The notes beneath the pieces are model-generated. The model was not told where the DNA came from and did not search any database. It was given only the letters and a program-made list of their open reading frames with translations. A DNA stretch of 64,000 nt from an uncultured Spirochaetota bacterium (lineage in GTDB: Bacteria; Spirochaetota; UBA4802; UBA5550), in contig CALMRZ010000017.1 of NCBI GenBank assembly GCA_937872225.1, positions 156,325 to 220,324 on the forward strand, given 5' to 3'. This document shows positions 1 to 64,000 of the stretch, in pieces; within the stretch, counting starts at the first letter, position 1, and the number at the start of each line of letters is the position of its first letter. Both the position numbers and the translations under genes were made by a program.

Positions 1-102
1 GCCGACGGACAGGAGTATTCCGTGCCTTCAACAATAGATGATCCGGCCATTCTGGGCGAGATTGAAGTTTCGATCAAGTCTCTGGGATACGGAAAAAAGT
101 AG
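1..102 (+). CDS. C-terminal end of an unidentified protein (partial)
   Basis: Reading frame 1 is open from the first base to a TAG at 100-102, giving the last 33 residues of a protein that begins outside the window. The fragment is hydrophilic and ends in GYGKK. It is followed at once by a strong rho-independent terminator, as expected for the true 3' end of a gene. The fragment is too short to assign to a family. Confidence 0.6.
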   Translation, partial: ADGQEYSVPSTIDDPAILGEIEVSIKSLGYGKK

Positions 103-154
103 TGTTCAGCTGGACCTGTTTCCACCCCCAATTGTATACAAAGTTAGTGATTAA

Positions 155-190
155 GCCCCGCCCGGATGTAATGCCGGGCGGGGCTTTTAT
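155..190 (+). terminator. Rho-independent terminator of the upstream gene
   Basis: A perfect 11-bp G+C stem (155-165 pairs with 174-184) closes an 8-nt loop and is followed by a short T-rich tail. It separates the partial gene from the phosphatase gene. Confidence 0.9.
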
Positions 191-214
191 TTTCAGGGAA
201 ACCGTAAAACATCA

Positions 215-244
215 TTGACACGCCCTGTTGTCCGGTTCAATAAT
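215..244 (+). promoter_or_regulatory. Sigma70-type promoter of the SpoIIE-like phosphatase gene
   Basis: TTGACA at 215-220 and AATAAT at 239-244 are separated by 18 bp. Transcription would begin near 251. This lies downstream of the earliest possible in-frame TTG start (228), and so supports the ATG at 270 as the real start. Confidence 0.55.
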
Positions 245-269
245 TGCAAAACAATTTGTTGTAAAGAGC

Positions 270-2009
270 ATGATCGCCCGGTTATTTATCTATATATACG
301 ACAGATCCTCCTTTGCTTTTACCATAGCGCTGTTCACCACGACGTGGTCATGGGTCGCTTCATTTTATGGCTTCTTTTTTGTCCATGCCACGGTCAATTT
401 CCAGAAGGATGAGCTGATATACATGATCAGCGCCCTGATTGTCTGCACCGGGGTAGCGGTGTTCCTCCACCTCAGCTACTACGGGATGTTATACCGGCTT
501 GGTTTTCCCGGCATTACGAAAACCGTGCGCCTCATCAACCGGTTCTTTGACAAGAAGCATATTTTCGTGAATTTTAAAAATATACCGAGCAATGATATCG
601 AGGAGGTGTACTCGGCGGTGCTGAACCTGCCGTTTCATAACTTCATAACCGGGCAGATCTTCACCGCCCTTGTGGTTTTTGCTCTGATCATCCTCATTTA
701 TTTCTACCGGGGAGACGTGGAGAGCGTAATATTCGTGCTCCTCGGCGGGATCTTTTCTTCGGTCATAATAGGCTACTGCACGTTCCTGCTGACCGAATAC
801 TTTTCCGGACCCTACAAGATGAGGCTGGAACAGATCATGTTCGAGCGGTCGATAAAAATAAGGCCGCGGGCGATGTTGAGCTTCAAATATAAAGCGATTT
901 TCATGCTGATGGTGGTCCTCTTCAGCATGATGAACCTGACCATACTTATCCGCCGCAGTGAAAAGTCGCTCATAGTGATAATCGGTTTTATCACCCTGAG
1001 TCTCGTAACGGTGGGCCTCCTGATTTTCCTGATGTTCAATATTCTCAGGATGTCCCTGGAGACCATCAATCGATCCACGAAAAAGCTCGCGGCGGGGGGA
1101 AGCGGCATGTTCTTTCCTCCCTTTGCCGACAAGGAATTCGCGACGTTTTCGGAAAATTACAACCTCGCCGCCGTTGAGATCAACGGGATCCGCACAGATC
1201 TTGAAACAAAAATCACCGAGCGCACCGAAGAATTGAGCAATGCCTATGATAATCTGAACAAGGCCTACAGCCAGATCCAGGCCGACCTGACCCTGGCAAA
1301 ACGGATACAGAAGAGGATCATGCCTGAAAATTTTGATTCCTTCGAGGGCATGAACCTCATCGTCCATTATTATCCGATGGCCGACATCGGCGGGGACATC
1401 TATGATATTTTCCAGATGTCCCCGGGTTGCACCAGGTTTTTTCTTGCCGATGCCATCGGTCACGGCATCCAGGCTGCCCTCATAACCATGATCATAAAGA
1501 GCGAGTACGAAAAGGTCAAGACGATCGAGAACACCAGGGAGCTTCTGGAATGGCTGAACAAGTCCTTCACCGACCTGTATCTTTCATTGAACGCGTTTTT
1601 TTCCTGCGTGATCGTTGATATTGACACCAGGAACAACAAACTCCGTTACGCCTCTGCCGGACACCCCAACCAGATAATTATAGCGGACAATGCGATTGAG
1701 ATATTACGGCACACGGGCAAGCTCATCGGCATCATGCGTGACACGGAATATGACTTTGTCGAACGGGATATTCATTCCCATGACAAGGTGTTCCTCTATA
1801 CTGACGGCCTATTTGAACAATTCAATGACAGAGACGAAGGTTTGACTGAAGTCGATATCCTGGGAATTGTCGAAAAACATAAGAACTCGCCGGTGGGCGT
1901 CATTGACGATGCAATAATTCAAAGCCTGCGGGGGTACATAGGGGTCAGGGAAGAACTGCAGCTCAGGGACGATATTACGCTGATCAGCATCGAAATAAAC
2001 GGCACATGA
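270..2009 (+). CDS. Membrane-anchored SpoIIE-type (PP2C) serine phosphatase
   Basis: This is a 579-residue signalling phosphatase. The first ~260 residues hold several hydrophobic segments, probably six or more transmembrane helices. A HAMP-like linker follows, then a coiled coil at roughly 310-360 (ITERTEELSNAYDNLNKAYS), then a C-terminal PP2C/SpoIIE domain. Metal-binding signatures are GGDIYD (from residue 374), ADAIGHG (D394) and YTDG (D512). Family members dephosphorylate phosphoserine on STAS-type anti-sigma-factor antagonists. A STAS protein is encoded at 18114-18449, so it is a possible but unproven substrate. ATG 270 is chosen over TTG 228 because a promoter lies between 215 and 244. 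The sensed stimulus is unknown. Confidence 0.85.
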   Translation: MIARLFIYIYDRSSFAFTIALFTTTWSWVASFYGFFFVHATVNFQKDELIYMISALIVCTGVAVFLHLSYYGMLYRLGFPGITKTVRLINRFFDKKHIFVNFKNIPSNDIEEVYSAVLNLPFHNFITGQIFTALVVFALIILIYFYRGDVESVIFVLLGGIFSSVIIGYCTFLLTEYFSGPYKMRLEQIMFERSIKIRPRAMLSFKYKAIFMLMVVLFSMMNLTILIRRSEKSLIVIIGFITLSLVTVGLLIFLMFNILRMSLETINRSTKKLAAGGSGMFFPPFADKEFATFSENYNLAAVEINGIRTDLETKITERTEELSNAYDNLNKAYSQIQADLTLAKRIQKRIMPENFDSFEGMNLIVHYYPMADIGGDIYDIFQMSPGCTRFFLADAIGHGIQAALITMIIKSEYEKVKTIENTRELLEWLNKSFTDLYLSLNAFFSCVIVDIDTRNNKLRYASAGHPNQIIIADNAIEILRHTGKLIGIMRDTEYDFVERDIHSHDKVFLYTDGLFEQFNDRDEGLTEVDILGIVEKHKNSPVGVIDDAIIQSLRGYIGVREELQLRDDITLISIEINGT

Positions 2010-2078
2010 CCGCACGGCGTTATTTTTCGAAAACCGTTTCTTCGAGTAGGCAGACCGCGCAATTGCCAGCATGACACC

Positions 2079-4040
2079 ATGAATGAGATTTTCAATGAAC
2101 ATGGATTCCTTTCGGACGTGATCCCCTCATACGAATTCAGGCGCGAGCAGCTGCATATGGCTGAATTCATTCTGGAGTGTCTGGTCAACTGCGAGAATGG
2201 AATAATAGAGGCCGGAACCGGCACGGGAAAAACACTGGCCTACCTGCTGCCGGTTGTGCTGCATGCCGTCGAAAATGACAAAAGAATCGCCGTGTCCACC
2301 GAGACAAAGACATTGCAGAAACAGCTCTTCGAAAAGGACCTGCCCGTTGCCAGGGAGCTCGTAAAAAAGTTTTTCAACATGGACTTCTCCTATTCCCTCT
2401 GCCTGGGAAGCTCCAACTATCCCTGCAGAAAACGGTTTGAAGCCGCGTTGAAAACGGGGAGATTCCAACCGGGTGAGTTGAAAAAACTCGAGCCGCTCCA
2501 TGAACTGTTTGGAAAAAAGAGAATTTTCACGTTCTTTGATCTCAGCGTGCCGGGGTATATCTGGCAAGAGATAAACCGGGAAGGCGACTCCTGCAATTCA
2601 TATAAATGCCCCTTCGTGTCTGTCTGCCCATACCAGATGGCGCGGAAAGAATGGAACCAGTCGAACCTGCTGGTCATGAATCACTACCTTTTTTTCACCA
2701 ATATCGCGTCGGGTAAGACCTACCTTCCCCAGTGCGAAATAGCGGTTTTTGACGAGGCTCATTCTTTGGAAGATGTTGCGGCGTCCCAGTTCGGCTTCAG
2801 CCTTGGCTATGAAGAGCTCAAGGATCTTATCCAGCTGTTCCGCGAGGACCGGAAGGGAAATGTGATAAAGGGAATTGATGACGATGAAACGGTATCCTCA
2901 TTGACAGCGATGGCCAGGAAAACAGTGCCGGAAGTGACCGCTTTTTTCGAGAAAATGAGGGAACAGGTCCCTGGGGATAAAATGTATCAGCGGATACGGG
3001 AGGCGCAGCCGGCGGGGAAAGCCTTGGTGGAACTCCTGCAGGATCTTATGGTGCTCTTGGCTGATTCGGAAAAAAAAATTGACGAGGACCACCCGCAGCG
3101 CATGGAATTTGATATAGCGAGGGGGAAGCTCTTCACCTCGCTGGAGCAGCTGTCCCTGTTTGTCTACCAGAAAAGCGAGAATTACGTCTACTGGATAGAG
3201 CGTGAATCCGAAGCGGTGCTGGGAGACATCGTGCTGCGGGGGCAGCCGGTGGACATGGCGGAATTGTTCCAGCGGGAGGTGCTCTCCAGCTTTGACTCGT
3301 CTGTTTTTGTTTCGGCCACATTGTCCATCGGCGGCGATTTTTCGTATATCGCGGGGCGGCTGGGCATCGAATCGTACCGGGGCCTTTCATTGCAGTCGTC
3401 ATTTGATTATCGAAAACAGGTGGTTCTCTTTGTAGCAAAGGACCTGCCGGACCCGGCAAACGGCATGTATGCCGCCAAGGCCTCCGAGGAAGCGGCCGGG
3501 ATCATCAACCATCTGCAGGGGAACTGCCTCATGCTTTTCACCTCGTACAAAGCAATGAGGGAGGTGAAGGCGATCATCAGCGGGAGCATCGAATATCCCA
3601 TTTATTCGCAGGATGTGCTGGCGTCAACCGATGCCTTTGACCGGTACGTGAATGACCGCAATTCGGTGCTCATGGGATCAAGCTCCTTCTGGCAGGGAAT
3701 CGACCTGCCCGGCGACCTTCTGAGGGGAGTGATCGTTATGAAGCTTCCTTTTGCCGTGCCTGATTCGCCGCCGGTGGAGGCGAAGATAGAGCGGCTGCAA
3801 TCACAGGGGAAGAACCCGTTTTCGTCGTTGCAGATACCCGAGGCGGTGATACGGTTCAAGCAGGGTTTTGGAAGGCTCATACGGAGCAGCAATGACCGGG
3901 GTGTTGTTGCTGTTCTGGATTCTAGAATAGCCAGCAAGTCATACGGACGGCTTTTTTTAAAAGCGATCCCTGAGTGCAGAATTGTTCACACTCTTTCTGA
4001 GCTGAAGGACGCGTATTCTGACATGAAGAGTACCGGTTGA
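2079..4040 (+). CDS. dinG: DinG/XPD-like ATP-dependent DNA helicase with Fe-S cluster
   Basis: A 653-residue superfamily 2 helicase of the Rad3/XPD/DinG group, which unwinds DNA 5' to 3' in repair and replication-conflict resolution. The Walker A motif GTGTGKT is at about 46-52 and the DEAH box at 225-228. Fe-S ligands are probably C116 (SSNYPC), C172, C177 and C183. The 5- and 6-residue spacing of the last three matches that of E. coli DinG (C194, C199, C205). Later motifs are VSATLS, SFWQGIDLPG and motif VI GFGRLIRS. There is no N-terminal exonuclease domain as in the Firmicute DinG form. It stands 69 nt after the phosphatase and 42 nt before the patatin gene. Confidence 0.92.
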   Translation: MNEIFNEHGFLSDVIPSYEFRREQLHMAEFILECLVNCENGIIEAGTGTGKTLAYLLPVVLHAVENDKRIAVSTETKTLQKQLFEKDLPVARELVKKFFNMDFSYSLCLGSSNYPCRKRFEAALKTGRFQPGELKKLEPLHELFGKKRIFTFFDLSVPGYIWQEINREGDSCNSYKCPFVSVCPYQMARKEWNQSNLLVMNHYLFFTNIASGKTYLPQCEIAVFDEAHSLEDVAASQFGFSLGYEELKDLIQLFREDRKGNVIKGIDDDETVSSLTAMARKTVPEVTAFFEKMREQVPGDKMYQRIREAQPAGKALVELLQDLMVLLADSEKKIDEDHPQRMEFDIARGKLFTSLEQLSLFVYQKSENYVYWIERESEAVLGDIVLRGQPVDMAELFQREVLSSFDSSVFVSATLSIGGDFSYIAGRLGIESYRGLSLQSSFDYRKQVVLFVAKDLPDPANGMYAAKASEEAAGIINHLQGNCLMLFTSYKAMREVKAIISGSIEYPIYSQDVLASTDAFDRYVNDRNSVLMGSSSFWQGIDLPGDLLRGVIVMKLPFAVPDSPPVEAKIERLQSQGKNPFSSLQIPEAVIRFKQGFGRLIRSSNDRGVVAVLDSRIASKSYGRLFLKAIPECRIVHTLSELKDAYSDMKSTG

Positions 4041-4082
4041 AAAGGCATAATGAATCAGATGTACCATATTGATTGAAAGGGC

Positions 4083-4937
4083 ATGATCATGAAAAAGAAA
4101 TTTTCAAGGTCTGCACTGGTTGTTGAGGGAGGCGGAATGCGCGGCATCTTTGCCGCGGGGGTGCTGGATCTGTTCTTGGAGAAAAAATTTGATCCCTTTG
4201 ACCTGTATATCGGGGTTTCAGCCGGGGCGTGCAATCTCGCATCGCACCTGGCGGGACAGCATAGACGTAATTTCCGCATCTATACGAGACTGATGACCAG
4301 GCCCGATTTCATCAGCATGAAGAAGTTTCTACTGGGCGGCCATATGATGGATCTCGATTATTTATGGGACGTCATTGATGTTGAGGATCCTCTGGCGGTG
4401 AAGGATATCTTCAGGGGAAGGAAAAAGGAATATATCGTTGTCGCCACCGATATTAAAAGCGGAACACCCGTGTACATCAGGCCTGATGCGGATAACTGCA
4501 ACATTTGCCTCAAGGCATCGAGCGCCGTGCCGCTGCTTTACCGCGGTAATCTTGAAGTGAATTCAGTGTATTGTGTTGACGGCGGGGTGACCGATCCGAT
4601 ACCGGCCCGGGAGGCATACCTGAGGGGGGCCCGGAACATCGCGGTGGTGCGGACAAGGCCGGCGGAATTCAGGAAGAAAAAAGGGATGGAAAACTATCTC
4701 TCGTCATTTGCGACACGCCGATGGCCGAAGCTGTCCATGGCCGTGAAGAGCCAGGCGGACACCTATTCCCGTTGCGTGGACTTTATTCTTAATCCGCCGC
4801 ATGACGCAACTATCGTGCAGATAGCTCCTGAAGAGCCGCTGAAATCCGGCAGAACATCACAGGAGATTGAATCCCTCCTTGCCGATTATGATACGGGCAG
4901 AAGGGCCGGGGAGGCCTTTATGGCCCTTTGGAAGTGA
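4083..4937 (+). CDS. Patatin-like phospholipase
   Basis: A 284-residue cytosolic-type patatin, a lipid acyl hydrolase with a Ser-Asp dyad. The oxyanion loop EGGGMRG lies near the N-terminus, the nucleophile motif GVSAG carries S46, and the dyad Asp is D166 in DGGVTDP. No signal peptide is present. The overall form resembles the YjjU/RssA-like bacterial group, whose substrates are poorly known. A GAAAGGG ribosome site lies just before ATG 4083; an ATG two codons later is also possible. The gene converges on metW with only one base between the stop codons. Confidence 0.9.
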   Translation: MIMKKKFSRSALVVEGGGMRGIFAAGVLDLFLEKKFDPFDLYIGVSAGACNLASHLAGQHRRNFRIYTRLMTRPDFISMKKFLLGGHMMDLDYLWDVIDVEDPLAVKDIFRGRKKEYIVVATDIKSGTPVYIRPDADNCNICLKASSAVPLLYRGNLEVNSVYCVDGGVTDPIPAREAYLRGARNIAVVRTRPAEFRKKKGMENYLSSFATRRWPKLSMAVKSQADTYSRCVDFILNPPHDATIVQIAPEEPLKSGRTSQEIESLLADYDTGRRAGEAFMALWK

Positions 4938-4938
4938 A

Positions 4939-5571
4939 TTATTGAGATAAAGGCCTGGTGTAGCGTTCCCCGTCCAGGACGAAAAAGCCATACTGGGCGA
5001 TGATGTTTGGGAAGGTCCTAATTATGCTGGACCTGCCTGCTGATGCAAGGGAGAAATGAGTCTCCTTTTTCACAGGATATTCATGTTTTTTGCAGAAGTT
5101 CTGGAAATCCTGAATTGTCAGAAGGTGGATGTTCGGCGTCTCGTACCATTCATAGGGGAGCAGGATGTTTTTCGGCATGATGCCTTTTACCAGAAGCTGG
5201 AGCCTTGTCTTGTAATAGCCGAAATTGGGGAAACTGACAATGGCATTCTTGCTGATGCGCATCATCTCGTTGAGCACATACGACGGGCGCTTGGTGATCT
5301 GGAGGGTCTGGTTCAGAATCACGTAGTCAAAGGAGTTGTCTTTATAGTCGGCCAGGCCCTCGTCGATGTCTCCCTGGTAGCAATACAGGCCTTTTTCCAC
5401 GCAATGCCACACTCCGTCCTCCGATATTTCCACGCCATAGGGGACGGCCTGTTTCTCCTTCTGGAGTTTATGCAGAAGAGTGCCGTCACCGCAGCCGAGG
5501 TCAAGAACCTTGGAACCCGGAGCAACCTCATCAAGTATCAGATCATAGGCAATATGTTCTATGTCGACCAT
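4939..5571 (-). CDS. metW: Methionine biosynthesis protein MetW
   Basis: A 210-residue class I methyltransferase-fold protein. The SAM-binding motif VLDLGCGDGTLL is at about 20-31, with a DYVILNQTLQ motif IV and the MetW-type segment SFPNFGYYKTR. MetW is nearly always found beside MetX and is needed for homoserine acylation in several bacteria. Here its ATG overlaps the metX stop codon by one base, so the two are translationally coupled. It lies in the metX transcript controlled by the SAM riboswitch. Confidence 0.93.
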   Translation of the reverse strand: MVDIEHIAYDLILDEVAPGSKVLDLGCGDGTLLHKLQKEKQAVPYGVEISEDGVWHCVEKGLYCYQGDIDEGLADYKDNSFDYVILNQTLQITKRPSYVLNEMMRISKNAIVSFPNFGYYKTRLQLLVKGIMPKNILLPYEWYETPNIHLLTIQDFQNFCKKHEYPVKKETHFSLASAGRSSIIRTFPNIIAQYGFFVLDGERYTRPLSQ

Positions 5572-6716
5572 CAGCTTTTCACCCGTTCATATTCACGCTT
5601 TAAAAAGTTCGTTATGTTTCTCTTTAAAGGCTCGTAATCGATAAGAAAGGTATCATGCCCCATATCGGTTTCTATGTCGGTATACATTACATTTTTACCG
5701 TTGGCGCGAAGGGCCTGAACGATTTCCTTCGACTGGGAGCTGGGATAGAGCCAGTCAGAGGTAAAGCTGATAATCAAGAAGTTGGATTTGACGGATGAAA
5801 AGGCATTATGAAGCGTGCCATAATCTTTTTTCAGGTCGAAGTAATCTATGGCCTTGGTAATGTAGAGGTATGTATTGGCGTCGAAACGGTCTACGAACTT
5901 GGTCCCCTGGTAATGGAGATATGATTCAACCATGAAGACATTGTCGAATTTTGTTATGGTGGGGTCTTCGTCCTTGTACCGGCGCCCGAACTTTTCATGC
6001 ATGTGCTTTTCGCTCAGGTAGGTTATGTGGCCGATCATCCTCGCCAGGGATAGCCCGGCGTCCGGTCCTTTTGAGCCGTAATAATTACCGCCGTTCCAGT
6101 TCGGGTCATTCATGATCGCCTGGCGGCCTACCTCGTTCAGGGCAATTCCCTGTGCGGAAAGCGATGCTGACGTGGCAATTGATATGACAGAGCCGACCAT
6201 GTCCGGATACATGATGGACCACTTGAGGGCCTGCATGCCTCCCATTGAACCTCCGGCAATGGAGAGAAGCCTGTCAATACCGAGATGCCGTACGAGGTGC
6301 CACTGGCAGTTAACCATGTCATGAATGGTCACCATGGGAAAATCCAGCCCGTAGGGTCTGCCTGTTTCAGGGTTTATCGACGAGGGACCGGTTGACCCGT
6401 TGCATCCGCCGATTACATTCGAGCATATTATGTAATAGATGTCGGTATCAAAGGGCTTCCCCGGGCCCACGTACAGGTCCCACCACCCGGGATGCTTGTC
6501 ATCGCTGCTGTGATATCCTGCGGCGTGGGCGCTCCCGGACAGGGCATGGGTCAGGAGAATGGCATTGTTCTTTTGAGCATTAAGTGTGCCGTATGTTTCA
6601 TAGGCGAGCGATACAGGACCCAGCGTCCTGCCTGACCTGAAAGTAAAGCTTTCGAAGGTAAATTTCCGGGTTTCAACTATTCCGACGGATTTGCCCGTTG
6701 TCGTATTGATATCCAT
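5571..6716 (-). CDS. metX: Homoserine O-acyltransferase MetX
   Basis: A 381-residue alpha/beta-hydrolase-fold enzyme that transfers an acetyl (or succinyl) group from acyl-CoA to homoserine, the first committed step of methionine synthesis. The nucleophile elbow GGSMGG holds S157; the rest of the triad is D321 (TSDWLYP) and H354 (DMGHDTF). The block CNGSTGPSSINP is typical of MetX. Length is normal for the family. A 159-nt leader separates it from an upstream SAM-I riboswitch and terminator, so transcription should fall when SAM is plentiful. Whether the donor is acetyl- or succinyl-CoA cannot be settled by eye. Confidence 0.95.
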   Translation of the reverse strand: MDINTTTGKSVGIVETRKFTFESFTFRSGRTLGPVSLAYETYGTLNAQKNNAILLTHALSGSAHAAGYHSSDDKHPGWWDLYVGPGKPFDTDIYYIICSNVIGGCNGSTGPSSINPETGRPYGLDFPMVTIHDMVNCQWHLVRHLGIDRLLSIAGGSMGGMQALKWSIMYPDMVGSVISIATSASLSAQGIALNEVGRQAIMNDPNWNGGNYYGSKGPDAGLSLARMIGHITYLSEKHMHEKFGRRYKDEDPTITKFDNVFMVESYLHYQGTKFVDRFDANTYLYITKAIDYFDLKKDYGTLHNAFSSVKSNFLIISFTSDWLYPSSQSKEIVQALRANGKNVMYTDIETDMGHDTFLIDYEPLKRNITNFLKREYERVKS

Positions 6717-6874
6717 AGCTGTATTTCTGTTTCATTGGTGTCAGGACCATTGCATTACCGGATTGCTGCCCCTTGACCCGCCCTATATGGCAATAGAAAA
6801 AATGGCATGTATCCCTGATGAGTAATGCAACCGGTGCCCTTTGTATCTTATGGAGGGAGGTTTGCCCGCGGCAT

Positions 6875-6904
6875 AAAAAAAAACCGCGATATGAGATAGC
6901 GGTT
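6875..6904 (-). terminator. Riboswitch-controlled intrinsic terminator of metXW
   Basis: On the minus strand a 6-bp stem AACCGC/GCGGTT (6899-6904 with 6882-6887) is followed by nine U (6875-6883). The bases 6891-6899 in the loop and stem are complementary to 6914-6922, the 3' strand of riboswitch helix P1. Aptamer and antiterminator are therefore mutually exclusive. Confidence 0.85.
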
Positions 6905-6914
6905 GTCTGTCGTC

Positions 6915-7020
6915 TATCTCATCTTTCGGATATTCATCCGCTGGAATTGGCACCTCTTTCATTGCTGAACGGTTGCCGTGGCTTCACAGGGCCAGTCCCT
7001 CGACCACTCTCGATAAGATA
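6915..7020 (-). ncRNA. SAM-I (S-box) riboswitch upstream of metX-metW
   Basis: The minus strand reads the S-box signature blocks in order: CGAGAG, GAGGGACTGGCCC, TGAAGCC, GGCAACC, then GGTGCCAATTCC. Helix P1 pairs 7012-7020 with 6915-6923 (nine pairs, one G-U). SAM binding should stabilise P1, freeing the terminator at 6875-6904. Without SAM, the P1 3' strand pairs with the terminator loop for up to nine bases and transcription continues. This is the standard OFF switch of methionine genes. Confidence 0.95.
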
Positions 7021-7027
7021 AATAATG

Positions 7028-7056
7028 CTGATATTGATTTTTATCGATGATGTCAA
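7028..7056 (-). promoter_or_regulatory. Probable promoter of the SAM riboswitch-metXW transcript
   Basis: On the minus strand TTGACA (7051-7056) is followed after 17 bp by TATCAG (7028-7033). The start point would fall about 7020, exactly at the 5' edge of riboswitch helix P1. The -10 element is weak. Confidence 0.5.
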
Positions 7057-7177
7057 TAACAAAAATAATACATAATAAAAAATATATCGGTATATAACTA
7101 AATATGAATCATGATCATGAAACAATCAGGATAGGTAACCTGATTTGGTGATTTGGATTTTTGTTTGACATTTTTTG

Positions 7178-7206
7178 TTGACATTAATGAACATTGTAAA
7201 GATAAA
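7178..7206 (+). promoter_or_regulatory. Possible promoter of the Fe-S oxidoreductase gene
   Basis: TTGACA at 7178-7183 and GATAAA at 7201-7206 are 17 bp apart; another TTGACA occurs at 7165-7170. The 260 bp between the riboswitch and this gene are AT-rich and hold no other feature. The -10 match is 4 of 6. Confidence 0.4.
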
Positions 7207-7289
7207 GGTAGGCAATTGAAAATTATTTGTACAAAACCTGTATTTGATAAGGAAAATTCGGCATTTTAATAAAACCAGGAGGGATTTGT

Positions 7290-9407
7290 ATGAAGTTTGC
7301 TGGATCGTATGGCGTCCCGTTGGAAGAAATATCCCGAGAATCTTTTTTCAACATCGGCGGACCGCATGGATTTATGAGGTGGGGATTGTACATCTTCATG
7401 TTCATCGCCTTCTTTTATCTTGCGTATACTGTCATTCAGCGGGTTCTGGTCTGGAGAAAAGGACAACCAGAGTTACGCACCGATTACCCGGAAAAACGGA
7501 TACTCGCTGTTTTTAAGTATGTTATATTGCAGGCCAAGATATTACGTGAGTCTTTTGCCGGCATCATGCACGCGGCGCTATTCTTTGGGTTTGTCGCATT
7601 GGCCGGCGTTACTTTTTTTATATTTATCAAAGACGACTTTACCGAGCTGTTTTTCCATTGGAATTTCATCACGGGCAACTTCTACCTGATATGGTCCCTG
7701 GTGGCAGACCTGGCCGGAGCCGTGGTCCTTGTTGGCCTCGGTATGGCTGTCTATCGGCGATATGTGACGAAACCGACCAGACTTGATACAAAGCCGATTG
7801 ATACCTTCGCTCTGGTGCTGATATTCATAATTATCATAAGCGGCTTCACCAGCGAAGCGATGCGTATAGCGATGCAGAATTTTCCTGAATGGGAAGTATG
7901 GTCTCCCTTCGGTTATGTTCTCGCTTACTTCTTCTCGCTGTTCAGCGATTCGACCCTCAGGGTGATGCACCAGTTCAGCTGGTGGATCCACATGCTGGGA
8001 GCGTTTATTTTCATAGGTCTTGTCGGCTCCGACAAGCTGGGCCATGTCGTGATATCATCCCTGAATGTTTATTACGGCAATCTCAACAATGAGAGTGCAC
8101 AAACAAAATATACACTCAATGTGATCGACCCTGCGGTGTTTGAAGTTGCCGAGAGCTTCGGCGTTTCCAAGGTTGAGGAGTACACCTGGAAACAGCTCAT
8201 GGACAGCGATGCCTGTACGCGCTGCGGCCGCTGCCAGGACAACTGCCCGGCATGGCTCACCGAGAAGCCGCTCTCTCCCAAAAAACTGGTCAACGACATC
8301 AAGGCCAACATGGATGAGCGGATACCCAAACTGCGGCTGGCTGAGGATCCTGCGACGGTGGAAACCACACCTCTCATAGAGGGATCAGTACTGGCTGACG
8401 AATTCTGGTCCTGCACCAACTGCTCCGCCTGCCAGGAAGCATGCCCGGTCAACATTGAGCATGTTCAGAAAATGATCGATCTGCGGCGGTATAAAGTCCT
8501 CATGGAAGGAGACATGGCTCCCGAACTTCAAACGTCCTTCATGAACCTTGAGAACAACTTCAATCCCTACGGTTTTGCCTTCGGCGAACGGGGTGCGTGG
8601 CTCCCTGCTGACCTAGGCGTGAAAACCATGGCAGAGGACTCCCAGGTTGATTACCTCTACTTTGTGGGATCTGCGGCTTCCTATGACAAGCGGAACCAGA
8701 AAGTCGCGACTGCCTTTCTCAAGATCCTGCAGAAAGCGGGTGTTAAGGCCGGCATCCTGGGCGCTGAAGAAGCGGATTCCGGCGACGCTGCGCTGCGGGG
8801 AGGCAATGAATATCTCTTCCATGCCCTGGCAACCCAGAACCTGGAAAACTTCAAGGCGTATGGCGTGAAAAAAATCGTGTGTACCTGCCCGCATGACTAC
8901 AACGTCATCAAGAAGGAATACAAGAAGTTCGCGAAGGTGGGCAAGAACGCCGAAGGCGGTCCACTCGAGGCCAACTACGAAGTATACCATCATACCGAAG
9001 TTATCAATGAGCTGATCAAGAGCGGCAAGATAAAGCTGGTGAACGCCCTCAATGAGACTGTCACCTACCATGATTCCTGTTTCCTGGGTCGGTACAATGA
9101 AATTTATGAGGCGCCGAGGGAAATACTCAAGGCAATACCGGGCGTCAATTTTGTCGAGATGAGCCGGAACCACAGGACAAGCTTCTGTTGCGGCGCCGGC
9201 GGCGCCCGCATGTTCATTGAAGAGCACCTGGGAACCCGTATCAATCAGTTCAGGACCAAGGATGCCCAGTCGACTGGCGCAACCAAGGTCTGCACAGCCT
9301 GTCCTTTCTGCATGACCATGTTGTCCGATGGCATCACTGAACTTGATATTCAGAATATGGAAAATTATGACATAGCTGAATACGTTTTTAACGCAATGGA
9401 AAAGTAG
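7290..9407 (+). CDS. Membrane-bound (Fe-S) oxidoreductase with NarI-like and CCG domains (EtfAB-quinone type)
   Basis: A 705-residue fusion. Residues 1-280 hold about six transmembrane helices resembling the cytochrome b subunit NarI. Two 4Fe-4S motifs of the CxxCxxCxxxCP type follow (C309 and C375 onward). Two CCG-type heterodisulfide reductase (HdrD-like) modules make up the C-terminal half, including CCGAGGARMF (C633, C634). Proteins with this architecture pass electrons between electron-transfer flavoprotein (EtfAB) and menaquinone in fatty-acid and aromatic degraders; that role is inferred, since no etf genes are in the window. A CAGGAGGG ribosome site at 7276-7283 fixes ATG 7290. It is a single-gene unit closed by a strong terminator. 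Confidence 0.85.
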   Translation: MKFAGSYGVPLEEISRESFFNIGGPHGFMRWGLYIFMFIAFFYLAYTVIQRVLVWRKGQPELRTDYPEKRILAVFKYVILQAKILRESFAGIMHAALFFGFVALAGVTFFIFIKDDFTELFFHWNFITGNFYLIWSLVADLAGAVVLVGLGMAVYRRYVTKPTRLDTKPIDTFALVLIFIIIISGFTSEAMRIAMQNFPEWEVWSPFGYVLAYFFSLFSDSTLRVMHQFSWWIHMLGAFIFIGLVGSDKLGHVVISSLNVYYGNLNNESAQTKYTLNVIDPAVFEVAESFGVSKVEEYTWKQLMDSDACTRCGRCQDNCPAWLTEKPLSPKKLVNDIKANMDERIPKLRLAEDPATVETTPLIEGSVLADEFWSCTNCSACQEACPVNIEHVQKMIDLRRYKVLMEGDMAPELQTSFMNLENNFNPYGFAFGERGAWLPADLGVKTMAEDSQVDYLYFVGSAASYDKRNQKVATAFLKILQKAGVKAGILGAEEADSGDAALRGGNEYLFHALATQNLENFKAYGVKKIVCTCPHDYNVIKKEYKKFAKVGKNAEGGPLEANYEVYHHTEVINELIKSGKIKLVNALNETVTYHDSCFLGRYNEIYEAPREILKAIPGVNFVEMSRNHRTSFCCGAGGARMFIEEHLGTRINQFRTKDAQSTGATKVCTACPFCMTMLSDGITELDIQNMENYDIAEYVFNAMEK

Positions 9408-9434
9408 CAGTATAGAAAAGGGAATACCATTAAA

Positions 9435-9467
9435 GGGGGCTTCCTCAAACAGGAAGCCCCCTTTTTT
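9435..9467 (+). terminator. Rho-independent terminator of the Fe-S oxidoreductase gene
   Basis: A perfect 11-bp stem (9435-9445 with 9451-9461) with a 5-nt loop is followed by six T. Confidence 0.95.
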
Positions 9468-9560
9468 ATGCACATGAGCAATAAATCGTCAGATTTAAGA
9501 AAAAGAAAAAATTAATTATTTTTTTAAATTAATACTTGCATTTTGCAACCATTAATGTCT

Positions 9561-9602
9561 GGTTGGATAATCAACCAATTCAGACAGGCTGGTTGGTTTT
9601 TT
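9561..9602 (+). promoter_or_regulatory. Attenuator-like pair of mutually exclusive hairpins before the CoA-transferase gene
   Basis: GGTTGG occurs at 9561-9566 and again at 9591-9596. Both can pair with the single CAACC(A) at 9572-9577. Pairing with the second copy gives AACCAA/TTGGTT (9573-9578 with 9593-9598) followed by six T, a terminator shape, only 32 nt before the start codon at 9634. Pairing with the first copy would prevent it. The ligand or signal is not visible. Confidence 0.45.
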
Positions 9603-9633
9603 CAGTATGATGCAAATTCAGGGGAGGTTGTAT

Positions 9634-10824
9634 ATGGGAGCTATGCTAGATGGTATCAGGATCATTGATTTCACCGCCAATATCGCCGGTCCGGCTGCAA
9701 CTGCGTTATTATCCGATATGGGAGCTGAGGTCATTAAAGTTGAAAAGCCTGGTATCGGAGATGATGCGCGCCTGTTTCCGCCCTATATAAATGGGTTCTC
9801 TGCGCCATTTATCGTTATGAACAGGGCGAAAAAAAGCGTTGTTATTGACATGAAAAAACCGCAGGGCGTACAGATTTTCAAGGAACTGGTTGCTACCGCT
9901 GATGTCCTGGTTGAAAATTACAAACCCGGCGTGATGAAAAAACTAGGACTTGACTATGAGACGTTAAAAGAGATCAATCCGAAACTCATAATGCTGTCAT
10001 TATCCGGATATGGCCAATATGGCCCGCTTTCAAAAAGGCCCGCCTATGATTCAATCATACAGGCCTGCTCCGGTATCATGGATGTTACCGGCTTCCCCGA
10101 TGGTCCGCCGGTCAAAGCAGGTCCGATTATAATCGACCTTGCAACGGCCATGCAGGCCGGTTTTGCAATATGCGCGGCATTGTTCGCCCGGGAAAGAACC
10201 GGTGTTGGGGAATATATCGATCTGTCGATGTTTGAAACAGCGATAAACCTTCTGGCCGGCGTATGGACCGATTACACCGTCACCAAGAATGTGCCGAAAA
10301 GAACCGGTAACCGGTATCCCTATGTCAGTCCCTTTGATACGTTCCATGCAAAGAACGGCTACTTCATGATCTGCAGCGCCGGGGACAAGACCTTCCACAA
10401 TCTCTGCGATGCCATGGGCATGGCTGAACTAAAAACAGATGAGCGCTTCAAAAACCTGTTTGTCCGCAACGCCAATGAGCCGGAATTGAAGAAGATAATT
10501 CAGGAATGGGTTGAAAGCAAGACCACCGATGAATTGATGGAAATATTGATCAAGCATGAGGTTCCCGCTTCGCCTATATTCAGCGTCAAGGATGTCGTGG
10601 AGCACCCCCATACCATTGCACGGGGCATTCCGGTGGAGCTGGAACAGCCCGGGCGGGGCAATGTTGTCATATACGGACCTGCGATCAAGACGAAAAACAG
10701 CGAGACAAAAGTGCGCGGCGCAGCGCCGGAACATGGCCAGCATACCGACTGGATGCTCAATGAGATTCTGAAGAAATCTCCTGAAGAAATTAATCAATTG
10801 AGAACATCCGGAGTAATTAAATAA
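9634..10824 (+). CDS. Class III (CaiB/BaiF family) acyl-CoA transferase
   Basis: A 396-residue family III CoA-transferase, which moves CoA between carboxylic acids through an aspartyl-CoA thioester. The likely catalytic residue is D168 in GPIIIDLATAM, matching D169 of formyl-CoA transferase. The N-terminal LDGIRIIDF, ADVLVENYKPGVM and SGYGQYGP blocks are typical. ATG 9634 is preferred over ATG 9607 because GGGGAGG (9621-9627) sits at the right distance. Substrate is unknown. Together with the preceding Fe-S oxidoreductase it hints at anaerobic fatty- or organic-acid oxidation, though each gene has its own terminator. An attenuator-like structure lies just upstream. Confidence 0.9.
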   Translation: MGAMLDGIRIIDFTANIAGPAATALLSDMGAEVIKVEKPGIGDDARLFPPYINGFSAPFIVMNRAKKSVVIDMKKPQGVQIFKELVATADVLVENYKPGVMKKLGLDYETLKEINPKLIMLSLSGYGQYGPLSKRPAYDSIIQACSGIMDVTGFPDGPPVKAGPIIIDLATAMQAGFAICAALFARERTGVGEYIDLSMFETAINLLAGVWTDYTVTKNVPKRTGNRYPYVSPFDTFHAKNGYFMICSAGDKTFHNLCDAMGMAELKTDERFKNLFVRNANEPELKKIIQEWVESKTTDELMEILIKHEVPASPIFSVKDVVEHPHTIARGIPVELEQPGRGNVVIYGPAIKTKNSETKVRGAAPEHGQHTDWMLNEILKKSPEEINQLRTSGVIK

Positions 10825-10835
10825 ATTTTGCCATG

Positions 10836-10861
10836 AGCGGGGCGTACGCCCCGCTTTTTTT
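10836..10861 (+). terminator. Rho-independent terminator of the CoA-transferase gene
   Basis: The perfect 20-nt palindrome AGCGGGGCGTACGCCCCGCT (10836-10855) is followed by a run of seven T (10855-10861). It also separates this gene from the convergent permease gene. Confidence 0.93.
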
Positions 10862-10913
10862 GGCAAAAATTCTTAGAGAACAGTGCATTGATTGAAAATG
10901 AATGATCGTAAAC

Positions 10914-12449
10914 CTAACTCCTCCGCGACAGATAAAATCGGTTATATATAAAAATCAACAACAGGATTATCGAAAACAGGACGTACCCCAGCGTAATGTC
11001 TCCCGCGGCACCAAAACCGATTTCAGGGGCATGAATGAATCCGAAATACGAGAAAACTATCAGCGGAATGGTCCAGTAAAAAGCTAGTAAAAAGTTTTTG
11101 TCGATAAGATAGACCGCAACGGCGGAGAGAAACATAGCTGAAAAAAGAGCCCCCTCGGAAAAGACAAGTATTCCTTTTAGATGGGGGAGTGTCTTTGTTA
11201 TGATGCTATTCACCTGTGCCGTTGAATAGCTCCCTTCAGCATTGACAAACTGACGAAGCAAGTTAAGGCCCCAGGACGCGATTGCCGGCATGAGTCCGAG
11301 AGCGACAGCGGGGGCGTGGTCCTTCGGGGTGGTCTGGAACGCCTGAGCCGTAATTATCACGCCGATCCAGAGTAGTATGGGAAACCCCGCTTCAAGGGGT
11401 ATTGCGGAAACAATAACGCTCATCAGACCGGTGAAGCAGATTATGGTCATAACCGCACCGTTTATTATGGAATAGCCGGATCGGGCGCCGAGACCCTTCC
11501 ACCCTGGATGGCCGATGTAGACCGTTGACGGGAAAGGCGACCCGAAGAAAGAGCCGATAATGGTCCCGATTCCGTTCATTGCCAGGGTTGGTGTGGCCGG
11601 AAAGGTATCGCCTGCAGCGGAGGCTGATTCGATGTTCTGCAATGTACCAAAAAAAGCCATGATGCCCATGGGTATTGATATCGAAAGATAGGGAAGTATG
11701 TCTTTGATGTTGACTCCATTGATAATATCCAGGAGAAAAAAACCGGGCAAATATATTGAAACCTCCCCGGTCGATTCCACGAGCCGGGTTGGATTCATGG
11801 CTCCCGTGAACCAGGCTATGGCCGATCCAATGGCGAGGGCGTAAAAACCCGCGGGTATTCTGAAGGGTAGCTTGACATGGGAAAAATATTCAGACATGAT
11901 GAGTGCCATGGGAATAAGGGCGATAATCGGCCGGTCCCATATCTTGATGGTCTGGTCAAGGGCAATGAATGATATGGCAATGCCGGCGAGGGTGGACAGG
12001 AGGGCCGCCCGGGGAGTCAGTTTTCTGAGACGATCGCCAAAAAAAGCCCCTATCCCCTCAAAGAAACCGCTTATGAAACAGCTGATAACGCCCACCTTCC
12101 ATGCAAAGTCTGCGTCCCTTGTATGGATATAAACAGGCGCGATAATTAAGGAGAAAAAAGCAAAGAGGCTCACGGTATTAATGCCGTAGGGCAATGCCGT
12201 GACGTCGATGCGGCCTTCCCTTCTGGCAAGACGATGGGCCTGCCAGGAGTAAAAAATGTTTCCGGCAAGTACCGCGGTGGCGGTACCGGGGAGCATTCTT
12301 CCGAAAACCAGTGATGACGGCATGCCGATGGTGAGGCAAAGGCCGGTTATGATGAGAAGGTTGACCAGGTTATCGATAAAGAGACCTATGAACCCGTCAA
12401 TATCTCCTTTGACGAATACAGGATAAGAAAACGCAGGCCGTTCTTTCAT
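10914..12449 (-). CDS. NCS2/AzgA-like multi-pass permease
   Basis: A 511-residue very hydrophobic protein with about 12-14 transmembrane helices. The segments GNIFYSWQAHRLA, TALPYGINTVSLFAFFSLII and MAFFGTLQNIESA place it in the nucleobase-cation symporter 2 superfamily, nearest in style to the AzgA-like branch (xanthine/guanine/hypoxanthine or related anion). Substrate cannot be read from the sequence. The ATG at 12449 is chosen because a GAGGGAAAG site lies just upstream; an earlier in-frame start would overlap nfo by 4 nt. It is third in a minus-strand run yggU-nfo-permease with 43- and 62-nt gaps. Confidence 0.75.
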   Translation of the reverse strand: MKERPAFSYPVFVKGDIDGFIGLFIDNLVNLLIITGLCLTIGMPSSLVFGRMLPGTATAVLAGNIFYSWQAHRLARREGRIDVTALPYGINTVSLFAFFSLIIAPVYIHTRDADFAWKVGVISCFISGFFEGIGAFFGDRLRKLTPRAALLSTLAGIAISFIALDQTIKIWDRPIIALIPMALIMSEYFSHVKLPFRIPAGFYALAIGSAIAWFTGAMNPTRLVESTGEVSIYLPGFFLLDIINGVNIKDILPYLSISIPMGIMAFFGTLQNIESASAAGDTFPATPTLAMNGIGTIIGSFFGSPFPSTVYIGHPGWKGLGARSGYSIINGAVMTIICFTGLMSVIVSAIPLEAGFPILLWIGVIITAQAFQTTPKDHAPAVALGLMPAIASWGLNLLRQFVNAEGSYSTAQVNSIITKTLPHLKGILVFSEGALFSAMFLSAVAVYLIDKNFLLAFYWTIPLIVFSYFGFIHAPEIGFGAAGDITLGYVLFSIILLLIFIYNRFYLSRRS

Positions 12450-12511
12450 TGTCTTTCCCTCGATATGAATATAATGTGACCCCGGAGCAACATTCCCCCG
12501 GGGGATCCTGA

Positions 12512-13354
12512 TCATGTGTTCATCAAGCGCCGCAGTGTTTTCAAATTCATTTTATCTGCTTCATCATCATTTAATTTCGGGGTCTCAAGCACCAGGGGGA
12601 TGGATGCAAGTTTCGAATCATTGAGGAGCAATCGAAAGCCCTCATTTCCAATGCATCCCTTGCCAATATGTTCATGACGGTCAACCAGGCTGCCGCAATC
12701 TTTTTTCGAATCGTTTACATGGATCAATTTGAGCCTTTTCAAACCTATGACTGCATCAAATTCTGAAAAGACCCTTGTATATCCTTCACTTTGTGACATA
12801 TCATAACCGGCGGCAAAAATATGACAGGTATCAAGACATACTCCGAGCCTTGCCGGACAGGAGGCCCTGTCCATGATAGCGCGGATTTGTTCGAAACGAT
12901 GGCCGATGGAAGAACCCTGCCCGGCTGTCGTTTCCAGCAATATTGTTGTTTTTTTCGTCCTGGTCAGCACTTCCGAAAGATTTTCGGCAATTGAGTCAAT
13001 CCCCTGGTCAAGCCCCCTCCCGCCGTGACTGCCCGGGTGGAGTACCATATAATCAATATGAAGCTGTTCGGCGCGATGAAGTTCGTCAGTGAGGGCTGTC
13101 AGGGATTTTTTTTTCACATCACCGATGCCGGCGAGATTGATGAGGTAACCGGAATGGGCAAAAACTTCAATGTCTTTCGCGGTATCTTTTGCTTGAACAA
13201 AGGCGGCAATATCTTCTTTGCTGTATGGCTTGGCTTCCCACCGGTTTGAATTTTTCAAAAAGATCTGAACTGCCTGGATGTTAAGCTGAGCGGCTTTTTC
13301 CACCGCCCTGTACAGACCCCCTGAAATCGAGAGATGAACCCCTATTTTTCTCAT
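12512..13354 (-). CDS. nfo: Endonuclease IV (AP endonuclease)
   Basis: A 280-residue TIM-barrel, three-zinc enzyme that cleaves the backbone 5' of abasic sites in base-excision repair. The signature blocks are all present: HLSISGG, LLETTAGQG, CLDTCHIFAAGYD, HVNDSK and DRHEHIGKG, ending with LETP. These carry the His, Asp and Glu zinc ligands. Length is typical. An AGGA ribosome site lies 7 nt upstream of the ATG. It sits between a DUF167 gene and a permease gene, probably in one transcript. Confidence 0.95.
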   Translation of the reverse strand: MRKIGVHLSISGGLYRAVEKAAQLNIQAVQIFLKNSNRWEAKPYSKEDIAAFVQAKDTAKDIEVFAHSGYLINLAGIGDVKKKSLTALTDELHRAEQLHIDYMVLHPGSHGGRGLDQGIDSIAENLSEVLTRTKKTTILLETTAGQGSSIGHRFEQIRAIMDRASCPARLGVCLDTCHIFAAGYDMSQSEGYTRVFSEFDAVIGLKRLKLIHVNDSKKDCGSLVDRHEHIGKGCIGNEGFRLLLNDSKLASIPLVLETPKLNDDEADKMNLKTLRRLMNT

Positions 13355-13397
13355 GCCATTCCTGAATCCATTATTTGCAGCAATACTGCAGCATTTA

Positions 13398-13670
13398 TTA
13401 ACGGGACGATATTTTTTTCAGTATGCTTTCGGGTGAAAGACCTTCGATCTCGATACGCTTCTTTTTTCCTTTTTCGCCGGAGATAATCGTGATATCAGAT
13501 TTCGGAATCCTCAGCTTTTTTGAAAACAGGCCAATGAGCTCTGAATTGGCTTTGCCATCAACGGGCGGAGCGTTGAGATAAACTTTTATGTTGTTACCGG
13601 CATCAACTGTAATGGTGCTTCGGGACGATTTCGGCGATACCGTTATGTCAAAAATTGATTTAATTGCCAT
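13398..13670 (-). CDS. yggU: DUF167 (YggU family) small protein
   Basis: A 90-residue protein with the YggU/DUF167 pattern: a first strand FDITVSPKSSR, then VYLNAPPVDGKANSELIGLFSKKL, then a lysine-rich IISGEKGKKKRIEIEG. The family is widespread, structurally small alpha/beta, and has no proven function. It is the first gene of the minus-strand yggU-nfo-permease run and diverges from the aminotransferase gene at 13887. Confidence 0.85.
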   Translation of the reverse strand: MAIKSIFDITVSPKSSRSTITVDAGNNIKVYLNAPPVDGKANSELIGLFSKKLRIPKSDITIISGEKGKKKRIEIEGLSPESILKKISSR

Positions 13671-13886
13671 GGTATTGTTTGTACAGGAATATATTTCCAG
13701 CGCAAGTTCTTTTTACTGGTTGGTGCGTGATAAAACCGAAGGTGCGACCGAGGATGAGGTATATGCAATTATTGAGTCTATGGCAATTAATGATTGAAAT
13801 TGTCTTCATCCGTTGCTAGTATAGCTTAATTTCACTACCGCCGTTCTCATTAGTATTACCATCACCAGTAAGGGGTAATTGCAATA

Positions 13887-15113
13887 ATGAGTACCAGAGA
13901 CAAAATAATTACATCATACGCCGATCACATTTCCCCGGGCAAGGTCGACATTTATTCTAAGTTTCACCTTATGCTTGTTCCCGGAAAACGAGACGGCTGT
14001 TACCTCTATGACATTAATGGGACGAGGTATATCAATTGTCACAGTAACGGCGGTGTGTTCAATCTCGGCCATCGCAACCGGCGGATAATACGCGCCGTCA
14101 GCGAGGCGATGAAACAATACGACATAGGAAATCATCACCTGGTCAGCGAACCGAAGGCTCGGCTGGGAGAATTATTGGCATCGTCAATGCCGGCAGGATT
14201 AAACCAGGTTGTGTACGGGGTTAGCGGCGGGGAGGCGGTTGACCTGGCCATCAAACTTGCCCGGGGAGTCACCGGCAGGGCGGAGATTATTTCTGCAAAG
14301 GGTGGGTACCACGGGCACACCGGGCTTGCCCTTGCCACCGGGGACAGGAAATTCAGGGAGAAATTCGGTCCATCCATACCGGGCTTCCGGCAGGTCCGTT
14401 TTAATGACATTGGCAGCCTTGAAAAGGCATTGTCGAAAAAAACGGCAGCAGTGGTGTTTGAGACAATTCCCGCTACCATGGGAATAGTGGTCCCAGCAAA
14501 AGATTTCTACCGGAAGGTCAAATTACTATGCGAAAGCAACGGCACATTGCTCATCATGGATGAAATACAAACCGGTTTTGGACGGACGGGCTCCATGTGG
14601 GGATTCGATCAATTCAATGTTGTTCCTGATATCGTGACACTGGGCAAGGGCATGAGCGGCGGAATATATCCCATTACCGCCACCGTGTACAGGGAAAAAT
14701 ACGCCGGGTTTTTCAGGGAGGACCCTTTTGTCCACATCTCTACGTTCGGCGGGAGCGAGATTGGATGCCTTGTAGCCATCGAAGTGATGCGTATTACCGG
14801 CAGGGGGCCGTTTTTGAAGCACGTGAATGCAATGGGCAAATTTTTTTCCGAACGGCTGGACAACCTTTCCCGAAAATACCCGTCCTTGAAATTACGGGTC
14901 AGAGGCCTTGGCCTCATGATGGGCCTTGAATTCAAGGATGAAATGACAGCGCTCTTCGTCATGAAGCACCTGTTCGATGAGGGTATTTATCTTGTCTATT
15001 CCAGTAATGATCCGAAAGTGCTCCAGTTCATGCCGGTGCTGACAATCACTAAAAGGCAGGGGGCCGACATTATGCATCGGATGGATCAGGCATTCGCTAA
15101 AATGGGGAGATAA
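13887..15113 (+). CDS. Class III PLP-dependent aminotransferase (glutamate-1-semialdehyde aminomutase-like)
   Basis: A 408-residue fold-type I PLP enzyme. The PLP-contacting Asp is in LIMDEIQTGFGRTG and the Schiff-base lysine is K254 in TLGKGMSGG. Further family marks are HSNGGVFNLGHR, VSGGEAVDLAIKLAR and KGGYHGHTG. It resembles the branch with glutamate-1-semialdehyde aminomutase and acetylornithine/omega-amino-acid aminotransferases; the lack of any heme gene nearby argues against a true hemL. It starts a tight operon: the next gene begins 6 nt after its stop. AAGGGG lies 10 nt before the ATG. The substrate is unknown. Confidence 0.85.
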   Translation: MSTRDKIITSYADHISPGKVDIYSKFHLMLVPGKRDGCYLYDINGTRYINCHSNGGVFNLGHRNRRIIRAVSEAMKQYDIGNHHLVSEPKARLGELLASSMPAGLNQVVYGVSGGEAVDLAIKLARGVTGRAEIISAKGGYHGHTGLALATGDRKFREKFGPSIPGFRQVRFNDIGSLEKALSKKTAAVVFETIPATMGIVVPAKDFYRKVKLLCESNGTLLIMDEIQTGFGRTGSMWGFDQFNVVPDIVTLGKGMSGGIYPITATVYREKYAGFFREDPFVHISTFGGSEIGCLVAIEVMRITGRGPFLKHVNAMGKFFSERLDNLSRKYPSLKLRVRGLGLMMGLEFKDEMTALFVMKHLFDEGIYLVYSSNDPKVLQFMPVLTITKRQGADIMHRMDQAFAKMGR

Positions 15114-15119
15114 AGAACG

Positions 15120-16643
15120 ATGAAGGCGAATGAAAGCAGTCACGCACCCATAATTGAATTGTTTAACAATTGTGACCTTGCATACTCATTCAAGAATAAA
15201 AGACTTCGATATCTCCGGTCAGCCTCGGTCCACAGGGAAATGCTCTATCTTCGGGATAATTTCAATACTATCTGGCAAAGAAAAGGAGATCTGTATCACC
15301 TCAAGGATGCGGATCTTTCGGTTCAGGGCCGCGATATACTCCAGGGTTTATTTGGCGACGCGGATTCAGCACAGGCTATTCTGAAGATTAACAAGGGATT
15401 TGCCGACCTTGACAGGAGACAAATAACAGATTTTTTCCGGATGCATATATCCAGCAGGGGAGCGCAAAAAAATCTGACAGCCATTCTGTTTGAAGGTGAT
15501 GATTCACTGGTCAATCTGGCCCGAAAGCAGATTCCTTATTTTGAACAGTACATGCCCACCATGAAAAAATTCAGTGAAATTGATGTGGCAACCCTGTCTC
15601 TCTCCCAACGCGATCTTGATAATATATTGCATTTTCTATCTAGATTTGATATTATTCAACAGAATCTTTCCATTGATGTGCTCCGCTATAAAGAATTTGG
15701 AAGAGATTTTTTCAGGCTCTATCGGGAAAGTGCCACAATTGATGTTGTTGGATACGGCGAAATCTCGACGGTCATGCAGCTCAACAAAAAGAGGCACGTC
15801 AGGCCTGATATCGTTGGGAGCGAATCGAAATGGATATGGAAAAAGATGCCACCCTTCCCGGGCAGGGACGATGTTGACCGATACCTGAAACTGTATGATG
15901 ATTACCGTAACATTCTTACAGAGGGGATCGGCATCGCCGTACCGATGCAGATTGCGCGGTTTTTCAGACATGATGACTATTACCAGGTCTATGCGGGCCA
16001 GGAGCGCGTAAAGGCGGAAAGCATCGGCAATGTCATCATAAAAATCCTTGATGAATCAAACGCCATCCGGCTGCTTCAAATGATATTAAAAAAGTTATGC
16101 GATGTGCATATGTTCAATCTAAAAAGCGAGACCATGAAAATAGGCATTGATGCCCAGCTTTCCAATTGGGCACTGGTCATGAAAAACAGGACAAAGGCGG
16201 AGGTCGGCGGCGATGAAGAAATATTGTATATTGATACCAGCTCGCCCATGATGCGGATCAACGGAACAGAACAGTTAAACCCGGAGATTTTTATCAAGAG
16301 TGCCGCTTCATTTTTACGACCGGTTATACGCAGGTTTTTCCTGCAGCAGGTTCTTGATCGATATTATGACATGCGAGCCGTGGCCATTGATGTAATTGCC
16401 AATCTGCATAAGGAGAAAAGAGCAGATCTGATAAACAGTTTTATTGAAACAACGAATGAATATTTTGCCGGGAAAAATATTAATGCTGCAGAGATAACCC
16501 GGAAGGAGATAGATGCGTATTATTCGAATGATGCATTTATCTGGAAGTTTTACCAGGCATCGCGAAAGATTGACCGTTTCCTTACGGAAAAAATAGCACG
16601 AAAGCGGTATATGTTCAGAATCCCTGAAAAGATTGAGCGATAA
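15120..16643 (+). CDS. Unknown protein with a divergent kinase/aminoglycoside-phosphotransferase-like fold
   Basis: A 507-residue protein without signal peptide. The first ~190 residues are helical and unrecognised. The rest carries a plausible kinase-like set: a glycine-rich GYGEIST (G211), a lysine candidate K237 or K240/241 (SKWIWKK), a catalytic-loop-like IDAQLSNW with D344 and N349 (D-x4-N), and a metal-Asp candidate D372 in YIDTSS. From memory it resembles the DUF6206 family, which I cannot confirm. It could phosphorylate a small molecule made or used by the flanking aminotransferase and Ntn hydrolase. The GTP/ATP-binding reading is inference from motif order and spacing. Confidence 0.55.
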   Translation: MKANESSHAPIIELFNNCDLAYSFKNKRLRYLRSASVHREMLYLRDNFNTIWQRKGDLYHLKDADLSVQGRDILQGLFGDADSAQAILKINKGFADLDRRQITDFFRMHISSRGAQKNLTAILFEGDDSLVNLARKQIPYFEQYMPTMKKFSEIDVATLSLSQRDLDNILHFLSRFDIIQQNLSIDVLRYKEFGRDFFRLYRESATIDVVGYGEISTVMQLNKKRHVRPDIVGSESKWIWKKMPPFPGRDDVDRYLKLYDDYRNILTEGIGIAVPMQIARFFRHDDYYQVYAGQERVKAESIGNVIIKILDESNAIRLLQMILKKLCDVHMFNLKSETMKIGIDAQLSNWALVMKNRTKAEVGGDEEILYIDTSSPMMRINGTEQLNPEIFIKSAASFLRPVIRRFFLQQVLDRYYDMRAVAIDVIANLHKEKRADLINSFIETTNEYFAGKNINAAEITRKEIDAYYSNDAFIWKFYQASRKIDRFLTEKIARKRYMFRIPEKIER

Positions 16644-16663
16644 AACTGCTGTAGGAAGCGACT

Positions 16664-18037
16664 ATGTGTGATACAATGGTTTCTACTCCAAAATCATCAG
16701 CTGATGGGTTGATGATAGTTGCAAAAAATTCCGATAGGGAGCCGAACGAGGCGCAAAACATCACCTTTGTCCCTGCTTCGGACCATCCCGCAGGTTCACG
16801 GGTAAGATGCACCTATATAGAGATTCCCCAGGTACGTCACACCTATGCAGCACTTCTATCGAGGCCCTTCTGGATGTTCGGCGCTGAAATGGGCGTGAAC
16901 GAGCATGGAGTCGCCATCGGCAACGAAGCCGTATTCACAAAAGAGAAATATCATAAAGAAAATGACGCTCTTCTGGGGATGGATATGCTCCGTCTTGCCC
17001 TTGAACGGTCGAGGAACGCCCTGGAGGCTATAGACGTGGTGACAAGGCTGCTGTCTGTCCATGGACAAGGCGGTGTTCACACGATGGGCGGAACAAAATA
17101 TTATCATAATTCATTTATCATTGCTGATCCGTCAGAAGCGTATATTCTTGAAACCGCCGGGTCCGCGTGGGTGTGTAAAAAAGTCGAAGATATAGCCACC
17201 ATCTCCAATTGCCTAACCATCGGGGATGATTATCATATGGGGTCATTTGACGGGATAAAAACGGGAAGCAGGACGAAAAAAAAGCAGCTTCATTTCAGCA
17301 GGGATTTCAGCGATACGGTGTTCACTCATTTTGCCCGCGGAAGAACCAGAAGGTCCTGCAGCTATGATTTGATGAGCAAGAGGAAGGGTGACATTACCAG
17401 CAGTGACATGATGCAGATACTGCGATCGCATAATACAGCGGAGCCTTATCACCCGGGACAAAGGCCCATGGAGCAATTATGCCTCCATGCCGGCGGTCTC
17501 ATTTCTTCTCAGACCGCAGGTTCCATGGTTGCTGTTTTAAGGAAAGGACGCATGCCCCTTGTATATTTCACTGGGACATCGGCGCCATGCATGAACGTAT
17601 TCAAGCCGCACACCATAATTAAAAATCAGAAAAAAATCTATCATACCGAAAGATTAACTCCTTCTTCATTCGGCGGCTATGACATGTACGGAAGTGCCTC
17701 GGATAGATGGGACCGTGAATCGCTCTGGTGGACGGGGGAAAGCATACATCGCCGTGTATTGATGAACTATTCAAGCCTTGTGCCGGTTGTTCATTCCGCA
17801 AGGAATGAAAAAGAAAGAATGGCAATTGAATCGGTTGAAAAAAAATGGGAAAAGAGCGATGGCATGGATTTCCTTGCTGTGTGCGGAAAACATGCAAAAG
17901 ATCTTGTGCTGCTGAATAAAAAAATTTCGGACACCGTCACGATTGAATACATGAAATTAGAAAACAAAAGAAATGTGCCCTGGTGGTTTGCTTATCAGTG
18001 GCACAGGATAAATGTAAAGGCGGGTTTTTTTATATGA
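16664..18037 (+). CDS. Secernin / C69-family Ntn-hydrolase (dipeptidase-like)
   Basis: A 457-residue protein beginning MCDTMV. In secernins and C69 peptidases, Met removal exposes this Cys2 as the N-terminal nucleophile. The following NSDREPNEAQ and the GVNEHGVAIGNEAVF block are family hallmarks, as is GGTKYYHNSFIIADPSEAYILET. Members hydrolyse amide bonds of dipeptides or unknown amides. No signal peptide, so it is cytosolic. It follows the kinase-fold gene by 20 nt and closes the operon. A role in deacylating or amidating a compound handled by the two upstream enzymes is inferred. Confidence 0.85.
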   Translation: MCDTMVSTPKSSADGLMIVAKNSDREPNEAQNITFVPASDHPAGSRVRCTYIEIPQVRHTYAALLSRPFWMFGAEMGVNEHGVAIGNEAVFTKEKYHKENDALLGMDMLRLALERSRNALEAIDVVTRLLSVHGQGGVHTMGGTKYYHNSFIIADPSEAYILETAGSAWVCKKVEDIATISNCLTIGDDYHMGSFDGIKTGSRTKKKQLHFSRDFSDTVFTHFARGRTRRSCSYDLMSKRKGDITSSDMMQILRSHNTAEPYHPGQRPMEQLCLHAGGLISSQTAGSMVAVLRKGRMPLVYFTGTSAPCMNVFKPHTIIKNQKKIYHTERLTPSSFGGYDMYGSASDRWDRESLWWTGESIHRRVLMNYSSLVPVVHSARNEKERMAIESVEKKWEKSDGMDFLAVCGKHAKDLVLLNKKISDTVTIEYMKLENKRNVPWWFAYQWHRINVKAGFFI

Positions 18038-18113
18038 CAATATTTTCGTTAAGAAGTTTCTGTCATTTGAACTGGAACGTGACAACCGGGTAAATACCCG
18101 CTTGCGGATTCCT

Positions 18114-18449
18114 TCATTGTTTAAATGCAGCAATTGCCTCGTTGACTGATGAAAAGAGTTTGATCACAGATGTAACTTTGGTCAAGTCCAAGACCTTCTT
18201 CACCTCATCATTGGCCGCGGCAAGGCGGAGCTGGGATTTCAAGCTCTGGTTAATATTGAGAAAAATTCCTATGCCGGAACTGGTGATCATTTTGACATCA
18301 CTGAGGTCAACAACGAGTTTTTTTATCCCTTTTTCTATTATTGTTTCCTGTAGCTTTTCCTTTAAATCTGGAACATCAAGGGTGTGTACTTCTTTCATGA
18401 CTATCTTAATTACAAACAGGTTATCGCCTTTATCGCTGACTTCTATCAT
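18114..18449 (-). CDS. STAS-domain anti-sigma-factor antagonist
   Basis: A 111-residue single STAS domain. The block VDLSDVKMITSSGIGIFLN carries the conserved serine of the SpoIIAA/RsbV phosphorylation site. Such proteins bind a kinase/anti-sigma factor when unphosphorylated and are reactivated by SpoIIE-type phosphatases, one of which is encoded at 270-2009. The ATG at 18449 is chosen over an upstream TTG because GGGAG lies 8 nt before it. No kinase gene is adjacent. It converges on the secernin operon. Confidence 0.85.
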   Translation of the reverse strand: MIEVSDKGDNLFVIKIVMKEVHTLDVPDLKEKLQETIIEKGIKKLVVDLSDVKMITSSGIGIFLNINQSLKSQLRLAAANDEVKKVLDLTKVTSVIKLFSSVNEAIAAFKQ

Positions 18450-18818
18450 AGGTATCTCCCACAATAAATACTTGGTTAGTATTAATAAGATTAAAACTAA
18501 AAAGTCAACAAATTTTTAAAGATTGGACAATCTATTGCATAAAAATATAAGATACTCAGCCGTACGGGCGTTCCGGTATGGGTTTTACCTGAATCACGGG
18601 TGCATCAGGTATGCCATATCATGGTCAATGCGCTGTCTGCGCATATATTCACATGACGGAACATGATTATTCGAGAGGCGGATAAGGGCGTATATTATAA
18701 GCTTGACTAAAAGATATGGATTTGTATATAAGAATCCAATTATAAAAGCTGGTTATCATATCAGCTCGTTAGAACAGCCGGACGAATAACACTCTGCCCG
18801 GAACGGTCAATAATATCC
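18450..18818. other. Intergenic region with a rightward promoter
   Basis: This 369-bp gap between divergent genes holds no credible coding frame. A promoter-like pair TTGACT (18703-18708) and TATAAG (18727-18732), 18 bp apart, would start transcription about 80 nt before the PtsN-like gene. A T/A-rich block (18465-18550) next to the STAS gene may hold its promoter, but no clear -35/-10 pair was found. No hairpin followed by a T run was seen. Confidence 0.4.
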
Positions 18819-19286
18819 ATGGAATTATCAGATAATCTGAAAAAAAGCAATATCATATTGAAGCCGAAGTCGACTTCACGATGGGAATTGATAACCGAGA
18901 TGATTGATCTCGCAGTTAAGAATAAGGAAGTTGACTCCTGCGATTGCGAAGACCTGACAAAGTCCCTTGTTGATAGAGAAAAATCAATGAGCACCGGAAT
19001 CGGCAATGGTGTCGCAATCCCCCACTGTACCACGGTGAAAGTGCAGGACATTGTGTACATCATGGCGATAGTGCCGCAGGGAATGGATTTCGACTCCATT
19101 GATAATCAACCGGTGAAGATAGTCATCCTTCTTTTGGTTCCGAAAAGCAAGCTCACCCAGCACATCAAGACTCTGGCGCAGATAGCAAAATTAATGAGCA
19201 ATGAAAGTTTACGCAACAAGCTGATTACTTTAAAAACGCCTGAAAGCGTTATTAAAACTATAAAAGATTATGAAAGTATAAAGTAG
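18819..19286 (+). CDS. PTS IIA domain protein (PtsN/fructose type)
   Basis: A 155-residue single EIIA domain of the mannitol/fructose type. The phosphoryl-accepting histidine is H69 in NGVAIPHC, preceded by REKSMSTGIG, a typical block. Stand-alone IIA proteins of this kind act as regulators (PtsN) of nitrogen, potassium or stress responses rather than in sugar uptake, and no EIIB or EIIC is nearby. It precedes ruvB by 10 nt, so the two are probably cotranscribed. No strong ribosome site is seen before the ATG. Confidence 0.85.
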   Translation: MELSDNLKKSNIILKPKSTSRWELITEMIDLAVKNKEVDSCDCEDLTKSLVDREKSMSTGIGNGVAIPHCTTVKVQDIVYIMAIVPQGMDFDSIDNQPVKIVILLLVPKSKLTQHIKTLAQIAKLMSNESLRNKLITLKTPESVIKTIKDYESIK

Positions 19287-19296
19287 CGGGCTCCCC

Positions 19297-20343
19297 ATGG
19301 ACGAAGAACGTTTGATATGCTCCGATGGCCTTCAGAAAGAAGAAGAAAACGAGCGGACGCTGAGGCCTTCAAGGTTTGAAGAATTCATAGGCCAGAAAAA
19401 AAATACCGAAAATTTAAAAATATTCATCCAGTCGGCTAAATTGAGAAATGTTCCCCTCGACCATGTCCTTCTCGCGGGGCCTCCGGGACTGGGCAAAACC
19501 ACCTTGGCCTTCATTATTTCCAGAGAACTGGGCGTCAATATCAAGGCGACCTCGGCGCCGATCATTGACAAGGCGGGAGACCTGGCGTCGATCCTGACCG
19601 GCCTTGAGGAAAACGACGTCCTTTTCATTGACGAGATTCACCGCCTGTCCCCGGCCATCGAAGAAATACTTTATCCTGCCCTTGAGGACCGGTCGATTGA
19701 CATCGTCATCGGACAGGGTATCGGCGCGCGGAGTATCAAATTAAACCTTGTCCCGTTTACCCTTATCGGCGCCACGACGAGGACCGGTCTTCTCACGTCA
19801 GCGCTCAGGGACCGGTTCGGTATCAATATGCGCCTTGATTATTACACCATCGACGAACTCAAGGATATAGCCATACGGTCTTCATCAATCATTCACTGCG
19901 ACATTGATGACGACGCGGCGCTTGAAATAGCCAAGCGGTCGAGAAGAACACCCCGGATTGTAAACCGCATACTGAAAAGGGTGTCTGATTTTGCCACCGT
20001 GGACGGCCTTAAGAAGATAGATCTCGCCATTACCCGTTACGCCCTATCAAAGCTGGAAATCGATGAACTCGGCCTTGATGACATGGACCGGAAATTTATC
20101 GAAGCGATAATCAACAAATACAACGGCGGCCCAGTCGGCATCAAGACCATTGCCGTTTCCCTTGGAGAGGAAATTGATACCCTTGAAGATTATTACGAGC
20201 CTTTTCTGGTGCAGATCGGTCTCCTGAAGCGCACTCCGCGCGGAAGGGTTGCGACGCCGATGGCGTATCAGCACCTTGGACTCAAGTATGTCGCCCTGAA
20301 CGGCAGCATGGATCAGGAAAAGCTTTTTGACCTCGATGATTAA
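19297..20343 (+). CDS. ruvB: Holliday junction branch-migration ATPase RuvB
   Basis: A 348-residue AAA+ motor that drives branch migration with RuvA. The Walker A motif is GPPGLGKTT, Walker B is FIDEIHRL, and the beta-hairpin and sensor region IGATTRTGLLTSALRDRFG is intact. The C-terminal winged helix ends with RTPRGRVAT. Length is normal. The partner ruvA lies far away at 46428-47012 on the other strand, so the usual ruvAB operon is split. Confidence 0.97.
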   Translation: MDEERLICSDGLQKEEENERTLRPSRFEEFIGQKKNTENLKIFIQSAKLRNVPLDHVLLAGPPGLGKTTLAFIISRELGVNIKATSAPIIDKAGDLASILTGLEENDVLFIDEIHRLSPAIEEILYPALEDRSIDIVIGQGIGARSIKLNLVPFTLIGATTRTGLLTSALRDRFGINMRLDYYTIDELKDIAIRSSSIIHCDIDDDAALEIAKRSRRTPRIVNRILKRVSDFATVDGLKKIDLAITRYALSKLEIDELGLDDMDRKFIEAIINKYNGGPVGIKTIAVSLGEEIDTLEDYYEPFLVQIGLLKRTPRGRVATPMAYQHLGLKYVALNGSMDQEKLFDLDD

Positions 20344-20460
20344 TCGATAGCCATGTAGTGACAATACGCCCCCCCCTGTCCGGCATACCAATAAACACTT
20401 ATAATTTCACCGCTTGATTCCGATATGAATTTTGAGCACATCTATAGCATGAGGATGAAT

Positions 20461-21129
20461 ATGAAAAAATATGCCACTGCATTGTTTGCGTTTCTATTCC
20501 CGGTCCTGCTCCTTGGGCAGGAAATAAAAAAAGAAGACACACCGAAGGAAGAGCCAAAGGACCAGCCGAAGATTATTACGAACATCCCGGCTGAAGCACA
20601 ATACAGCAATGATTTTGCCATCAAGAGTCTTTTCTTCAACAAGAGGATAGATCCGGGCGGAACAGGGGAAATACTGGAAGTCGAATTGACCCTGGAAAAT
20701 CTGACCGATGACCCCATGGATTTATACCTGTTTACCATTGCCACCTATGAAAAGGTCGAAAAGACGAAGTCCAGTTTTGAACGGCCCATTCCTCAGCGGG
20801 AAAGGATCAGGACCTTTGTAACATATCCGGATGATATTTCAAATTTTTCATATCCGGACACTGACGATAAAGGAAATGTTAAGAAGGATAAAAACGGCCT
20901 GGAAATTGTAAAGCTGCTGAAATTCCCCAAGAATCCCAAGGCCGGCGTTGACCAGAAAACCGGGAAACCGTACCATCTGGTTGACAGGATGACCATTTAT
21001 ACGACGCATATAAGCAAATACAGAAGGAATTACTTTTTTTTCAACAATCTTGCCGTGCTGATTTTCGACAGGGAAGGGAAATCCGCGTACAGGAAGCTGT
21101 TCGAAATAAAAGGGAAACGGAACCGGTAG
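20461..21129 (+). CDS. Exported protein of unknown function
   Basis: About 222 residues with an N-terminal signal peptide (MKKYATALFAFLFPVLLLGQ), then a charged, proline- and lysine-rich linker, then a soluble domain rich in beta strands. The segment ILEVELTLENLTDDPMDLYL suggests an immunoglobulin-like beta sandwich. No lipobox cysteine is present. Several in-frame ATGs lie between 20425 and 20461; the last is preferred because GAGGA (20451-20455) precedes it and the signal peptide begins there. I do not recognise the family. It is followed by a hairpin shared with the convergent serA. Confidence 0.6.
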   Translation: MKKYATALFAFLFPVLLLGQEIKKEDTPKEEPKDQPKIITNIPAEAQYSNDFAIKSLFFNKRIDPGGTGEILEVELTLENLTDDPMDLYLFTIATYEKVEKTKSSFERPIPQRERIRTFVTYPDDISNFSYPDTDDKGNVKKDKNGLEIVKLLKFPKNPKAGVDQKTGKPYHLVDRMTIYTTHISKYRRNYFFFNNLAVLIFDREGKSAYRKLFEIKGKRNR

Positions 21130-21154
21130 GCCTAGTAGCATGCATGCTGGCAGC

Positions 21155-21182
21155 AAGGCCCTTTCTCCTCTGGAAGGGCCTT
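21155..21182. terminator. Hairpin between convergent genes, possible bidirectional terminator
   Basis: AAGGCCCTT (21155-21163) pairs perfectly with AAGGGCCTT (21174-21182) across a 10-nt loop. It ends 4 nt before the serA stop codon and 26 nt after the exported-protein gene. T-tracts on both sides are poor, so termination strength is uncertain. Confidence 0.55.
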
Positions 21183-21186
21183 GTCG

Positions 21187-22350
21187 TTATATGACCCTCA
21201 CCATCAAGATTTCCTTTATGCTCCGTATCTGTTTAATTATATTCTCGTCAATGTCGCCGTCGATGTCTATGATATTGTACGCATATTCGCCCCTGCTTTT
21301 GTTCAGCATGTCGGCAATGTTAATTTTCTTGTCGGCCAGGATTTTTGTTATCTGTCCGATAACGGCCGGTATGTTTTTGTTTGCTATCAGTATGCGCTTC
21401 GACGCTGTCTGGGCCATAAAACAGTCGGCGAAATTGACCGAATGTACCAGGTTCCCCCGTTCAAGAAATTCGCGCAACTGGTCGACGGCCATGCGGGCGC
21501 AATTTTCTTCTGACTCGGGTGTCGATGCTCCGAGGTGGGGGATGGGTATGACGCCGTCCATCTGAATCAATTCATCATCGGGAAAATCCGTGACGTAGCA
21601 TGCCACGGTCCCGCTCGCAATGGCTTGCTTCAGGTCCCGGTTATTGACAAGGCCGCCGCGAGCAAAGTTCATGATCCTGACGCCATGTTTCATCAGGGCA
21701 AACTTGTCCCGGTTGATCATGCCTTTGGTCATGTCGTTGAGGGGGGCATGAAGAGTGATATAATCTGATTCTGAAATCAGCGTATCAAGGCTGATCGCCC
21801 TCCTGACCGAGCGGGAAAGTCCCCAGGCGGCTTCCACGGAAATATAAGGATCATATCCGGATACATCCATGCCGAGTGACAGGGCGTCATTTGCGACGAG
21901 CTGGCCCACGGCGCCGAGGCCAATGACGCCGAGCTTTTTGCCCAGTATCTCCGGGCCGATAAATTTGGATTTATCCTTTTCGATCAGAAGGGGGACCTCT
22001 TCACCCTTCCCGGCAAGGCTTTTGGCCCAGATAATGCCCTCGCTGACCCTGCGGGAAGCTATGAGAAGGGCCATGATGACCAGTTCTTTAACGGCATTGG
22101 CGTTCGCCCCCGGAGTGTTGAATACGACAATGCCTCTCTGTGAGCATTTTTCTAGGGGGATGTTGTTCACGCCGGCGCCGGCCCTGGCTATGGCCAGGAG
22201 AGATGGGGGCAAATCCAGCGTGTGCATATCAGCGCTTCTTACCAGAATTGCGTCCGGGTTTGCAATATCGGCGGCATGTTCGTACAGGTCTGCCGGAAAT
22301 CGAGCAAGACCCGAAGGGGATATTTTGTCCAGTTTCTGGATTTTAAACAT
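21187..22350 (-). CDS. serA: D-3-phosphoglycerate dehydrogenase
   Basis: A 387-residue NAD-dependent enzyme of the short SerA type with a C-terminal ACT domain. It catalyses the first step of serine synthesis. The nucleotide-binding loop is GVIGLGAVG, the Arg-containing block is MNFARGGLVN, and the catalytic-His segment is PIPHLGASTPES. The ACT domain (about 315-387) usually binds serine for feedback inhibition. ATG 22350 is 7 nt after the serC stop; a TTG nine codons earlier is less likely. It is the third gene of rex-serC-serA, so NADH-responsive control by Rex is expected. Confidence 0.93.
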   Translation of the reverse strand: MFKIQKLDKISPSGLARFPADLYEHAADIANPDAILVRSADMHTLDLPPSLLAIARAGAGVNNIPLEKCSQRGIVVFNTPGANANAVKELVIMALLIASRRVSEGIIWAKSLAGKGEEVPLLIEKDKSKFIGPEILGKKLGVIGLGAVGQLVANDALSLGMDVSGYDPYISVEAAWGLSRSVRRAISLDTLISESDYITLHAPLNDMTKGMINRDKFALMKHGVRIMNFARGGLVNNRDLKQAIASGTVACYVTDFPDDELIQMDGVIPIPHLGASTPESEENCARMAVDQLREFLERGNLVHSVNFADCFMAQTASKRILIANKNIPAVIGQITKILADKKINIADMLNKSRGEYAYNIIDIDGDIDENIIKQIRSIKEILMVRVI

Positions 22351-22357
22351 AGTCGTT

Positions 22358-23440
22358 TTATTTGTTGTCTGCTTCAAATTTTTTCATGAAATCTACAAGC
22401 TTTTTCACTCCTTCGATCGGCATCGCGTTGTAAATGCTGGCCCTCATGCCTCCCACGGAACGGTGCCCTTCAAGCTGGACAAAGCCGTTGTTGCCGGCTT
22501 CCGTGAGGAACCTGGCTTCCAGATCCTTGGTTGCGGCGGTAAAAGGAATATTCATGAGGGAACGGTCTTCCCGCGCAATGGGGCTCTTAAATATCGATGA
22601 ATTGTCGAGGCAGTCGTACAGGATTTTCGCCTTTTCCTCGTTTATTTTCTGCATGGCGGGGACGCCGCCGAGATCTTTCAGCCATTCAAAGACAAGTTTT
22701 GCAATGTAGATGCCGTAGGTGGGTGGCGTGTTATACAGAGATTTATTGTCCGCATGGGTTTTATAGTTGAACATGGTGGGCGTAATATCCATGGCGTGGC
22801 CGATAAGATCCTCGCGGATAATGACGATGGTCAGGCCGGCGGGGCCGATGTTCTTCTGCGCGCCGGCAAAGATTATTCCGAACCTGCTGACGTTGACAAC
22901 CTCGGACAGGATATTCGACGACATGTCCGCAACAAGGGGCACGGAGCCGGTATCAGGGTATGAGGTGTAGCGGGTGCCTTCGATGGTGTTGTTCGTACAG
23001 ATGTGAAAATAGTCCGCGTCAGATGAAAAAGATACTCTGTCCGGTTTCGGAATATAGGAAAAATTTTTGTCTTCAGACGAGGCGATAATGTTGCAGGTGC
23101 CATAACGTTTGATTTCGTCAAGGGCGCGTTTTGTCCAGGTGCCGGTGTGCACGATGTCAACCTTCCTGGTTTTTCTCATCAGGTTCAATGGCACCATGGC
23201 GAACTGGCTGGATGCGCCTCCCTGGAGAAAAAGAACTTTATAGTTATCGGGAATGTTCATCAGGTCACGGAGCAGGGCTTCCGCGGTCTGGATGATATCA
23301 TCATAGGCTTTTGACCGGTGACTCATTTCCATGACAGACATGCCGGTGCCCCTGTATTCTAAGAGCTCGGCCGCAGCCTTTTTAAGTACCGGTTCCGGAA
23401 GAACGGCCGGTCCCGCTGAAAAATTGTATACTCGTGACAT
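22358..23440 (-). CDS. serC: Phosphoserine aminotransferase
   Basis: A 360-residue PLP enzyme of the class V aminotransferase group, making phosphoserine from 3-phosphohydroxypyruvate. It starts [15 protein letters not shown], typical of SerC, and has the Lys-containing [11 protein letters not shown] and the substrate-binding [15 protein letters not shown]. The ATG at 23440 is supported by AGGAG a few bases upstream. It lies 46 nt after rex and 7 nt before serA, giving the operon rex-serC-serA. No phosphoserine phosphatase is seen nearby. Confidence 0.95.
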
Positions 23441-23486
23441 GGGGTGCTCCTGTTTTATAAGTTCTAAAATCGATGGTGTTTTATCA

Positions 23487-24137
23487 TTATTTGCCACTGA
23501 TTGCAAGCAGGGCGGACATGTATCTGAACTCGCTGAAAATATCGATGTTTCTGACCTCTATCGATGTATCTCGCGAATTCAATAGCACCGGAGTAAAATT
23601 TATTATTCCTTTAATGCCGCCGTCAATCAAACGTTCTATTGTTGAGTCCATGGTGAGGTCTTTTTCAGCTATTATGGCGACCTCAATATGATCTTTCTTC
23701 AGAACCGAAGGTATTTCATAGATCGGGTAAACCGGGATCGCCGTCTTTACGATTTCCAGGGTGTTGATGCTTGAATCAAAACCGGCTACAATGGAAAAAC
23801 ATGGCAGAGGCACCATACTATTATTAATTAACAAAGATCCCAGGTTCCCGAGGCCTATAACGCAGGCTTTGCGTATCCTGCCAAAGCCGAGGGTTTCTTT
23901 GATGCTATCTTTAATCGTCGCGATATCATATCCGGTACCGCTTATTCCCGATTGATCGATGAATCCCATATCTTTCCGTATGTTATGGGAACCCACGTTC
24001 AGCCGTCTGCCTATGTCTTGGGATGATATCGATGATTCTCCAATCTCGTGCATTTCATCCAGCAGGGCATAGATTTTACATAGGCGTATTAATGTCGGAC
24101 GAGGTATATTATGCTTATTTTTTTTTGTTATGATCAT
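23487..24137 (-). CDS. rex: Redox-sensing transcriptional repressor Rex
   Basis: A 216-residue protein with an N-terminal winged helix ([16 protein letters not shown], then [16 protein letters not shown]) and a Rossmann domain with [12 protein letters not shown]. Rex binds DNA at low NADH/NAD and lets go when NADH rises. Two near-consensus Rex boxes lie just upstream (24145-24160 and 24185-24202), so it should repress its own operon. It is first of rex-serC-serA. Linking serine synthesis to redox state makes sense because SerA reduces NAD, but this coupling is inferred. Confidence 0.9.
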
Positions 24138-24144
24138 TTCTAAA

Positions 24145-24160
24145 TGTGAAAAAATTCACA
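24145..24160. promoter_or_regulatory. Rex operator 1
   Basis: TGTGAAAAAATTCACA fits the Rex consensus (TTGTGAA, four A/T, TTCACAA), missing only the outermost pair on one side. It lies 7 nt upstream of the rex start codon and just downstream of a TTGACA-like element on the minus strand (24166-24171). Binding would block rex-serC-serA transcription. Confidence 0.85.
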
Positions 24161-24184
24161 AATTATGTCAATATTTATTTTATA

Positions 24185-24202
24185 TGGTGAAATATTTCAC
24201 GA
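24185..24202. promoter_or_regulatory. Rex operator 2
   Basis: TGGTGAAATATTTCACGA matches the Rex consensus at every position of the inner 14 bases (24187-24200), with both outer pairs changed. Its centre is 41 bp, about four helical turns, from operator 1. It could also act on a rightward promoter of the DUF1015 gene (TATTAT-like -10 near 24205). Confidence 0.75.
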
Positions 24203-24295
24203 TATATTATGATTGAAAGAAAGATGGTATATTATAAATTTGATAACAATTGGTATTAATCTAAATTTTTATTTCAAACCATTCAGGGAATATAC

Positions 24296-25522
24296 ATGGC
24301 AGCTATTAGTGAATTCAAGGGTTTACGACCGCAAAAGCAATATGTATCCAGGGTATCGGTGTTACCTTATGATGTTGTAAGTACTGAAGAAGCAAGAAAA
24401 CTCGCCGGGGACAACAAACTAAGTTTTTTCCATGTATCGAAACCGGAAATTGATTTTCCGGTGGATGCTGATATCCATGATCCTAAAATATTCAATCATG
24501 GCAGGGAGTATCTCAAGGGATTGATCCGCGACGGGATTTATTTTCAGGAAAGCACTCCCTGTATGTACCTTTATACCCAAATTATGGACGGCCGCGAGCA
24601 GACAGGAGTGATTGCCTGTGTCAGCATCGATGACTATCAGAATAAGATAATCAAGAAGCATGAGCTTACCAGAGAGGACAAGGAGAGAGAGCGCACCCGC
24701 CATACGGATATCATAAACGCCAACACCGGCCAGGTCTTTTTGTTCTACAAAGACAGTGAAGCAAAACAGCTGCTGGTCAATGAGGCGATGAAGCTTGAGG
24801 CTGAATATGATTTCGTGAGCGCCGATGGGGTGCGGCAGATCATACGAATAATCAAAGACGGGAACATGATCGAACAGTTTAAAACAGCGTTCAGGGATGA
24901 TGTGCTCTACATCGCGGATGGGCACCACAGGGCCGCATCGGCTGTCAGGGTCGGCATGCAACGGCGTAAAGCCACTCCCGGTTACACCGGTGCTGAAGAG
25001 TTTAACAGGTTCATGGCGGTTATTTTCCCTCACCGGCAGTTAAAAATAATAGCCTATAACAGGATCGTCCGGGACCTCCATGGCAAAACGGTTGAGGAGT
25101 TCTTGGCGCAATTGTCCGAAAATTTTTTTGTGGAAAAAACTGAAAAAAAATCTTCTGAAATCGTCCATGAATTATTCATGTATACCGGCGGATCATGGTA
25201 CCGGTTGACACCCCGCTTTATCCCTGATAATGATCCGATCGGCAGTCTGGATGTCAAGATACTTCAGGAGTACATACTCGGGCCTGTGCTGGGCATACAG
25301 GATCCCCGGACAGATAAGCGGATCAATTTTATCGGAGGTAAAAACAGCATCGAGGAAATTCAGAAAAGCGTGGACAGCGGTTCGTACATGGTGGCATTTT
25401 CATTATGCCCCACGAAAATTGAACAGTTGATGAGCGTGTCAGACATGGATGGCATTATGCCGCCGAAATCAACATGGTTTGAACCAAAACTCCAGAGCGG
25501 CATCGTCCTGCATTTGCTATAG
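24296..25522 (+). CDS. DUF1015 family protein (ParB/Srx-like, possible serine kinase)
   Basis: A 408-residue cytosolic protein. It has the DUF1015 start (FKGLRPQKQYVSRVSVLPYDVV) and the central motif DGHHRAASA (D208-R212), like the nucleotide-binding GxHR motif of the ParB/sulfiredoxin fold. DUF1015 genes often sit beside serA and serC, and ParB/Srx-fold enzymes include free-serine kinases (SerK, SbnI). A role in phosphoserine/serine metabolism is therefore a fair inference, not a demonstrated one. It diverges from rex-serC-serA with two Rex boxes in the shared 158-bp gap, so it may be under the same control. Confidence 0.8.
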   Translation: MAAISEFKGLRPQKQYVSRVSVLPYDVVSTEEARKLAGDNKLSFFHVSKPEIDFPVDADIHDPKIFNHGREYLKGLIRDGIYFQESTPCMYLYTQIMDGREQTGVIACVSIDDYQNKIIKKHELTREDKERERTRHTDIINANTGQVFLFYKDSEAKQLLVNEAMKLEAEYDFVSADGVRQIIRIIKDGNMIEQFKTAFRDDVLYIADGHHRAASAVRVGMQRRKATPGYTGAEEFNRFMAVIFPHRQLKIIAYNRIVRDLHGKTVEEFLAQLSENFFVEKTEKKSSEIVHELFMYTGGSWYRLTPRFIPDNDPIGSLDVKILQEYILGPVLGIQDPRTDKRINFIGGKNSIEEIQKSVDSGSYMVAFSLCPTKIEQLMSVSDMDGIMPPKSTWFEPKLQSGIVLHLL

Positions 25523-25551
25523 GTTTGCAGGGAGCATCCGGCGCCGGGAGA

Positions 25552-25701
25552 CTAGTTGTTCTTCGGGCAGGCAACGACGATGCCCTTGTCAACGACACGG
25601 TGCTCCAGTTCATCACCGTATTTGCACAGAACGCAATCAGCTCTATTATCTATAAAGAATGAGCATTTAATACAATCGTCAAGTTTCATTACTTTTTTCA
25701 T
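25552..25701 (-). CDS. Small four-cysteine protein, possible zinc ribbon
   Basis: About 49 residues, with DDCIKCSFF and DCVLCKYGDELEH giving two CxxC pairs 14 residues apart, then one more Cys near the C-terminus (VVACPKN). This suggests a zinc-ribbon or rubredoxin-like knuckle. Starts at 25701, 25689 or 25719 are possible; none has a strong ribosome site. It converges on the DUF1015 gene. Function unknown, and the gene itself is only moderately supported. Confidence 0.45.
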   Translation of the reverse strand: MKKVMKLDDCIKCSFFIDNRADCVLCKYGDELEHRVVDKGIVVACPKNN

Positions 25702-25810
25702 CGTTCTTCGGTACTCCATCCCGATGCGTCGGACATCATGATTAATGGCCTGCCTGTTCAATTGGCCTGATTCACTGTAATAACCATATGGCAATCGAGT
25801 AAAGAATTTT

Positions 25811-26050
25811 TTATAGATCGGCAGATTTAATAATGGTATTGACCATTACGCGGGCTATGTGCTTCCTGGTGCTTTTATCGGGAAGTTTCCGGATGTAGGC
25901 GGCTACGATGTCAATCATATGATGGTCAATATCACCTATGACAGGGTTATCGGCGTCTTTTTTTCCGAAAACGGAACCGATGCAGCCGGAAGATTCATCT
26001 CTGCTGGATGGCGCGGCACTTTGGAAAAGTTGGGGTTCTGGGCTTTCCAT
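25811..26050 (-). CDS. Hypothetical small protein
   Basis: A 79-residue frame: a polar N-terminal third and a helical, basic C-terminal third (HMIDIVAAYIRKLPDKSTRK). The C-terminal part looks like real protein, with alternating hydrophobic positions, while the opposite-strand frame over the same bases does not. The ATG at 26050 lacks a close ribosome site; an AGGAG is 27 nt upstream. No family recognised. It may be cotranscribed with the cysteine protein at 25552. Confidence 0.4.
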   Translation of the reverse strand: MESPEPQLFQSAAPSSRDESSGCIGSVFGKKDADNPVIGDIDHHMIDIVAAYIRKLPDKSTRKHIARVMVNTIIKSADL

Positions 26051-26386
26051 ATCAATTGCTTATAGTGTTCGGTTCTCCTGTCCTTATTGTCGAAACAACC
26101 GGGAATTATGATAATTTTTATTTTTTTTTACCAGGGGCGCCATTTGATATAAATCGTTGATTTTTTTGAATTTTTTATAAATTAATTGACATTTTGCATA
26201 ATTTGAAGCTATTTTTTTCATTGAATTTACCGCTATTTTCATTGGCGGGAAACTTTGAAAAAGTATTATTTTCTAAATAAACAAGCCTGGAAATATAATT
26301 GAAAAAAACATCAGTACTTGCCGGTTTCTTTAACCAATAAGAAATTACCCCGCACCGAATGATGTAAAAAAGCGCATGGATATACC
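26051..26386. other. AT-rich intergenic region
   Basis: The 336 bp hold long A and T runs and no convincing gene. A TTGACA at 26186-26191 with TATTTT at 26210-26215 (18-bp spacer) is a weak rightward promoter for the following exported protein, with a leader of about 170 nt. A minus-strand open frame here overlaps the next gene's start and has low-complexity content. Confidence 0.35.
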
Positions 26387-27499
26387 ATGAAAATAAAAAA
26401 ATTACACACATGGTTTAAAATAACATTACAAGTTACAGTTTTTTTATTGCCGCTGATGCTGATTAATACCGGTCAAGCGCAATTGTATGAAGGAAATTAC
26501 AGTAATTACAGCTATTACGCTGAAGCAATAAATATAAAAAGCATAAATGGGAAATTCTATGCCTATATAGTCCTTTTATTTAATGAAAACCCACACTTTG
26601 TCAACATGATTCAAAAAGACAGCATCCCGTTGAAAATAATGGGCAATGAAGGGTTTCACATCAAGGAATATAAAAATTATATTAATACACTCCGGGATAA
26701 AAAGCTCAAAAGTCTCGCAAATCTTCTCCTGACCATATATCTTGAACCGAGAAAGTTTGATATCAAGTCATTGCATAATATCGAGGATATTCTTACGGGA
26801 AGAAACATCATTTTAAAGTTTTCAAAAGATAAAACAGCATGGTCCGATAAGATTTCCCTTGATTACTGCATTTTTGGGAAAAAACAGCTGGTTGATGTCA
26901 AACATCCTTTTTTTGAAATCAAAGAGAATATCTACAATATCCAGCCGTTTATCTATTATGATGAGTTTTCAACCAGCAATTCAACGTTTTATTTTGACAT
27001 GATCTATATCAACCCCGTTGAAGTTGACAATGACTATATAATTGCCAAGAGAATAATCAACGGGGAGAATGTGGGCTCGCTGTTTTTTGTCGGTTCGCAA
27101 ATTACCGATGACATCAAATATTGCCTGTCCCGGGCATTTAGAGACAAAAAGAACATCAAAAACGAAATATGGAAGATGTTCATCATTCATGAGCTGACCC
27201 ATAAGGTGCTGAATAATAAATACAATAATTTTGACCAGGTCCAGGGCGAAGAGCTTTCTCTCGGAAGCACTGTTTTTTACAATCCGCTGCTGGGACTGTC
27301 GATTCTTTTCAGCTATCTCAATTACAATGCGATAAATCCGCACCGCGTTGCCGCGATGAATTATGTACGGTTCATTTCCAAGAACACGGGCAGGGTTGAT
27401 ATAATAGAAAATCCGGGGCTGATAAAATTCCTTCCTCAGGGTGAGCTGCAGAATCTCGCAAGAAAACATTTTGCCGCTAACATAAAAAACAGCAAATGA
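26387..27499 (+). CDS. Secreted protein with an HExxH metallopeptidase-like motif
   Basis: A 370-residue protein with an N-terminal signal peptide (hydrophobic core TLQVTVFLLPLMLI, cleavage near GQAQ). The key motif is IIHELTHKVLNN at about 265-275, an HExxH zinc site, with a candidate third ligand 16 residues after the second His in GEELSLGS (gluzincin-like spacing). The codon use is more A/T-rich than most of the window, which may mean transfer or strand-specific drift. It is not a family I can name; proteolytic activity is inferred only from the motif. It converges on the next gene with stop codons directly abutting. Confidence 0.6.
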   Translation: MKIKKLHTWFKITLQVTVFLLPLMLINTGQAQLYEGNYSNYSYYAEAINIKSINGKFYAYIVLLFNENPHFVNMIQKDSIPLKIMGNEGFHIKEYKNYINTLRDKKLKSLANLLLTIYLEPRKFDIKSLHNIEDILTGRNIILKFSKDKTAWSDKISLDYCIFGKKQLVDVKHPFFEIKENIYNIQPFIYYDEFSTSNSTFYFDMIYINPVEVDNDYIIAKRIINGENVGSLFFVGSQITDDIKYCLSRAFRDKKNIKNEIWKMFIIHELTHKVLNNKYNNFDQVQGEELSLGSTVFYNPLLGLSILFSYLNYNAINPHRVAAMNYVRFISKNTGRVDIIENPGLIKFLPQGELQNLARKHFAANIKNSK

Positions 27500-28591
27500 T
27501 CAGCTGCTCAGGCGTATCGGATGCTTTATCTTCAAATCCTTGTATCCCAGCTTTGCATCTCCGGTAAAGGCATTTATGCAAAGGTATTCGTTCAGATCCG
27601 GTTTTTCCCCGGTATAGAGGGTGGATTCGATTTTTTCCCATGATTCAATCGTCTTCTCGCATGATGCGACGAGCAAACCGGGGACAGATTCATAATGGAG
27701 CCCGATCTTCCCGGCTGGATGTTCCCAGCGCTCCCGGTGGAGATTGAGTATGTTTTTATTAAATCGTTTGTTCATGGGATACCGGATGATAAGATCGGAA
27801 AATAAAATAGTATTCTTCCTGATATATCTGAAAAAATCGGCCAGCCTCAGATTGTTTGAACGTTTCAAACGGTATGCCAGACTGATGTAATAGGGCAGCA
27901 GATCAAGGTGGCTGATGGGGAGAACAGTATCAGAACTTGGTTTTCTTGATTTGAACAACAGGATGCTCCGATATATCTCCGGGTAAGCCTTTTCCAATGA
28001 ATCAAGGATAAATTCTTTTACCGATTTATCCATCAATGTGATGTGATGCTGTTTCCTCACGGGCAGCATCTCATCCAGCCTGAAGGGGAATTCCTTGCTC
28101 CTCTCATCATGATACTGCAGAAAATTATCGATATTGTATTCAAAGAGGAGATTCTGCTCGCGGTAATAATTGATCTCTTTTTTTGTGTTGCCGTTCGGAA
28201 AACCGGAATAATAAAAAATGTAAGGATGGAATACGGCGTCCGTGATGATATGAGAAATAAAACCATACAGGTAAGCCCTCTGGACCGCGGCCCATTCGGT
28301 ATTTTTATCAGGGTACGTTACTACCTTGGTTATCATCGCATGGAGGAGCTTCTGGAAACCTCCATCATGAAGAAAGAATGATATATCATTGTTTTCTATG
28401 CCGACTTCGCCGCGTTTCAGCATGAAGTCGAATATGTTCGGACCCAGGGTGCCGAAGAGACCAGCGGTAAAATTCTCGGGGGTATGAAACAGCGCTTCTA
28501 CAGATCTATGGAGATAACTTTTTTTTTCTCTCTTCGATAACGATGAGATGACTTCCTTGAGGACCCTGCTGTGTGTAACTATACCTGGCAT
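27500..28591 (-). CDS. Zinc-dependent phospholipase C-like protein
   Basis: A 363-residue protein beginning MPGIVTHSRVL, with GTLGPNIFDFML, HDGGFQKLLHAMI and AYLYGFISHIITDAVFHPYI. These His/Asp-rich blocks are the hallmark of the zinc-dependent phospholipase C-like family common in anaerobes. No signal peptide is seen. Lipid hydrolysis is likely but unproven for this group. ATG 28591 is preferred over a TTG eight codons upstream. It lies 44 nt after the TatT-like lipoprotein gene and is third in a minus-strand operon. Confidence 0.75.
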   Translation of the reverse strand: MPGIVTHSRVLKEVISSLSKREKKSYLHRSVEALFHTPENFTAGLFGTLGPNIFDFMLKRGEVGIENNDISFFLHDGGFQKLLHAMITKVVTYPDKNTEWAAVQRAYLYGFISHIITDAVFHPYIFYYSGFPNGNTKKEINYYREQNLLFEYNIDNFLQYHDERSKEFPFRLDEMLPVRKQHHITLMDKSVKEFILDSLEKAYPEIYRSILLFKSRKPSSDTVLPISHLDLLPYYISLAYRLKRSNNLRLADFFRYIRKNTILFSDLIIRYPMNKRFNKNILNLHRERWEHPAGKIGLHYESVPGLLVASCEKTIESWEKIESTLYTGEKPDLNEYLCINAFTGDAKLGYKDLKIKHPIRLSS

Positions 28592-28635
28592 AGGATTGTA
28601 TCCGGATGCTTGCAAGACCGCGTTTCAGCAGAGTC

Positions 28636-29484
28636 CTACTTTGTCGCTTTTTTCTTCAATGCGTCAATTTCGGTGCGCCATTTTTTTGAGTAATAAAGGC
28701 CCCAAATCTCAGGTACTGAAAGTCTCTCGGCAATATCGAGAACCTGGAGAGCTTTTTCATTGTTGTCATCCTGCATCAGAGCTTCGGCGTAAAATATGAA
28801 GTTCTGGGGATGTTCAGGATATTTTTTTATAGCCTGTTCAAGAAGCTCCAGTGATTTGTCAAGATCACCGATCCCGCTTGGCCAGGCCGGGGCCTTGAGG
28901 TACATCATGCCGAGAACGCGCAACGGGCCCCCCGCGTCGAGCTGTTCGACCTTTTGTGCTGTTTTTAACGCTTCGTGGATTTCCGGAAGCTTGCCCAGGG
29001 CAAATAATCCCTTCATCTGGACTATTAAACCCTGGTTGAGGGCAAAATAATAGCATGCCTCCGGATTTGACTGATCTATGCCGATTGAACGGGCGGCTTT
29101 TACTCCAATCTCGGCGCTTTTTTTGATTTTATCCTCATCGCCGTCAATGGAGTCCGCAACTAAAAAAGCAACGCGGGAAAGTACAAGGGCTGCAGATTTG
29201 CTCTTTTTATCAAGAAAGTTTGCCTGGACGGCAAGACGCAGGGCATAGACCTTCTGCCCGAAGGGAGCTGACCGCGTGCCAAGGGTGTCGGCGACGTCAG
29301 TCAGCGCCTTCGGGTTATTATAAATTGGCAACAGCCTGATATCGGCCTGGAACCAGTCCGGTTCATTAATATCAGAGGCCTTTACTTTCTCATTTGTTTT
29401 GACCAGTTCCTGGTGAATTCCACATCCGGTTAAAAGAAGCAGAATTAATAAACTACTTGCCGCCTTCATATTTGGTAATTTCAT
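28636..29484 (-). CDS. TatT-like TPR lipoprotein
   Basis: A 282-residue lipoprotein: signal peptide with lipobox LLTGC near residue 21, then helical repeats. The C-terminal block WPSGIGDLDKSLELLEQAIK followed by HPQNFIFYAEAL is typical of TatT, the TPR partner of TRAP-type substrate-binding proteins first described in Treponema pallidum. It overlaps the preceding binding-protein gene by 32 nt. In T. pallidum TatT pairs with a DctP-type protein, whereas here the partner is PhnD-like. No TRAP membrane subunit is in the window. Confidence 0.8.
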   Translation of the reverse strand: MKLPNMKAASSLLILLLLTGCGIHQELVKTNEKVKASDINEPDWFQADIRLLPIYNNPKALTDVADTLGTRSAPFGQKVYALRLAVQANFLDKKSKSAALVLSRVAFLVADSIDGDEDKIKKSAEIGVKAARSIGIDQSNPEACYYFALNQGLIVQMKGLFALGKLPEIHEALKTAQKVEQLDAGGPLRVLGMMYLKAPAWPSGIGDLDKSLELLEQAIKKYPEHPQNFIFYAEALMQDDNNEKALQVLDIAERLSVPEIWGLYYSKKWRTEIDALKKKATK

Positions 29485-30316
29485 CTTTAAGTGTCCCCGC
29501 TTCGAGTTTATTAAAACCGTCTATGCCGAAATTCTTGCATGCTTCTTTCGTATCGGCCTGGTTGCACATTCTGGTCACCGCATTAACTATTTTTTCTTTT
29601 ACGGCATTGTTCGTTTTTGTGTTTGCCATCATCAGGCCCAAAGCCGGCATCTGCGGGGACTGATAGAGCACTTCGATTTTGCTGAACACATCAAGGCTCT
29701 TGAGACTGGCATACTGCATATTGTTGAGAAGAACGGCGTCTACCTGTCCGGAGGTGAGTTTGCGAACGGCTGAAAGGGGCCTGTTGGAGGGCTTCAATTG
29801 GAAATGCTTTGCAATGTCAATTTTGTTTTCGAAAATCAGCTTGTTGATAAATTTTACATCTTCGTACAGAACATTGCCGGCAAGAACTTTTCCCTTCAGC
29901 TGCTTGAGTGACTTGTATGATCCTTTCTTGACGATAAGAACATATTGTTCCCTGTCATCATTGTCTATCTTTACCGCGGCAAGGGGCACCAGGTCCATCG
30001 ATTTTTTATTGGCAAGGTAAAATCCGATTGATCCCATGATATAGGAATTTTTGTTTTCGCGAATGTAGGTTTTTGCATCGTTTATATTGTTGAAATATTT
30101 TCCCTGCAGGGAATCTTTTTTCATGGATGTCAATTTTGCCAGTGACGTCATGAACTGGTTTATGATCTTATCGCCTTCAACGCCGGTGTCGGGACCGCCG
30201 AGAAATATAACGGCAAAATTAATTTTCTCGGCGCCGTAGCCGGGCGTGCGCAGCGTGGAGAAGATAAAACCGCATAGAAAGATGGCCATTAGCGCTATGA
30301 GTCTTTTCGTGTTCAT
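29453..30316 (-). CDS. PhnD-like periplasmic substrate-binding protein
   Basis: A 287-residue protein with a signal peptide (RLIALMAIFLCGFIFS, cleavage after GYGA). The segments INFAVIFLG, YIMGSIGFYLANKK, DREQYVLIVKKGSYKSLKQLKGK and GQVDAVLLNNMQYASLK give a type 2 periplasmic-binding fold of the PhnD/TAXI kind. Ligand unknown. An AAAGGAG site lies 9 nt before the ATG. It leads an operon with a TatT-like lipoprotein and a phospholipase C-like gene, and no ABC permease or ATPase is present. The divergent neighbour across a 784-bp gap is an MMPL transporter. Confidence 0.75.
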   Translation of the reverse strand: MNTKRLIALMAIFLCGFIFSTLRTPGYGAEKINFAVIFLGGPDTGVEGDKIINQFMTSLAKLTSMKKDSLQGKYFNNINDAKTYIRENKNSYIMGSIGFYLANKKSMDLVPLAAVKIDNDDREQYVLIVKKGSYKSLKQLKGKVLAGNVLYEDVKFINKLIFENKIDIAKHFQLKPSNRPLSAVRKLTSGQVDAVLLNNMQYASLKSLDVFSKIEVLYQSPQMPALGLMMANTKTNNAVKEKIVNAVTRMCNQADTKEACKNFGIDGFNKLEAGTLKDEITKYEGGK

Positions 30317-31100
30317 CGGGTAATTCTCCTTTGTTCAGTGTTAAATTTGGAACTGTATATAAACAGGCTCAAAGAGTATCATAAAAAACTGGCGGATAGT
30401 GTTTTGTAAAAATGTTGAATCATACATGAATTTTGGCATTTGATTCACAATACTATTCCGGCGTTGTAAAGGCGGTCTATAAACATAAACATTTTTTCAT
30501 TTATTTCATGTATGTCAACGAATTTTTATAATCCGCAATTTTCCAGCCCTATCTATTATCGCTATAACAGCGAATATCTTTAATACCTGTTAGACACAAG
30601 ATTTTTAAAAAAAGTTTGCTAATAATACGAAATATGGTGTAATTGAGTAATTTTATGGCTGGATGATAGAATGTATTAAATTATTATCAATAATAATACT
30701 TTTATACGTTCAAACGAAAGATGTACCTGCTATGCGCACTTGCTGTTTCGAAAACTGTATGAACGCATAGCATTGACCTTATCATAAAGACAAAAATTTG
30801 CATTGCAATTATCATATGGAATTATAATCTAAAAAATGCTTGCGTCGAAATCAAGATGCTTTGTAAATAAGATTATTTTTCTTGTACATGAAAAATGCAC
30901 TAGAGTGGGGTACCGTATAGGATTAACTATTTTTTTGTTGATGCATTGTATAGTTTTCCCATTTTGAACGCAAGGTCATCGCTCTGTTGAATTGATACAA
31001 TATTTAGCGGCATATAGCAACTTAAATTAGAAAAATACTAATGGTACTATTGGTTTGCAGCACATGATAATCTATCAGAAAAAATATTAAAGAGAGCGCC
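30317..31100. other. Long AT-rich non-coding gap between divergent genes
   Basis: These 784 bp lack a credible gene on either strand. They hold an AT palindrome ATTATTA-tcaa-TAATAAT (30680-30697), a 9-bp inverted repeat described separately (30728-30772) and a TATAAT at 30823-30828 with a poorly spaced TTGCAT upstream. A clear ribosome site AAGAGAG precedes the MMPL gene. The length is unusual for this gene-dense window. Confidence 0.5.
30728..30772. repeat. Perfect 9-bp inverted repeat with 27-nt spacer
   Basis: TGCTATGCG (30728-30736) is the exact complement of CGCATAGCA (30764-30772). The spacer contains a second short palindrome, TTTCGAAA. This could be a binding site for a dimeric regulator or a structured RNA leader of the MMPL gene, about 330 nt before its start. 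Confidence 0.45.
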
Positions 31101-33950
31101 ATGCAAAAGAAAATTCTCGATTATATTTTCAATCTATCTGTTAAACGGGGAAAGTTGCTGCTGGTCATCATCGCAGTAATAACTGTCATACTGGGGGCTT
31201 TCATACCGAGGCTTATTATTTCATCATCCCAGCAGAATCTTATTCCGAAAAATGATCCGGAACAGGCCCGGTACATTCAGTATAACAAGGAATTCGGGTC
31301 ATCGGAAAACTTGATCATTATTCTGGAAGGAGACAGCGATCACTGCAAACAGGTTGCAGATGACGTGGCGCAGGAACTTGAGAAAGAACAGAAATGGGTC
31401 AAATCGGTATTTTATAAAATAGACACCAGCGTGCTCATAAAGCGGGCGCCCCTCTATATCTCTCTTGAGGACTTGAAAAAGGGCGTAGGGATCCTTCAGG
31501 CGAAAAAAACGTGGATAGATAAAATGCAGAATGTTTCAAATCTGTATGGCCTGCTGCAGGCCATAACGGTCAGCTTCAAAGAACCCAATGCCGATATAAG
31601 CCCAGACACGGCAGCAAAGATAATCAAATTTTTGAATGCCCTGTTCCAGGAGTGGAATGACTGGCTGGCAAATCCGAACCAGCACAAACTGAAAATAGCA
31701 CAGAAATTATCAATGGCCGGCTTCGCGGAAATGGCCAATCTTCAAAGCGACGGATATCTGTTCTCCCGCGATTTCAATATGATGTTTTTCTTCGTTCAGC
31801 CCCGGAACTATGTTGATGAAATAACATATTTAAAACCGTTCATGACCGACATCAGCAAGGCCTGCGACCGGGCTTTGAAGGCCCATCCTGAAGTACAAGG
31901 AAAAATTAAAATAGCATATACGGGCATGCCGGCCCATGTGCTTACCGAGACAGAGATCATCTATTCCGATGTCGGCAGCGCCGGGCTTGCTTCGGTTGTC
32001 ATAGTAACGCTGGTCCTCCTGATCGGTTTCCGTTCGATTAAAAAGACAATAATCGGGGTGATCCCGACCGTAACCGGCCTTGTTATTTCGCTGGGACTGA
32101 TCACCATTATTAATGGAAAGCTCAATCTTATCAGTTCGTCCTTCCTCGCCGTGCTCTTCGGCATCGGCATTGACTTCGGCATCTACCTGCTGCAGCGGAC
32201 CGAAGAGGAACTGGGAAACGGCCTGTCACAGAATGATGCCATCTATAAAGCTGTGGTCCTCACCAGCAGGTCTATTATCTCCGGGGGGATCACAACATCC
32301 CTCGCCTTCTTCGCCCTGTATCTTTCAAGTTTCCAGGGATATTCGGAACTGGGGATGGCCGCCGGCATCGGCCTGGTCGTTGTGCTGCTCACCACCTTCC
32401 TCATGATGCCGACGCTTCTTATGCTGATCCCCATCGAGGCGCGGGACTATCACCTCAAGGAAACCGTCACTGAAACGGTGAAGCTGGAACGGAAAAAGGT
32501 GCACCTGGTCATTATCGGCGTCGGTGTCCTGATCACCATCGCAAGCATCGTTGCCACCACCAGGATCAAGATGGACTATAATGTCCTGAAGATGATGCCC
32601 AGCAACTCGGAGTCGACGATTTACCAGCTGAAGATGGAGGACAACAGCGATTACAAGATGTCCTTCGCCATGATTACAGATAAGGACCTGAACAATCTAA
32701 AGGCTATAACCGATAAGGTGAAGAACCTCCCGACGGTCAGCAAGGTCGATTCCTTGGCGGAACTTATCCCCGCTGATCAGGATGAAAAAATCAAAGTTAT
32801 CAGGAAATACAAGCCGATCCTGGGCAATTTCCGCATCACCCTGAAGGACAATAACCAGGAATCAGCTGATTATTTCGCTGTTCTTGACCAGATGAGCGCT
32901 TTCTTTGAAGATGCGCAGGAAAAGGCCTTTGCCGGGGGACAGACAAAGCTGGTGGAACAGATCGATACCCTGATGAAAAACATGGATGCGCTGAAAGGGA
33001 GATTATCGAAAGATAAAAACGGCGTAGACCTTGCCCGGACGAAGAAATTTGAAAAAGAGCTGTTCCATAATATTGAAAAGGGCACCCAGATAATACGGGA
33101 AAGCTTCAATCCGACTAAAATCACGGAAGAAACCTTCCCGAAGGAGATCATAAGCAGGTTTAAAAGTCCCCAGGGAACCTATGTGGCCATGGTATCCCCC
33201 AGGGGTTCCATTTGGGATATCGATTTCCTGGACAAATTCGTGAATGACCTGAAAAAGATAACTCCCAACGTAACGGGCTTCCCTGTTACGCACAGGGTCT
33301 ATGTAAGGCAGGCTGCCAGCGCGGTTGTTGAAGCGATGATGTGGTCTTTCATTGTCATCCTCTTGCTGCTCATTTTTGACTTCCGCAAGGTCAATGAAGT
33401 GCTCCTTGCCTTGATGCCGCTGATAATCGGCATGCTCTGGCTGCAACTGGTCCTGTTTGTGCTAGGAATTGATTATAATGTCGCCAATATCGCGGGACTG
33501 CCTCTTCTCCTCGGCCTCGGGATTGTCTACGGACTCCGGATGGTCCACCGGTGGAGGGAGGACAAGACCATAACCGCCTTTGCGGCGACAAAAACAACGG
33601 GAAAGGGACTCGCCTTTGCCGCTCTTGCGATTATGGTCGGTCTATTCAGTATAGTGCCGGCTCGCCATAATGGGGTTTCCGCGTTCGGTTTGATCCTGTT
33701 TATCGGGATCATATCCTGCGTGTTTACAGCCCTTATTATTCTTCCCGCAGCCATCGACTATATATATTTACTGAAGAACAAGGACGGTGGCCCGAATATT
33801 GAGGAAGCAGAGCCTGAAGCAGTATCAGTCACGAAACGTCCGGAGACCATGAAAAAGGCCTCTCAACCAAAATCGAAAAAACAGGCAAACAAAGGCAAAG
33901 GCGTGAAGGCGAAAAAAATGGCAAAAAAAGCGGCCAAGAAGAAGAAATGA
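31101..33950 (+). CDS. RND/MMPL-family transporter (HAE3/HpnN type)
   Basis: A 949-residue inner-membrane exporter with two RND repeats, each with one N-terminal helix, a periplasmic loop and a bundle of five or six helices. Typical blocks are SSSFLAVLFGIGIDFGIYLLQRTEEEL in the first half and its degenerate match near NIAGLPLLLGLGIVYGLRMV in the second. Such proteins move hydrophobic molecules such as hopanoids or lipids. The last ~35 residues form a lysine- and alanine-rich cytosolic tail (KKMAKKAAKKKK), which is unusual. It diverges from a PhnD-like/TatT/phospholipase operon, which would suit lipid traffic. Confidence 0.85.
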   Translation: MQKKILDYIFNLSVKRGKLLLVIIAVITVILGAFIPRLIISSSQQNLIPKNDPEQARYIQYNKEFGSSENLIIILEGDSDHCKQVADDVAQELEKEQKWVKSVFYKIDTSVLIKRAPLYISLEDLKKGVGILQAKKTWIDKMQNVSNLYGLLQAITVSFKEPNADISPDTAAKIIKFLNALFQEWNDWLANPNQHKLKIAQKLSMAGFAEMANLQSDGYLFSRDFNMMFFFVQPRNYVDEITYLKPFMTDISKACDRALKAHPEVQGKIKIAYTGMPAHVLTETEIIYSDVGSAGLASVVIVTLVLLIGFRSIKKTIIGVIPTVTGLVISLGLITIINGKLNLISSSFLAVLFGIGIDFGIYLLQRTEEELGNGLSQNDAIYKAVVLTSRSIISGGITTSLAFFALYLSSFQGYSELGMAAGIGLVVVLLTTFLMMPTLLMLIPIEARDYHLKETVTETVKLERKKVHLVIIGVGVLITIASIVATTRIKMDYNVLKMMPSNSESTIYQLKMEDNSDYKMSFAMITDKDLNNLKAITDKVKNLPTVSKVDSLAELIPADQDEKIKVIRKYKPILGNFRITLKDNNQESADYFAVLDQMSAFFEDAQEKAFAGGQTKLVEQIDTLMKNMDALKGRLSKDKNGVDLARTKKFEKELFHNIEKGTQIIRESFNPTKITEETFPKEIISRFKSPQGTYVAMVSPRGSIWDIDFLDKFVNDLKKITPNVTGFPVTHRVYVRQAASAVVEAMMWSFIVILLLLIFDFRKVNEVLLALMPLIIGMLWLQLVLFVLGIDYNVANIAGLPLLLGLGIVYGLRMVHRWREDKTITAFAATKTTGKGLAFAALAIMVGLFSIVPARHNGVSAFGLILFIGIISCVFTALIILPAAIDYIYLLKNKDGGPNIEEAEPEAVSVTKRPETMKKASQPKSKKQANKGKGVKAKKMAKKAAKKKK

Positions 33951-34017
33951 TCGCCATAACTCTGTCACCGAACCGTCAGCCAAAAAGCGGTAAATCATTA
34001 CACCATGACATCCGGAA

Positions 34018-34044
34018 GGGCATCAATCATTGATGCCCTCTTTT
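34018..34044 (+). terminator. Rho-independent terminator of the MMPL gene
   Basis: GGGCATCA (34018-34025) pairs with TGATGCCC (34031-34038) across a 5-nt loop and is followed by TCTTTT. Confidence 0.88.
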
Positions 34045-34210
34045 ATTGTGTCGCTGCATTGACTCGTTATCGGTATATTTTTTATTCATTGCCTTGACTG
34101 ATTGAAACTTATCTGCTACTGTATCACATTACGTTCCATATCGTGATTTGCTGATTGGATTATCAAGAACCGGGTTGTATGCGGTCCCAATCCGCGATGA
34201 AGAGGCGGCC

Positions 34211-35232
34211 ATGAAAAGGAATGTTCTAGCGCTGTCGGCGGGTATCTGCGGTTATTGGTTCTTGTCTCATGCCGATGACGCAACCGAAAAGAGCAGGGTC
34301 ACATCGGTCAAGCTGTATCAGGATCAGGCCGCCATTGTACGGCAGGTGGATGGAAAGGCGGTCAGGGGCCTTAATACTGTTGTTGTCATCAATCTATCAC
34401 CGCTTCTCTGCGACTGGTCCGTACGGGGAAGTCTTCCGGCCAGCTTCGCCGGCAGGACAAATTCTTGTAAGGTGGAGCACAAGGCCCTGGTAAAAAAAAG
34501 ACAGCAGCGTATAGTCACCATCGAGGAAAAATTTGAGCTGCTTCGCGATAAGGACCATGTCGCTGTCGACGATCTGAAAAATATTCATTACCAGGAAAAA
34601 TTTCTCAATTCGGCCTTTGAATTTGCGAATGCCAATGTTTTAAAAGAGATTGCCACGCGCATTCCTTAGATACGTCTTGGGGACAATACCCTGGAATATG
34701 TCACCGCCAAGAGATCATCCCTGCTGCGTGAAAAAAGGAAGATTGAAAAAGAGAGGGAAAAGATCGGCAAAGAGATCTAGATGTGGGAATTTGAGCTGTC
34801 GCAGATTGCGGGAACCGTATATTGCAGGAATTATCAATCGTTGAACAAGGCAATACTGGATAACCGTTCATCGATGGCAATTCAGCAATACGCGGACAAT
34901 ACCGGGCAGTATGAAGAAAAGAAAAGGACATTCAAGAATGCGACCGAAAAAGTGGACATCGAAAGAAGGCTGATTGTGAGCTTATGCTCCCCTGAAAACA
35001 GGGAGGTTGGGCTTGCCGTCAGCTGTGTCATGCCCCAGACCAGCTGGCAGATGAAGTATGGTATAAGGGCCAGCAGTAAAAATAGAAACGTCTTCTGAAG
35101 GATGATGAATTTGGAAATAAGACAGGTTATATTCAGGGAATGCGGAAATGGAAATTCGTTATGGATCCCCATTCTCAAAAAATCATAACCTATGATGTTA
35201 TAATAACCTTTGATAAAGAATCAAGGACATGA
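34211..35232 (+). pseudogene. Decayed muiA-like (DUF4139) gene
   Basis: The reading frame starts with a signal peptide (ATG 34211, GAAGAGG upstream) and a MuiA-like N-terminal domain (VTSVKLYQDQAAIVRQVDG). It is broken by in-frame TAG at 34667 and TAG at 34778, yet the same frame continues with coherent coiled-coil and MuiA-like sequence up to SWQMKYGIRA, then TGA at 35096. A C-terminal MuiA-like piece (WKFVMDPHSQKIITYDVII) then appears in another frame and ends at 35232. The central region of the family is missing, so there was also a large deletion. TAG is an ordinary stop elsewhere in the window, so recoding is not the explanation. Confidence 0.8.
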
Positions 35233-37010
35233 GGTCTGCGTTAATCATGAAGCATAAAAAGACATTCCAGAGAAAGACAAAGATTATATGCACTCTGGGG
35301 CCGGCTACCGATGAAGGGGACATCCTCCGGAAACTTTTTCTGAACGGCATGAATGTCGCGCGCCTGAATTTTTCCCATGGGAACCATGAAGAGCACCTGA
35401 AACGGGTGGAACATTTTAAAAGCATCCGCGATGAACTGGGCATGCCGGTCGGTCTCATGCTTGATACCAGGGGACCGGAAATCAGGATCAAACAGTTTGC
35501 AAACAGGGAGGTAACGCTCGCCGAGGGATCGACCTTCACCTTCACGACAAGGGACGTGGCCGGTACGGATACCATCGTTTCGGTCGCCTATGCTGGGTTC
35601 CCCGAAGTCGTGCACAGGGGCGACACGCTCCTGCTGGATGACGGGCTTATCGGGATGAAGGTGACCGGCACCGGCGATACCGAGGTTACCTGTGAGGTCA
35701 TCTACGGAGGCGTCCTGAGCAACAATAAAAAGATAAATATACCGGGCGCGGCAAACAACCTCCCCTTCATCACGGAAAAGGACCGTGATGACATACTATT
35801 CGGAATCAGGAATGATTTTGATTTTATCGCCGCTTCTTTTGTCAGGAATTCAAATGATATAAAAGACCTCAGGGAAATTCTGAGGAAAAACAGCGGCGAA
35901 GGGATAAAAATAATTTCCAAGATAGAGATTCGGGAAGGAGTGGATAATATTGATGATATCATACGCGTCAGCGACGGCATTATGATAGCCCGGGGCGATA
36001 TGGGCGTGGAAATACCCTTTGAGGAGCTGCCTTCCATACAGAAAAGCATCATACGGAAATGTTACAACGCCGGGAAGACGGTCATCACGGCGACACAGAT
36101 GCTTGATTCCATGATTCGCAATCCGCGGCCGACACGGGCGGAGATCACCGACGTGGCGAATGCAATTTATGACGGGACCAGCGCCATCATGCTTTCGGGA
36201 GAGACCTCCGTCGGGAAGTATCCCATAGATTCCATCCGCACCATGTCGAAAATAGCCGTAGAAACGGAATATGATATAGACTATGTCAAGAGGTTCAATG
36301 GTGCCCCCATTTCCGTTTCGAGGAATGTGACCAACGCGGTGAGCCGCGCAGCCTGCGAGACGGCCCATATACTCGGGGCGTCCGCCATTGTATGCGTGAC
36401 GAAATCGGGGCACACCGCGCACATGGTTTCAAAGCACCATCCCGCCTGCCCGATACTGGCGGTGACCACATCGAAAAAAATATACAACCAGCTCTCCCTC
36501 GACTGGGGGGTGTTCCCGGACATCACCGGGAGAAAGGATTCCACCGATGAAGTATTTCAACAGGCTGTCGTCAGGGCGTCCGAATCCAAGCTGGTCAACA
36601 ACGGCGATCTCATTGTCATCACCGGAGGGATGATCGCCGATGTGAGCGGCACCACCAACACGATCAAGGTGCATATCGTGGGGGACGTACTCCTGGAAGG
36701 AGAAGGGATTACGAATACCAGGGCAAGCGGGCAGGTCTGCGTGATCGGCAAACCGGAAGAGGTGCAGGGATTCAATGCCGGGGAAATAATGGTGGTCAGG
36801 GAAACAAACGATGATATCCTGGCCGTCATGAAGAATGCCGCGGCCATAGTCACCGAAGAAGGTGCTGATTCGCGGACAGTGATCGTGGGGAAAGCGCTCG
36901 GGATCCCGGTCGTGGCAGGAGCCCAGGCGGCGACAGAAATTTTGAAGGGCGGAACGGTCGTAACGGTAGACGGCGGAACCGGAAGGGTTTACAGCGGTCT
37001 CAAGGATTGA
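35229..37010 (+). CDS. pyk: Pyruvate kinase with C-terminal PEP-utiliser domain
   Basis: A 593-residue enzyme making ATP and pyruvate from phosphoenolpyruvate. It has RLNFSHGNHEEH, MLDTRGPEIR, the active lysine in ISKIEIREG, the metal-binding IMIARGDMGVEIP and the block ATQMLDSMIRNPRPTRAE. The last ~110 residues (AAAIVTEEGADSRTVIVGKA) form the extra PEP-utilising mobile domain also found in Bacillus-type pyruvate kinases. The ATG at 35229 overlaps the end of the muiA relic; an ATG six codons later is an alternative. Confidence 0.96.
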   Translation: MRSALIMKHKKTFQRKTKIICTLGPATDEGDILRKLFLNGMNVARLNFSHGNHEEHLKRVEHFKSIRDELGMPVGLMLDTRGPEIRIKQFANREVTLAEGSTFTFTTRDVAGTDTIVSVAYAGFPEVVHRGDTLLLDDGLIGMKVTGTGDTEVTCEVIYGGVLSNNKKINIPGAANNLPFITEKDRDDILFGIRNDFDFIAASFVRNSNDIKDLREILRKNSGEGIKIISKIEIREGVDNIDDIIRVSDGIMIARGDMGVEIPFEELPSIQKSIIRKCYNAGKTVITATQMLDSMIRNPRPTRAEITDVANAIYDGTSAIMLSGETSVGKYPIDSIRTMSKIAVETEYDIDYVKRFNGAPISVSRNVTNAVSRAACETAHILGASAIVCVTKSGHTAHMVSKHHPACPILAVTTSKKIYNQLSLDWGVFPDITGRKDSTDEVFQQAVVRASESKLVNNGDLIVITGGMIADVSGTTNTIKVHIVGDVLLEGEGITNTRASGQVCVIGKPEEVQGFNAGEIMVVRETNDDILAVMKNAAAIVTEEGADSRTVIVGKALGIPVVAGAQAATEILKGGTVVTVDGGTGRVYSGLKD

Positions 37011-37035
37011 GACCGTCTGGCTACGTTGAATTGTC

Positions 37036-37064
37036 TTGACGCACCGACGGTGGATGGGTATACT
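37036..37064 (+). promoter_or_regulatory. Promoter of the vanW-led envelope cluster
   Basis: TTGACG (37036-37041) and TATACT (37059-37064) are exactly 17 bp apart, 36 nt before the vanW ATG. This is among the best promoter matches in the window. Confidence 0.7.
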
Positions 37065-37099
37065 AGCGGTACGATCAATCTTTTTGATTTGGGTGGCCA

Positions 37100-37828
37100 A
37101 TGAACAGGGCTCGGTGGACCTTCATCATCCTGGTGTTGTTTCTCCTGATTGACTGGTCCGAGTATGACAGTAGCGGTCCCATGGCTTTCGCTGAAAATTT
37201 TACGATCGCCTCTTTTTCGACTTCCATCGACGGCCAGGACGACAATGTAAAGCGCAATATCATGATTGCCTGCCGTAAGCTCAACGGCACGGTGCTGTCG
37301 CCGAATTCGGTATTTTCATTCAATGCCGTTGTCGGTGAGGGATCTGCCCAGAACGGATTTGTGCCGGGCAGGGTGCTGTACCGGGACCGGGTGGCCATGG
37401 AACCTGGCGGCGGACTGTGCCAGGTGTCATCGACACTTTACAATGCACTCCTCATGGCGGGATGCACCATCATCGAGCGTCATCGTCATTCCCAGCCTGT
37501 TTCGTATGTTCCGATGGGACTGGATGCGACTATAAAATACGGGAAAAAAGACCTCAGGATAAGGAATACCTATCACTATGCCTTGAAGATTGAAATGACC
37601 GCCGGCGATTCCAGTATCGCGGTCAAGGTCATGGCGGGGCAAAAAATGCCCTATCGGTATGAAATCTACACAGAGGAGGATGTGCAGGCGGTCCCTGTTT
37701 CGGAAGATACAGAGAGGGTGCGGCAGGGGGTGTCGGTTTTTGTGTATCGGAAGAGATACCAGGAAGACAAGCTGGTTGAAAATATGCTCCTGTACAAAGA
37801 TTATTATCCGCCGGTGTATGAACGGTGA
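37100..37828 (+). CDS. VanW family protein
   Basis: A 242-residue exported protein with an N-terminal hydrophobic segment (FIILVLFLLIDW). The VanW domain is clear: NIMIACRKLNGTVLSPNSVFSFN, then GSAQNGFVPGRVL, the glycine-rich GGGLCQVSSTLYNALLMAG and HRHSQPVSYVPMGLDATI. VanW occurs in some vancomycin-resistance clusters and widely elsewhere; its biochemical role is unsettled but it acts at the cell envelope. GGTGG precedes the ATG. No resistance ligase or dehydrogenase is nearby, so antibiotic resistance should not be assumed. It leads the run to the AMMECR1 and macroglobulin genes. Confidence 0.88.
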   Translation: MNRARWTFIILVLFLLIDWSEYDSSGPMAFAENFTIASFSTSIDGQDDNVKRNIMIACRKLNGTVLSPNSVFSFNAVVGEGSAQNGFVPGRVLYRDRVAMEPGGGLCQVSSTLYNALLMAGCTIIERHRHSQPVSYVPMGLDATIKYGKKDLRIRNTYHYALKIEMTAGDSSIAVKVMAGQKMPYRYEIYTEEDVQAVPVSEDTERVRQGVSVFVYRKRYQEDKLVENMLLYKDYYPPVYER

Positions 37829-37846
37829 TTGCCGGGGATTGATCAG

Positions 37847-38464
37847 ATGAAAATCCGAATTCGATACAGTATTCTGGCGGCGGCAGGTGTGCTACTGTTT
37901 GCTGCCATGGCCTTGCCGCAGGAATTTCAAACCGTTGAGGATCCCCTGATCTCGCAGTGGAGGGAATTTTCAGGCAAGCCGGAATGTAAAAAGCTTCTCC
38001 AGTGGCTCCGGTGTCAGGCCAGGGCAAGGCTCACCGGCACGAGGTGCGGTGAACGTTTTGATGCCCTGACGCCGGGTTATTTCGGCCGTCTCGGTTTGTT
38101 CGTGACCCTGAAAAAAGGGGGCAGGGTGCGGGGCTGTTTCGGTGCTTTTTCCCACAGCATCACCGACGCGGGAACTCTCCTCAATGATTATCTTGACGGC
38201 GCCCTTACCAGGGATCCGCGGTACAACCCACTTGATGTTGCGGAGCTGGCGGATACCCGGATAATCATAACGGTCACGTCACAGCCCTTGCCCGTCAATG
38301 ATATTGATTCAATTGACGTGCGCAATTTCGGCATCACGCTGCTGTGCGGAAATGAGACCACGGTTTTTGTTCCTGCCGAAATTAGAAGCTCATCATATAT
38401 TGAAAAAAAAATACGCGGTTCGGCATGCCAGATCTCCATGTTCAGGGCGGTGACGCTGCAGTAG
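37847..38464 (+). CDS. Exported AMMECR1-domain protein (AmmeMemoRadiSam A-like)
   Basis: A 205-residue protein with the AMMECR1 core: GLFVTLKKGGRVRGCFGAF, then ALTRDPRYNPL and a TRIIITVTS strand. AMMECR1 proteins are normally cytosolic; here the start is a signal peptide or anchor (ILAAAGVLLFAAMALPQ). The conserved RGCFG is intact. The ATG 37847 is preferred over a TTG at 37829 because the signal sequence begins there and GGGGA precedes it. Function of the family is unknown; the bacterial form usually sits with Memo and radical-SAM partners, which are absent here. It lies 18 nt after vanW. Confidence 0.82.
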   Translation: MKIRIRYSILAAAGVLLFAAMALPQEFQTVEDPLISQWREFSGKPECKKLLQWLRCQARARLTGTRCGERFDALTPGYFGRLGLFVTLKKGGRVRGCFGAFSHSITDAGTLLNDYLDGALTRDPRYNPLDVAELADTRIIITVTSQPLPVNDIDSIDVRNFGITLLCGNETTVFVPAEIRSSSYIEKKIRGSACQISMFRAVTLQ

Positions 38465-38501
38465 TGGAGCCTCTATGCCATTGCGGCAGCGGGTGGCATG
38501 C

Positions 38502-38515
38502 TTCCCTGCAGGGAA
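38502..38515. repeat. 14-bp perfect palindrome before the macroglobulin gene
   Basis: TTCCCTGCAGGGAA sits 21 bp upstream of the macroglobulin ATG, between it and the AMMECR1 gene. It may be a repressor site or a small hairpin; nothing identifies the protein that would bind. Confidence 0.35.
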
Positions 38516-38536
38516 TATTTATTATTGGAGGACCCG

Positions 38537-41500
38537 ATGTTAAAAAAAATTGTACTGAATGGCGCCCTTATCGCTATCGGCGTCTTTTTTCTCAGTTGTG
38601 ATACGGCAGAGGTAAAGCGTCTTTCCGACGGCCGAAGCCTGTACGGCGGGGACAGTAAAAAATTATCGGGTAAATCCGCGATCGAAGGATATGTGATAGA
38701 TACCGTTACCAAAAAGGGGATAAAAAACGCGAAGGTTGAAATCAAGAATGCCAACATGGGCGTCGGCTATTACCTCCGCGAAACGGAATGGAACGGTTAT
38801 TTTAAAATCGATGATTTCATTCCCTATATCAAATACATGGTTGAAGTGTCCGCAGAAGGATACGTTACCTATACATCCACCGGCGCGGTTTCAGAGGGGT
38901 CCCACAAGATAGAACTCAGGCCTGAATCGGTCTTGACCGGTACCGTCTGTAACAGCAGGGGGGAACCGCTCAGGGGCATTGAGGTCAAGCTGAATACCTA
39001 TAACGAGGAGAGCGGCGAGGAAGGGGAGTATGCGTCGCCCAAACCAAGGATGAGCGCCACGGACCAGAACGGACTTTACCGCTTTGACAAACTCCCGGCC
39101 GGGTCCTACCTGGCGACCTTTTCGGGGCCCGGCTTCATAACCGAAACCGCGCAGCTTCAAAAAATAAAGGAGGGGGAGACCTTTACCCTGCCCATGGTCA
39201 TGATCCGTCCGGCGACGGTAACAGGCGTGGTGACCATAGAGGGCATCGAAACCCCGGCTATAAACGTTGATGTGACCCTCAGCGGCAATGTGACCTATTC
39301 TGCGACGACCTACCAGGACGGGACGTTCCGCCTCGAGGATGTTAAACCCGGCAATTATAAAATGAAGGTCAGCCACCAGGGATTTTATGATCTGCAGGGT
39401 CGGGAAATACGGATCCATGAAGGGGAAAAACGTGACCGGGTCAATTTCACGGTCAGGGCCAAGGAACCCCAGGTACAGGTCTATGCCCACCGGTATACCT
39501 TTTCGCCCGGCGATACCGTTGAATTTAATTTACGATCGCTTCGCCTCGAAAGCCTGAGGGTTACCATCTACAGGGTCCCCGTGGACCTGCTGGTGCGGGG
39601 CGGCGTTGATCCGGATACAATCAATCCCGAGGAGTCGGGATTGAAAGCGGTGACGTCCTGGGACGAGCCGATCAGGGAATTCGAACCCTACGAGTGGCGG
39701 TACCAGTCCCTGCAGGTGAAAACCGCCATGCCCACCGGCGGGTACTGCGTCGAGGTGAAGGGTGCGGGGAAGGTCATAAGCAGGAAGTTCTTCTCCCTTA
39801 CCACGGTAGGTGTCGTTATGAAGCGCTCGCAGGATTCCATCTTCGCCTACGTCACGAACCTTGTGGACAACACGCCGATTCCTGACGCCAGAATCGCGGT
39901 TTTTGATGCCACACCGGTACAGAAGAAAGGGAAGAAAAGGGCGACCTATAAGGCCCCTGAAAAGGTGGAGGACCTACCGGTTGCCCTGGTGCTTAAGGGA
40001 ACGACCGATGTTGAGGGTATCTATCATAGAAAGATACAATCCAGCAAATACCTGTCCACCATTGTCATAGCTAAGGACGGGAGCTATGCGCTCTGCAACA
40101 CCGGCGCCCCGTCGTCCTTTGAGAAGGAGCAGAAAAAATATTTCATTTATACTGACAGGCCCGTGTACAGGGCCGGGGACACGGTCCATTACAAGATAAT
40201 CGGCAAAAACCGGGAACGGCGTTTTGTGCCGGTCGCGGGTCAGAAAATCTATTACAAGATCAGAAACTGGGACATGGACAGGACCATTGACGAAGGTGAG
40301 GCTTCCCTTGACGACTGGGGGGTTGCTGACAGCAAGGTGGTGCTGTCCCGGGAAGGAAACCTGGGCATTCACGAGATCATGGTGGGGCCGTCGGAAAATA
40401 ATCTCTACAGCAGGGGGAAATTTTACGTTGAGCAGTACCGCAAGCCGGAATTTGTCATCAATGTCACCCCCGCCAAGGAATACTTTATTAACGGCGATAC
40501 GGCGGAATTCAAGGTGGAAGCGAAGTATTTTTTCGGCGCTCCCCTGAAGGGCGCCCTGGTGAAATACCGTTTTTATGAAACGAAACTCCGGGACGATGAT
40601 ACCAGCTACTGGTGGGAGCAGGATTACGGGACCGGCGGTTCCTACAACCGGATAATTCTGGAAGGGGAAAAATACGCTGATAATGACGGCATCGCGGTGC
40701 TGCGTCTCCATGCAGGCAATTATCCCTACGACCGTGAGATAACCTGCGAGGCCACCGTGGTTGACCGATCCAATGTGAGTATCAGCTCCACGAACAAGGT
40801 CAAGGTGGGACGCGGTGAATACTATATAAAAATCGAACCGGCGCAGCATTTCTTCTCAAGCGGCGAAAACAAACCGGTCACGATACGCACCATGACCCAT
40901 ACCGGCAGGCCGTACCGGGCCAAGGTGAAGGTGGATCTGTACCGGTACATATGGAAGCCCTGGGAGCGGGTCTATGTCCATGACAGCAAGCCCCTCTTCT
41001 CTGAGCAGGTGGCCACGGACGATCGGGGTGCCGCCACGGTGGAACTGCCGAAACAGTTCAGCTTCTACGGAGAATTCGACCTCGTGGTCAACGGGGTTGA
41101 CCGCAAGGACAATGTCGTCTCCGCTTCGCGGGTGATATGGATCTACAGCATGGAAGGGGCCAGGGTCGCGTCGCGGTTCAAGAACCTGGAGCTCTCCGTC
41201 AATTCCACGGAGCTGACCAAGCCCGGTGAGATCACCTGCCTCATCAAGAGCTGCTTCACCGATGCCTATGTATGCGTCACCCTTGAAGGCAGAGACGTGT
41301 ATGAATCGAAGGTGATAAAGATGACCGGTAATATCATGCCGGTGAAATTCGACATCAAGCCGGAATACGCGCCGAACCTCTATGTTACGGCAACCATGCA
41401 GCGGAAGAGGGCCCTCTATACGTCATCGGTGGGCGTCTCCCTGCCGATCCATGATACGGCCCTCACTATTTCCATAGAGACCGATAAGGCGAAATACCTG

Positions 41501-43915
41501 CCGGGGGAAAAGGCAAATGTTCTTCTCAGGGCTGTGGACGGAAACGGCAAGCCGGTGAAGGCGGACCTTTCCCTGGCGGCGGTTGACGAGGCTATATTTC
41601 AGGTCCGCTATGACCATACGCCCCTGATGAGGGATTACTTTTACACGAAGATATCCAACTGGGTCCTCACCAGTTATTCATACCCCATAACCATGCTGGC
41701 TGGAGCCGCAAAGGACGGCAAGGTGAAGGTGAGGGAGAAATTCGAGGACACGGCATTCTGGTCAGCGAAGATCAGGACCGGCGATGACGGGACCGCCCGG
41801 GTGAATTTCACCCTGCCGGACAACCTGACCACCTGGCGGCTCACTGCGCGGGGACATGACCGGGAAGGCCGGATGGGCGAAAAGAAGAGCACGTTCCTCG
41901 TGACCCAGGACCTGATCGCACGCATCGGCAAACCGCGCTTCATGGTGGAAGGGGACACCCTGGATCTGATTGGCATTGTGAACAGCAATACCGAACGGGG
42001 GCTCAAGAAAGTTGACACCATATTCAAGGCTGACGATAAGGTCCTGGCTGCGGAAGAAGAGGTGTCAATCAGCCTGCCTCCTTTCGGTTCAGCCCGTAAT
42101 TATTATCCCTACAAGGTCCCGAAAGACAAGCGCGAGGTGGCGCTACAGTTTTCAGCGTTGTCGATCCTGGACGCCAGGGACGCGCTCAAGGTTGCGGTAC
42201 CGGTGGAGCGGCGGGGGACTCCCTTCAAACTCTACGGTATCGGCGACATGGCTGCCAACAGGACCGTCACGGTAACGCCCCTTGCGGAAACGGATGATTT
42301 TAACTTTGTCGCTGAATCAGTGACCGTATCGGTCAGTCCGTCCCCCATCATACAGATGCTCAGGGCCACGAAATACCTGAGCGAGTACCCCTACGGCTGT
42401 ATCGAGCAGGCCCTGAACAGCTTCATCCCGAACCTTGCCCTGAACCGGATGCTTAAGCAGAAGGGCTATGACCGCTTCATCAATGACAAGGCGAAGAAAA
42501 AGCTCGATGATAAAGTCAGCGCCGGCGTGGACCGGATCCAGCGCTATCAGAATGACGACGGCACCTGGGGATGGTGGTCCGGGAGCCGCGGCAACGCCTT
42601 CGTCACCGGCTACGTTCTCTTTTCACTGCACCTGGCCCAAGAGGCGGGATTTGCCGTTGATAAATCGGTTGTCACGAAGGGCCTGGGCGCCATCAAGAAA
42701 TATTTTGCCAATCCCCAGCTTGAAGAATGGGACGCCATTGCGTACCTGATCTATATCAACGCCCTCTGGGGACGATGGGACCATGAGATTTTCAAAAAGA
42801 TACTCAAGGTAAATGAGTCGGGCACGTACCAGACTGCCTGCCTGGTAAAAGCCTTGTCATTGGCTAAGTCCCATCCAACGTTGACTGATGAAATGAAGAG
42901 CGACATAAACGGCACGCTGCCGAAACTGGTTGAGTCCATTATCCAGACCGTTAAAAAGGACGGCCGCGGCATTTACTGGGAGAGCCGGGGCAGGGACCGC
43001 TGGAGCTGGCCCGGGGGCGAAACGGAGATGACGGCCCACGTGCTGTCGGCGCTGGTAAGCGCGGGGGACCGTTCGACGCTTCCGGCACAGTTGGTGCGCT
43101 CCCTGTGCGGTCGGTCCCGCGGTGACTCATGGAACTCCACCAAGGAAACCGCCACCGTCATGCTGGCCCTGTGCGGTTATCTTGAGCAGTATGGAGGTTC
43201 AGCCGTCACCAGGGGGAATGTCATGTTCAGCCTGGACGGGAAAAAAATCGCCGATGTTGACTACGATCTGGAGAATCCCGGAATAATGGAAAAACTCACG
43301 CGAAAGATTGAACTTGCGGGGGAACGCCCGCGGGCATCGTTTACCGTCAGCGCAGACGGGAATGCTGGCGCGGACGTGAACTTTGACGTAACCATTGCCG
43401 GCACCCTCTATTTCAAGGAAAAGGGAGCGCTGTCCCTGGTGCGATCCGAAGAACGAGGCATTGGCGCGCTTTCCAACGGCATCAGGATCACCAGGACCTT
43501 CGCATCAATTATGAGAGTGCGCGATTCGCGCAACAATGAGTATATGGTGCCGCAGAGCCTGGCGGAAAAGAAGGTGATCCAGGTTGGTGACGAGCTCCTG
43601 GTCAAGGTGAAATTTCAGGCCCAGGACGACTTCCAGTACCTGGTCCTTGAGGATTATCTCCCGTCCGGCTTCGAAGTGACAAGAAACAACGCCTATGACG
43701 AATACACCCCCTTTGTCCACATCGAGCGGTGGGACAACCGGATGGTCTATTTCTTCACAGACCTTAAAAAGAACGAGGTCTATGAGGTGGCCTACATCGT
43801 CCGGGCGGAGCTGCCGGGTAATTTCATGGTAAAGCCGTCCCGGATGGAGTGTATGTACGAACCGACGATACAGGGATGGTCCGCGCCGGTTGTCGTGGAT
43901 GTGAAGAAAAAGTAA
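38537..43915 (+). CDS. Alpha-2-macroglobulin lipoprotein with thioester
   Basis: A 1792-residue envelope protein. It starts with a lipoprotein signal (lipobox FFLSC, Cys21). Three carboxypeptidase-regulatory-like beta domains follow (about 45-300), then macroglobulin domains, with the MG2 hallmark YTDRPVYRAGDTVHY. The thioester motif is YGCIEQ, with Cys 1288 and the E-Q pair intact, as in E. coli YfhM; an alpha-barrel TED domain surrounds it. Bacterial macroglobulins trap foreign proteases covalently in the periplasm. ATG 38537 is chosen because GGAGG precedes it and the lipoprotein signal starts there. In many bacteria such genes sit next to pbpC; here LapA and a SpoIID-transpeptidase fusion follow. 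Confidence 0.93.
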   Translation: MLKKIVLNGALIAIGVFFLSCDTAEVKRLSDGRSLYGGDSKKLSGKSAIEGYVIDTVTKKGIKNAKVEIKNANMGVGYYLRETEWNGYFKIDDFIPYIKYMVEVSAEGYVTYTSTGAVSEGSHKIELRPESVLTGTVCNSRGEPLRGIEVKLNTYNEESGEEGEYASPKPRMSATDQNGLYRFDKLPAGSYLATFSGPGFITETAQLQKIKEGETFTLPMVMIRPATVTGVVTIEGIETPAINVDVTLSGNVTYSATTYQDGTFRLEDVKPGNYKMKVSHQGFYDLQGREIRIHEGEKRDRVNFTVRAKEPQVQVYAHRYTFSPGDTVEFNLRSLRLESLRVTIYRVPVDLLVRGGVDPDTINPEESGLKAVTSWDEPIREFEPYEWRYQSLQVKTAMPTGGYCVEVKGAGKVISRKFFSLTTVGVVMKRSQDSIFAYVTNLVDNTPIPDARIAVFDATPVQKKGKKRATYKAPEKVEDLPVALVLKGTTDVEGIYHRKIQSSKYLSTIVIAKDGSYALCNTGAPSSFEKEQKKYFIYTDRPVYRAGDTVHYKIIGKNRERRFVPVAGQKIYYKIRNWDMDRTIDEGEASLDDWGVADSKVVLSREGNLGIHEIMVGPSENNLYSRGKFYVEQYRKPEFVINVTPAKEYFINGDTAEFKVEAKYFFGAPLKGALVKYRFYETKLRDDDTSYWWEQDYGTGGSYNRIILEGEKYADNDGIAVLRLHAGNYPYDREITCEATVVDRSNVSISSTNKVKVGRGEYYIKIEPAQHFFSSGENKPVTIRTMTHTGRPYRAKVKVDLYRYIWKPWERVYVHDSKPLFSEQVATDDRGAATVELPKQFSFYGEFDLVVNGVDRKDNVVSASRVIWIYSMEGARVASRFKNLELSVNSTELTKPGEITCLIKSCFTDAYVCVTLEGRDVYESKVIKMTGNIMPVKFDIKPEYAPNLYVTATMQRKRALYTSSVGVSLPIHDTALTISIETDKAKYLPGEKANVLLRAVDGNGKPVKADLSLAAVDEAIFQVRYDHTPLMRDYFYTKISNWVLTSYSYPITMLAGAAKDGKVKVREKFEDTAFWSAKIRTGDDGTARVNFTLPDNLTTWRLTARGHDREGRMGEKKSTFLVTQDLIARIGKPRFMVEGDTLDLIGIVNSNTERGLKKVDTIFKADDKVLAAEEEVSISLPPFGSARNYYPYKVPKDKREVALQFSALSILDARDALKVAVPVERRGTPFKLYGIGDMAANRTVTVTPLAETDDFNFVAESVTVSVSPSPIIQMLRATKYLSEYPYGCIEQALNSFIPNLALNRMLKQKGYDRFINDKAKKKLDDKVSAGVDRIQRYQNDDGTWGWWSGSRGNAFVTGYVLFSLHLAQEAGFAVDKSVVTKGLGAIKKYFANPQLEEWDAIAYLIYINALWGRWDHEIFKKILKVNESGTYQTACLVKALSLAKSHPTLTDEMKSDINGTLPKLVESIIQTVKKDGRGIYWESRGRDRWSWPGGETEMTAHVLSALVSAGDRSTLPAQLVRSLCGRSRGDSWNSTKETATVMLALCGYLEQYGGSAVTRGNVMFSLDGKKIADVDYDLENPGIMEKLTRKIELAGERPRASFTVSADGNAGADVNFDVTIAGTLYFKEKGALSLVRSEERGIGALSNGIRITRTFASIMRVRDSRNNEYMVPQSLAEKKVIQVGDELLVKVKFQAQDDFQYLVLEDYLPSGFEVTRNNAYDEYTPFVHIERWDNRMVYFFTDLKKNEVYEVAYIVRAELPGNFMVKPSRMECMYEPTIQGWSAPVVVDVKKK

Positions 43916-43937
43916 CAGGCATCCACAGGGGGACGTC

Positions 43938-44026
43938 TCAGAACACCCCCCAACCCCCCGGAGGGAGCTTTTAATGCTAGTTTTGCTCAAATAAGTCCCC
44001 CTCCGGGGGGTTGGGGGCTTTTCTGA
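43938..44026. repeat. Large G/C-rich inverted repeat, possible dispersed element
   Basis: A perfect 19-bp arm CCCCCAACCCCCCGGAGGG (43947-43965) faces its complement at 43999-44017, with a 33-nt spacer; outer TCAGAA/TTCTGA (43938-43943, 44021-44026) extends it imperfectly to 28 bp. The spacer is A/T-rich. It fills the gap between the macroglobulin and lapA genes. It could end transcription, but a clean T run is absent; a REP- or MITE-like dispersed repeat is equally possible. Confidence 0.75.
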
Positions 44027-44057
44027 CAGCCCCATATTCCATTAAAAAGAGGCCGCA

Positions 44058-44273
44058 ATGAAACCGAAAACTATCGCGCTAATCGTCATGACCATTCTGC
44101 TGACAATACTGGTGATACAAAACACCCATTCAATTGCCCTGCATATATTCTTCTGGGCCCCGGAATTCCCCCTGATCATAGTGATCATAATCATTATGGG
44201 CGCAGGTTTTGGATTGGGCTTTTTTGCGAGAAATCTCATGGGCGTGGTCAAGAAAAAAGGGGATGATTATTAA
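44058..44273 (+). CDS. LapA domain membrane protein
   Basis: A 71-residue protein with two transmembrane helices (TIALIVMTILLTILVIQNTH and PLIIVIIIIMGAGFGLGFFA) separated by SIALHIFFWAPEF, then a basic tail. This is the LapA (YciS) pattern: inner-membrane protein linked in E. coli to control of lipopolysaccharide assembly. Its stop overlaps the start of the SpoIID-transpeptidase gene by one base, so the two are coupled. Confidence 0.8.
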   Translation: MKPKTIALIVMTILLTILVIQNTHSIALHIFFWAPEFPLIIVIIIIMGAGFGLGFFARNLMGVVKKKGDDY

Positions 44274-46405
44274 TGTCCCTGCCTGATGGTCACAGATACC
44301 AGTATTCAATCAAGGTTCTGCCGGTTGTACTGCCAATGAAGCACTATAGGGTCATACTGTTTTCGTGTATCATGGCTTTTCTCGTTTTCCCTCTCAATGC
44401 GGAAACGGTTTCTGATCCAGTGGTAACCATCCATGTGTTATCAAAACAGGTCCGGTTGCTTAAAAGCGGCGCTGTAAAAAAAATATCCATAATGATAAAA
44501 AAGGATTCGATTATCAGGGATGAGTCCGGCAACAGATTGCCGGATGGAAAAATCATTGAATTCATTGCCCATGGAGGGACAGTGGATGCTTATCTTGATT
44601 CAAAACTGCTGCAGGGTCCCGGCTCCCTAGTCATTTTTTCCGGATCGAACATGGACGCGGCCGAGGTCTCCATTGATGGCGCCGTCAGGAATTATCCTCT
44701 CCCCATGACTCTCCGATTCAAAAATAATGATCTCAGGATCTATGTGGCGGAACGTCTCAGCAGGTATGCCGTTGATTCGGCCCTGGCCGAATACAACGGG
44801 AATCAATGGAAAGAAACAGAGGGAATCATGGCCCTGGCGCATTTGATAAGGGCCCGATATTTTTTAGGGAAAAAGGGGCATCAGCATGGGGAAGGCGATT
44901 TCTGCGACCTCACCCATTGCCAGGTGTACCGCGGGCGGATAGAAAGCCGTCTGAGATTCGATGATGACTGGGTGATCGACCATGAAAAAATGAGGGATAA
45001 CCTTTTTTTTCATTCACGGTGCGGGGGAAAGACCTGTGATCAGGGCGTATTTACCGGCAGAAGACACTCGGCTGGCACCAATGGGGCGGGTGTCAGGGAT
45101 TGGCTGTATCGGGAAGGGATCCGCCTCTGCTCGGGGAAGGACTCCCACTGGGAACGGTCCATCAGCCAGGATGAACTGTGTTCTATCTTTTTCCCCGGGA
45201 AAAAGGATGCCGGCAATTCAGCAATCACACTCAGCCATGACACGAATAATCTGAAAGTCAATGTCACATCATCTTGCGATAATCTGCAGTTGGCGTTAGA
45301 ATCATTCCGATTAACAATAAACCGGGTCAAGGGATGGAATTTCATCCGCAGCAACAACTATACCATTTCAGAGAAAATCATTGATGGGCAAAAGAATTTC
45401 CATTTCAAGGGGGAGGGCCTCGGCCATGGCGTCGGTCTGTGCCAGCACGGGGCCATGGCCCTGTCCAAGCTGGGATACAACAGGTACGAGATACTGGAGC
45501 ACTATTATCCCGACATCCAATTCATGCATATCGGATCAAGTGCATGCCTGTCTCCCTATTGCTCCTATTGTCTTTTTGATGTTGCAACAGGAAAAATCAT
45601 TTCATCAACCCAGGGGCCGGGATTTTTGCAGAGAAAAGTTCCTCCCGGTTCACTGTTCAAGCTGATCGTGGCCCTGTATGTCGCGGCGGAGCGGCCGGAC
45701 ATTTTTAATGACTATGCGCATAACTGCTCTGGACGAAACAGGGACGATACAAATATTCCAGAGCGATGCTGGAAGCCGAAGGGTCATGGCATGGTGAGGA
45801 TGAAGGATGCCATTCCTAATTCATGCAATCTCTATTTTGCCTCTCTGTACAAAATCATATCCGAAAAAAAATTCAGGATCTTTTATCGGGATTGGTGCGC
45901 TTCAGCAGGAATTAGTGCGGCGCTTCCGGCAACCTCAAGTGTACGGCAGTGGGCGGAACTTCTGGCCGGACTTGATTTCAGAGTGTCTTTTACCGTCAGC
46001 GATTGCATGCGCCTGGCCCGTTATCTTTATTGCGGCAATGCCGGGGAAAGCCTGGCGGCAATGCCGGGTACAAAAATCAGCTATCAGGAGAAAGTAAAAA
46101 TCTTCAATGGTTTGCAGGAAACCTTTACCCGGGGAACAGCCCGTGAACAGAAAAAACGATCAGGCGCGTTCTATAGTTACCAATGCCTTGAAAATGCGGG
46201 TAAAGATAATGTGAAGACACCATTGACGGAACTCTGGGGAAAAACGTCGACCGTTATCGATGGGACGAATAAGCCGGAGAGCTGCGGCATTTTCATGGGC
46301 GGCAACGGCACACGGGGTATCATTGTCATAGTGAGAAAAGCGAACGGCAATATGGCTTCCCGCTGGGCCAGAAGGATCCTCTCGAAAACCGTCCCCGGGG
46401 AATAA
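44273..46405 (+). CDS. SpoIID/LytB domain fused to a penicillin-binding transpeptidase-like domain
   Basis: A 710-residue chimera. Residues ~50-430 form a SpoIID/LytB domain: the presumed catalytic acid E183 (TEGIMALAHLIRARYFL), CDLTHCQVYRG, and GHGVGLCQHGAMAL near the end. SpoIID cuts glycan strands lacking stem peptides. Residues ~440-710 carry the three transpeptidase motifs in order: SLFK at 460-463 (SxxK), SCN at 517-519 (SxN) and KTS at 657-659 (for KTG). Spacings of 57 and 140 residues match real PBPs (E. coli PBP3: 52 and 135). A signal peptide begins at an internal ATG (44336); ATG 44273 has an AGGGGA site and overlaps lapA. The start is thus uncertain. Confidence 0.8.
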   Translation: MSLPDGHRYQYSIKVLPVVLPMKHYRVILFSCIMAFLVFPLNAETVSDPVVTIHVLSKQVRLLKSGAVKKISIMIKKDSIIRDESGNRLPDGKIIEFIAHGGTVDAYLDSKLLQGPGSLVIFSGSNMDAAEVSIDGAVRNYPLPMTLRFKNNDLRIYVAERLSRYAVDSALAEYNGNQWKETEGIMALAHLIRARYFLGKKGHQHGEGDFCDLTHCQVYRGRIESRLRFDDDWVIDHEKMRDNLFFHSRCGGKTCDQGVFTGRRHSAGTNGAGVRDWLYREGIRLCSGKDSHWERSISQDELCSIFFPGKKDAGNSAITLSHDTNNLKVNVTSSCDNLQLALESFRLTINRVKGWNFIRSNNYTISEKIIDGQKNFHFKGEGLGHGVGLCQHGAMALSKLGYNRYEILEHYYPDIQFMHIGSSACLSPYCSYCLFDVATGKIISSTQGPGFLQRKVPPGSLFKLIVALYVAAERPDIFNDYAHNCSGRNRDDTNIPERCWKPKGHGMVRMKDAIPNSCNLYFASLYKIISEKKFRIFYRDWCASAGISAALPATSSVRQWAELLAGLDFRVSFTVSDCMRLARYLYCGNAGESLAAMPGTKISYQEKVKIFNGLQETFTRGTAREQKKRSGAFYSYQCLENAGKDNVKTPLTELWGKTSTVIDGTNKPESCGIFMGGNGTRGIIVIVRKANGNMASRWARRILSKTVPGE

Positions 46406-46427
46406 CCGGCAGCCATAGCGGCCCTGA

Positions 46428-47012
46428 TCACGCGGATAAGATTTTCAGGGCTTCCTTGATGATGGTTTCAATGGAACCGTTTGGGTTTTTCTTCACCAAC
46501 TCGTCCACAATTTTTGAAGATTTTGCGTCATCGAAACCGAGGGTCACCAGCGCTTCAATGGCATCGTTCTTATGGGTACGAGGCTCCCCGGATTCACCCG
46601 CAAGGGATGCCAGTTTTTTCATCTTTCGCTTCAGCTCAAAGATGAGCTTTTCCGCCTTGGTGTTGCCGATGCCGGGAATTTTGGTTAGAAGAGCGATATT
46701 CTCGGATTGGACCGCGTCGACGAGACGGCCTACGGTTATGCCGGATAGAATGGATATGGCCATGGCAGGGCCGATGCCGCTGATGTTCAGAAGAATTGAA
46801 AAGAGGTCCCGCTCGTTTTCAGTGACAAAACCGAAAAGCTTGAACTGGTCTTCCTTGTGATGGGTGTAGACATAGAGTGTTGTTTCCTTCAATGCCTGGA
46901 TTTTTTCATAGGTTGAAAGGGGTATGGTCAGGCCGTACCCCACGCCGCTGACGTCCAGGATCACCTCCGTCGGTTTCAGTTCGTCAATTGTTCCTTTTAT
47001 TTTTGCGATCAT
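46428..47012 (-). CDS. ruvA: Holliday junction DNA-binding protein RuvA
   Basis: A 194-residue protein with the RuvA layout: an OB-fold domain (IAKIKGTIDELKPTEVILDV), the tetramer helix-hairpin-helix region (ISGIGPAMAISIL, then IPGIGNTKAEKLIFELKRKM) and a C-terminal domain III (DAIEALVTLGFDDAKSSKIV) that contacts RuvB. Length is standard. It lies alone on the minus strand, 22 bp from the convergent SpoIID fusion, and far from ruvB (19297-20343). Confidence 0.97.
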   Translation of the reverse strand: MIAKIKGTIDELKPTEVILDVSGVGYGLTIPLSTYEKIQALKETTLYVYTHHKEDQFKLFGFVTENERDLFSILLNISGIGPAMAISILSGITVGRLVDAVQSENIALLTKIPGIGNTKAEKLIFELKRKMKKLASLAGESGEPRTHKNDAIEALVTLGFDDAKSSKIVDELVKKNPNGSIETIIKEALKILSA

Positions 47013-47115
47013 GATAAGCCGGTTTCCATTGTGTGATTGTTTTAAAATACTCTATTTTTTTCCCGTATTATTAAAAACAAATTTTTGATAAATTTACATT
47101 TTTTTTCAATTTTAG

Positions 47116-47178
47116 TTGACGTTCGGTAATATTATTGATACATTTAACTAAACAGTTAGTTAAACTAACTAGTTAGTT
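47116..47178 (+). promoter_or_regulatory. Promoter and tandem palindromic operator of the TetR-efflux operon
   Basis: TTGACG (47116-47121) and a weak -10 (TACATT, 47139-47144, 17-bp spacer) are followed directly by two overlapping palindromes. The first, TTAACTAAACAGTTAGTTAA (47144-47163), has two mismatched positions per arm; the second, AACTAACTAGTTAGTT (47163-47178), is perfect. The pair ends 13 nt before the tetR start. Autorepression by the TetR protein is the obvious reading. Confidence 0.75.
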
Positions 47179-47191
47179 AATAAAGGTTGCC

Positions 47192-47803
47192 ATGGAAGAT
47201 ATTTCTACTGAACAGAAGATCAAAAAGGCGGCGCTGAAGGAATTCGCGCACTTTGGGCTGGAGGGTGCGCGGGTTGATCGCATTGCCCACAAGGCCAAAA
47301 TAAACAAGGCCATGATCTATTATCATTTTAAAAGCAAGGAAGATCTGTATGAATCCATATTGACCGAATTCTACCGGGAGATTTTCCCGCGGGTAACCGC
47401 CGACATTCCCAAAGACAAGGGGCCCGAAGTACAGCTCGATGCCATTGTGACGTTTTTTATCGATTTCATCAGCAGGGTGGACCAGGACGTTATCCGGATG
47501 ATGCTCCGCGAGCTTTCCAGCGGAGGCAAGTATTTCAAAAAACTCATGCTCCCCAACGTCATAATTCCCATGATGGGGTTTGTGCAGGAGTTGTTCACCG
47601 CCGGGATGGAGCAGGGAACATTCAAGAAAATCGTGCCCCATTTAACCTTTCTTCAAATGCTCGGGTCGATCGTGTTTACCAACGCGATACGGATCACCCT
47701 GTTAGACACGGAGATGGGGAAAATGATATTCAACGATGATTTTTTTGAAGATTACAAAAAGAACCTGCTGACAGTTGTGAAGACCGGAATCCTGGCGTCA
47801 TAA
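47192..47803 (+). CDS. TetR/AcrR family regulator of the efflux operon
   Basis: A 203-residue repressor. Its N-terminal helix-turn-helix reads AALKEFAHFGLEGARVDRIA followed by AKINKAMIYYHFKSKEDLY, a textbook TetR DNA-binding domain. The C-terminal ligand domain is helical. AAAGG precedes the ATG. It is first in an operon with TolC, HlyD and ABC genes, matching CecR (YbiH) upstream of ybhGFSR in E. coli. Tandem palindromes upstream are its likely binding sites. Inducer unknown. Confidence 0.9.
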   Translation: MEDISTEQKIKKAALKEFAHFGLEGARVDRIAHKAKINKAMIYYHFKSKEDLYESILTEFYREIFPRVTADIPKDKGPEVQLDAIVTFFIDFISRVDQDVIRMMLRELSSGGKYFKKLMLPNVIIPMMGFVQELFTAGMEQGTFKKIVPHLTFLQMLGSIVFTNAIRITLLDTEMGKMIFNDDFFEDYKKNLLTVVKTGILAS

Positions 47804-47812
47804 GGAGGGATT

Positions 47813-49243
47813 ATGATGAGCATTGGAAAAATTTTGTCGATCATAATGACATTGCCCCTTGTTGCAGGGCTTCTGCCGCCGCTTGGGGTCTGGGGCGCGC
47901 CTGCTCCAAAGAAAATAAGTCTCGATGAAGCCATCACCATCGCCAAGGCCAATAACCACGACTATAAAATTGCGCTCCAGCGCCACAAGGCTGAATCTGA
48001 AAAGGTGAACCAGGCGTGGGGGATGCTCCTGCCGGTCGTTGAATCCGAGGCGTCCCTGACACGGCAGGGGGCGGAATCGGGATTCATGAGCATGATGGAC
48101 GGCCAGTATGACGTCAAGGTCGTGCAGGTAAAGTTCGGGATCAATCCCGGAATGTTCTATAATTCGCTTCAAATGACCCGCAAGGCCTATGCTGTTTCAA
48201 CGGAGGAATTACGGAAGGTTAAAAGCGACATTGAATTCAACGTCATTGAAAGCTATTTCAACCTCATCCTGGCGGAGGAAATGATAACCATCAGGAAAGA
48301 CACCATAAAGCTCCTCCAGGAAAATCTGAAAGATGTCAACAGCCTGTATAAAACGGGCAGCGTGCCGCGGTATGAGCTGCTGCAGGCGCAGGTCCAGCTC
48401 AAGAGCCAGGAGCCGTTGCTACTGGAGGCGGAAAACCGGTACCGCCTTGCCCTTGAAATGTTTAATTACCAGCTGGGCCTTGACGAGGGGACCTATGTTG
48501 CAGACCGGAGCATCATCGAAAAGGAAAAATACCGCGTGGCGGAGAATGATATAGATGCCTTTGTCCACCGGGTCGGGGGTGTGGCCCTCAAGAACAGGCC
48601 GGAGATTATCCAGCTGAGGATGAAGAAAGAAATAGCCGGTCACGCGAAGAACATCAACGACTCCTATTACCTGTGGCCGACCTTCACGGCAGGGGGATAC
48701 TATGGATATAATTATCCGCTTACGACAGCTGGGGAGAAATTGATACCCACGACCAACGGGGGAGCGGCGTACATGGACCTGTCGCAGATCGCCGGGGAGC
48801 GGAAATGGCAGCCGAACTGGATGGTCCGCGTCGCAGCGACGTACCGATGGAGCGCTCTGCTGCCTGTTGATTCTTCACGGGCGCAGGGGCGCGAGGCTAA
48901 GGCCCGCAGCCTCGAGGCGGAGGAGGAGATCGCCAAGGTAAAACGGCTTATTACCATTTCGATCAAGTCATCCTATTCAAACCTCCTGACGGCAAGCAGG
49001 ACCATTTCTTCGCACAGGGAAAACGTTGACAAGGCCCGGGAAGGGCTCCGCATAGCCCGCGAAAGCTACCGTGCCGGGGTGATCAAGAACTCTGAATTGT
49101 TCGGGGCACAGGTCGCACTCACCCAGGCGCAGGGGGGATATATCAACGCCATCAACAGCTACTACCAGTCACTGGCAAAGCTGAGGAAGGATATCGGAAC
49201 TGATGACGACAGCTTGATTTTCGGAGGAGAAGACCATGAATAA
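47813..49243 (+). CDS. TolC-like outer-membrane efflux protein
   Basis: A 476-residue outer-membrane factor with a signal peptide (LSIIMTLPLVAGLLPPLGVWG) and two repeats rich in long helices. Repeat marks are ISLDEAITIAKANN at the start, LYKTGSVPRYELLQAQVQL in the first half and YRAGVIKNSELFGAQVALTQ in the second. Trimers form the channel through the outer membrane. AGGAGG lies before ATG 47813. The stop overlaps the HlyD gene by 8 nt. Confidence 0.9.
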   Translation: MMSIGKILSIIMTLPLVAGLLPPLGVWGAPAPKKISLDEAITIAKANNHDYKIALQRHKAESEKVNQAWGMLLPVVESEASLTRQGAESGFMSMMDGQYDVKVVQVKFGINPGMFYNSLQMTRKAYAVSTEELRKVKSDIEFNVIESYFNLILAEEMITIRKDTIKLLQENLKDVNSLYKTGSVPRYELLQAQVQLKSQEPLLLEAENRYRLALEMFNYQLGLDEGTYVADRSIIEKEKYRVAENDIDAFVHRVGGVALKNRPEIIQLRMKKEIAGHAKNINDSYYLWPTFTAGGYYGYNYPLTTAGEKLIPTTNGGAAYMDLSQIAGERKWQPNWMVRVAATYRWSALLPVDSSRAQGREAKARSLEAEEEIAKVKRLITISIKSSYSNLLTASRTISSHRENVDKAREGLRIARESYRAGVIKNSELFGAQVALTQAQGGYINAINSYYQSLAKLRKDIGTDDDSLIFGGEDHE

Positions 49244-50039
49244 AAAGAAAATCATTCCCCTGGCCATTGTGGCCGCGGTATTGACGATCTCCATACTCTA
49301 TTTCGAGGTGTTCCGGCATATCGGCGAGGACGGCAGCCGCATTGAAGGATCGGGAACCATCGAGGTGACCGAGGTCGATATCAGCTCGAAGCTCGCCGGC
49401 AGGATAATCGGCATTACCCGCGATGAAGGGGAGAACGTCAGGCACGGGGAGGTGCTGGTGCGGATCGCCTATGACGAGCTGGACGCACAGCGACTTTCAG
49501 TCATGGCAAACCTGAACAACGCCAAGAAAAACATGGACCGGGTCAGGGAACTCTTCAGGAGCGGCTCGGTATCAAAAAAGGATTATGATAACATGGAAAC
49601 CATGTACCGCATGGCAAAGGCGGCCAATGACCAGATCAACGCGGCCATAGACAACGCGGTCATTGCCTCTCCCATTGACGGGGTGGTGCTGGAAAAAAAC
49701 CTGGAAATAGGCGAGATAGCCTTTCCCGGAACGCCGGTGCTGACCGTGGCGGACATTAAAGACACCTGGATCAAGATTTACGTCAATGAAAAGCAGCTGG
49801 GCCGGGTGAAGCTGGGCCAGAAGGCGGAAATCAGCGTTGATTCGTTCCCTGACAAAAAGTTCATCGGCAAGGTGGTGTCCATATCCAACAAGGCGGAATT
49901 CACTCCTAAGACGATCCAGACCAAGGACGAGCGGGTCAAGCTGATGTTTGCCGTGAAAATAGCCGTCCCCAACCCGGACCAGAAGCTGAAGCCGGGCATG
50001 CCGGCCGATGCCTACATATTAACCGGAGCGGCTAAATGA
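49236..50039 (+). CDS. HlyD/YbhG-type membrane fusion protein
   Basis: A 267-residue periplasmic adaptor anchored by one N-terminal helix (IIPLAIVAAVLTISILYF). The biotinyl-lipoyl half-motifs GSGTIEVTEVDISSKLAGRI and ASPIDGVVLEKNLEIGEIA flank a short coiled-coil hairpin (about 75-130). It links the ABC transporter to TolC. It overlaps tolC by 8 nt and the next ATPase by 4 nt, so the operon is tightly coupled. Equivalent to YbhG in the E. coli cluster. Confidence 0.9.
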   Translation: MNKKKIIPLAIVAAVLTISILYFEVFRHIGEDGSRIEGSGTIEVTEVDISSKLAGRIIGITRDEGENVRHGEVLVRIAYDELDAQRLSVMANLNNAKKNMDRVRELFRSGSVSKKDYDNMETMYRMAKAANDQINAAIDNAVIASPIDGVVLEKNLEIGEIAFPGTPVLTVADIKDTWIKIYVNEKQLGRVKLGQKAEISVDSFPDKKFIGKVVSISNKAEFTPKTIQTKDERVKLMFAVKIAVPNPDQKLKPGMPADAYILTGAAK

Positions 50040-50953
50040 TAACCGCCACTGACCTGACCAGGACCTTCGGGGACATCACCGCCGTTGATTCCCTGAGCTT
50101 TACCGTCAATAGGGGCGAAATCTTCGGCATCGTGGGTCCTGACGGGTCAGGCAAGAGCACCCTCCTCAGGATGCTATCGTCGATTCTCGTTCCCGACGGA
50201 GGGACCATCACAATCAACGGCATCAATGTGAAGGAAAACCCGTTTAAAATTAAGGAAAGCCTGGCGTACATGCCCCAGCGCTTCGGACTCTACGAGGACC
50301 TGACGGTGGAGGAAAACATTTTTTTCTTCGGCAGGCTGTTCCTCCTGTCCAGGCGGGAGATCAGGAAAAAACTCGATTCATTATACGGATTCAGCAGGCT
50401 CGGGCCCTATAAAGACCGTCTCGCGGGGAAGCTTTCCGGCGGGATGAAGCAGAAGCTGGGCCTGGTCTGCAGCCTGGTGCACACGCCGGAAGTCCTGCTC
50501 CTCGACGAGCCGACGAACGGCGTGGACCCGGTTTCCCGGCGCGAGTTCTGGGACATTCTCTATGAGCTCCTCGGGCAGGGGGTCACCATCATGGTCACCA
50601 CCGCGTACCTGGATGAGGCTGAGCGGAGCAACCGGGTGGCCCTCATGTACCGAGGGAAATTCATACGCCTCGGGAAGCCGAAGTCGATACGGGAGGAACT
50701 GCGGCAGAGAATGCTGCATATAATCGTCGACGATCCGCACAGGGCGGAGACCGCGCTGAAAGTTGACGGCGGCATGAAGATCGTCCGGACCGGGAATTCC
50801 ATCAGAATTTTTACCGGCACCTTGGAGAAGACAAAAAAGCAGGCGGAACAGCTGTTGAAAAGGAAGGGGGTCGGCATACTCAAGGCCGAAGAGGTTATGC
50901 CGCGGCTGGAAGACAGCTTCATCGAGATAATAACCAGGGAGGAGGACCGATGA
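50036..50953 (+). CDS. ABC transporter ATP-binding protein (first of two)
   Basis: A 305-residue ABC ATPase. Walker A is GPDGSGKST, with Asp where Asn is usual; the signature is LSGGMKQKLGL, Walker B LLLDEPTNGVDP, and the His loop position is occupied by Ala (TTAYLDEA), so catalysis may be weakened in this subunit. It corresponds to the N-terminal half of the fused YbhF ATPase of E. coli, here a separate gene. It overlaps the HlyD gene and the following permease gene by 4 nt each. Confidence 0.9.
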   Translation: MITATDLTRTFGDITAVDSLSFTVNRGEIFGIVGPDGSGKSTLLRMLSSILVPDGGTITINGINVKENPFKIKESLAYMPQRFGLYEDLTVEENIFFFGRLFLLSRREIRKKLDSLYGFSRLGPYKDRLAGKLSGGMKQKLGLVCSLVHTPEVLLLDEPTNGVDPVSRREFWDILYELLGQGVTIMVTTAYLDEAERSNRVALMYRGKFIRLGKPKSIREELRQRMLHIIVDDPHRAETALKVDGGMKIVRTGNSIRIFTGTLEKTKKQAEQLLKRKGVGILKAEEVMPRLEDSFIEIITREEDR

Positions 50954-52101
50954 AAGCCTTTGGTTCCCTCATGCGCATGACCGCAATAGCGGACAAGGAA
51001 TGGATCCAGATCCGCCGTGACGGCCGGAGCCTTTTCCTGACGCTGTTTATACCCACGCTCCTGGTGCTGCTGTTCGGCTACGCCCTGGTCTTTGACGTCA
51101 AGAATGTGAAAGTCGCCGTGTACGACCAGGACCGGAGTTATATTTCCCGCCAGTACCTTGAGCGGTTCAAGCATACCGAGTATATCTCGATCGTGCAGTA
51201 TGTCGATAATTACAAGGATATCGACCGGCTCATAAATACGGGCAGGATTGCCATGGCCGTGGTGATCCCGCCTTCTTTTGAACGAAAATTCAATTCAGGA
51301 AAATACGCCGATATACAGGTCCTGGTGGACGGCTCTGATTCCATGTCTGCGCTGATCGCGACCGGCTATGTTAAGGCCATAAGCTATGAGTTCAACAGGG
51401 ATTATCTGGCCCGGGGATTGAGAAAAAAAGGATTAACCTCGTTGAAACAGCCGGTGGAGATAAAAAACAGGATATGGTATAATTCCGAGCTGAAGAGCCG
51501 CAATTTCATCATCCCCGGCAACCTTGGCCTCATCCTGGCCATCATATCGGCCCTGATCACCTCCCTCACCATTTCCCGGGAATGGGAGCGCGGCACCATG
51601 GAGACACTCATTACAACGCCGGTGCGCGGCTACGAAGTGGTGCTGGGGAAACTGGTGCCCTATATTTTCATCGGCATTTTCGATGTTGTCTGCGCCCTGG
51701 TCATCGGGTATTTCGTTTTCAACGTGCCCTTCAGGGGAAGTTTTATCGAGCTGATTCTCATATCCATACTGTTTCTGGTGGGGACCAGCGGTCTGGGCAT
51801 ACTCATCTCTTCGCTGACGAGGGTCCAGGTACTTTCCGTGCAGGTTGCCATCGTCGTTACCTATCTGCCGTCATTCATGCTCTCTGATTTTATCTTCCCC
51901 ATTAAAAACATGCCGGTGATCATCCAGGCCATAACGTATATAATTCCGGCAAAATACATGATCGTCGTGCTGAAGGGGATCATCCTCCGCGGCGTCGGGT
52001 ATCCGGTGCTGATAACGCAGATAATCTTTCTGTCAATATTCTGCATTCTGGTGCTTGCCCTGTGCGTAAAAAAGTTCAGGGTCAGCCTTCCGGACAAGTG
52101 A
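50950..52101 (+). CDS. ABC-2 type permease (YbhS-like)
   Basis: A 383-residue permease: one N-terminal helix (TLFIPTLLVLLFGYALVFDV), a large periplasmic domain (about 50-180) with DQDRSYISRQYLERF, then five helices containing the ABC-2 block SREWERGTMETLITTPVRGYE. It exports drugs or lipophilic compounds with its partner. It forms part of the TetR-TolC-HlyD-ABC operon and is followed by a paralogous permease 18 nt later. Confidence 0.9.
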   Translation: MKAFGSLMRMTAIADKEWIQIRRDGRSLFLTLFIPTLLVLLFGYALVFDVKNVKVAVYDQDRSYISRQYLERFKHTEYISIVQYVDNYKDIDRLINTGRIAMAVVIPPSFERKFNSGKYADIQVLVDGSDSMSALIATGYVKAISYEFNRDYLARGLRKKGLTSLKQPVEIKNRIWYNSELKSRNFIIPGNLGLILAIISALITSLTISREWERGTMETLITTPVRGYEVVLGKLVPYIFIGIFDVVCALVIGYFVFNVPFRGSFIELILISILFLVGTSGLGILISSLTRVQVLSVQVAIVVTYLPSFMLSDFIFPIKNMPVIIQAITYIIPAKYMIVVLKGIILRGVGYPVLITQIIFLSIFCILVLALCVKKFRVSLPDK

Positions 52102-52119
52102 TGAAGAGGCACAGGTGAC

Positions 52120-53310
52120 ATGAAAGCGTTTATCAGACCAAAAGTTCTTGCAAGCATGATAAAAAAGGAATTCGCCCAGGTGCTCCGCGACATCCGGATG
52201 CGGGGCGTCGTCTTCGGGCCGCCGATAATCATGATCGTCGTTTTCGGTTATGCCATCAACCTTGATGTCAATACCGTGAACTTGGCGGTTATGGATGAAG
52301 ACAAGACCCCGATGAGCCGGGGACTGATCGAAAAGTTCACCGGATCCGGATATTTCAAACTGCATTCATATCTGTACTCGGACAGGGAATTGACACCGCT
52401 CATGGACCATGGACAGGTGGAAGCGTTTATCCATCTGCGGCGGGGCTTGTTAAAAAACCTTAAGACAGGTAAAGCCTCGGAATTGCAGGTGATCATAGAC
52501 GGAAGCGATTCCAACAGGGGTGCGATCATAACCGCCTATGTCAACGAGATAATGCAGGGTTTTTTCATGGATGAATACCTCGGAAGGATCAAAGCGCAGG
52601 TCCTGTATCGCATGTCCGGCCTGTCGGGAACGCAAACGGGAGAGGCCGCAGGGATAGTAATGCCCAAAGGCGTCCGCATTCTTGACCGGGCTTATTTCAA
52701 TCCGACACTCCTCAGCAAGAACTATTTCCTTCCCGGCGTCATCGGCTTCATTGTTTCCCTCATAACGGTCATGCTGACGTCGATGTCGATCGTCAAGGAG
52801 CGGGAGTCGGGGACGATGGAGCAGATCGTCGTGTCGCCCATCAAGCCCATGGAATTCATCATGGGAAAAACGATTCCCTTCGCCATCATTGGTTTTATCG
52901 ATATGCTTATTGTTTCAATCATAACAATTTTCTGGTTCGGCGTGCCGTTCAAGGGGAATATATTGTTTCTCTATTTTGCGGCGTTTTTCTATATTCTTTG
53001 TTCGCTGGCGGTGGGTATATTCATTTCCACCATATCTAAAACGCAGCAGCAGGCGATGATGTCGTTTTTCCTATACTTCATCCCGGCAATTCTTTTTTCG
53101 GGATTTGCCTTTCCCATCTATGCCATGCCGGAAACGATTCAGTTCATCACCTACTTTAATCCCCTCATGTACTTTATAGTGATCATACGGGGTGTTTTTC
53201 TTAAGGGTGTCGGCATAACGGTTTTATGGAAGGAGCTTCTGGTGCTCGTCATCATCGGTGCGGTGCTGCTCAACATCAGTGCCCGCAGGCTGAGCAGGAG
53301 GATGGAGTGA
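52120..53310 (+). CDS. ABC-2 type permease (YbhR-like)
   Basis: A 396-residue paralogue of the preceding permease with the same layout: first helix GPPIIMIVVFGYAINLDV, a periplasmic domain (AVMDEDKTPMSRGLIEKFTG), then SIVKERESGTMEQIVVSPIK and five C-terminal helices. The two probably form a heterodimer, as with YbhS and YbhR. Its TGA overlaps the ATG of the second ATPase. Confidence 0.9.
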   Translation: MKAFIRPKVLASMIKKEFAQVLRDIRMRGVVFGPPIIMIVVFGYAINLDVNTVNLAVMDEDKTPMSRGLIEKFTGSGYFKLHSYLYSDRELTPLMDHGQVEAFIHLRRGLLKNLKTGKASELQVIIDGSDSNRGAIITAYVNEIMQGFFMDEYLGRIKAQVLYRMSGLSGTQTGEAAGIVMPKGVRILDRAYFNPTLLSKNYFLPGVIGFIVSLITVMLTSMSIVKERESGTMEQIVVSPIKPMEFIMGKTIPFAIIGFIDMLIVSIITIFWFGVPFKGNILFLYFAAFFYILCSLAVGIFISTISKTQQQAMMSFFLYFIPAILFSGFAFPIYAMPETIQFITYFNPLMYFIVIIRGVFLKGVGITVLWKELLVLVIIGAVLLNISARRLSRRME

Positions 53311-54236
53311 TGGAAAAGGCGGTTGAGATAAGGAACCTGACAAAAAAATTCGGCGATTTCACCGCGGTGAACAATATCAGCCTGTCGGTGGAGAAGGGGG
53401 AAATCTTCGGTTTCCTCGGACCCAACGGGGCGGGAAAGACGACCACCATCAAGATGCTTTGCGGGATCCTGATGCCGACTTCCGGCGAGGGCCGGGTATC
53501 GGGGTACGATATCATCAGCGAGCAGGAAAAGATCAAGACCATCATCGGGTACATGTCCCAGCGCTTCAGCCTGTATGAGGACCTCACGGTCGTGGAGAAC
53601 CTGGAATTTTACGGAAGCATATACGGCCTCGAAGGGGCGCGGCTGAAGCAGGCCATCGGCCGGGTGGTCGACATGGCGGGCATCGGCGACAGAAAAAACG
53701 AGCTGATCAAAAACCTGCCCGGCGGCATGAAGCAGCGCCTGGCCCTGGGGGGCGCCATACTCCACGATCCGCCGATACTGTTCCTTGACGAGCCAACGTC
53801 CGGCGTGGACCCCCTCATGCGCCGGAACTTCTGGGACATAATCTACCGGTTTTCCGAGGAGGGGCGGACCATCTTCGTGACGACCCACTACATGGACGAG
53901 GCGGAGCACTGCAACAGGATCGCCCTGGTCATTGGGGGGCAGATCATTGCCCTTGATTCGCCGGAGTCGCTGAAAAGGAATTTTACCAATTCGGTCTATT
54001 CGATCGTAACGGATGATTTTCTGGAGGTATTTGAAAAAATCAGGTACCGGGATTTCATAATCGAAGCGGCGATCTTCGGCGCAGACATTCATATTCTGTG
54101 TGAAGCTGATGTTCCGGTAAAAAGAAAGGTAACCGCATTTTTCAGGGAACATAACATATCATCCTATTCGATTAACCGGATCACTCCCAGCCTGGAAGAT
54201 GTCTTCGTGAGCAATGCCAGAAAATTCAGCCTATGA
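53310..54236 (+). CDS. ABC transporter ATP-binding protein (second of two)
   Basis: A 308-residue ABC ATPase with canonical motifs: Walker A GPNGAGKTT, signature LPGGMKQRLAL, Walker B LFLDEPTSGVDP and the His-loop histidine in TTHYMDEA. It matches the C-terminal half of E. coli YbhF. Paired with the first ATPase, which lacks the His-loop histidine, it would give one proper and one degenerate ATP site. ATG 53310 overlaps the permease stop, with AGGAGG upstream; a longer frame starting at 53226 would run through the permease gene and is rejected. It ends the operon. Confidence 0.9.
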   Translation: MEKAVEIRNLTKKFGDFTAVNNISLSVEKGEIFGFLGPNGAGKTTTIKMLCGILMPTSGEGRVSGYDIISEQEKIKTIIGYMSQRFSLYEDLTVVENLEFYGSIYGLEGARLKQAIGRVVDMAGIGDRKNELIKNLPGGMKQRLALGGAILHDPPILFLDEPTSGVDPLMRRNFWDIIYRFSEEGRTIFVTTHYMDEAEHCNRIALVIGGQIIALDSPESLKRNFTNSVYSIVTDDFLEVFEKIRYRDFIIEAAIFGADIHILCEADVPVKRKVTAFFREHNISSYSINRITPSLEDVFVSNARKFSL

Positions 54237-54328
54237 GGCCTGACCGTAATGCGACCCGTCATTTTTTTCTTGAATATTCTGTGAAACGGATATTGGATGG
54301 CTCGGGATCCGCGGTCCCGTGATTGGCA

Positions 54329-54889
54329 ATGAAACAATACCTGAAACATGGCGTCACGCCCTTCCTCATGACCATGAGCCTGTCCAGTGTCATGGGGCTC
54401 TGTGTTATCATGGGGGCCGCTTACGGCTGCAGCAAAGGACATGACCGGAGATATGTTTGCGGTGATGCGCGCTTTTCCATATCGTTCCCGGAAACATGGA
54501 AAACAAAGGAAAACCTGAAGGGCACCAGAATTCTCGCCGAGATTCCGGATGAAGAAGGTTCGTCGGTTATCAGGCAGAATGTCAATGTCGTCGTGGAAGA
54601 AATAGCGAAGCCTGTTTCCCTGAACGGGTATGTCGAGCAGCAAAAAATCGGCCTGCAGAAGTTGCGCGGCGTGAAGATTCTCACCGCCGGTGAAACCACC
54701 GTTGACGGCAGTCCGGCGAAGTGGCTTACCTACAGCTACACCATCCGCGATTTTGGGTACCAGGCCCTGGTGTATGTCCTGAACAGGGACGAGCGGTATT
54801 ATGTGATTACCGGCCTCTGCCAGATAAACGCGTTCCACAAGCATAAAGAGCGGTTTCATTCAATTGCCAAAAGTTTCAGGTTTGAATAG
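54329..54889 (+). CDS. Putative lipoprotein with a PsbP/DcrB-like domain
   Basis: A 186-residue lipoprotein: long hydrophobic signal (LMTMSLSSVMGLCVIMGAA) ending in lipobox AAYGC. The mature part starts ARFSISFPETWK, then LAEIPDEEGSSVIRQNVNVVVEE, and ends FHSIAKSFRF. These are the opening strand and closing helix pattern of the PsbP-like DUF1795/DcrB fold. Function unknown. It stands 92 nt after the efflux operon and 39 nt before the phosphatase gene. Confidence 0.7.
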   Translation: MKQYLKHGVTPFLMTMSLSSVMGLCVIMGAAYGCSKGHDRRYVCGDARFSISFPETWKTKENLKGTRILAEIPDEEGSSVIRQNVNVVVEEIAKPVSLNGYVEQQKIGLQKLRGVKILTAGETTVDGSPAKWLTYSYTIRDFGYQALVYVLNRDERYYVITGLCQINAFHKHKERFHSIAKSFRFE

Positions 54890-54928
54890 CATTCGTATCG
54901 TATTCTCGCAAAGCATAATCGGAAAGGC

Positions 54929-55735
54929 ATGACAGCACTGTTCACTGATAATGATTTCGTTTTTTTTAAAAATGCATTGATGGAAGCGGGCGCCATGGCC
55001 CGCCGGATCCAAAAGGAAACCATCGCGGTCAACAGAAAGAGTGACCGGTCGATAGTTACCCAGGCGGACCTGATGGTTCAGGACTTGCTGATGCAAAGGA
55101 TCTCCGACCGCTATGATAACGTTACTTTCATCATGGAAGAAAACAACTCGGGGTCGGTCCCGGACATCGGGGACGACACCTTGTCCGCAATTATCGATCC
55201 CATAGACGGCACGGCAATGTTCAGCATGCATCTCCCGGAATGGTGCGTTTCAGTGGGAATATTCAGAGGATATACCCCTGTCTATGGATTTGTTTATTCC
55301 CCCGGTTTTGACATGCTTTTTTATAATGATGACGGTAATGCCTACATGAATGAACGGCCCCTGCGCGCGGAAAGGAAGATCATCATTGATAATGAAACCA
55401 ATATTTTCTGCGCTTCGGAAGTGAGCAACCGGTTCTTTTTTGATTTCCCGGGCAAGATACGAAATCTCGGTTCGACGGCGCTGCACGCCTGCCTTGCGGC
55501 TGATAACGCGCGCAACAGGACCCTCGCTTTCATCGGCAAATCCAACCTGTGGGACTGGGCCGGGGCGGTGCCGATCGTGCTGAAGGCCGGCTGTATGGTC
55601 AGGTATTTCGGCGGCGAAGAGATCGATTACCGCGCCGTGATCGAGAACAAGAACCGGCTCCTGGATTATGTCGTGGTATATAATGTCGATGATTTTGATT
55701 CCATCCGGAATATTTTCAAGCCACGGCCGGTATGA
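54929..55735 (+). CDS. Inositol monophosphatase family enzyme
   Basis: A 268-residue Mg-dependent phosphatase of the FIG superfamily. The metal site is complete: MEEN (usual GEE), IDPIDGT and WDWAGAVPIVLKAG. Family members hydrolyse inositol-1-phosphate, fructose-1,6-bisphosphate or 3'-phosphoadenosine phosphate. Replacement of the first Glu-Glu glycine and the missing C-terminal segment conserved in CysQ leave the substrate open. Nearby glycosyltransferases could mean a role in inositol-glycolipid synthesis, which is only inferred. Confidence 0.88.
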   Translation: MTALFTDNDFVFFKNALMEAGAMARRIQKETIAVNRKSDRSIVTQADLMVQDLLMQRISDRYDNVTFIMEENNSGSVPDIGDDTLSAIIDPIDGTAMFSMHLPEWCVSVGIFRGYTPVYGFVYSPGFDMLFYNDDGNAYMNERPLRAERKIIIDNETNIFCASEVSNRFFFDFPGKIRNLGSTALHACLAADNARNRTLAFIGKSNLWDWAGAVPIVLKAGCMVRYFGGEEIDYRAVIENKNRLLDYVVVYNVDDFDSIRNIFKPRPV

Positions 55736-56043
55736 CGACCTGAAAAGGATCATGGTTATGGGTGTCATGCCGCGCGGCTTTTTCCGATAGGTATTAATGA
55801 AAAATAATCCGCGCAGTGCATACCATTCAAATCCGCTGCATATGAAATTATTAAGAGAAAATAATTGCCCGGCATTGAACAAAAAACAGACAAATGAAAA
55901 AAATATCCTGAGTCAGTCAGGTTGATTTCAGGAAGCAGTAACGGGAAAAGGTGAAAAGTGTATAGTGCCGATTAATATGTTGACATTAATATACGCCGGA
56001 TTGATTCTGACTCCAAGAAGAGTTTGTTGTTAGGAATGAGAAT
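55736..56043. other. Intergenic region with a possible rightward promoter
   Basis: No gene is seen in these 308 bp. A small G/C palindrome followed by T's (55769-55783) could be a weak terminator for the phosphatase gene. TTGACA at 55980-55985 with GATTCT 17 bp further could start the next transcript, and AGGAATGAG precedes ATG 56044. Confidence 0.4.
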
Positions 56044-56523
56044 ATGCCACGGCCCAGGATTTTCGGTTATCTAGCAGTATTATTTGCGTTGATTCTTACA
56101 GGATTTTTCATCTATTCCCTGACCCTTGTGTTCAATGAAAATATAACGTTTAGCCAGATTGATTTGCAGCAGTTGAGCAACTTTACGTTCTATGCGATTG
56201 CCGCTCCGATTGGCCTGGTGTCAATGGTCGTCATTGGAACCGGATTCTGGATCGGCTGGACAATTCTTGCGATAAAGGTGGTGCCTCCCATGCCTGAAAT
56301 AGTTGAGAAAAAAGATTTTTCGAAAATCAAAGCCTTTTTCATGTGTATCATAACGCTGGCCCTGGGAGTTCTTTTGATCTACGGCATTTACATAAGGAAC
56401 TTCTGGGCCCTGGCGATACCCGCCGCGGCTATCTGCATCGTCATACTGGGTGCCGTGTTCTGGGTCGGCATCGCCATCATAACAACCCGTTCAACGCTGC
56501 CGGAAGAAAAGCAAAAGTCTTAA
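56044..56523 (+). CDS. Four-helix membrane protein with internal duplication
   Basis: A 159-residue integral membrane protein with four helices arranged as two similar halves. Each half ends in a matching motif: TGFWIGWTILAIKVVPPMPE in the first and AVFWVGIAIITTRSTLPEE in the second. This suggests an ancient tandem duplication. No family is recognised. It is 6 nt upstream of the first glycosyltransferase gene, so it is probably cotranscribed and may act on the same envelope glycan. Confidence 0.65.
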   Translation: MPRPRIFGYLAVLFALILTGFFIYSLTLVFNENITFSQIDLQQLSNFTFYAIAAPIGLVSMVVIGTGFWIGWTILAIKVVPPMPEIVEKKDFSKIKAFFMCIITLALGVLLIYGIYIRNFWALAIPAAAICIVILGAVFWVGIAIITTRSTLPEEKQKS

Positions 56524-56529
56524 ACAACC

Positions 56530-57771
56530 ATGAGGGTTTTGCTGTTATGTTACCGTGGCAGTCCTTTTTGCGGGGGCCTCGGTATTTATCTTTATTATCT
56601 GAGCCGCGAGCTGGCCAGGCTTGGCGTCGAGGTTGATGTTCTCGTGGGGCCGCCGTATCCTGATCCTTTGGACAAATGGGCGACGGTTCATCCTGTCGAG
56701 AACCTGAATATCTGGATGGTAAAGACAAAAAAATTCGGTTATGACCGGCTGAAACGGGTTTTTTCCTTCTGGAATTTCATCGACTATATCCTGACCCGCT
56801 TTCATATTTTTCCTGAAATGGAAACCTTCAGCATGAGGGCTTTTTTTAAAATCCACAAACTTCTGAAGGAGCGGAACTACGATCTCATCCATGACATCAA
56901 TGGCCTGGGGTGGGGCCTCCTGTTCATGAAGGGCTTCGGCATCCCGGTCATATCGACCATCCATCATCCCCTCACCAAGGACCGTGAAGCTGATCTGATG
57001 ATGGACAAGGATTTCTGGGGGCTTCTCACCTCGGTCCTGTTCTATCCGCTCACGATGCAGCGGATCGTCATCAACCGCCTTGACAGGGTCATCACGTCGT
57101 CGAAAGAGGGGATTGATGAGCTGAAGCGCGCCTTCGGCCTTAACAAAGATAAAATTTCCGTTGTCTATAACGGCCTTGACGTGGAAAGCTTCAGAAACAC
57201 CGGTGAAAAAAGGGAGAAGCAAACCATCCTCTTCGTGGGCAATACCGAGGACCATAAAAAAGGGATCATCTTTCTCCTGGAGGCCCTTGCGGAGCTCCCG
57301 GAGGGAATAGGCCTCACGATTGTCGATGAAGGACCGCCGCTGAAGAAGAACGCTGCGGAGCTCATAAAAAAGATCGGCGTGGAGAAGCGGGTGAAATTTA
57401 CCGGCAAGGTTGACCATAAAACCCTCGTGAGTTTATACAGCAGGGCCACCGTGCTGGTCATGTCATCGCTGTATGAGGGATTCGGGCTTCCGGCAGCGGA
57501 GGCGATGGCCTGCGAAACACCGGTGGTCGTGACCAGGGCAGGCTCACTTCCCGAGGTCGTGGATTCTTCCTGTGGGATCCTCGTGGAGCCCGGAAACGCG
57601 CGGGAGCTCCGGGAAGCGATCATGGCCATTCTCAAGGACGGCGGATCCCGGGACCGGATGGGCAGAAACGGCAGAAAAAAAGCGGTGGAAAATTTTTCCT
57701 GGCCCGTCGCGGCGAGGAACACTCTTGAAGTATATCGTGATGTAATCAATAAATACAGGAGAGCTCAATGA
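56530..57771 (+). CDS. GT4 family glycosyltransferase (copy 1)
   Basis: A 413-residue GT-B enzyme. Its N-terminal domain begins MRVLLLCYRGSPFCGGLGIY, the donor-binding E-x7-E motif lies in SLYEGFGLPAAEAMACETPV, and TRAGSLPEVV follows. It should transfer a sugar from a nucleotide donor; donor and acceptor are unknown. It is closely similar to the next gene across its whole length, including RGxPxCGGxGIY and the ISTIHHPLT block, so the pair arose by duplication. No signal or transmembrane segment, so it acts at the cytosolic face. It overlaps the next gene by 4 nt. Confidence 0.9.
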   Translation: MRVLLLCYRGSPFCGGLGIYLYYLSRELARLGVEVDVLVGPPYPDPLDKWATVHPVENLNIWMVKTKKFGYDRLKRVFSFWNFIDYILTRFHIFPEMETFSMRAFFKIHKLLKERNYDLIHDINGLGWGLLFMKGFGIPVISTIHHPLTKDREADLMMDKDFWGLLTSVLFYPLTMQRIVINRLDRVITSSKEGIDELKRAFGLNKDKISVVYNGLDVESFRNTGEKREKQTILFVGNTEDHKKGIIFLLEALAELPEGIGLTIVDEGPPLKKNAAELIKKIGVEKRVKFTGKVDHKTLVSLYSRATVLVMSSLYEGFGLPAAEAMACETPVVVTRAGSLPEVVDSSCGILVEPGNARELREAIMAILKDGGSRDRMGRNGRKKAVENFSWPVAARNTLEVYRDVINKYRRAQ

Positions 57772-59006
57772 AAATATGTCTGTTAAGCTACCGTGGCAAT
57801 CCGTATTGCGGCGGACAGGGTATCTATGTCATGTACATAGCGCGCGAGCTGGTGAAGCTCGGCCATGAAGTACATGTCGTTGCCGGGCCTCCCTATCCTT
57901 TTGACGAGGAAGGCGTTGTCATTCACCGGGTGAGCAACCACAATTACTTTAACAAGAAAAAGGATTTCATCAAGCCCCACAAGCCCTTTGCAACGTTTCA
58001 GCCACTCAACTTTTATGAATTTGTCGCAGCAAAGATGGGGATTTTTCCCGAGATAGAAACCTTTTCAATCAGGGCCTTTTTTAAGCTGAAAGAGCTCCTG
58101 AAGACCCACAAGTTTGATATAATCCACGACAACCAGTGCCTCGGTTACGGCTTCCTGCTGATACAGAGACTGGGGGTGCCCTTCATTTCGACGATACATC
58201 ATCCCCTGACCATTGACCGCTCGACCTGGTTTGAGTACCCGTCGGACTTCAATATCAAGATGAGGCGGATCCTGTATTACCCCCTCCTGATGCAGAAATT
58301 CGTGGCCAACAGGATGTACAAGATCATTACCGTTTCCCATAACGCGGCCATAGAGATAAACAAGGCCTTCGGCGTAAAGCAGAAGAACATAAACGTGATC
58401 TACAACGGGATGGATTCAAGCCTGTTCTACCCGGTAAAGGGCGTGCAGAAAAAGAAGAACAGCATCATCTTTGTGGGCAACGTGGAAGACCGCAAGAAGG
58501 GCGTCATCTATCTCCTTAAAGCCATGACCCTCACGAAGCACAAGGTGAGCCTGACCATCGTTGACGGCGGGGCGCCCAACCGGAGCACGGTGCCGAACTT
58601 GATAAACAAGTTCGGTCTCAACGGAAGGGTCACCTTTACCGGTAAGATTCCTATCGATAAGCTGATCCGCCTTTATTCCCGGAATGAAATAGCCGTTCTC
58701 CCATCGCTGTATGAGGGGTTCGGCTTCCCCGCCGCAGAGGCCATGGCCTGCGAGCTGCCGGTCCTCACCACCACCGCGGGAGCCCTCCCGGAGGTCGTGG
58801 GAGAGCACATGAAGACCGGCTACCTGGTGCCGCCGCGCGACGCCCACGCAATAGCTGAAGGCATAGACTTCCTTCTGGACAACCCGGACCTGCGCAGGGA
58901 GATGGGAAAAGCGGCGCGGAAGAGGGTGCTGGAAGTGTTCACCTGGGAAAACGCCGCCCACGAGCTGGTCGCCATGTACGATGAGGTGATCAATGCTCAC
59001 CGTTGA
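57768..59006 (+). CDS. GT4 family glycosyltransferase (copy 2)
   Basis: A 412-residue paralogue of the preceding enzyme: start MKICLLSYRGNPYCGGQGIY, donor motif SLYEGFGFPAAEAMACELPV, and TTAGALPEVVGEH. It probably adds another sugar to the same acceptor. It overlaps the following methyltransferase gene by 14 nt, and the preceding gene by 4 nt, showing tight coupling. Confidence 0.9.
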   Translation: MKICLLSYRGNPYCGGQGIYVMYIARELVKLGHEVHVVAGPPYPFDEEGVVIHRVSNHNYFNKKKDFIKPHKPFATFQPLNFYEFVAAKMGIFPEIETFSIRAFFKLKELLKTHKFDIIHDNQCLGYGFLLIQRLGVPFISTIHHPLTIDRSTWFEYPSDFNIKMRRILYYPLLMQKFVANRMYKIITVSHNAAIEINKAFGVKQKNINVIYNGMDSSLFYPVKGVQKKKNSIIFVGNVEDRKKGVIYLLKAMTLTKHKVSLTIVDGGAPNRSTVPNLINKFGLNGRVTFTGKIPIDKLIRLYSRNEIAVLPSLYEGFGFPAAEAMACELPVLTTTAGALPEVVGEHMKTGYLVPPRDAHAIAEGIDFLLDNPDLRREMGKAARKRVLEVFTWENAAHELVAMYDEVINAHR

Positions 59007-59694
59007 TTTTGACAGGCTTGCTGTCAAAAAAGGTGACATAGCCCTGGATGCGGGGTGCGGATTCGGAAGGCATTCGCTGGAGTTCGTGTCCCGCGGCGCG
59101 ACCGTCTACAGCATGGACATGGACATGGAAAGCCTCCGGAAAACGCGCTTTTCCCTGACCGAGATGAAAAAGCACCTGAAGAACTCCATGCCGCGATATC
59201 TGGTCCATTCCGGGGACGCGCTCAACCTGCCCTTCAAGGACGAATCCTTTGACCGGATCATCTGTTCGGAGGTCATGGAGCATGTGCGTGACGATGATCT
59301 GGCGTGCCGGGAGCTGGCCCGGGTTCTAAAGAAAAACGGCAGGATAGCCATTACGGTGCCCACGGTCTTCAGCGAGCATATCTATGACCTCCTGACCTAT
59401 GAATACTACACCTCGCCGGGCGGGCATATCAGAAGATACTTTCCCGGCGAGCTGGCGGCCCTGATGCGCCGTAACGGATTGGAAGTCTACGCCATCGGGT
59501 TCAAGCATGCCTTTCACACGATCTGGTGGATGATACGTTCCGTCGTCGGGCTTCATCTGAGCGGCCATCCCATAACAAAGGCGTACCACAAATTCCTCCA
59601 CCTGGGGCTCTATTCAAACATGGTCAGAAAAGCCGAGTCTTTTTTTGACTATTTTTTCCCGAAAAGCGTGGTCATCTACGCCTGGAAAAGATAG
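58993..59694 (+). CDS. Class I SAM-dependent methyltransferase
   Basis: A 233-residue methyltransferase with motif I ALDAGCGFGRHSLEF, motif II VYSMDMDMESLRK, motif III/IV SFDRIICSEVMEHVRDDD and a post-motif LKKNGRIAITVP. It resembles small-molecule or glycan O/N-methyltransferases. Position at the end of the two-glycosyltransferase run suggests that it methylates the same glycan or lipid, which is an inference. A 6-bp G/C hairpin (59711-59734) without a T run follows. Confidence 0.88.
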   Translation: MLTVDFDRLAVKKGDIALDAGCGFGRHSLEFVSRGATVYSMDMDMESLRKTRFSLTEMKKHLKNSMPRYLVHSGDALNLPFKDESFDRIICSEVMEHVRDDDLACRELARVLKKNGRIAITVPTVFSEHIYDLLTYEYYTSPGGHIRRYFPGELAALMRRNGLEVYAIGFKHAFHTIWWMIRSVVGLHLSGHPITKAYHKFLHLGLYSNMVRKAESFFDYFFPKSVVIYAWKR

Positions 59695-59805
59695 GGACCC
59701 GTCCTCGCGTCCGGCGCCCTCATCGTATCGCCGGTAAAAAATCACTTGCTATGTGAATACGCTTCAACTATCTCTGTCATAAATCTGAACTAATCTCTGA
59801 AATTG

Positions 59806-62445
59806 ATGGTTGTGATGAAACGTGCATTTGCTGCTGTAATCGCCTTGTTTTGTTTTTCCGCATCCGCGGGGGCTGAATATTACCGGGGACGGTATATCAA
59901 CAATTTCGGGAATTCGTCCGAATCCCTGGGACGCGCAGGCACGGGGGTCACCTCCTCGGGCGTTGAACAGTTCTACATCAATCCAGCCTCCATTGCCGAT
60001 GCCGAGCGTATCGGGGCGAGCCTCCAGTACGGGACCCTGCCCCTGCCGACCCGGTTCTATGACGGCGGTTTATCCCTGGCTGTGCCCACTTCGTACGGCG
60101 TAATCGCCGGATCATTCAGGTACCTCAATTTTCCCCGGAGCATAGACTTGACGGAGGGATACAGCTTAAGCGTGGGGAGCGCCCGCGACCTGACACGGCA
60201 GCTGATGCTCGGGTTTTCACTGAACTTTGTCTATGGACTGGGAAAGGGGGCATCCTATTACGCCGGAGGGAATCTCGGGTTCATTTATAAATTTCCTGAA
60301 ACCGGCGTACGATACGGATTCTGCATACATGACCCGAGGATCGGACTTGCGATAAATTTCGGATATCCCTTCGGCAGTCACCCCGGCTATGCCGATATGA
60401 ATGCCATTACCATCGGCTACAGTTTCAAGTTTTTTGATATAAAGCATTTCAACATCGGCCTGCATAATGAGTTTACGGTCCTCAATTACCGCGATTTTCC
60501 GGTTAAAATCGCCCTTGAAGCCGAGATTTTTGATATACTCATCTTCAGGGGCGGATATGTGATCCCCCACGCATACAACAGCGGCGGCTTTACCACCGGA
60601 TTTGGCCTCAAGCTTGATACCGAGAGCTTCAAGGGCTCGTTGAATTATGCGCTGAATTTCTATCCGCGCATGAAATACGTACACTACCTGGGCGTCAATT
60701 TTGAATATGGAAAGCTGGACCGTGAGCCTCCGGAAACGGAGATCGTGCCGGACAAGAAGGATATATCGCCGAACCATGACGGCTCCCGGGACTATGTGTT
60801 ATTCAAACTGGGAGTGTTTGACCGGAGCAGGATAAAGGGCTGGAAACTGCAGGTTGTGGATTCCGGTTCACAGCTGGTGAAGGACTATTCCATATCCGAG
60901 CGCGACATCAGCGACCGGCTTTCTGCGCAGGAATTTTTTAAGAGGCTTTTTAAAAAACGCGAGTCAATGGTTGTTCCGGAAAAAGTTATCTGGGACGGCA
61001 CGGACGCCAGGGGAAAGATTGTAGCCGACGGGAAATACAGTTACTCCTTTACCGCCTGGGATGACAAGGATAATATCGCGATAGCAAAATCCGGCTCTAT
61101 CACCGTTGACAATACGCCGCCGGAAGTGACCCTTGACAAGAGTGATGAGCTTTTCTCTCCCAACAAGGACGGGAGAAAGGACGTCTATGTCATCGGGCAG
61201 AAAATTAAGACCGCCCCGGAGGATGAATGGTATGCAGGTTTTAAAGATTCCCAGGGCAACGTGGTGAAAAATTATAAATGGACCGGTCCTGCCGTGCCTG
61301 CGCGGCTTGTATGGGACGGTAAAAACGACGCCGGGGAAGATGTCCCCGAAGGATTGTACAGCTATTTCATATACAGCACGGACAAGGCCGGCAACTCGGC
61401 CCACGGCGATATCGGCTCCATAACCCTGACAAGGAAATATGAAATCGCCGACATTACCATGTCCTCAGAGTATTTTTCCTTCCAGAAGGATGCGGCCCTG
61501 AAATTTTTCCCTACCCTTTCCAGCACCTACGGCCTGGTGGAATGGAAGATACTTGTATTGGACCAGGGCTTGAAGGTCATCAAAGAAATTACCGGCGGTA
61601 CTACGATCGATAAAATGATTTCCTATGATTGCACTGACAGCAGCGGTGAGCGTCTGAAGGACGGTACCTACTATGCCCGATTCTTGGCGTCCTTCAAGAG
61701 CGGCAATGCGCCGGAATCATTCAACAAGAAGTTCATCGTTGATAGCACGGCGCCGAAGTTATCGGTTTCGCATTCCCCGGGGCTGTTTTCACCAGACGGC
61801 GACCGGGAAAACGATCTCTTGAAAATCGAGCCCCGGGCAAAAGACGACACGGGAATAAAACAATGGAAGATCATAATCTATGCCTCATCAGGAGAGCCCT
61901 TCAAGACGTTCACGGGGAATGGGCCGGTGCCGGGAGAGATACTTTGGGACGGTCTCGGCGATAACCTGGACATCGTCGAATCGGCCGCTGACTACACCAT
62001 CGTTTTTGAGGCGGTCGACATGGCGGGTAACAGGGGCGTCTCGTCTCTGGACCGGCTCGAAGTGGATGTGCTGGTCATGGTGACGGAACGGGGGCTTAAA
62101 ATCCGGATCAGCAACATAGAATTCCCCTTCGGGAGCAATGAGATCAAGTACAAGGGAAAAGTGATCCTGGACCGGGTATTTCAGATACTGCAGAAATACG
62201 AGAGCTATGAAGTCGTCATCGAGGGCCACACCGATGACATCGGCAAAGAGGAGTATAACCTGGAGCTCTCGGAACGGCGGGCCAAGGCGGTAACCGACTA
62301 CCTGCTGAACAGGGGGATCCGGGCTGACCGGCTCAAATATGTCGGGATGGGGGAAACGGTACCGCTGTACCCCAACGACGGCGATGAACACAGAAGGAGG
62401 AACAGAAGGGTGGAATTCATGCTGATCAAAAAGGTATCCGAATAA
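59806..62445 (+). CDS. Outer-membrane hybrid: UPF0164-like barrel, FlgD-like repeats and OmpA domain
   Basis: A 879-residue exported protein (signal AAVIALFCFSASAGA). Residues ~30-310 resemble the FadL/PorV-like UPF0164 family found in treponemes (SLGRAGTGVTSSGVEQFYINPAS). Next come four Ig-like FlgD/gliding-motility C-terminal-type units, three with a marked acidic start: ISPNHDGSRDY, FSPNKDGRKD and FSPDGDRENDL, the form of calcium sites. The end is an OmpA peptidoglycan-binding domain (IEGHTDDIGKEEYNLELSER, NRRVEF). So it would link outer membrane and peptidoglycan. ATG 59806 or 59815 could start it; ribosome site weak. It overlaps the phosphatase gene by one base. Confidence 0.85.
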   Translation: MVVMKRAFAAVIALFCFSASAGAEYYRGRYINNFGNSSESLGRAGTGVTSSGVEQFYINPASIADAERIGASLQYGTLPLPTRFYDGGLSLAVPTSYGVIAGSFRYLNFPRSIDLTEGYSLSVGSARDLTRQLMLGFSLNFVYGLGKGASYYAGGNLGFIYKFPETGVRYGFCIHDPRIGLAINFGYPFGSHPGYADMNAITIGYSFKFFDIKHFNIGLHNEFTVLNYRDFPVKIALEAEIFDILIFRGGYVIPHAYNSGGFTTGFGLKLDTESFKGSLNYALNFYPRMKYVHYLGVNFEYGKLDREPPETEIVPDKKDISPNHDGSRDYVLFKLGVFDRSRIKGWKLQVVDSGSQLVKDYSISERDISDRLSAQEFFKRLFKKRESMVVPEKVIWDGTDARGKIVADGKYSYSFTAWDDKDNIAIAKSGSITVDNTPPEVTLDKSDELFSPNKDGRKDVYVIGQKIKTAPEDEWYAGFKDSQGNVVKNYKWTGPAVPARLVWDGKNDAGEDVPEGLYSYFIYSTDKAGNSAHGDIGSITLTRKYEIADITMSSEYFSFQKDAALKFFPTLSSTYGLVEWKILVLDQGLKVIKEITGGTTIDKMISYDCTDSSGERLKDGTYYARFLASFKSGNAPESFNKKFIVDSTAPKLSVSHSPGLFSPDGDRENDLLKIEPRAKDDTGIKQWKIIIYASSGEPFKTFTGNGPVPGEILWDGLGDNLDIVESAADYTIVFEAVDMAGNRGVSSLDRLEVDVLVMVTERGLKIRISNIEFPFGSNEIKYKGKVILDRVFQILQKYESYEVVIEGHTDDIGKEEYNLELSERRAKAVTDYLLNRGIRADRLKYVGMGETVPLYPNDGDEHRRRNRRVEFMLIKKVSE

Positions 62446-63245
62446 TGTACCTTGTTTTTTCGGACCTGGACGGGACTATCCTTGACCATGATACCTATAG
62501 CTATGAACCGGCGCGGGAAGGCCTGGCATTGCTGAAAAGATATGCCGTCCCTCTGGTGCTCGTATCAAGCAAAACGCTCCCTGAAATGAAAATTATTCAC
62601 GAAGAACTGGGCCTTGAAGCGCCTTTTATTTTTGAAAACGGCGGCGGCATTTTCTGGCCCGAAAAAAAAAATCCCGAACTCCTCGGCGCGGATGTATCAG
62701 AATTAAGGGAAAAAAAGGAACTGCTGGAGGCCGGGATTGGCGAACCGGTCATGTTCATTACCGATATGAGCGCGGAAGAAATCGCGCGGCGTACGGGTCT
62801 GTCCCGCGAGAGGGCCCTGCTGTCCCAGAAAAGGCTGACCTCCCTCCCCTTTGTCATCCCATCGGGGAAAGCGATCATGCCGGAGGAGATGGAGAGCATA
62901 ACAAAGGCCCTTGCTGAGGAAGGCCTTTCAATTACAAAGGGGGGCAGGTTCTATCATTTGCTGCCGGCGGGGTCCGACAAGGGTTCGGCAATCCGGCGGA
63001 TCATCGGACACTACCGCAAGGGCGAAGGGACAGTCACCGCGATAGGGATCGGCGACAGTGAAAATGACAGGGCCATGTTCAGGGCTGTCGATGTACCCGT
63101 GGCGGTGCGAAAGAAGGACGGCACGGTGATAGAAACGGGCGTTGACCATGTGCGAACAACCAGTGGCGCCGGGCCGGTCGGCTTCACGGAGGCGGTGAAA
63201 CAGACGGTGATTTTTGCCATAACACAGGGCGGGGAACAACAATGA
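62445..63245 (+). CDS. HAD-IIB phosphatase, mannosyl-3-phosphoglycerate phosphatase-like
   Basis: A 266-residue HAD phosphatase with motif I FSDLDGTILD, motif II LVSSKT, and motif III/IV GIGDSENDRAMF. The FENGGGIFWP block is typical of the mannosyl-3-phosphoglycerate phosphatase (MPGP/YedP) group, which yields the compatible solute mannosylglycerate. No matching synthase of the usual GT55 or GT81 kind is present, though GT4 enzymes lie upstream, so glucosyl- or mannosyl-glycerate synthesis is only a guess. It overlaps the next gene by 4 nt. Confidence 0.82.
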   Translation: MYLVFSDLDGTILDHDTYSYEPAREGLALLKRYAVPLVLVSSKTLPEMKIIHEELGLEAPFIFENGGGIFWPEKKNPELLGADVSELREKKELLEAGIGEPVMFITDMSAEEIARRTGLSRERALLSQKRLTSLPFVIPSGKAIMPEEMESITKALAEEGLSITKGGRFYHLLPAGSDKGSAIRRIIGHYRKGEGTVTAIGIGDSENDRAMFRAVDVPVAVRKKDGTVIETGVDHVRTTSGAGPVGFTEAVKQTVIFAITQGGEQQ

Positions 63246-63700
63246 AATCTCTTGTGAATATGATCATCGGTATTGTTGTCTGGATCTTTAATTTCATCAA
63301 GGGACTGTTCCGGAAGCTCCTTGATACATTTTTTGAAATAAATATCTGTGAAAAAGCAATCGTTATCGGCACGGTTCTCGCCTTTGCGGCAGTCGTCGCG
63401 CCCATGGCGAGGTACCGGATCTTTGATTCCTATTTCACGATAAATAATCCGATAGCCCATTACATGATCGGCATCGCGCTGGCCATGCTGGTAACCGTGT
63501 ATTTTCCCGGTTTGATCGTCATGGTCATACGGATCATTCTGAATATGTTGTATCTGATCAATCTGATATACCTTCAGGCCGCCCACGAAATAAGCAGGGC
63601 ACCCTATGAGCTGAGCGCGGGATATTACCTGAACATAATCATTGCGGTGGTGTATGTTCTTCTGGCGCTGGGCAGTTTTTTTCTGTACGGGGAATCCTGA
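63242..63700 (+). CDS. Small integral membrane protein of unknown function
   Basis: A 152-residue protein with about four hydrophobic segments: an N-terminal amphipathic or transmembrane helix (MIIGIVVWIFNFIKGLF), AIVIGTVLAFAAVVAPM, HYMIGIALAMLVTVYFPGLI and NIIIAVVYVLLALGSFFLY. No known family is recognised. It overlaps the HAD phosphatase gene by 4 nt and ends the operon. Confidence 0.65.
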   Translation: MKSLVNMIIGIVVWIFNFIKGLFRKLLDTFFEINICEKAIVIGTVLAFAAVVAPMARYRIFDSYFTINNPIAHYMIGIALAMLVTVYFPGLIVMVIRIILNMLYLINLIYLQAAHEISRAPYELSAGYYLNIIIAVVYVLLALGSFFLYGES

Positions 63701-64000
63701 TTTTCAATTATATCACTGTCGATCATCGGCATTACGCCGATTCCCTTTACCTGAAGCCTCCGCGCTTTGCCCATTGGTGTTTAGCCATCAATGCCCCGCT
63801 CATTTTCTTGACCGTAATGAATGGCGCGGTCAACGGATAGAATCCCTTCTGATTTTTTTAAAAAAATCTTCCAAATCAAAAAAATTTATTGCATCATATA
63901 AAACAAAATAACATCTCATTCCAAGAAAGGGTATAAACACCTGTAGGTTATTGCATTTTGGATATTTTTTCCTGGAGCCTACGGCAAGGGAAACCATGTG
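63701..64000. other. Non-coding tail of the window
   Basis: No gene is supported in these 300 bp. An 18-bp perfect A/T palindrome GATTTTTTTAAAAAAATC (63851-63868) may act as a terminator for the preceding operon. An AAGGGA ribosome-like site (63987-63992) precedes an ATG at 63996, which could open the next gene beyond the edge. Confidence 0.4.

Follow-up and report, generated by a model that had tools for sequence, protein, structure and literature searches.

A Spirochaetota operon of a class III PLP enzyme, a DUF6206 kinase-fold protein and a secernin, with a possible role in amino-alcohol breakdown

Animals have pairs of a kinase and a class III phospho-lyase, the hydroxylysine kinase/phospholyase and ethanolamine-phosphate phospho-lyase systems. 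In Mycobacterium and Rhodococcus, a phosphotransferase gene and an aminotransferase-family gene lie together in the RMM/AAUM amino-alcohol microcompartment locus, as described in the excerpted text of PMC4207490. Secernins are a further family of interest here; the substrates of the human secernins, members of family C69, "remain elusive" according to an excerpt of PMC9140057. Among the matches listed for literature on secernins together with aminotransferases, no title pointed to a bacterial gene cluster, and the name DUF6206 appears in none of the papers in the literature searched.

We analyzed a 64,000-nucleotide stretch of DNA from an uncultured Spirochaetota bacterium (the window), in which three open reading frames (ORFs) follow one another on the + strand with gaps of 6 nt (PLP gene to DUF6206) and 20 nt (DUF6206 to secernin). 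The initial annotation of this DNA had proposed this three-gene layout, and the confirmed ORF coordinates bear it out. The features are as follows:

13794–13822, + strand: weak promoter-like site, upstream of the PLP gene (first gene)
13887–15113, + strand: class III PLP enzyme, 408 aa (Pfam Aminotran_3, E 7.6e-87)
15120–16643, + strand: DUF6206 protein, long form, 507 aa (PF19709, E 5.9e-17, 62.2 bits against a cut-off of 30.4)
15120–15728, + strand: N-terminal helical domain of the DUF6206 protein, residues 1–203 (alignment and predicted model)
15729–16640, + strand: predicted kinase-fold domain of the DUF6206 protein, residues 204–507 (models, VIA-align and conservation), with glycine loop G211–V218, K241 (15840–15842), D344 (16149–16151), N349 (16164–16166) and D372 (16233–16235)
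16664–18037, + strand: secernin-type (C69) N-terminal-nucleophile hydrolase, 457 aa (Peptidase_C69, E 1.1e-10)

The Pfam matches of all three proteins exceed the curated cut-offs. NCBIfam cut-offs were reached neither by the PLP protein (among 25 models listed) nor by the C69 hydrolase (among 2 listed), no NCBIfam model matched the DUF6206 protein, and an Rfam search gave no match. The promoter scan was not above chance, with 14 sites where 10.6 were expected (sd 3.3).

Like the animal pairs, this operon combines a kinase-fold enzyme with a class III PLP enzyme that lacks the Glu/Arg pair of transaminases. It differs from them in that its kinase is DUF6206 rather than PF01636, its PLP enzyme belongs to another class III clade with Gln in place of Lys, and a secernin is attached. 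It shares with the RMM/AAUM locus, as far as the excerpted description goes, the combination of a phosphotransferase and an aminotransferase-family gene, and of the structures matched to the DUF6206 domain the RMM/AAUM kinase 6ef6 is the closest; in contrast to that locus, the operon in the window has no shell gene, dehydrogenase or permease, and similarity between the two kinases was not found at the level of sequence.

We propose that the trio is a catabolic module of an amidase, an amino-alcohol kinase and a phospho-lyase, a reading that we hold to be probable by a small measure. The secernin would hydrolyze an amide to free a small amino-alcohol, and the kinase-fold domain of the DUF6206 protein, given its predicted fold and its catalytic residues, would phosphorylate the hydroxyl of that amino-alcohol. 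The PLP enzyme, judging by its residue loss and its linkage to the kinase, would then eliminate phosphate and ammonia to yield an aldehyde, as ethanolamine-phosphate phospho-lyase does. Candidate substrates are N-acyl or peptidyl amides of ethanolamine, 1-amino-2-propanol or aryl-ethanolamine. An earlier suggestion for this locus, a small amine or amide pathway that may involve phosphate activation, agrees with the evidence and is sharpened by this proposal, which is supported by strict linkage of the PLP and DUF6206 genes, the kinase fold, the loss of the Glu/Arg pair, and parallel operons in Pseudomonas and Thioclava.

The linkage is seen across the phylum. Searching 392 Spirochaetota genomes, we found DUF6206 in 20; in 18 of these, by a count that rests on picking the longest ORF, the PLP gene lies immediately upstream on the same strand. 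The pair is split across two contigs in G166 (L043 and L075, both cut by contig ends), G173 has a short DUF6206 without a PLP gene (L032), and in G002 the pair occurs twice, once in a diverged form (L010). The reverse search found the PLP gene at 45% identity or more, a line between PLP tiers that was set by eye, in 20 of the 392 genomes, with DUF6206 adjoining in 19 of the 20, a count that takes in G216, whose contig ends inside DUF6206. When G216 is instead scored as PLP alone, 19 genomes have both genes, one has each gene alone and 371 have neither (Fisher 4e-30); because the genomes are related, such p-values overstate independence. The identity matrices of the two proteins are also correlated (Mantel r 0.91 over 18 loci, with 0 of 5000 permutations as high), and the pair occurs in several families of Spirochaetota, with DUF6206 in either its long (about 500–550 aa) or its short (about 280–375 aa) form. 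These data suggest that the pair is the core of the system, gained or lost as one unit.

Second-tier PLP genes (39–41% identical) occur in six places with a different neighborhood; five of the six have a common neighbor, 465–474 aa where complete, and the sixth place, L069, stands outside this count. The two second-tier enzymes checked for residues, L070 and L072, retain Glu/Arg. Nothing general emerged as a conserved third gene beside the pair, although a metallo-beta-lactamase occurs in some secernin loci and a radical SAM protein in L035. Outside Spirochaetota, the search for DUF6206 covered plasmids, viral contigs and one scan of genome contigs: none was found in plasmids, 13 pattern matches in viral contigs yielded 0 confirmed cases, and the genome-contig scan returned one locus, itself from a Spirochaetota bacterium.

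The DUF6206 protein has two domains. The N-terminal helical domain is restricted to the long form and is missing from the short forms; this second domain of the middle protein went unmentioned in the initial annotation. In the C-terminal domain, the catalytic Lys, Asp, Asn and Asp occur in the order found in kinases. This kinase-like order had been noted at the outset, and it holds for G211, D344, N349 and D372, with the lysine being K241 and not K237. Across 21 relatives, K241, N349 and D372 are conserved in all 21, D344 in 20 and G211 in 19; the D344 exception is the short protein L032, a distant member without a PLP partner, which has His instead. The PF19709 match spans residues 246–485.

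Structure prediction agrees with the residues. AlphaFold modeled the whole protein with a pLDDT of 86.9 and the C-terminal domain alone with a pLDDT of 85.6 and a pTM of 0.84. A Foldseek search with the domain alone gave 84 matches at E<=1e-3, and the 50 listed are all kinases or kinase-fold phosphotransferases; the whole model gave zero matches at the same threshold. By VIA-align, the best among the matches listed is the aminopropanol kinase 6ef6 (Z 11.8, 213 residues, rmsd 4.7), tied within 1 Z by Bud32/PRPK (11.3 and 11.2), APH(2'')-IIIa (11.1) and WaaP (10.9). Sequence searches against solved kinases did not reach this far: the PDB profile search with DUF6206 gave one insignificant row, and there was no sequence match to PF01636 (the APH family) up to E 1. 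The C-terminal domain is thus predicted to adopt a two-lobe kinase fold, as the initial annotation had supposed.

The predicted fold does not reveal the substrate; Bud32 and WaaP tie with the small-molecule kinases. With these two at most 1 Z below the top match, DUF6206 could instead phosphorylate proteins or serve as a regulator that binds nucleotides, and the His in place of D344 in the member without a PLP partner points the same way. Against this stand the complete set of catalytic residues in 20 of 21 proteins and the strict pairing with a metabolic enzyme, and we regard such a role as very unlikely.

The residues of the PLP enzyme are consistent with the lyase step of the proposed module. 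In ornithine-type transaminases, a Glu/Arg pair handles 2-oxoglutarate in a switch role. The window enzyme has the PLP lysine, K254 (14646–14648), which is aligned in all rows, but where 2-oxoglutarate transaminases have the Glu and the Arg it has Thr197 (14475–14477) and Gln380 (15024–15026). All 18 DUF6206-linked PLP enzymes share this Thr/Gln signature; L080, encoded in the same genome as the window, retains Glu/Arg. Characterized phospholyases have likewise lost the pair, with Thr/Lys in 5g4i and Cys/Lys in 6tor at the same positions. Of the first reading of the outer genes, a PLP enzyme and a secernin-type N-terminal Cys hydrolase stand, but the aminotransferase label fits less well, as the 2-oxoglutarate residues are missing. 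Enzymes that are annotated as class III "aminotransferases" but show Thr/Gln at these positions may likewise be lyases, and their annotation may be wrong.

By overall similarity the enzyme looks different. Its profile scores are 301 bits for putrescine transaminase, 271 for acetylornithine transaminase and 193 for the phospho-lyase 6tor, so that the ethanolamine-phosphate phospho-lyases (6tor and 5g4i) are not its closest kin, and searching the host family with PRK06148 found no member above the cut-off. We do not place the enzyme, by its sequence, among the known phospholyases and propose that it may nonetheless act like one. Its greater sequence closeness to transaminases, together with Gln at position 380 where known phospholyases have Lys, is a counterpoint to the module.

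These same similarities would fit a true transaminase that uses another acceptor, such as pyruvate, with the kinase phosphorylating its product in the biosynthesis of an amino-sugar-like compound or an amino-alcohol phosphate. The nearest solved relatives are transaminases, and class III enzymes are mostly aminotransferases according to the excerpted text of PMC8154272. The Glu/Arg switch, however, is gone in 18 of 18 enzymes, and a same-clade enzyme shares a plasmid operon with a homolog of an amino-alcohol kinase; we consider a transaminase of this kind unlikely.

The operon in question is on a plasmid of Pseudomonas MPC6. The three best plasmid matches to the PLP enzyme (L076, L077 and L078) carry the Thr/Gln signature and fall in the same PLP clade (support 99/98). 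In Pseudomonas MPC6, a phosphotransferase, a transporter, an SDR and the PLP gene form a row on one strand with gaps of 11, 1 and 44 nt, and the phosphotransferase is homologous to 6ef6 (E 2.5e-45). The Phyllobacterium and Mesorhizobium PLP genes instead adjoin an "alkaline phosphatase family" gene, which has PF01663 in the one tested, and one of these two loci also has a PhnF regulator and a phosphonate-operon protein. Such neighbors would suit an ammonia-lyase or similar enzyme acting, as PbfA does, on an aminophosphonate or another phosphorylated amine not made by the neighboring kinase. Yet the window enzyme scores 226 bits against the 525-bit equivalog cut-off of the PbfA ammonia-lyase model (NF049939), and no phosphonate gene was recognized among the family-searched neighbors, so that this activity appears improbable for the Spirochaetota enzyme.

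The secernin is tied to the pair more loosely. It matches the C69 profile at 41.6 bits against a cut-off of 23 and, like SCRN1-3 and the C69 dipeptidases, starts with Met-Cys; unlike the dipeptidases, it falls below the NCBIfam equivalog cut-off for that activity (NF033678, 39.8 of 250 bits). All 29 secernins aligned start with MCDT, with Cys2 of the window protein at 16667–16669. At E<=1e-15, secernins occur in 61 of the 392 genomes, in 18 of the 20 with DUF6206 versus 43 of the 372 others. The secernin is contiguous with the PLP–DUF6206 pair in 8 of the 20 genomes, in the order PLP–DUF6206–secernin in the window genome (G000), G012, G007, G125 and G244, and in the order secernin–PLP–DUF6206 in G175, G086 and G119. 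The contiguous trio thus recurs in five taxonomic families and two gene orders, the co-occurrence beyond close relatives on which its first description had turned.

In the other 12 of the 20 genomes the secernin is noncontiguous. In G128 it lies 2.2 kb from the pair on the opposite strand; it is at another genomic site in G026, G088, G143, G151 and G198, where the loci were read, and in G050, G074, G130 and G166, as placed by the secernin search. It is absent from G002 and G173, one of which is 81% complete. On a tree built from 29 secernins, those labeled as trio members are scattered (500 of 500 label shuffles score as low) and the branching largely tracks the host. In G008, of the same genus as the window genome, a secernin occupies the same locus without the pair, and a metallo-beta-lactamase gene stands in the pair's position; synteny extends from genes that we take, from their sequences, to be a transporter and endonuclease IV to a presumed RuvB and beyond. 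The trio is therefore not fixed, as the secernin is often elsewhere or without the other two genes. Because the secernin is separable, its tree follows the host and G008 has such a site, the core unit would be the pair, which often settles beside a secernin gene that was resident before it.

The presence of a secernin in 43 genomes without DUF6206 and its absence from two DUF6206 genomes count against the full module. They raise the prospect that the PLP and DUF6206 genes alone constitute an amino-alcohol pathway, with the secernin a resident neighbor of unrelated role whose adjacency is positional. That the pair is inseparable and the secernin separable, following the host tree and occurring without the pair, argues for this, as does the empty site in G008. 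Contiguity in 8 of 20 genomes and in two gene orders argues against it, as does the recurrence of a secernin beside a kinase in all five Thioclava records. On balance, a bystander role for the secernin seems to us rather unlikely.

The Thioclava records came from a search for C69 relatives, which occur in 12 plasmid records; we read six of these, five from Thioclava and one from Haladaptatus, the latter with no kinase- or PLP-type neighbors beside its C69 gene. In all five Thioclava records, an amidase, a C69 secernin and a phosphotransferase (an APH kinase) lie in a row, and in two (L107 and L110) a class III gene comes next after the kinase. The L107 secernin starts with MCDT and is 39% identical to the window secernin over 322 residues. 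Its kinase belongs to PF01636 and matches 6ef6 at E 7.6e-7, and its PLP gene scores 345 bits to the phospholyase 5g4i and 327 to 6tor; the two match opposite ends of the fused protein PRK06148 (188.7 and 446 bits). A secernin, a kinase and a phospholyase-family gene thus form an operon in another phylum as well, where the kinase and the PLP gene come from other families than in the window, and the operon logic is shared. In the other three plasmids the sole class III match is elsewhere and 29% identical (plasmids only). The lack of an adjacent PLP gene in these three of five is a counterpoint to the module, as is the lack, among the window ORFs, of a same-strand aldehyde dehydrogenase or transporter gene adjoining the Spirochaetota operon.

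The fused kinase–PLP proteins PRK06148/PRK06149 and the Thioclava operon resemble the window in joining a secernin, a kinase and a class III PLP gene in one operon, but their kinase and PLP genes are APH and ETNPPL-like, and there is an extra amidase gene. Given these and the known kinase/phospho-lyase pairs, the initial claim that no described system has this trio is only partly right. Such pairs are already known, and what is new here is DUF6206, the other PLP clade and the added secernin. More tentatively, and as something less likely than not, we suggest that Spirochaetota have built a second kinase/phospho-lyase system from DUF6206 and a transaminase-like clade, and that in both phyla such systems are supplied by secernins, acting as amidases that free the amino-alcohol for phosphorylation by the adjacent kinase; if this is true, secernins would be N-acyl or peptidyl amino-alcohol amidases. 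Because of the strict PLP pairing and the same logic in an unrelated phylum, the proposal offers concrete hypotheses and a first testable role for two poorly understood families, with DUF6206 as a candidate amino-alcohol kinase and the secernin as the supplying amidase.

Kinases like that of L078 provide a further reference. They occur in 93 plasmid records, L078's own included, and a class III-type gene lies immediately upstream in all eight neighborhoods read, with gaps of -1 to 8 nt; this is not an unbiased rate, as for three of the eight the match table already named an aminotransferase. Because hpa and paa genes lie near the rhizobial kinase–PLP pairs, aryl-ethanolamines are suggested as their substrates, which need not apply in Spirochaetota. 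In all eight kinase-adjacent PLP enzymes position 197 is Thr or Asn and position 380 is Lys, and one of them, L099, scores 489 bits to 5g4i and 345 to 6tor.

Hydroxyphenylacetate, homoprotocatechuate or phenylacetate catabolic genes lie beside most of the eight kinase/class III pairs examined on rhizobial and sphingomonad plasmids (L097-L104). The position of these catabolic genes suggests that the substrates of the pairs are aryl-ethanolamines. On another plasmid, the Thr/Gln-type class III gene of L076 is flanked by a PF01663 phosphodiesterase-type gene and a gene for a phosphonate-operon protein (L076:5709-9124, + strand); PhnF is also found near it.

Two further genes of Spirochaetota genomes were noted:

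L032:8119-8961, - strand, short DUF6206 gene of G173, the best match to the Pfam model
L046:6190-7609, + strand, PLP gene of G198, in two reading frames

The neighbourhood of the short DUF6206 gene lacks a PLP gene, and the catalytic Asp of its product is replaced by His; this protein is possibly a pseudokinase or has some other role. The break in the G198 PLP gene is a frameshift or an assembly error.

In the G244 trio, the secernin is immediately followed by a radical SAM/SPASM gene (L035:5438-6760, - strand). At the G008 empty site, where the secernin stands without the pair, it is adjoined by a metallo-beta-lactamase-fold gene (L050:5417-6103, + strand); similar genes adjoin the secernins of L060, L061, L063, L064 and L065. 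Two TldD/PmbA-type metallopeptidase genes adjoin another secernin without the pair (L057:5786-9675, - strand). Elsewhere in the window, positions 38498-46405 encode first an 1805-aa protein of the bacterial alpha-2-macroglobulin-like type and then one with a transpeptidase domain.

Follow-up and report, generated by a model that had tools for sequence, protein, structure and literature searches.

A fused SpoIID and penicillin-binding protein gene beside an alpha-2-macroglobulin gene in spirochaetes

INTRODUCTION

The role of bacterial alpha-2-macroglobulins (A2Ms), and the reason why their genes lie beside those of cell wall enzymes, is an unsettled question that is addressed by a locus of an uncultured Spirochaetota bacterium. 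In the window, the whole stretch of 64,000 nucleotides that was analyzed (contig CALMRZ010000017.1, positions 156,325 to 220,324), an A2M gene is followed by a gene whose product carries a SpoIID-type domain and a penicillin-binding protein (PBP) transpeptidase domain in a single chain. A first-pass annotation of this DNA had suggested that the fusion protein may replace PBP1C, the usual PBP partner of type I A2Ms, in an A2M-linked system of wall repair or defense. Here, we describe the fusion, its homologs, and its gene neighborhood, and we weigh PBP1C against other possible counterparts.

THE FUSION PROTEIN AND ITS PBP HALF

The fusion gene (44273..46405, forward strand, stop codon included) encodes 710 amino acids; an alternative in-frame ATG lies at position 44336 (M22). 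Its product begins with a predicted signal peptide or membrane segment (about residues 23 to 44; 44339..44404, forward strand), which was read from the sequence and appears as a helix at residues 25 to 37 in the structural model. A SpoIID-type domain (about residues 49 to 421; 44417..45535, forward strand) is followed by a class B PBP transpeptidase domain (residues 429 to 710; 45557..46402, forward strand), in which the motifs S460xxK463, S517-C-N519, and G656-K657-T658-S-T660 are found. The open reading frame, coordinates, and motifs of the first-pass annotation proved correct, as did the spacings of 57 and 140 residues that separate S460-K463, S517-N519, and K657-S659.

An AlphaFold model of the fusion, built from 18 homologs, had a mean pLDDT of 80.9 and a pTM of 0.81. 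Compared with the PDB by Foldseek, it matched Clostridioides difficile SpoVD and PBP3 as well as PBP2/PBP3 of other bacteria (best match, 4e-10), and also C. difficile SpoIID (5i1t; 1.3e-7), bearing out the PBP-like C-terminal fold that had been anticipated. The Pfam Transpeptidase model (PF00905) matched residues 433 to 540 (8.4e-7; 28.9 bits versus a cutoff of 22.1). Through a wider profile of A2M-linked PBPs, whose SxxK, SCN, and KTG motifs each line up with those of the solved PBP3 structure 7rd0 (3.5e-32), S460/K463, S517/N519, and K657-T658 of the fusion align with this structure. Within the limits of sequence and fold, the C-terminal half is thus built like a PBP. The third position of the KTG-type motif is S, A, or G among the fusions (GKT[SAG]T). 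The transpeptidase fold and the alignment of SxxK, SxN, and KTG are shared with class B PBPs (C. difficile PBP3 and SpoVD, and MrdA, which is PBP2), but the fusion lacks the pedestal or membrane-anchored dimerization region of these proteins and has the SpoIID domain there instead.

THE SPOIID HALF

When applied to the fusion alone, SpoIID models scored below their curated cutoffs (Pfam, 15.3 versus 23 bits; NCBIfam SpoIID_LytB, 3.5e-17 and 63.2 versus 83.3 bits); A2M-linked SpoIID relatives that are encoded by separate genes do exceed the family-model cutoff. By sequence, this half is placed as a divergent SpoIID-type domain and not as a named SpoIID. A profile of A2M-linked SpoIIDs with the fusion included matched C. 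difficile SpoIID at 1.9e-34, and in the profile alignment to the solved structure E173 is in register with the catalytic E101. The first-pass annotation had taken E183 as the characteristic glutamate of SpoIID; this assignment has to be given up in favor of E173, which does not vary among 18 fusions and 11 A2M-linked SpoIIDs. The stretch CQVYRG, likewise pointed out as a SpoIID mark, is indeed present, but it is better described as part of a zinc-type motif, H-x5-C-x3-H-C, whose residues H205, C211, H215, and C216 correspond to H134, C140, H145, and C146 of C. difficile SpoIID. H205, C211, and C216 are invariant among the fusions, and the position of H215 is occupied by C in some of them.

Catalysis by C. 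difficile SpoIID is carried out by E101, and the glycan has to be denuded (PMC6221140). The fusion shares the fold, the catalytic Glu, and the zinc-site residues with this enzyme (5i1t/5txu), which differs in being a stand-alone sporulation enzyme that is partnered with SpoIIP and has no PBP domain.

HOMOLOGS AND ORIGIN

Full-length homologs with the same frame and architecture and 36 to 59% identity were found in 19 of 39 genomes of spirochaete relatives, the host's own copy being extra; the named relatives are metagenome-assembled genomes labeled Spirochaetes or Spirochaetota. E173, C211, C216, H385, S460, K463, S517, C518, N519, G656, K657, T658, and T660 are invariant in the 18 aligned fusions, so that the motifs are more than chance matches, an explanation that is ruled out by this invariance together with the fold. 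The central claim of the first-pass annotation, that SpoIID and PBP-type domains are joined in one protein, therefore stands on the conservation of both sets of catalytic residues, the domain matches, and the modeled fold.

All fusions form one clade in a tree of the PBP domain (support 100/100), and full-length fusions are confined to one order among 393 genomes sampled from the phylum. Judged by its sequences, the fusion is old and of single origin, having arisen once inside this spirochaete order. The same tree sets the fusions and the A2M-linked PBPs of separate genes apart from housekeeping PBPs, with a weak separating branch (83/45), and these sequences suggest that the A2M-linked PBPs share an ancestor. 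In a tblastn search of plasmids, one lone PBP in Turneriella matched the fusion; the stretch around it contained no A2M.

GENE NEIGHBORHOOD OF THE FUSION

Upstream of the fusion lie genes for a VanW-domain protein, a candidate L,D-transpeptidase with GGGLCQVS and HRH motifs (37100..37828), an AMMECR1-domain protein whose N terminus has a hydrophobic stretch resembling a signal (37829..38464), and A2M (38498..43915), all on the forward strand; the first two are conserved neighbors. The A2M, called as 1,805 amino acids, has N-terminal CarboxypepD_reg repeats, the domains MG2, bait, A2M, TED, and bMG10, and a CIEQ thioester motif at residue 1301, so that the adjoining A2M gene of the first-pass annotation is real. 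A better start is probably the ATG at 38537, which is preceded by GGAGG. The host genome has a second A2M (L169:1902-8039; 2,045 amino acids, CSEQ motif), which has no PBP or other wall enzyme beside it.

Two small features separate A2M from the fusion. An inverted repeat with 28-nucleotide arms (43938..44026; 93% complementary) is a possible terminator, perhaps a repeated one, or a possible small repeated element; at G000:C21:49166-49236 its 19-mer core is found again as an identical, equally spaced pair, and contigs C49 and C78 have single copies. A small LapA-domain open reading frame (44058..44273, forward strand; 71 amino acids) follows, and the overlap of its stop codon with the start of the fusion (TAATG) suggests that the two are coupled in translation. 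In most other fusion loci, the gap between A2M and the fusion is too short for such a frame. With these features in between, cotranscription of A2M and the fusion is putative here.

The usual gene order is VanW–AMMECR1–A2M–fusion, and AMMECR1 and VanW are found upstream of A2M in most loci with enough flanking sequence. Every complete VanW protein of these loci keeps GGGxCQ; L,D-transpeptidases are found among VanW proteins, some of which lack that activity (PMC12729407). AMMECR1 with a signal-like N terminus adjoins A2M in many spirochaetes and in one Sericytochromatia locus. A close A2M ortholog is present in 24 of the 39 relatives and absent from 15. All 19 genomes with the fusion are among the 24, and the fusion occurs in none of the 15 (Fisher's exact test, P = 8e-7 for the 39 relatives, with kinship ignored). 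In 17 of the 19 it follows A2M on the same strand, mostly within about 400 bases and in two cases within 2.5 kb. The other two are G035, in which adjacency is not scorable as the genes are on two short contig pieces, and G020, in which the genes lie on different contigs, far from the contig ends. One genome (G016) has VanW, AMMECR1, and A2M and no fusion, and a chemotaxis receptor gene (L073:11237-12802) follows its A2M cluster instead. The fusion is thus not obligatory, and the linkage is not absolute, but the association of the fusion with A2M is a conserved pattern and not a coincidence.

It could be argued that the fusion is a general wall-turnover enzyme, active in remodeling, and that A2M is a mere neighbor in an envelope gene cluster, with no physical or functional coupling. 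The repeat and the LapA frame between the two genes, the genomes G016 and G020, and the nature of the VanW and AMMECR1 neighbors, which are also of the envelope type or unassigned, are all compatible with such an arrangement. We nevertheless regard it as unlikely, since the fusion was never found without A2M in the genome set, and since the two further lines of evidence given below, recurrence of the linkage in several phyla and a precedent for physical binding of an A2M, also speak against it.

SEPARATE PBP AND SPOIID GENES IN OTHER LINEAGES

Other spirochaetes, Myxococcota/Deltaproteobacteria, WOR-3, and Sericytochromatia have PBP and SpoIID genes immediately next to each other in the vicinity of A2M, in several cases together with DUF1175 and DUF2135 genes. 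Two fusion-free spirochaetes (L072 and L108) have the order DUF1175–A2M (CXEQ)–DUF2135–PBP–SpoIID, and a WOR-3 locus (L058) has DUF1175–A2M–PBP–SpoIID. In a Sericytochromatia locus (L059:8709-18805), PBP, SpoIID, AMMECR1, A2M, and VanW are all present as separate genes. Among SpoIID loci outside the spirochaetes, a PBP gene is directly upstream in 11, and A2M was found within the surrounding stretch analyzed in 7 of these 11 versus 1 of the 18 others scored (Fisher's exact test, P = 0.0014, for loci picked by SpoIID motifs and with kinship ignored). The split pairs resemble the fusion in having both domains, an A2M neighbor, and the catalytic motifs; they differ in that there are two genes, mostly PBP and then SpoIID, and usually DUF1175 and DUF2135 in place of VanW and AMMECR1. 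Because the two genes are adjacent elsewhere, the fusion joins two neighbor genes in reversed order. This recurrence over several phyla, as split genes and in the opposite domain order, speaks against A2M as a mere neighbor of a wall-turnover enzyme.

RELATION TO YFAQ AND MAGB

In Escherichia coli MG1655, the yfa genes are yfaA (DUF2138), yfaT (DUF1175), yfaS (A2M, a pseudogene in this strain), yfaQ (DUF2300), and yfaP (DUF2135); all five are intact on a Citrobacter plasmid. A plasmid search for YfaQ-type genes returned E. coli copies and one from Citrobacter only. The C-terminal half of YfaQ passes the Pfam SpoIID cutoff (27.0 versus 23 bits), and hhalign pairs its N-terminal half with the profile of A2M-linked PBPs (93%, 4e-8); this half carries SLWK, has SCG in place of SxN, and shows no clear KTG. 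The combined SpoIID set matched YfaQ weakly by hhalign (28% and 65%), and the SpoIID reading of YfaQ is taken from the Pfam score and from a published study, in which YfaQ was read as transpeptidase-like plus SpoIID-like and a yfaQ deletion gave wide cells and a profile resembling those of mepK and mepS mutants (PMC12282094). That paper makes no mention of a macroglobulin.

Like YfaQ (tandem DUF2300, yfaATSQP operon), the fusion is a single exported protein with transpeptidase-like and SpoIID-like halves and an A2M next door. YfaQ differs in that the PBP half comes first, in its SCG and missing clear KTG, and in its DUF2300, which matched neither the fusion nor any of 20 relatives, making the fusion a counterpart and not a member of the YfaQ/MagB family. 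MagB is presumably a YfaQ homolog, judging by the operon layout. In Pseudomonas aeruginosa, MagB binds and anchors the type II A2M MagD, which in its absence leaves the membrane and is degraded (PMC5764988). Like the fusion, MagB is encoded together with an A2M and carries a membrane segment at its N-terminal end, which is a predicted one in the fusion; in contrast to the A2M beside the fusion, MagD has no thioester, and the putative homology of MagB to the fusion is deduced from operon layout. The binding of MagD by MagB is the precedent that also counts against an uncoupled wall-turnover enzyme.

MagB raises the possibility that the fusion is a scaffold first of all, chiefly anchoring and stabilizing A2M at the membrane, with enzymatic folds that bind peptidoglycan and do not catalyze. 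The dependence of MagD stability and membrane localization on MagB and the loss of SxN and a clear KTG in YfaQ, the apparent relative of MagB, would be in line with this role. However, both catalytic sets, that of the PBP and that of SpoIID, are complete and invariant in 18 divergent homologs, which would be unexpected for a protein that only binds, and we find such a noncatalytic scaffold improbable. As neither the Asn of SxN nor a clear KTG is present in YfaQ, the function of MagB/YfaQ may not carry over to the fusion.

How, then, does PBP1C compare? The type I pair of the E. coli YfhM/pbpC type also consists of a thioester A2M and a PBP, and the fusion, a protein with a PBP domain beside a thioester (type I-like) A2M, could be the PBP partner in the spirochaete. 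The four class A PBPs of the host are all under the PBP1C cutoff (308, 299, 282, and 343 versus 494 bits), so that a wall enzyme other than PBP1C beside A2M is plausible, and to this extent the first-pass annotation was reasonable. Its further step, from such a partner to a substitute for PBP1C, seems to us very improbable, and we rejected it as the main reading. PBP1C is a class A PBP with a glycosyltransferase, and neither a glycosyltransferase domain nor the PBP1C model was matched in the fusion; the transpeptidase domain is PBP2/SpoVD-like, and the DUF1175 and DUF2135 genes around the split forms belong to the yfa/mag gene set, in which YfaQ or MagB adjoins a type II A2M, and not to the pbpC set. 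On sequence grounds, the counterpart that suits the fusion best is YfaQ/MagB, with the domains swapped and the catalytic residues intact in the fusion, and not PBP1C.

PROPOSED FUNCTION AND IMPLICATIONS

We propose that the fusion is probably a bifunctional peptidoglycan enzyme that is exported and acts together with the A2M encoded next to it. The SpoIID half would cleave peptide-free glycan strands, and the PBP half would crosslink stem peptides or trim pentapeptides, acting on existing strands since there is no glycosyltransferase. Trimming by a carboxypeptidase activity might supply the VanW-type L,D-transpeptidase with tetrapeptide donors. The thioester A2M would trap proteases that breach the envelope, and the fusion may also hold A2M in place, by analogy with MagB. 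As a whole, the set would neutralize a protease that attacks the cell and would repair or restructure the wall where it has been damaged; the simplest reading is a protease trap that is coupled to a kit for mending the wall. It counts against this proposal that SpoIID of C. difficile depends on denuded glycan and that no amidase gene is evident in the fusion locus. No defense-system model was matched by PADLOC.

A broader proposal is more tentative, and we give it somewhat less than even weight. A five-part system, composed of VanW-type L,D-transpeptidase, AMMECR1, thioester A2M, PBP, and SpoIID and found whole in spirochaetes and in one Sericytochromatia locus, might couple protease trapping to local wall repair, with the fusion as an intact form that is ancestral or parallel to the degenerate YfaQ/MagB anchors.

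In the open-access papers searched (which are not the entire literature), we found nothing relevant that joins SpoIID, AMMECR1, or VanW with A2M, and no description of the cross-phylum A2M–PBP–SpoIID set. Given that YfaQ has already been published as a transpeptidase-SpoIID protein, the fusion is a variant and not the first of its kind; what is new is the reversed domain order, the intact active sites, the thioester A2M, and the VanW and AMMECR1 partners. The locus represents a second, independent pairing of A2M with a peptidoglycan enzyme, with intact active sites and two enzymes per chain, and it links the A2M anchor MagB, the cell width protein YfaQ, and the L,D-transpeptidase VanW, which are kept apart in the literature cited. 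With PBP and SpoIID near A2M in other phyla, either as split genes or in the form of YfaQ, the protease traps of bacteria seem to be accompanied by a kit for wall remodeling. It is predicted that yfa/mag-type A2M partners either derive from wall-remodeling enzymes or imitate them, and the fusions offer proteins that are catalytically intact by sequence for biochemistry, where YfaQ looks degenerate.

DUF1175 itself, which usually neighbors A2M in yfa-type operons, weakly matched NlpC/P60 (for E. coli YfaT, L071:12337-12960, at 3.8e-4), hinting that it might be a papain-like wall peptidase and thus another wall enzyme of yfa-type operons.
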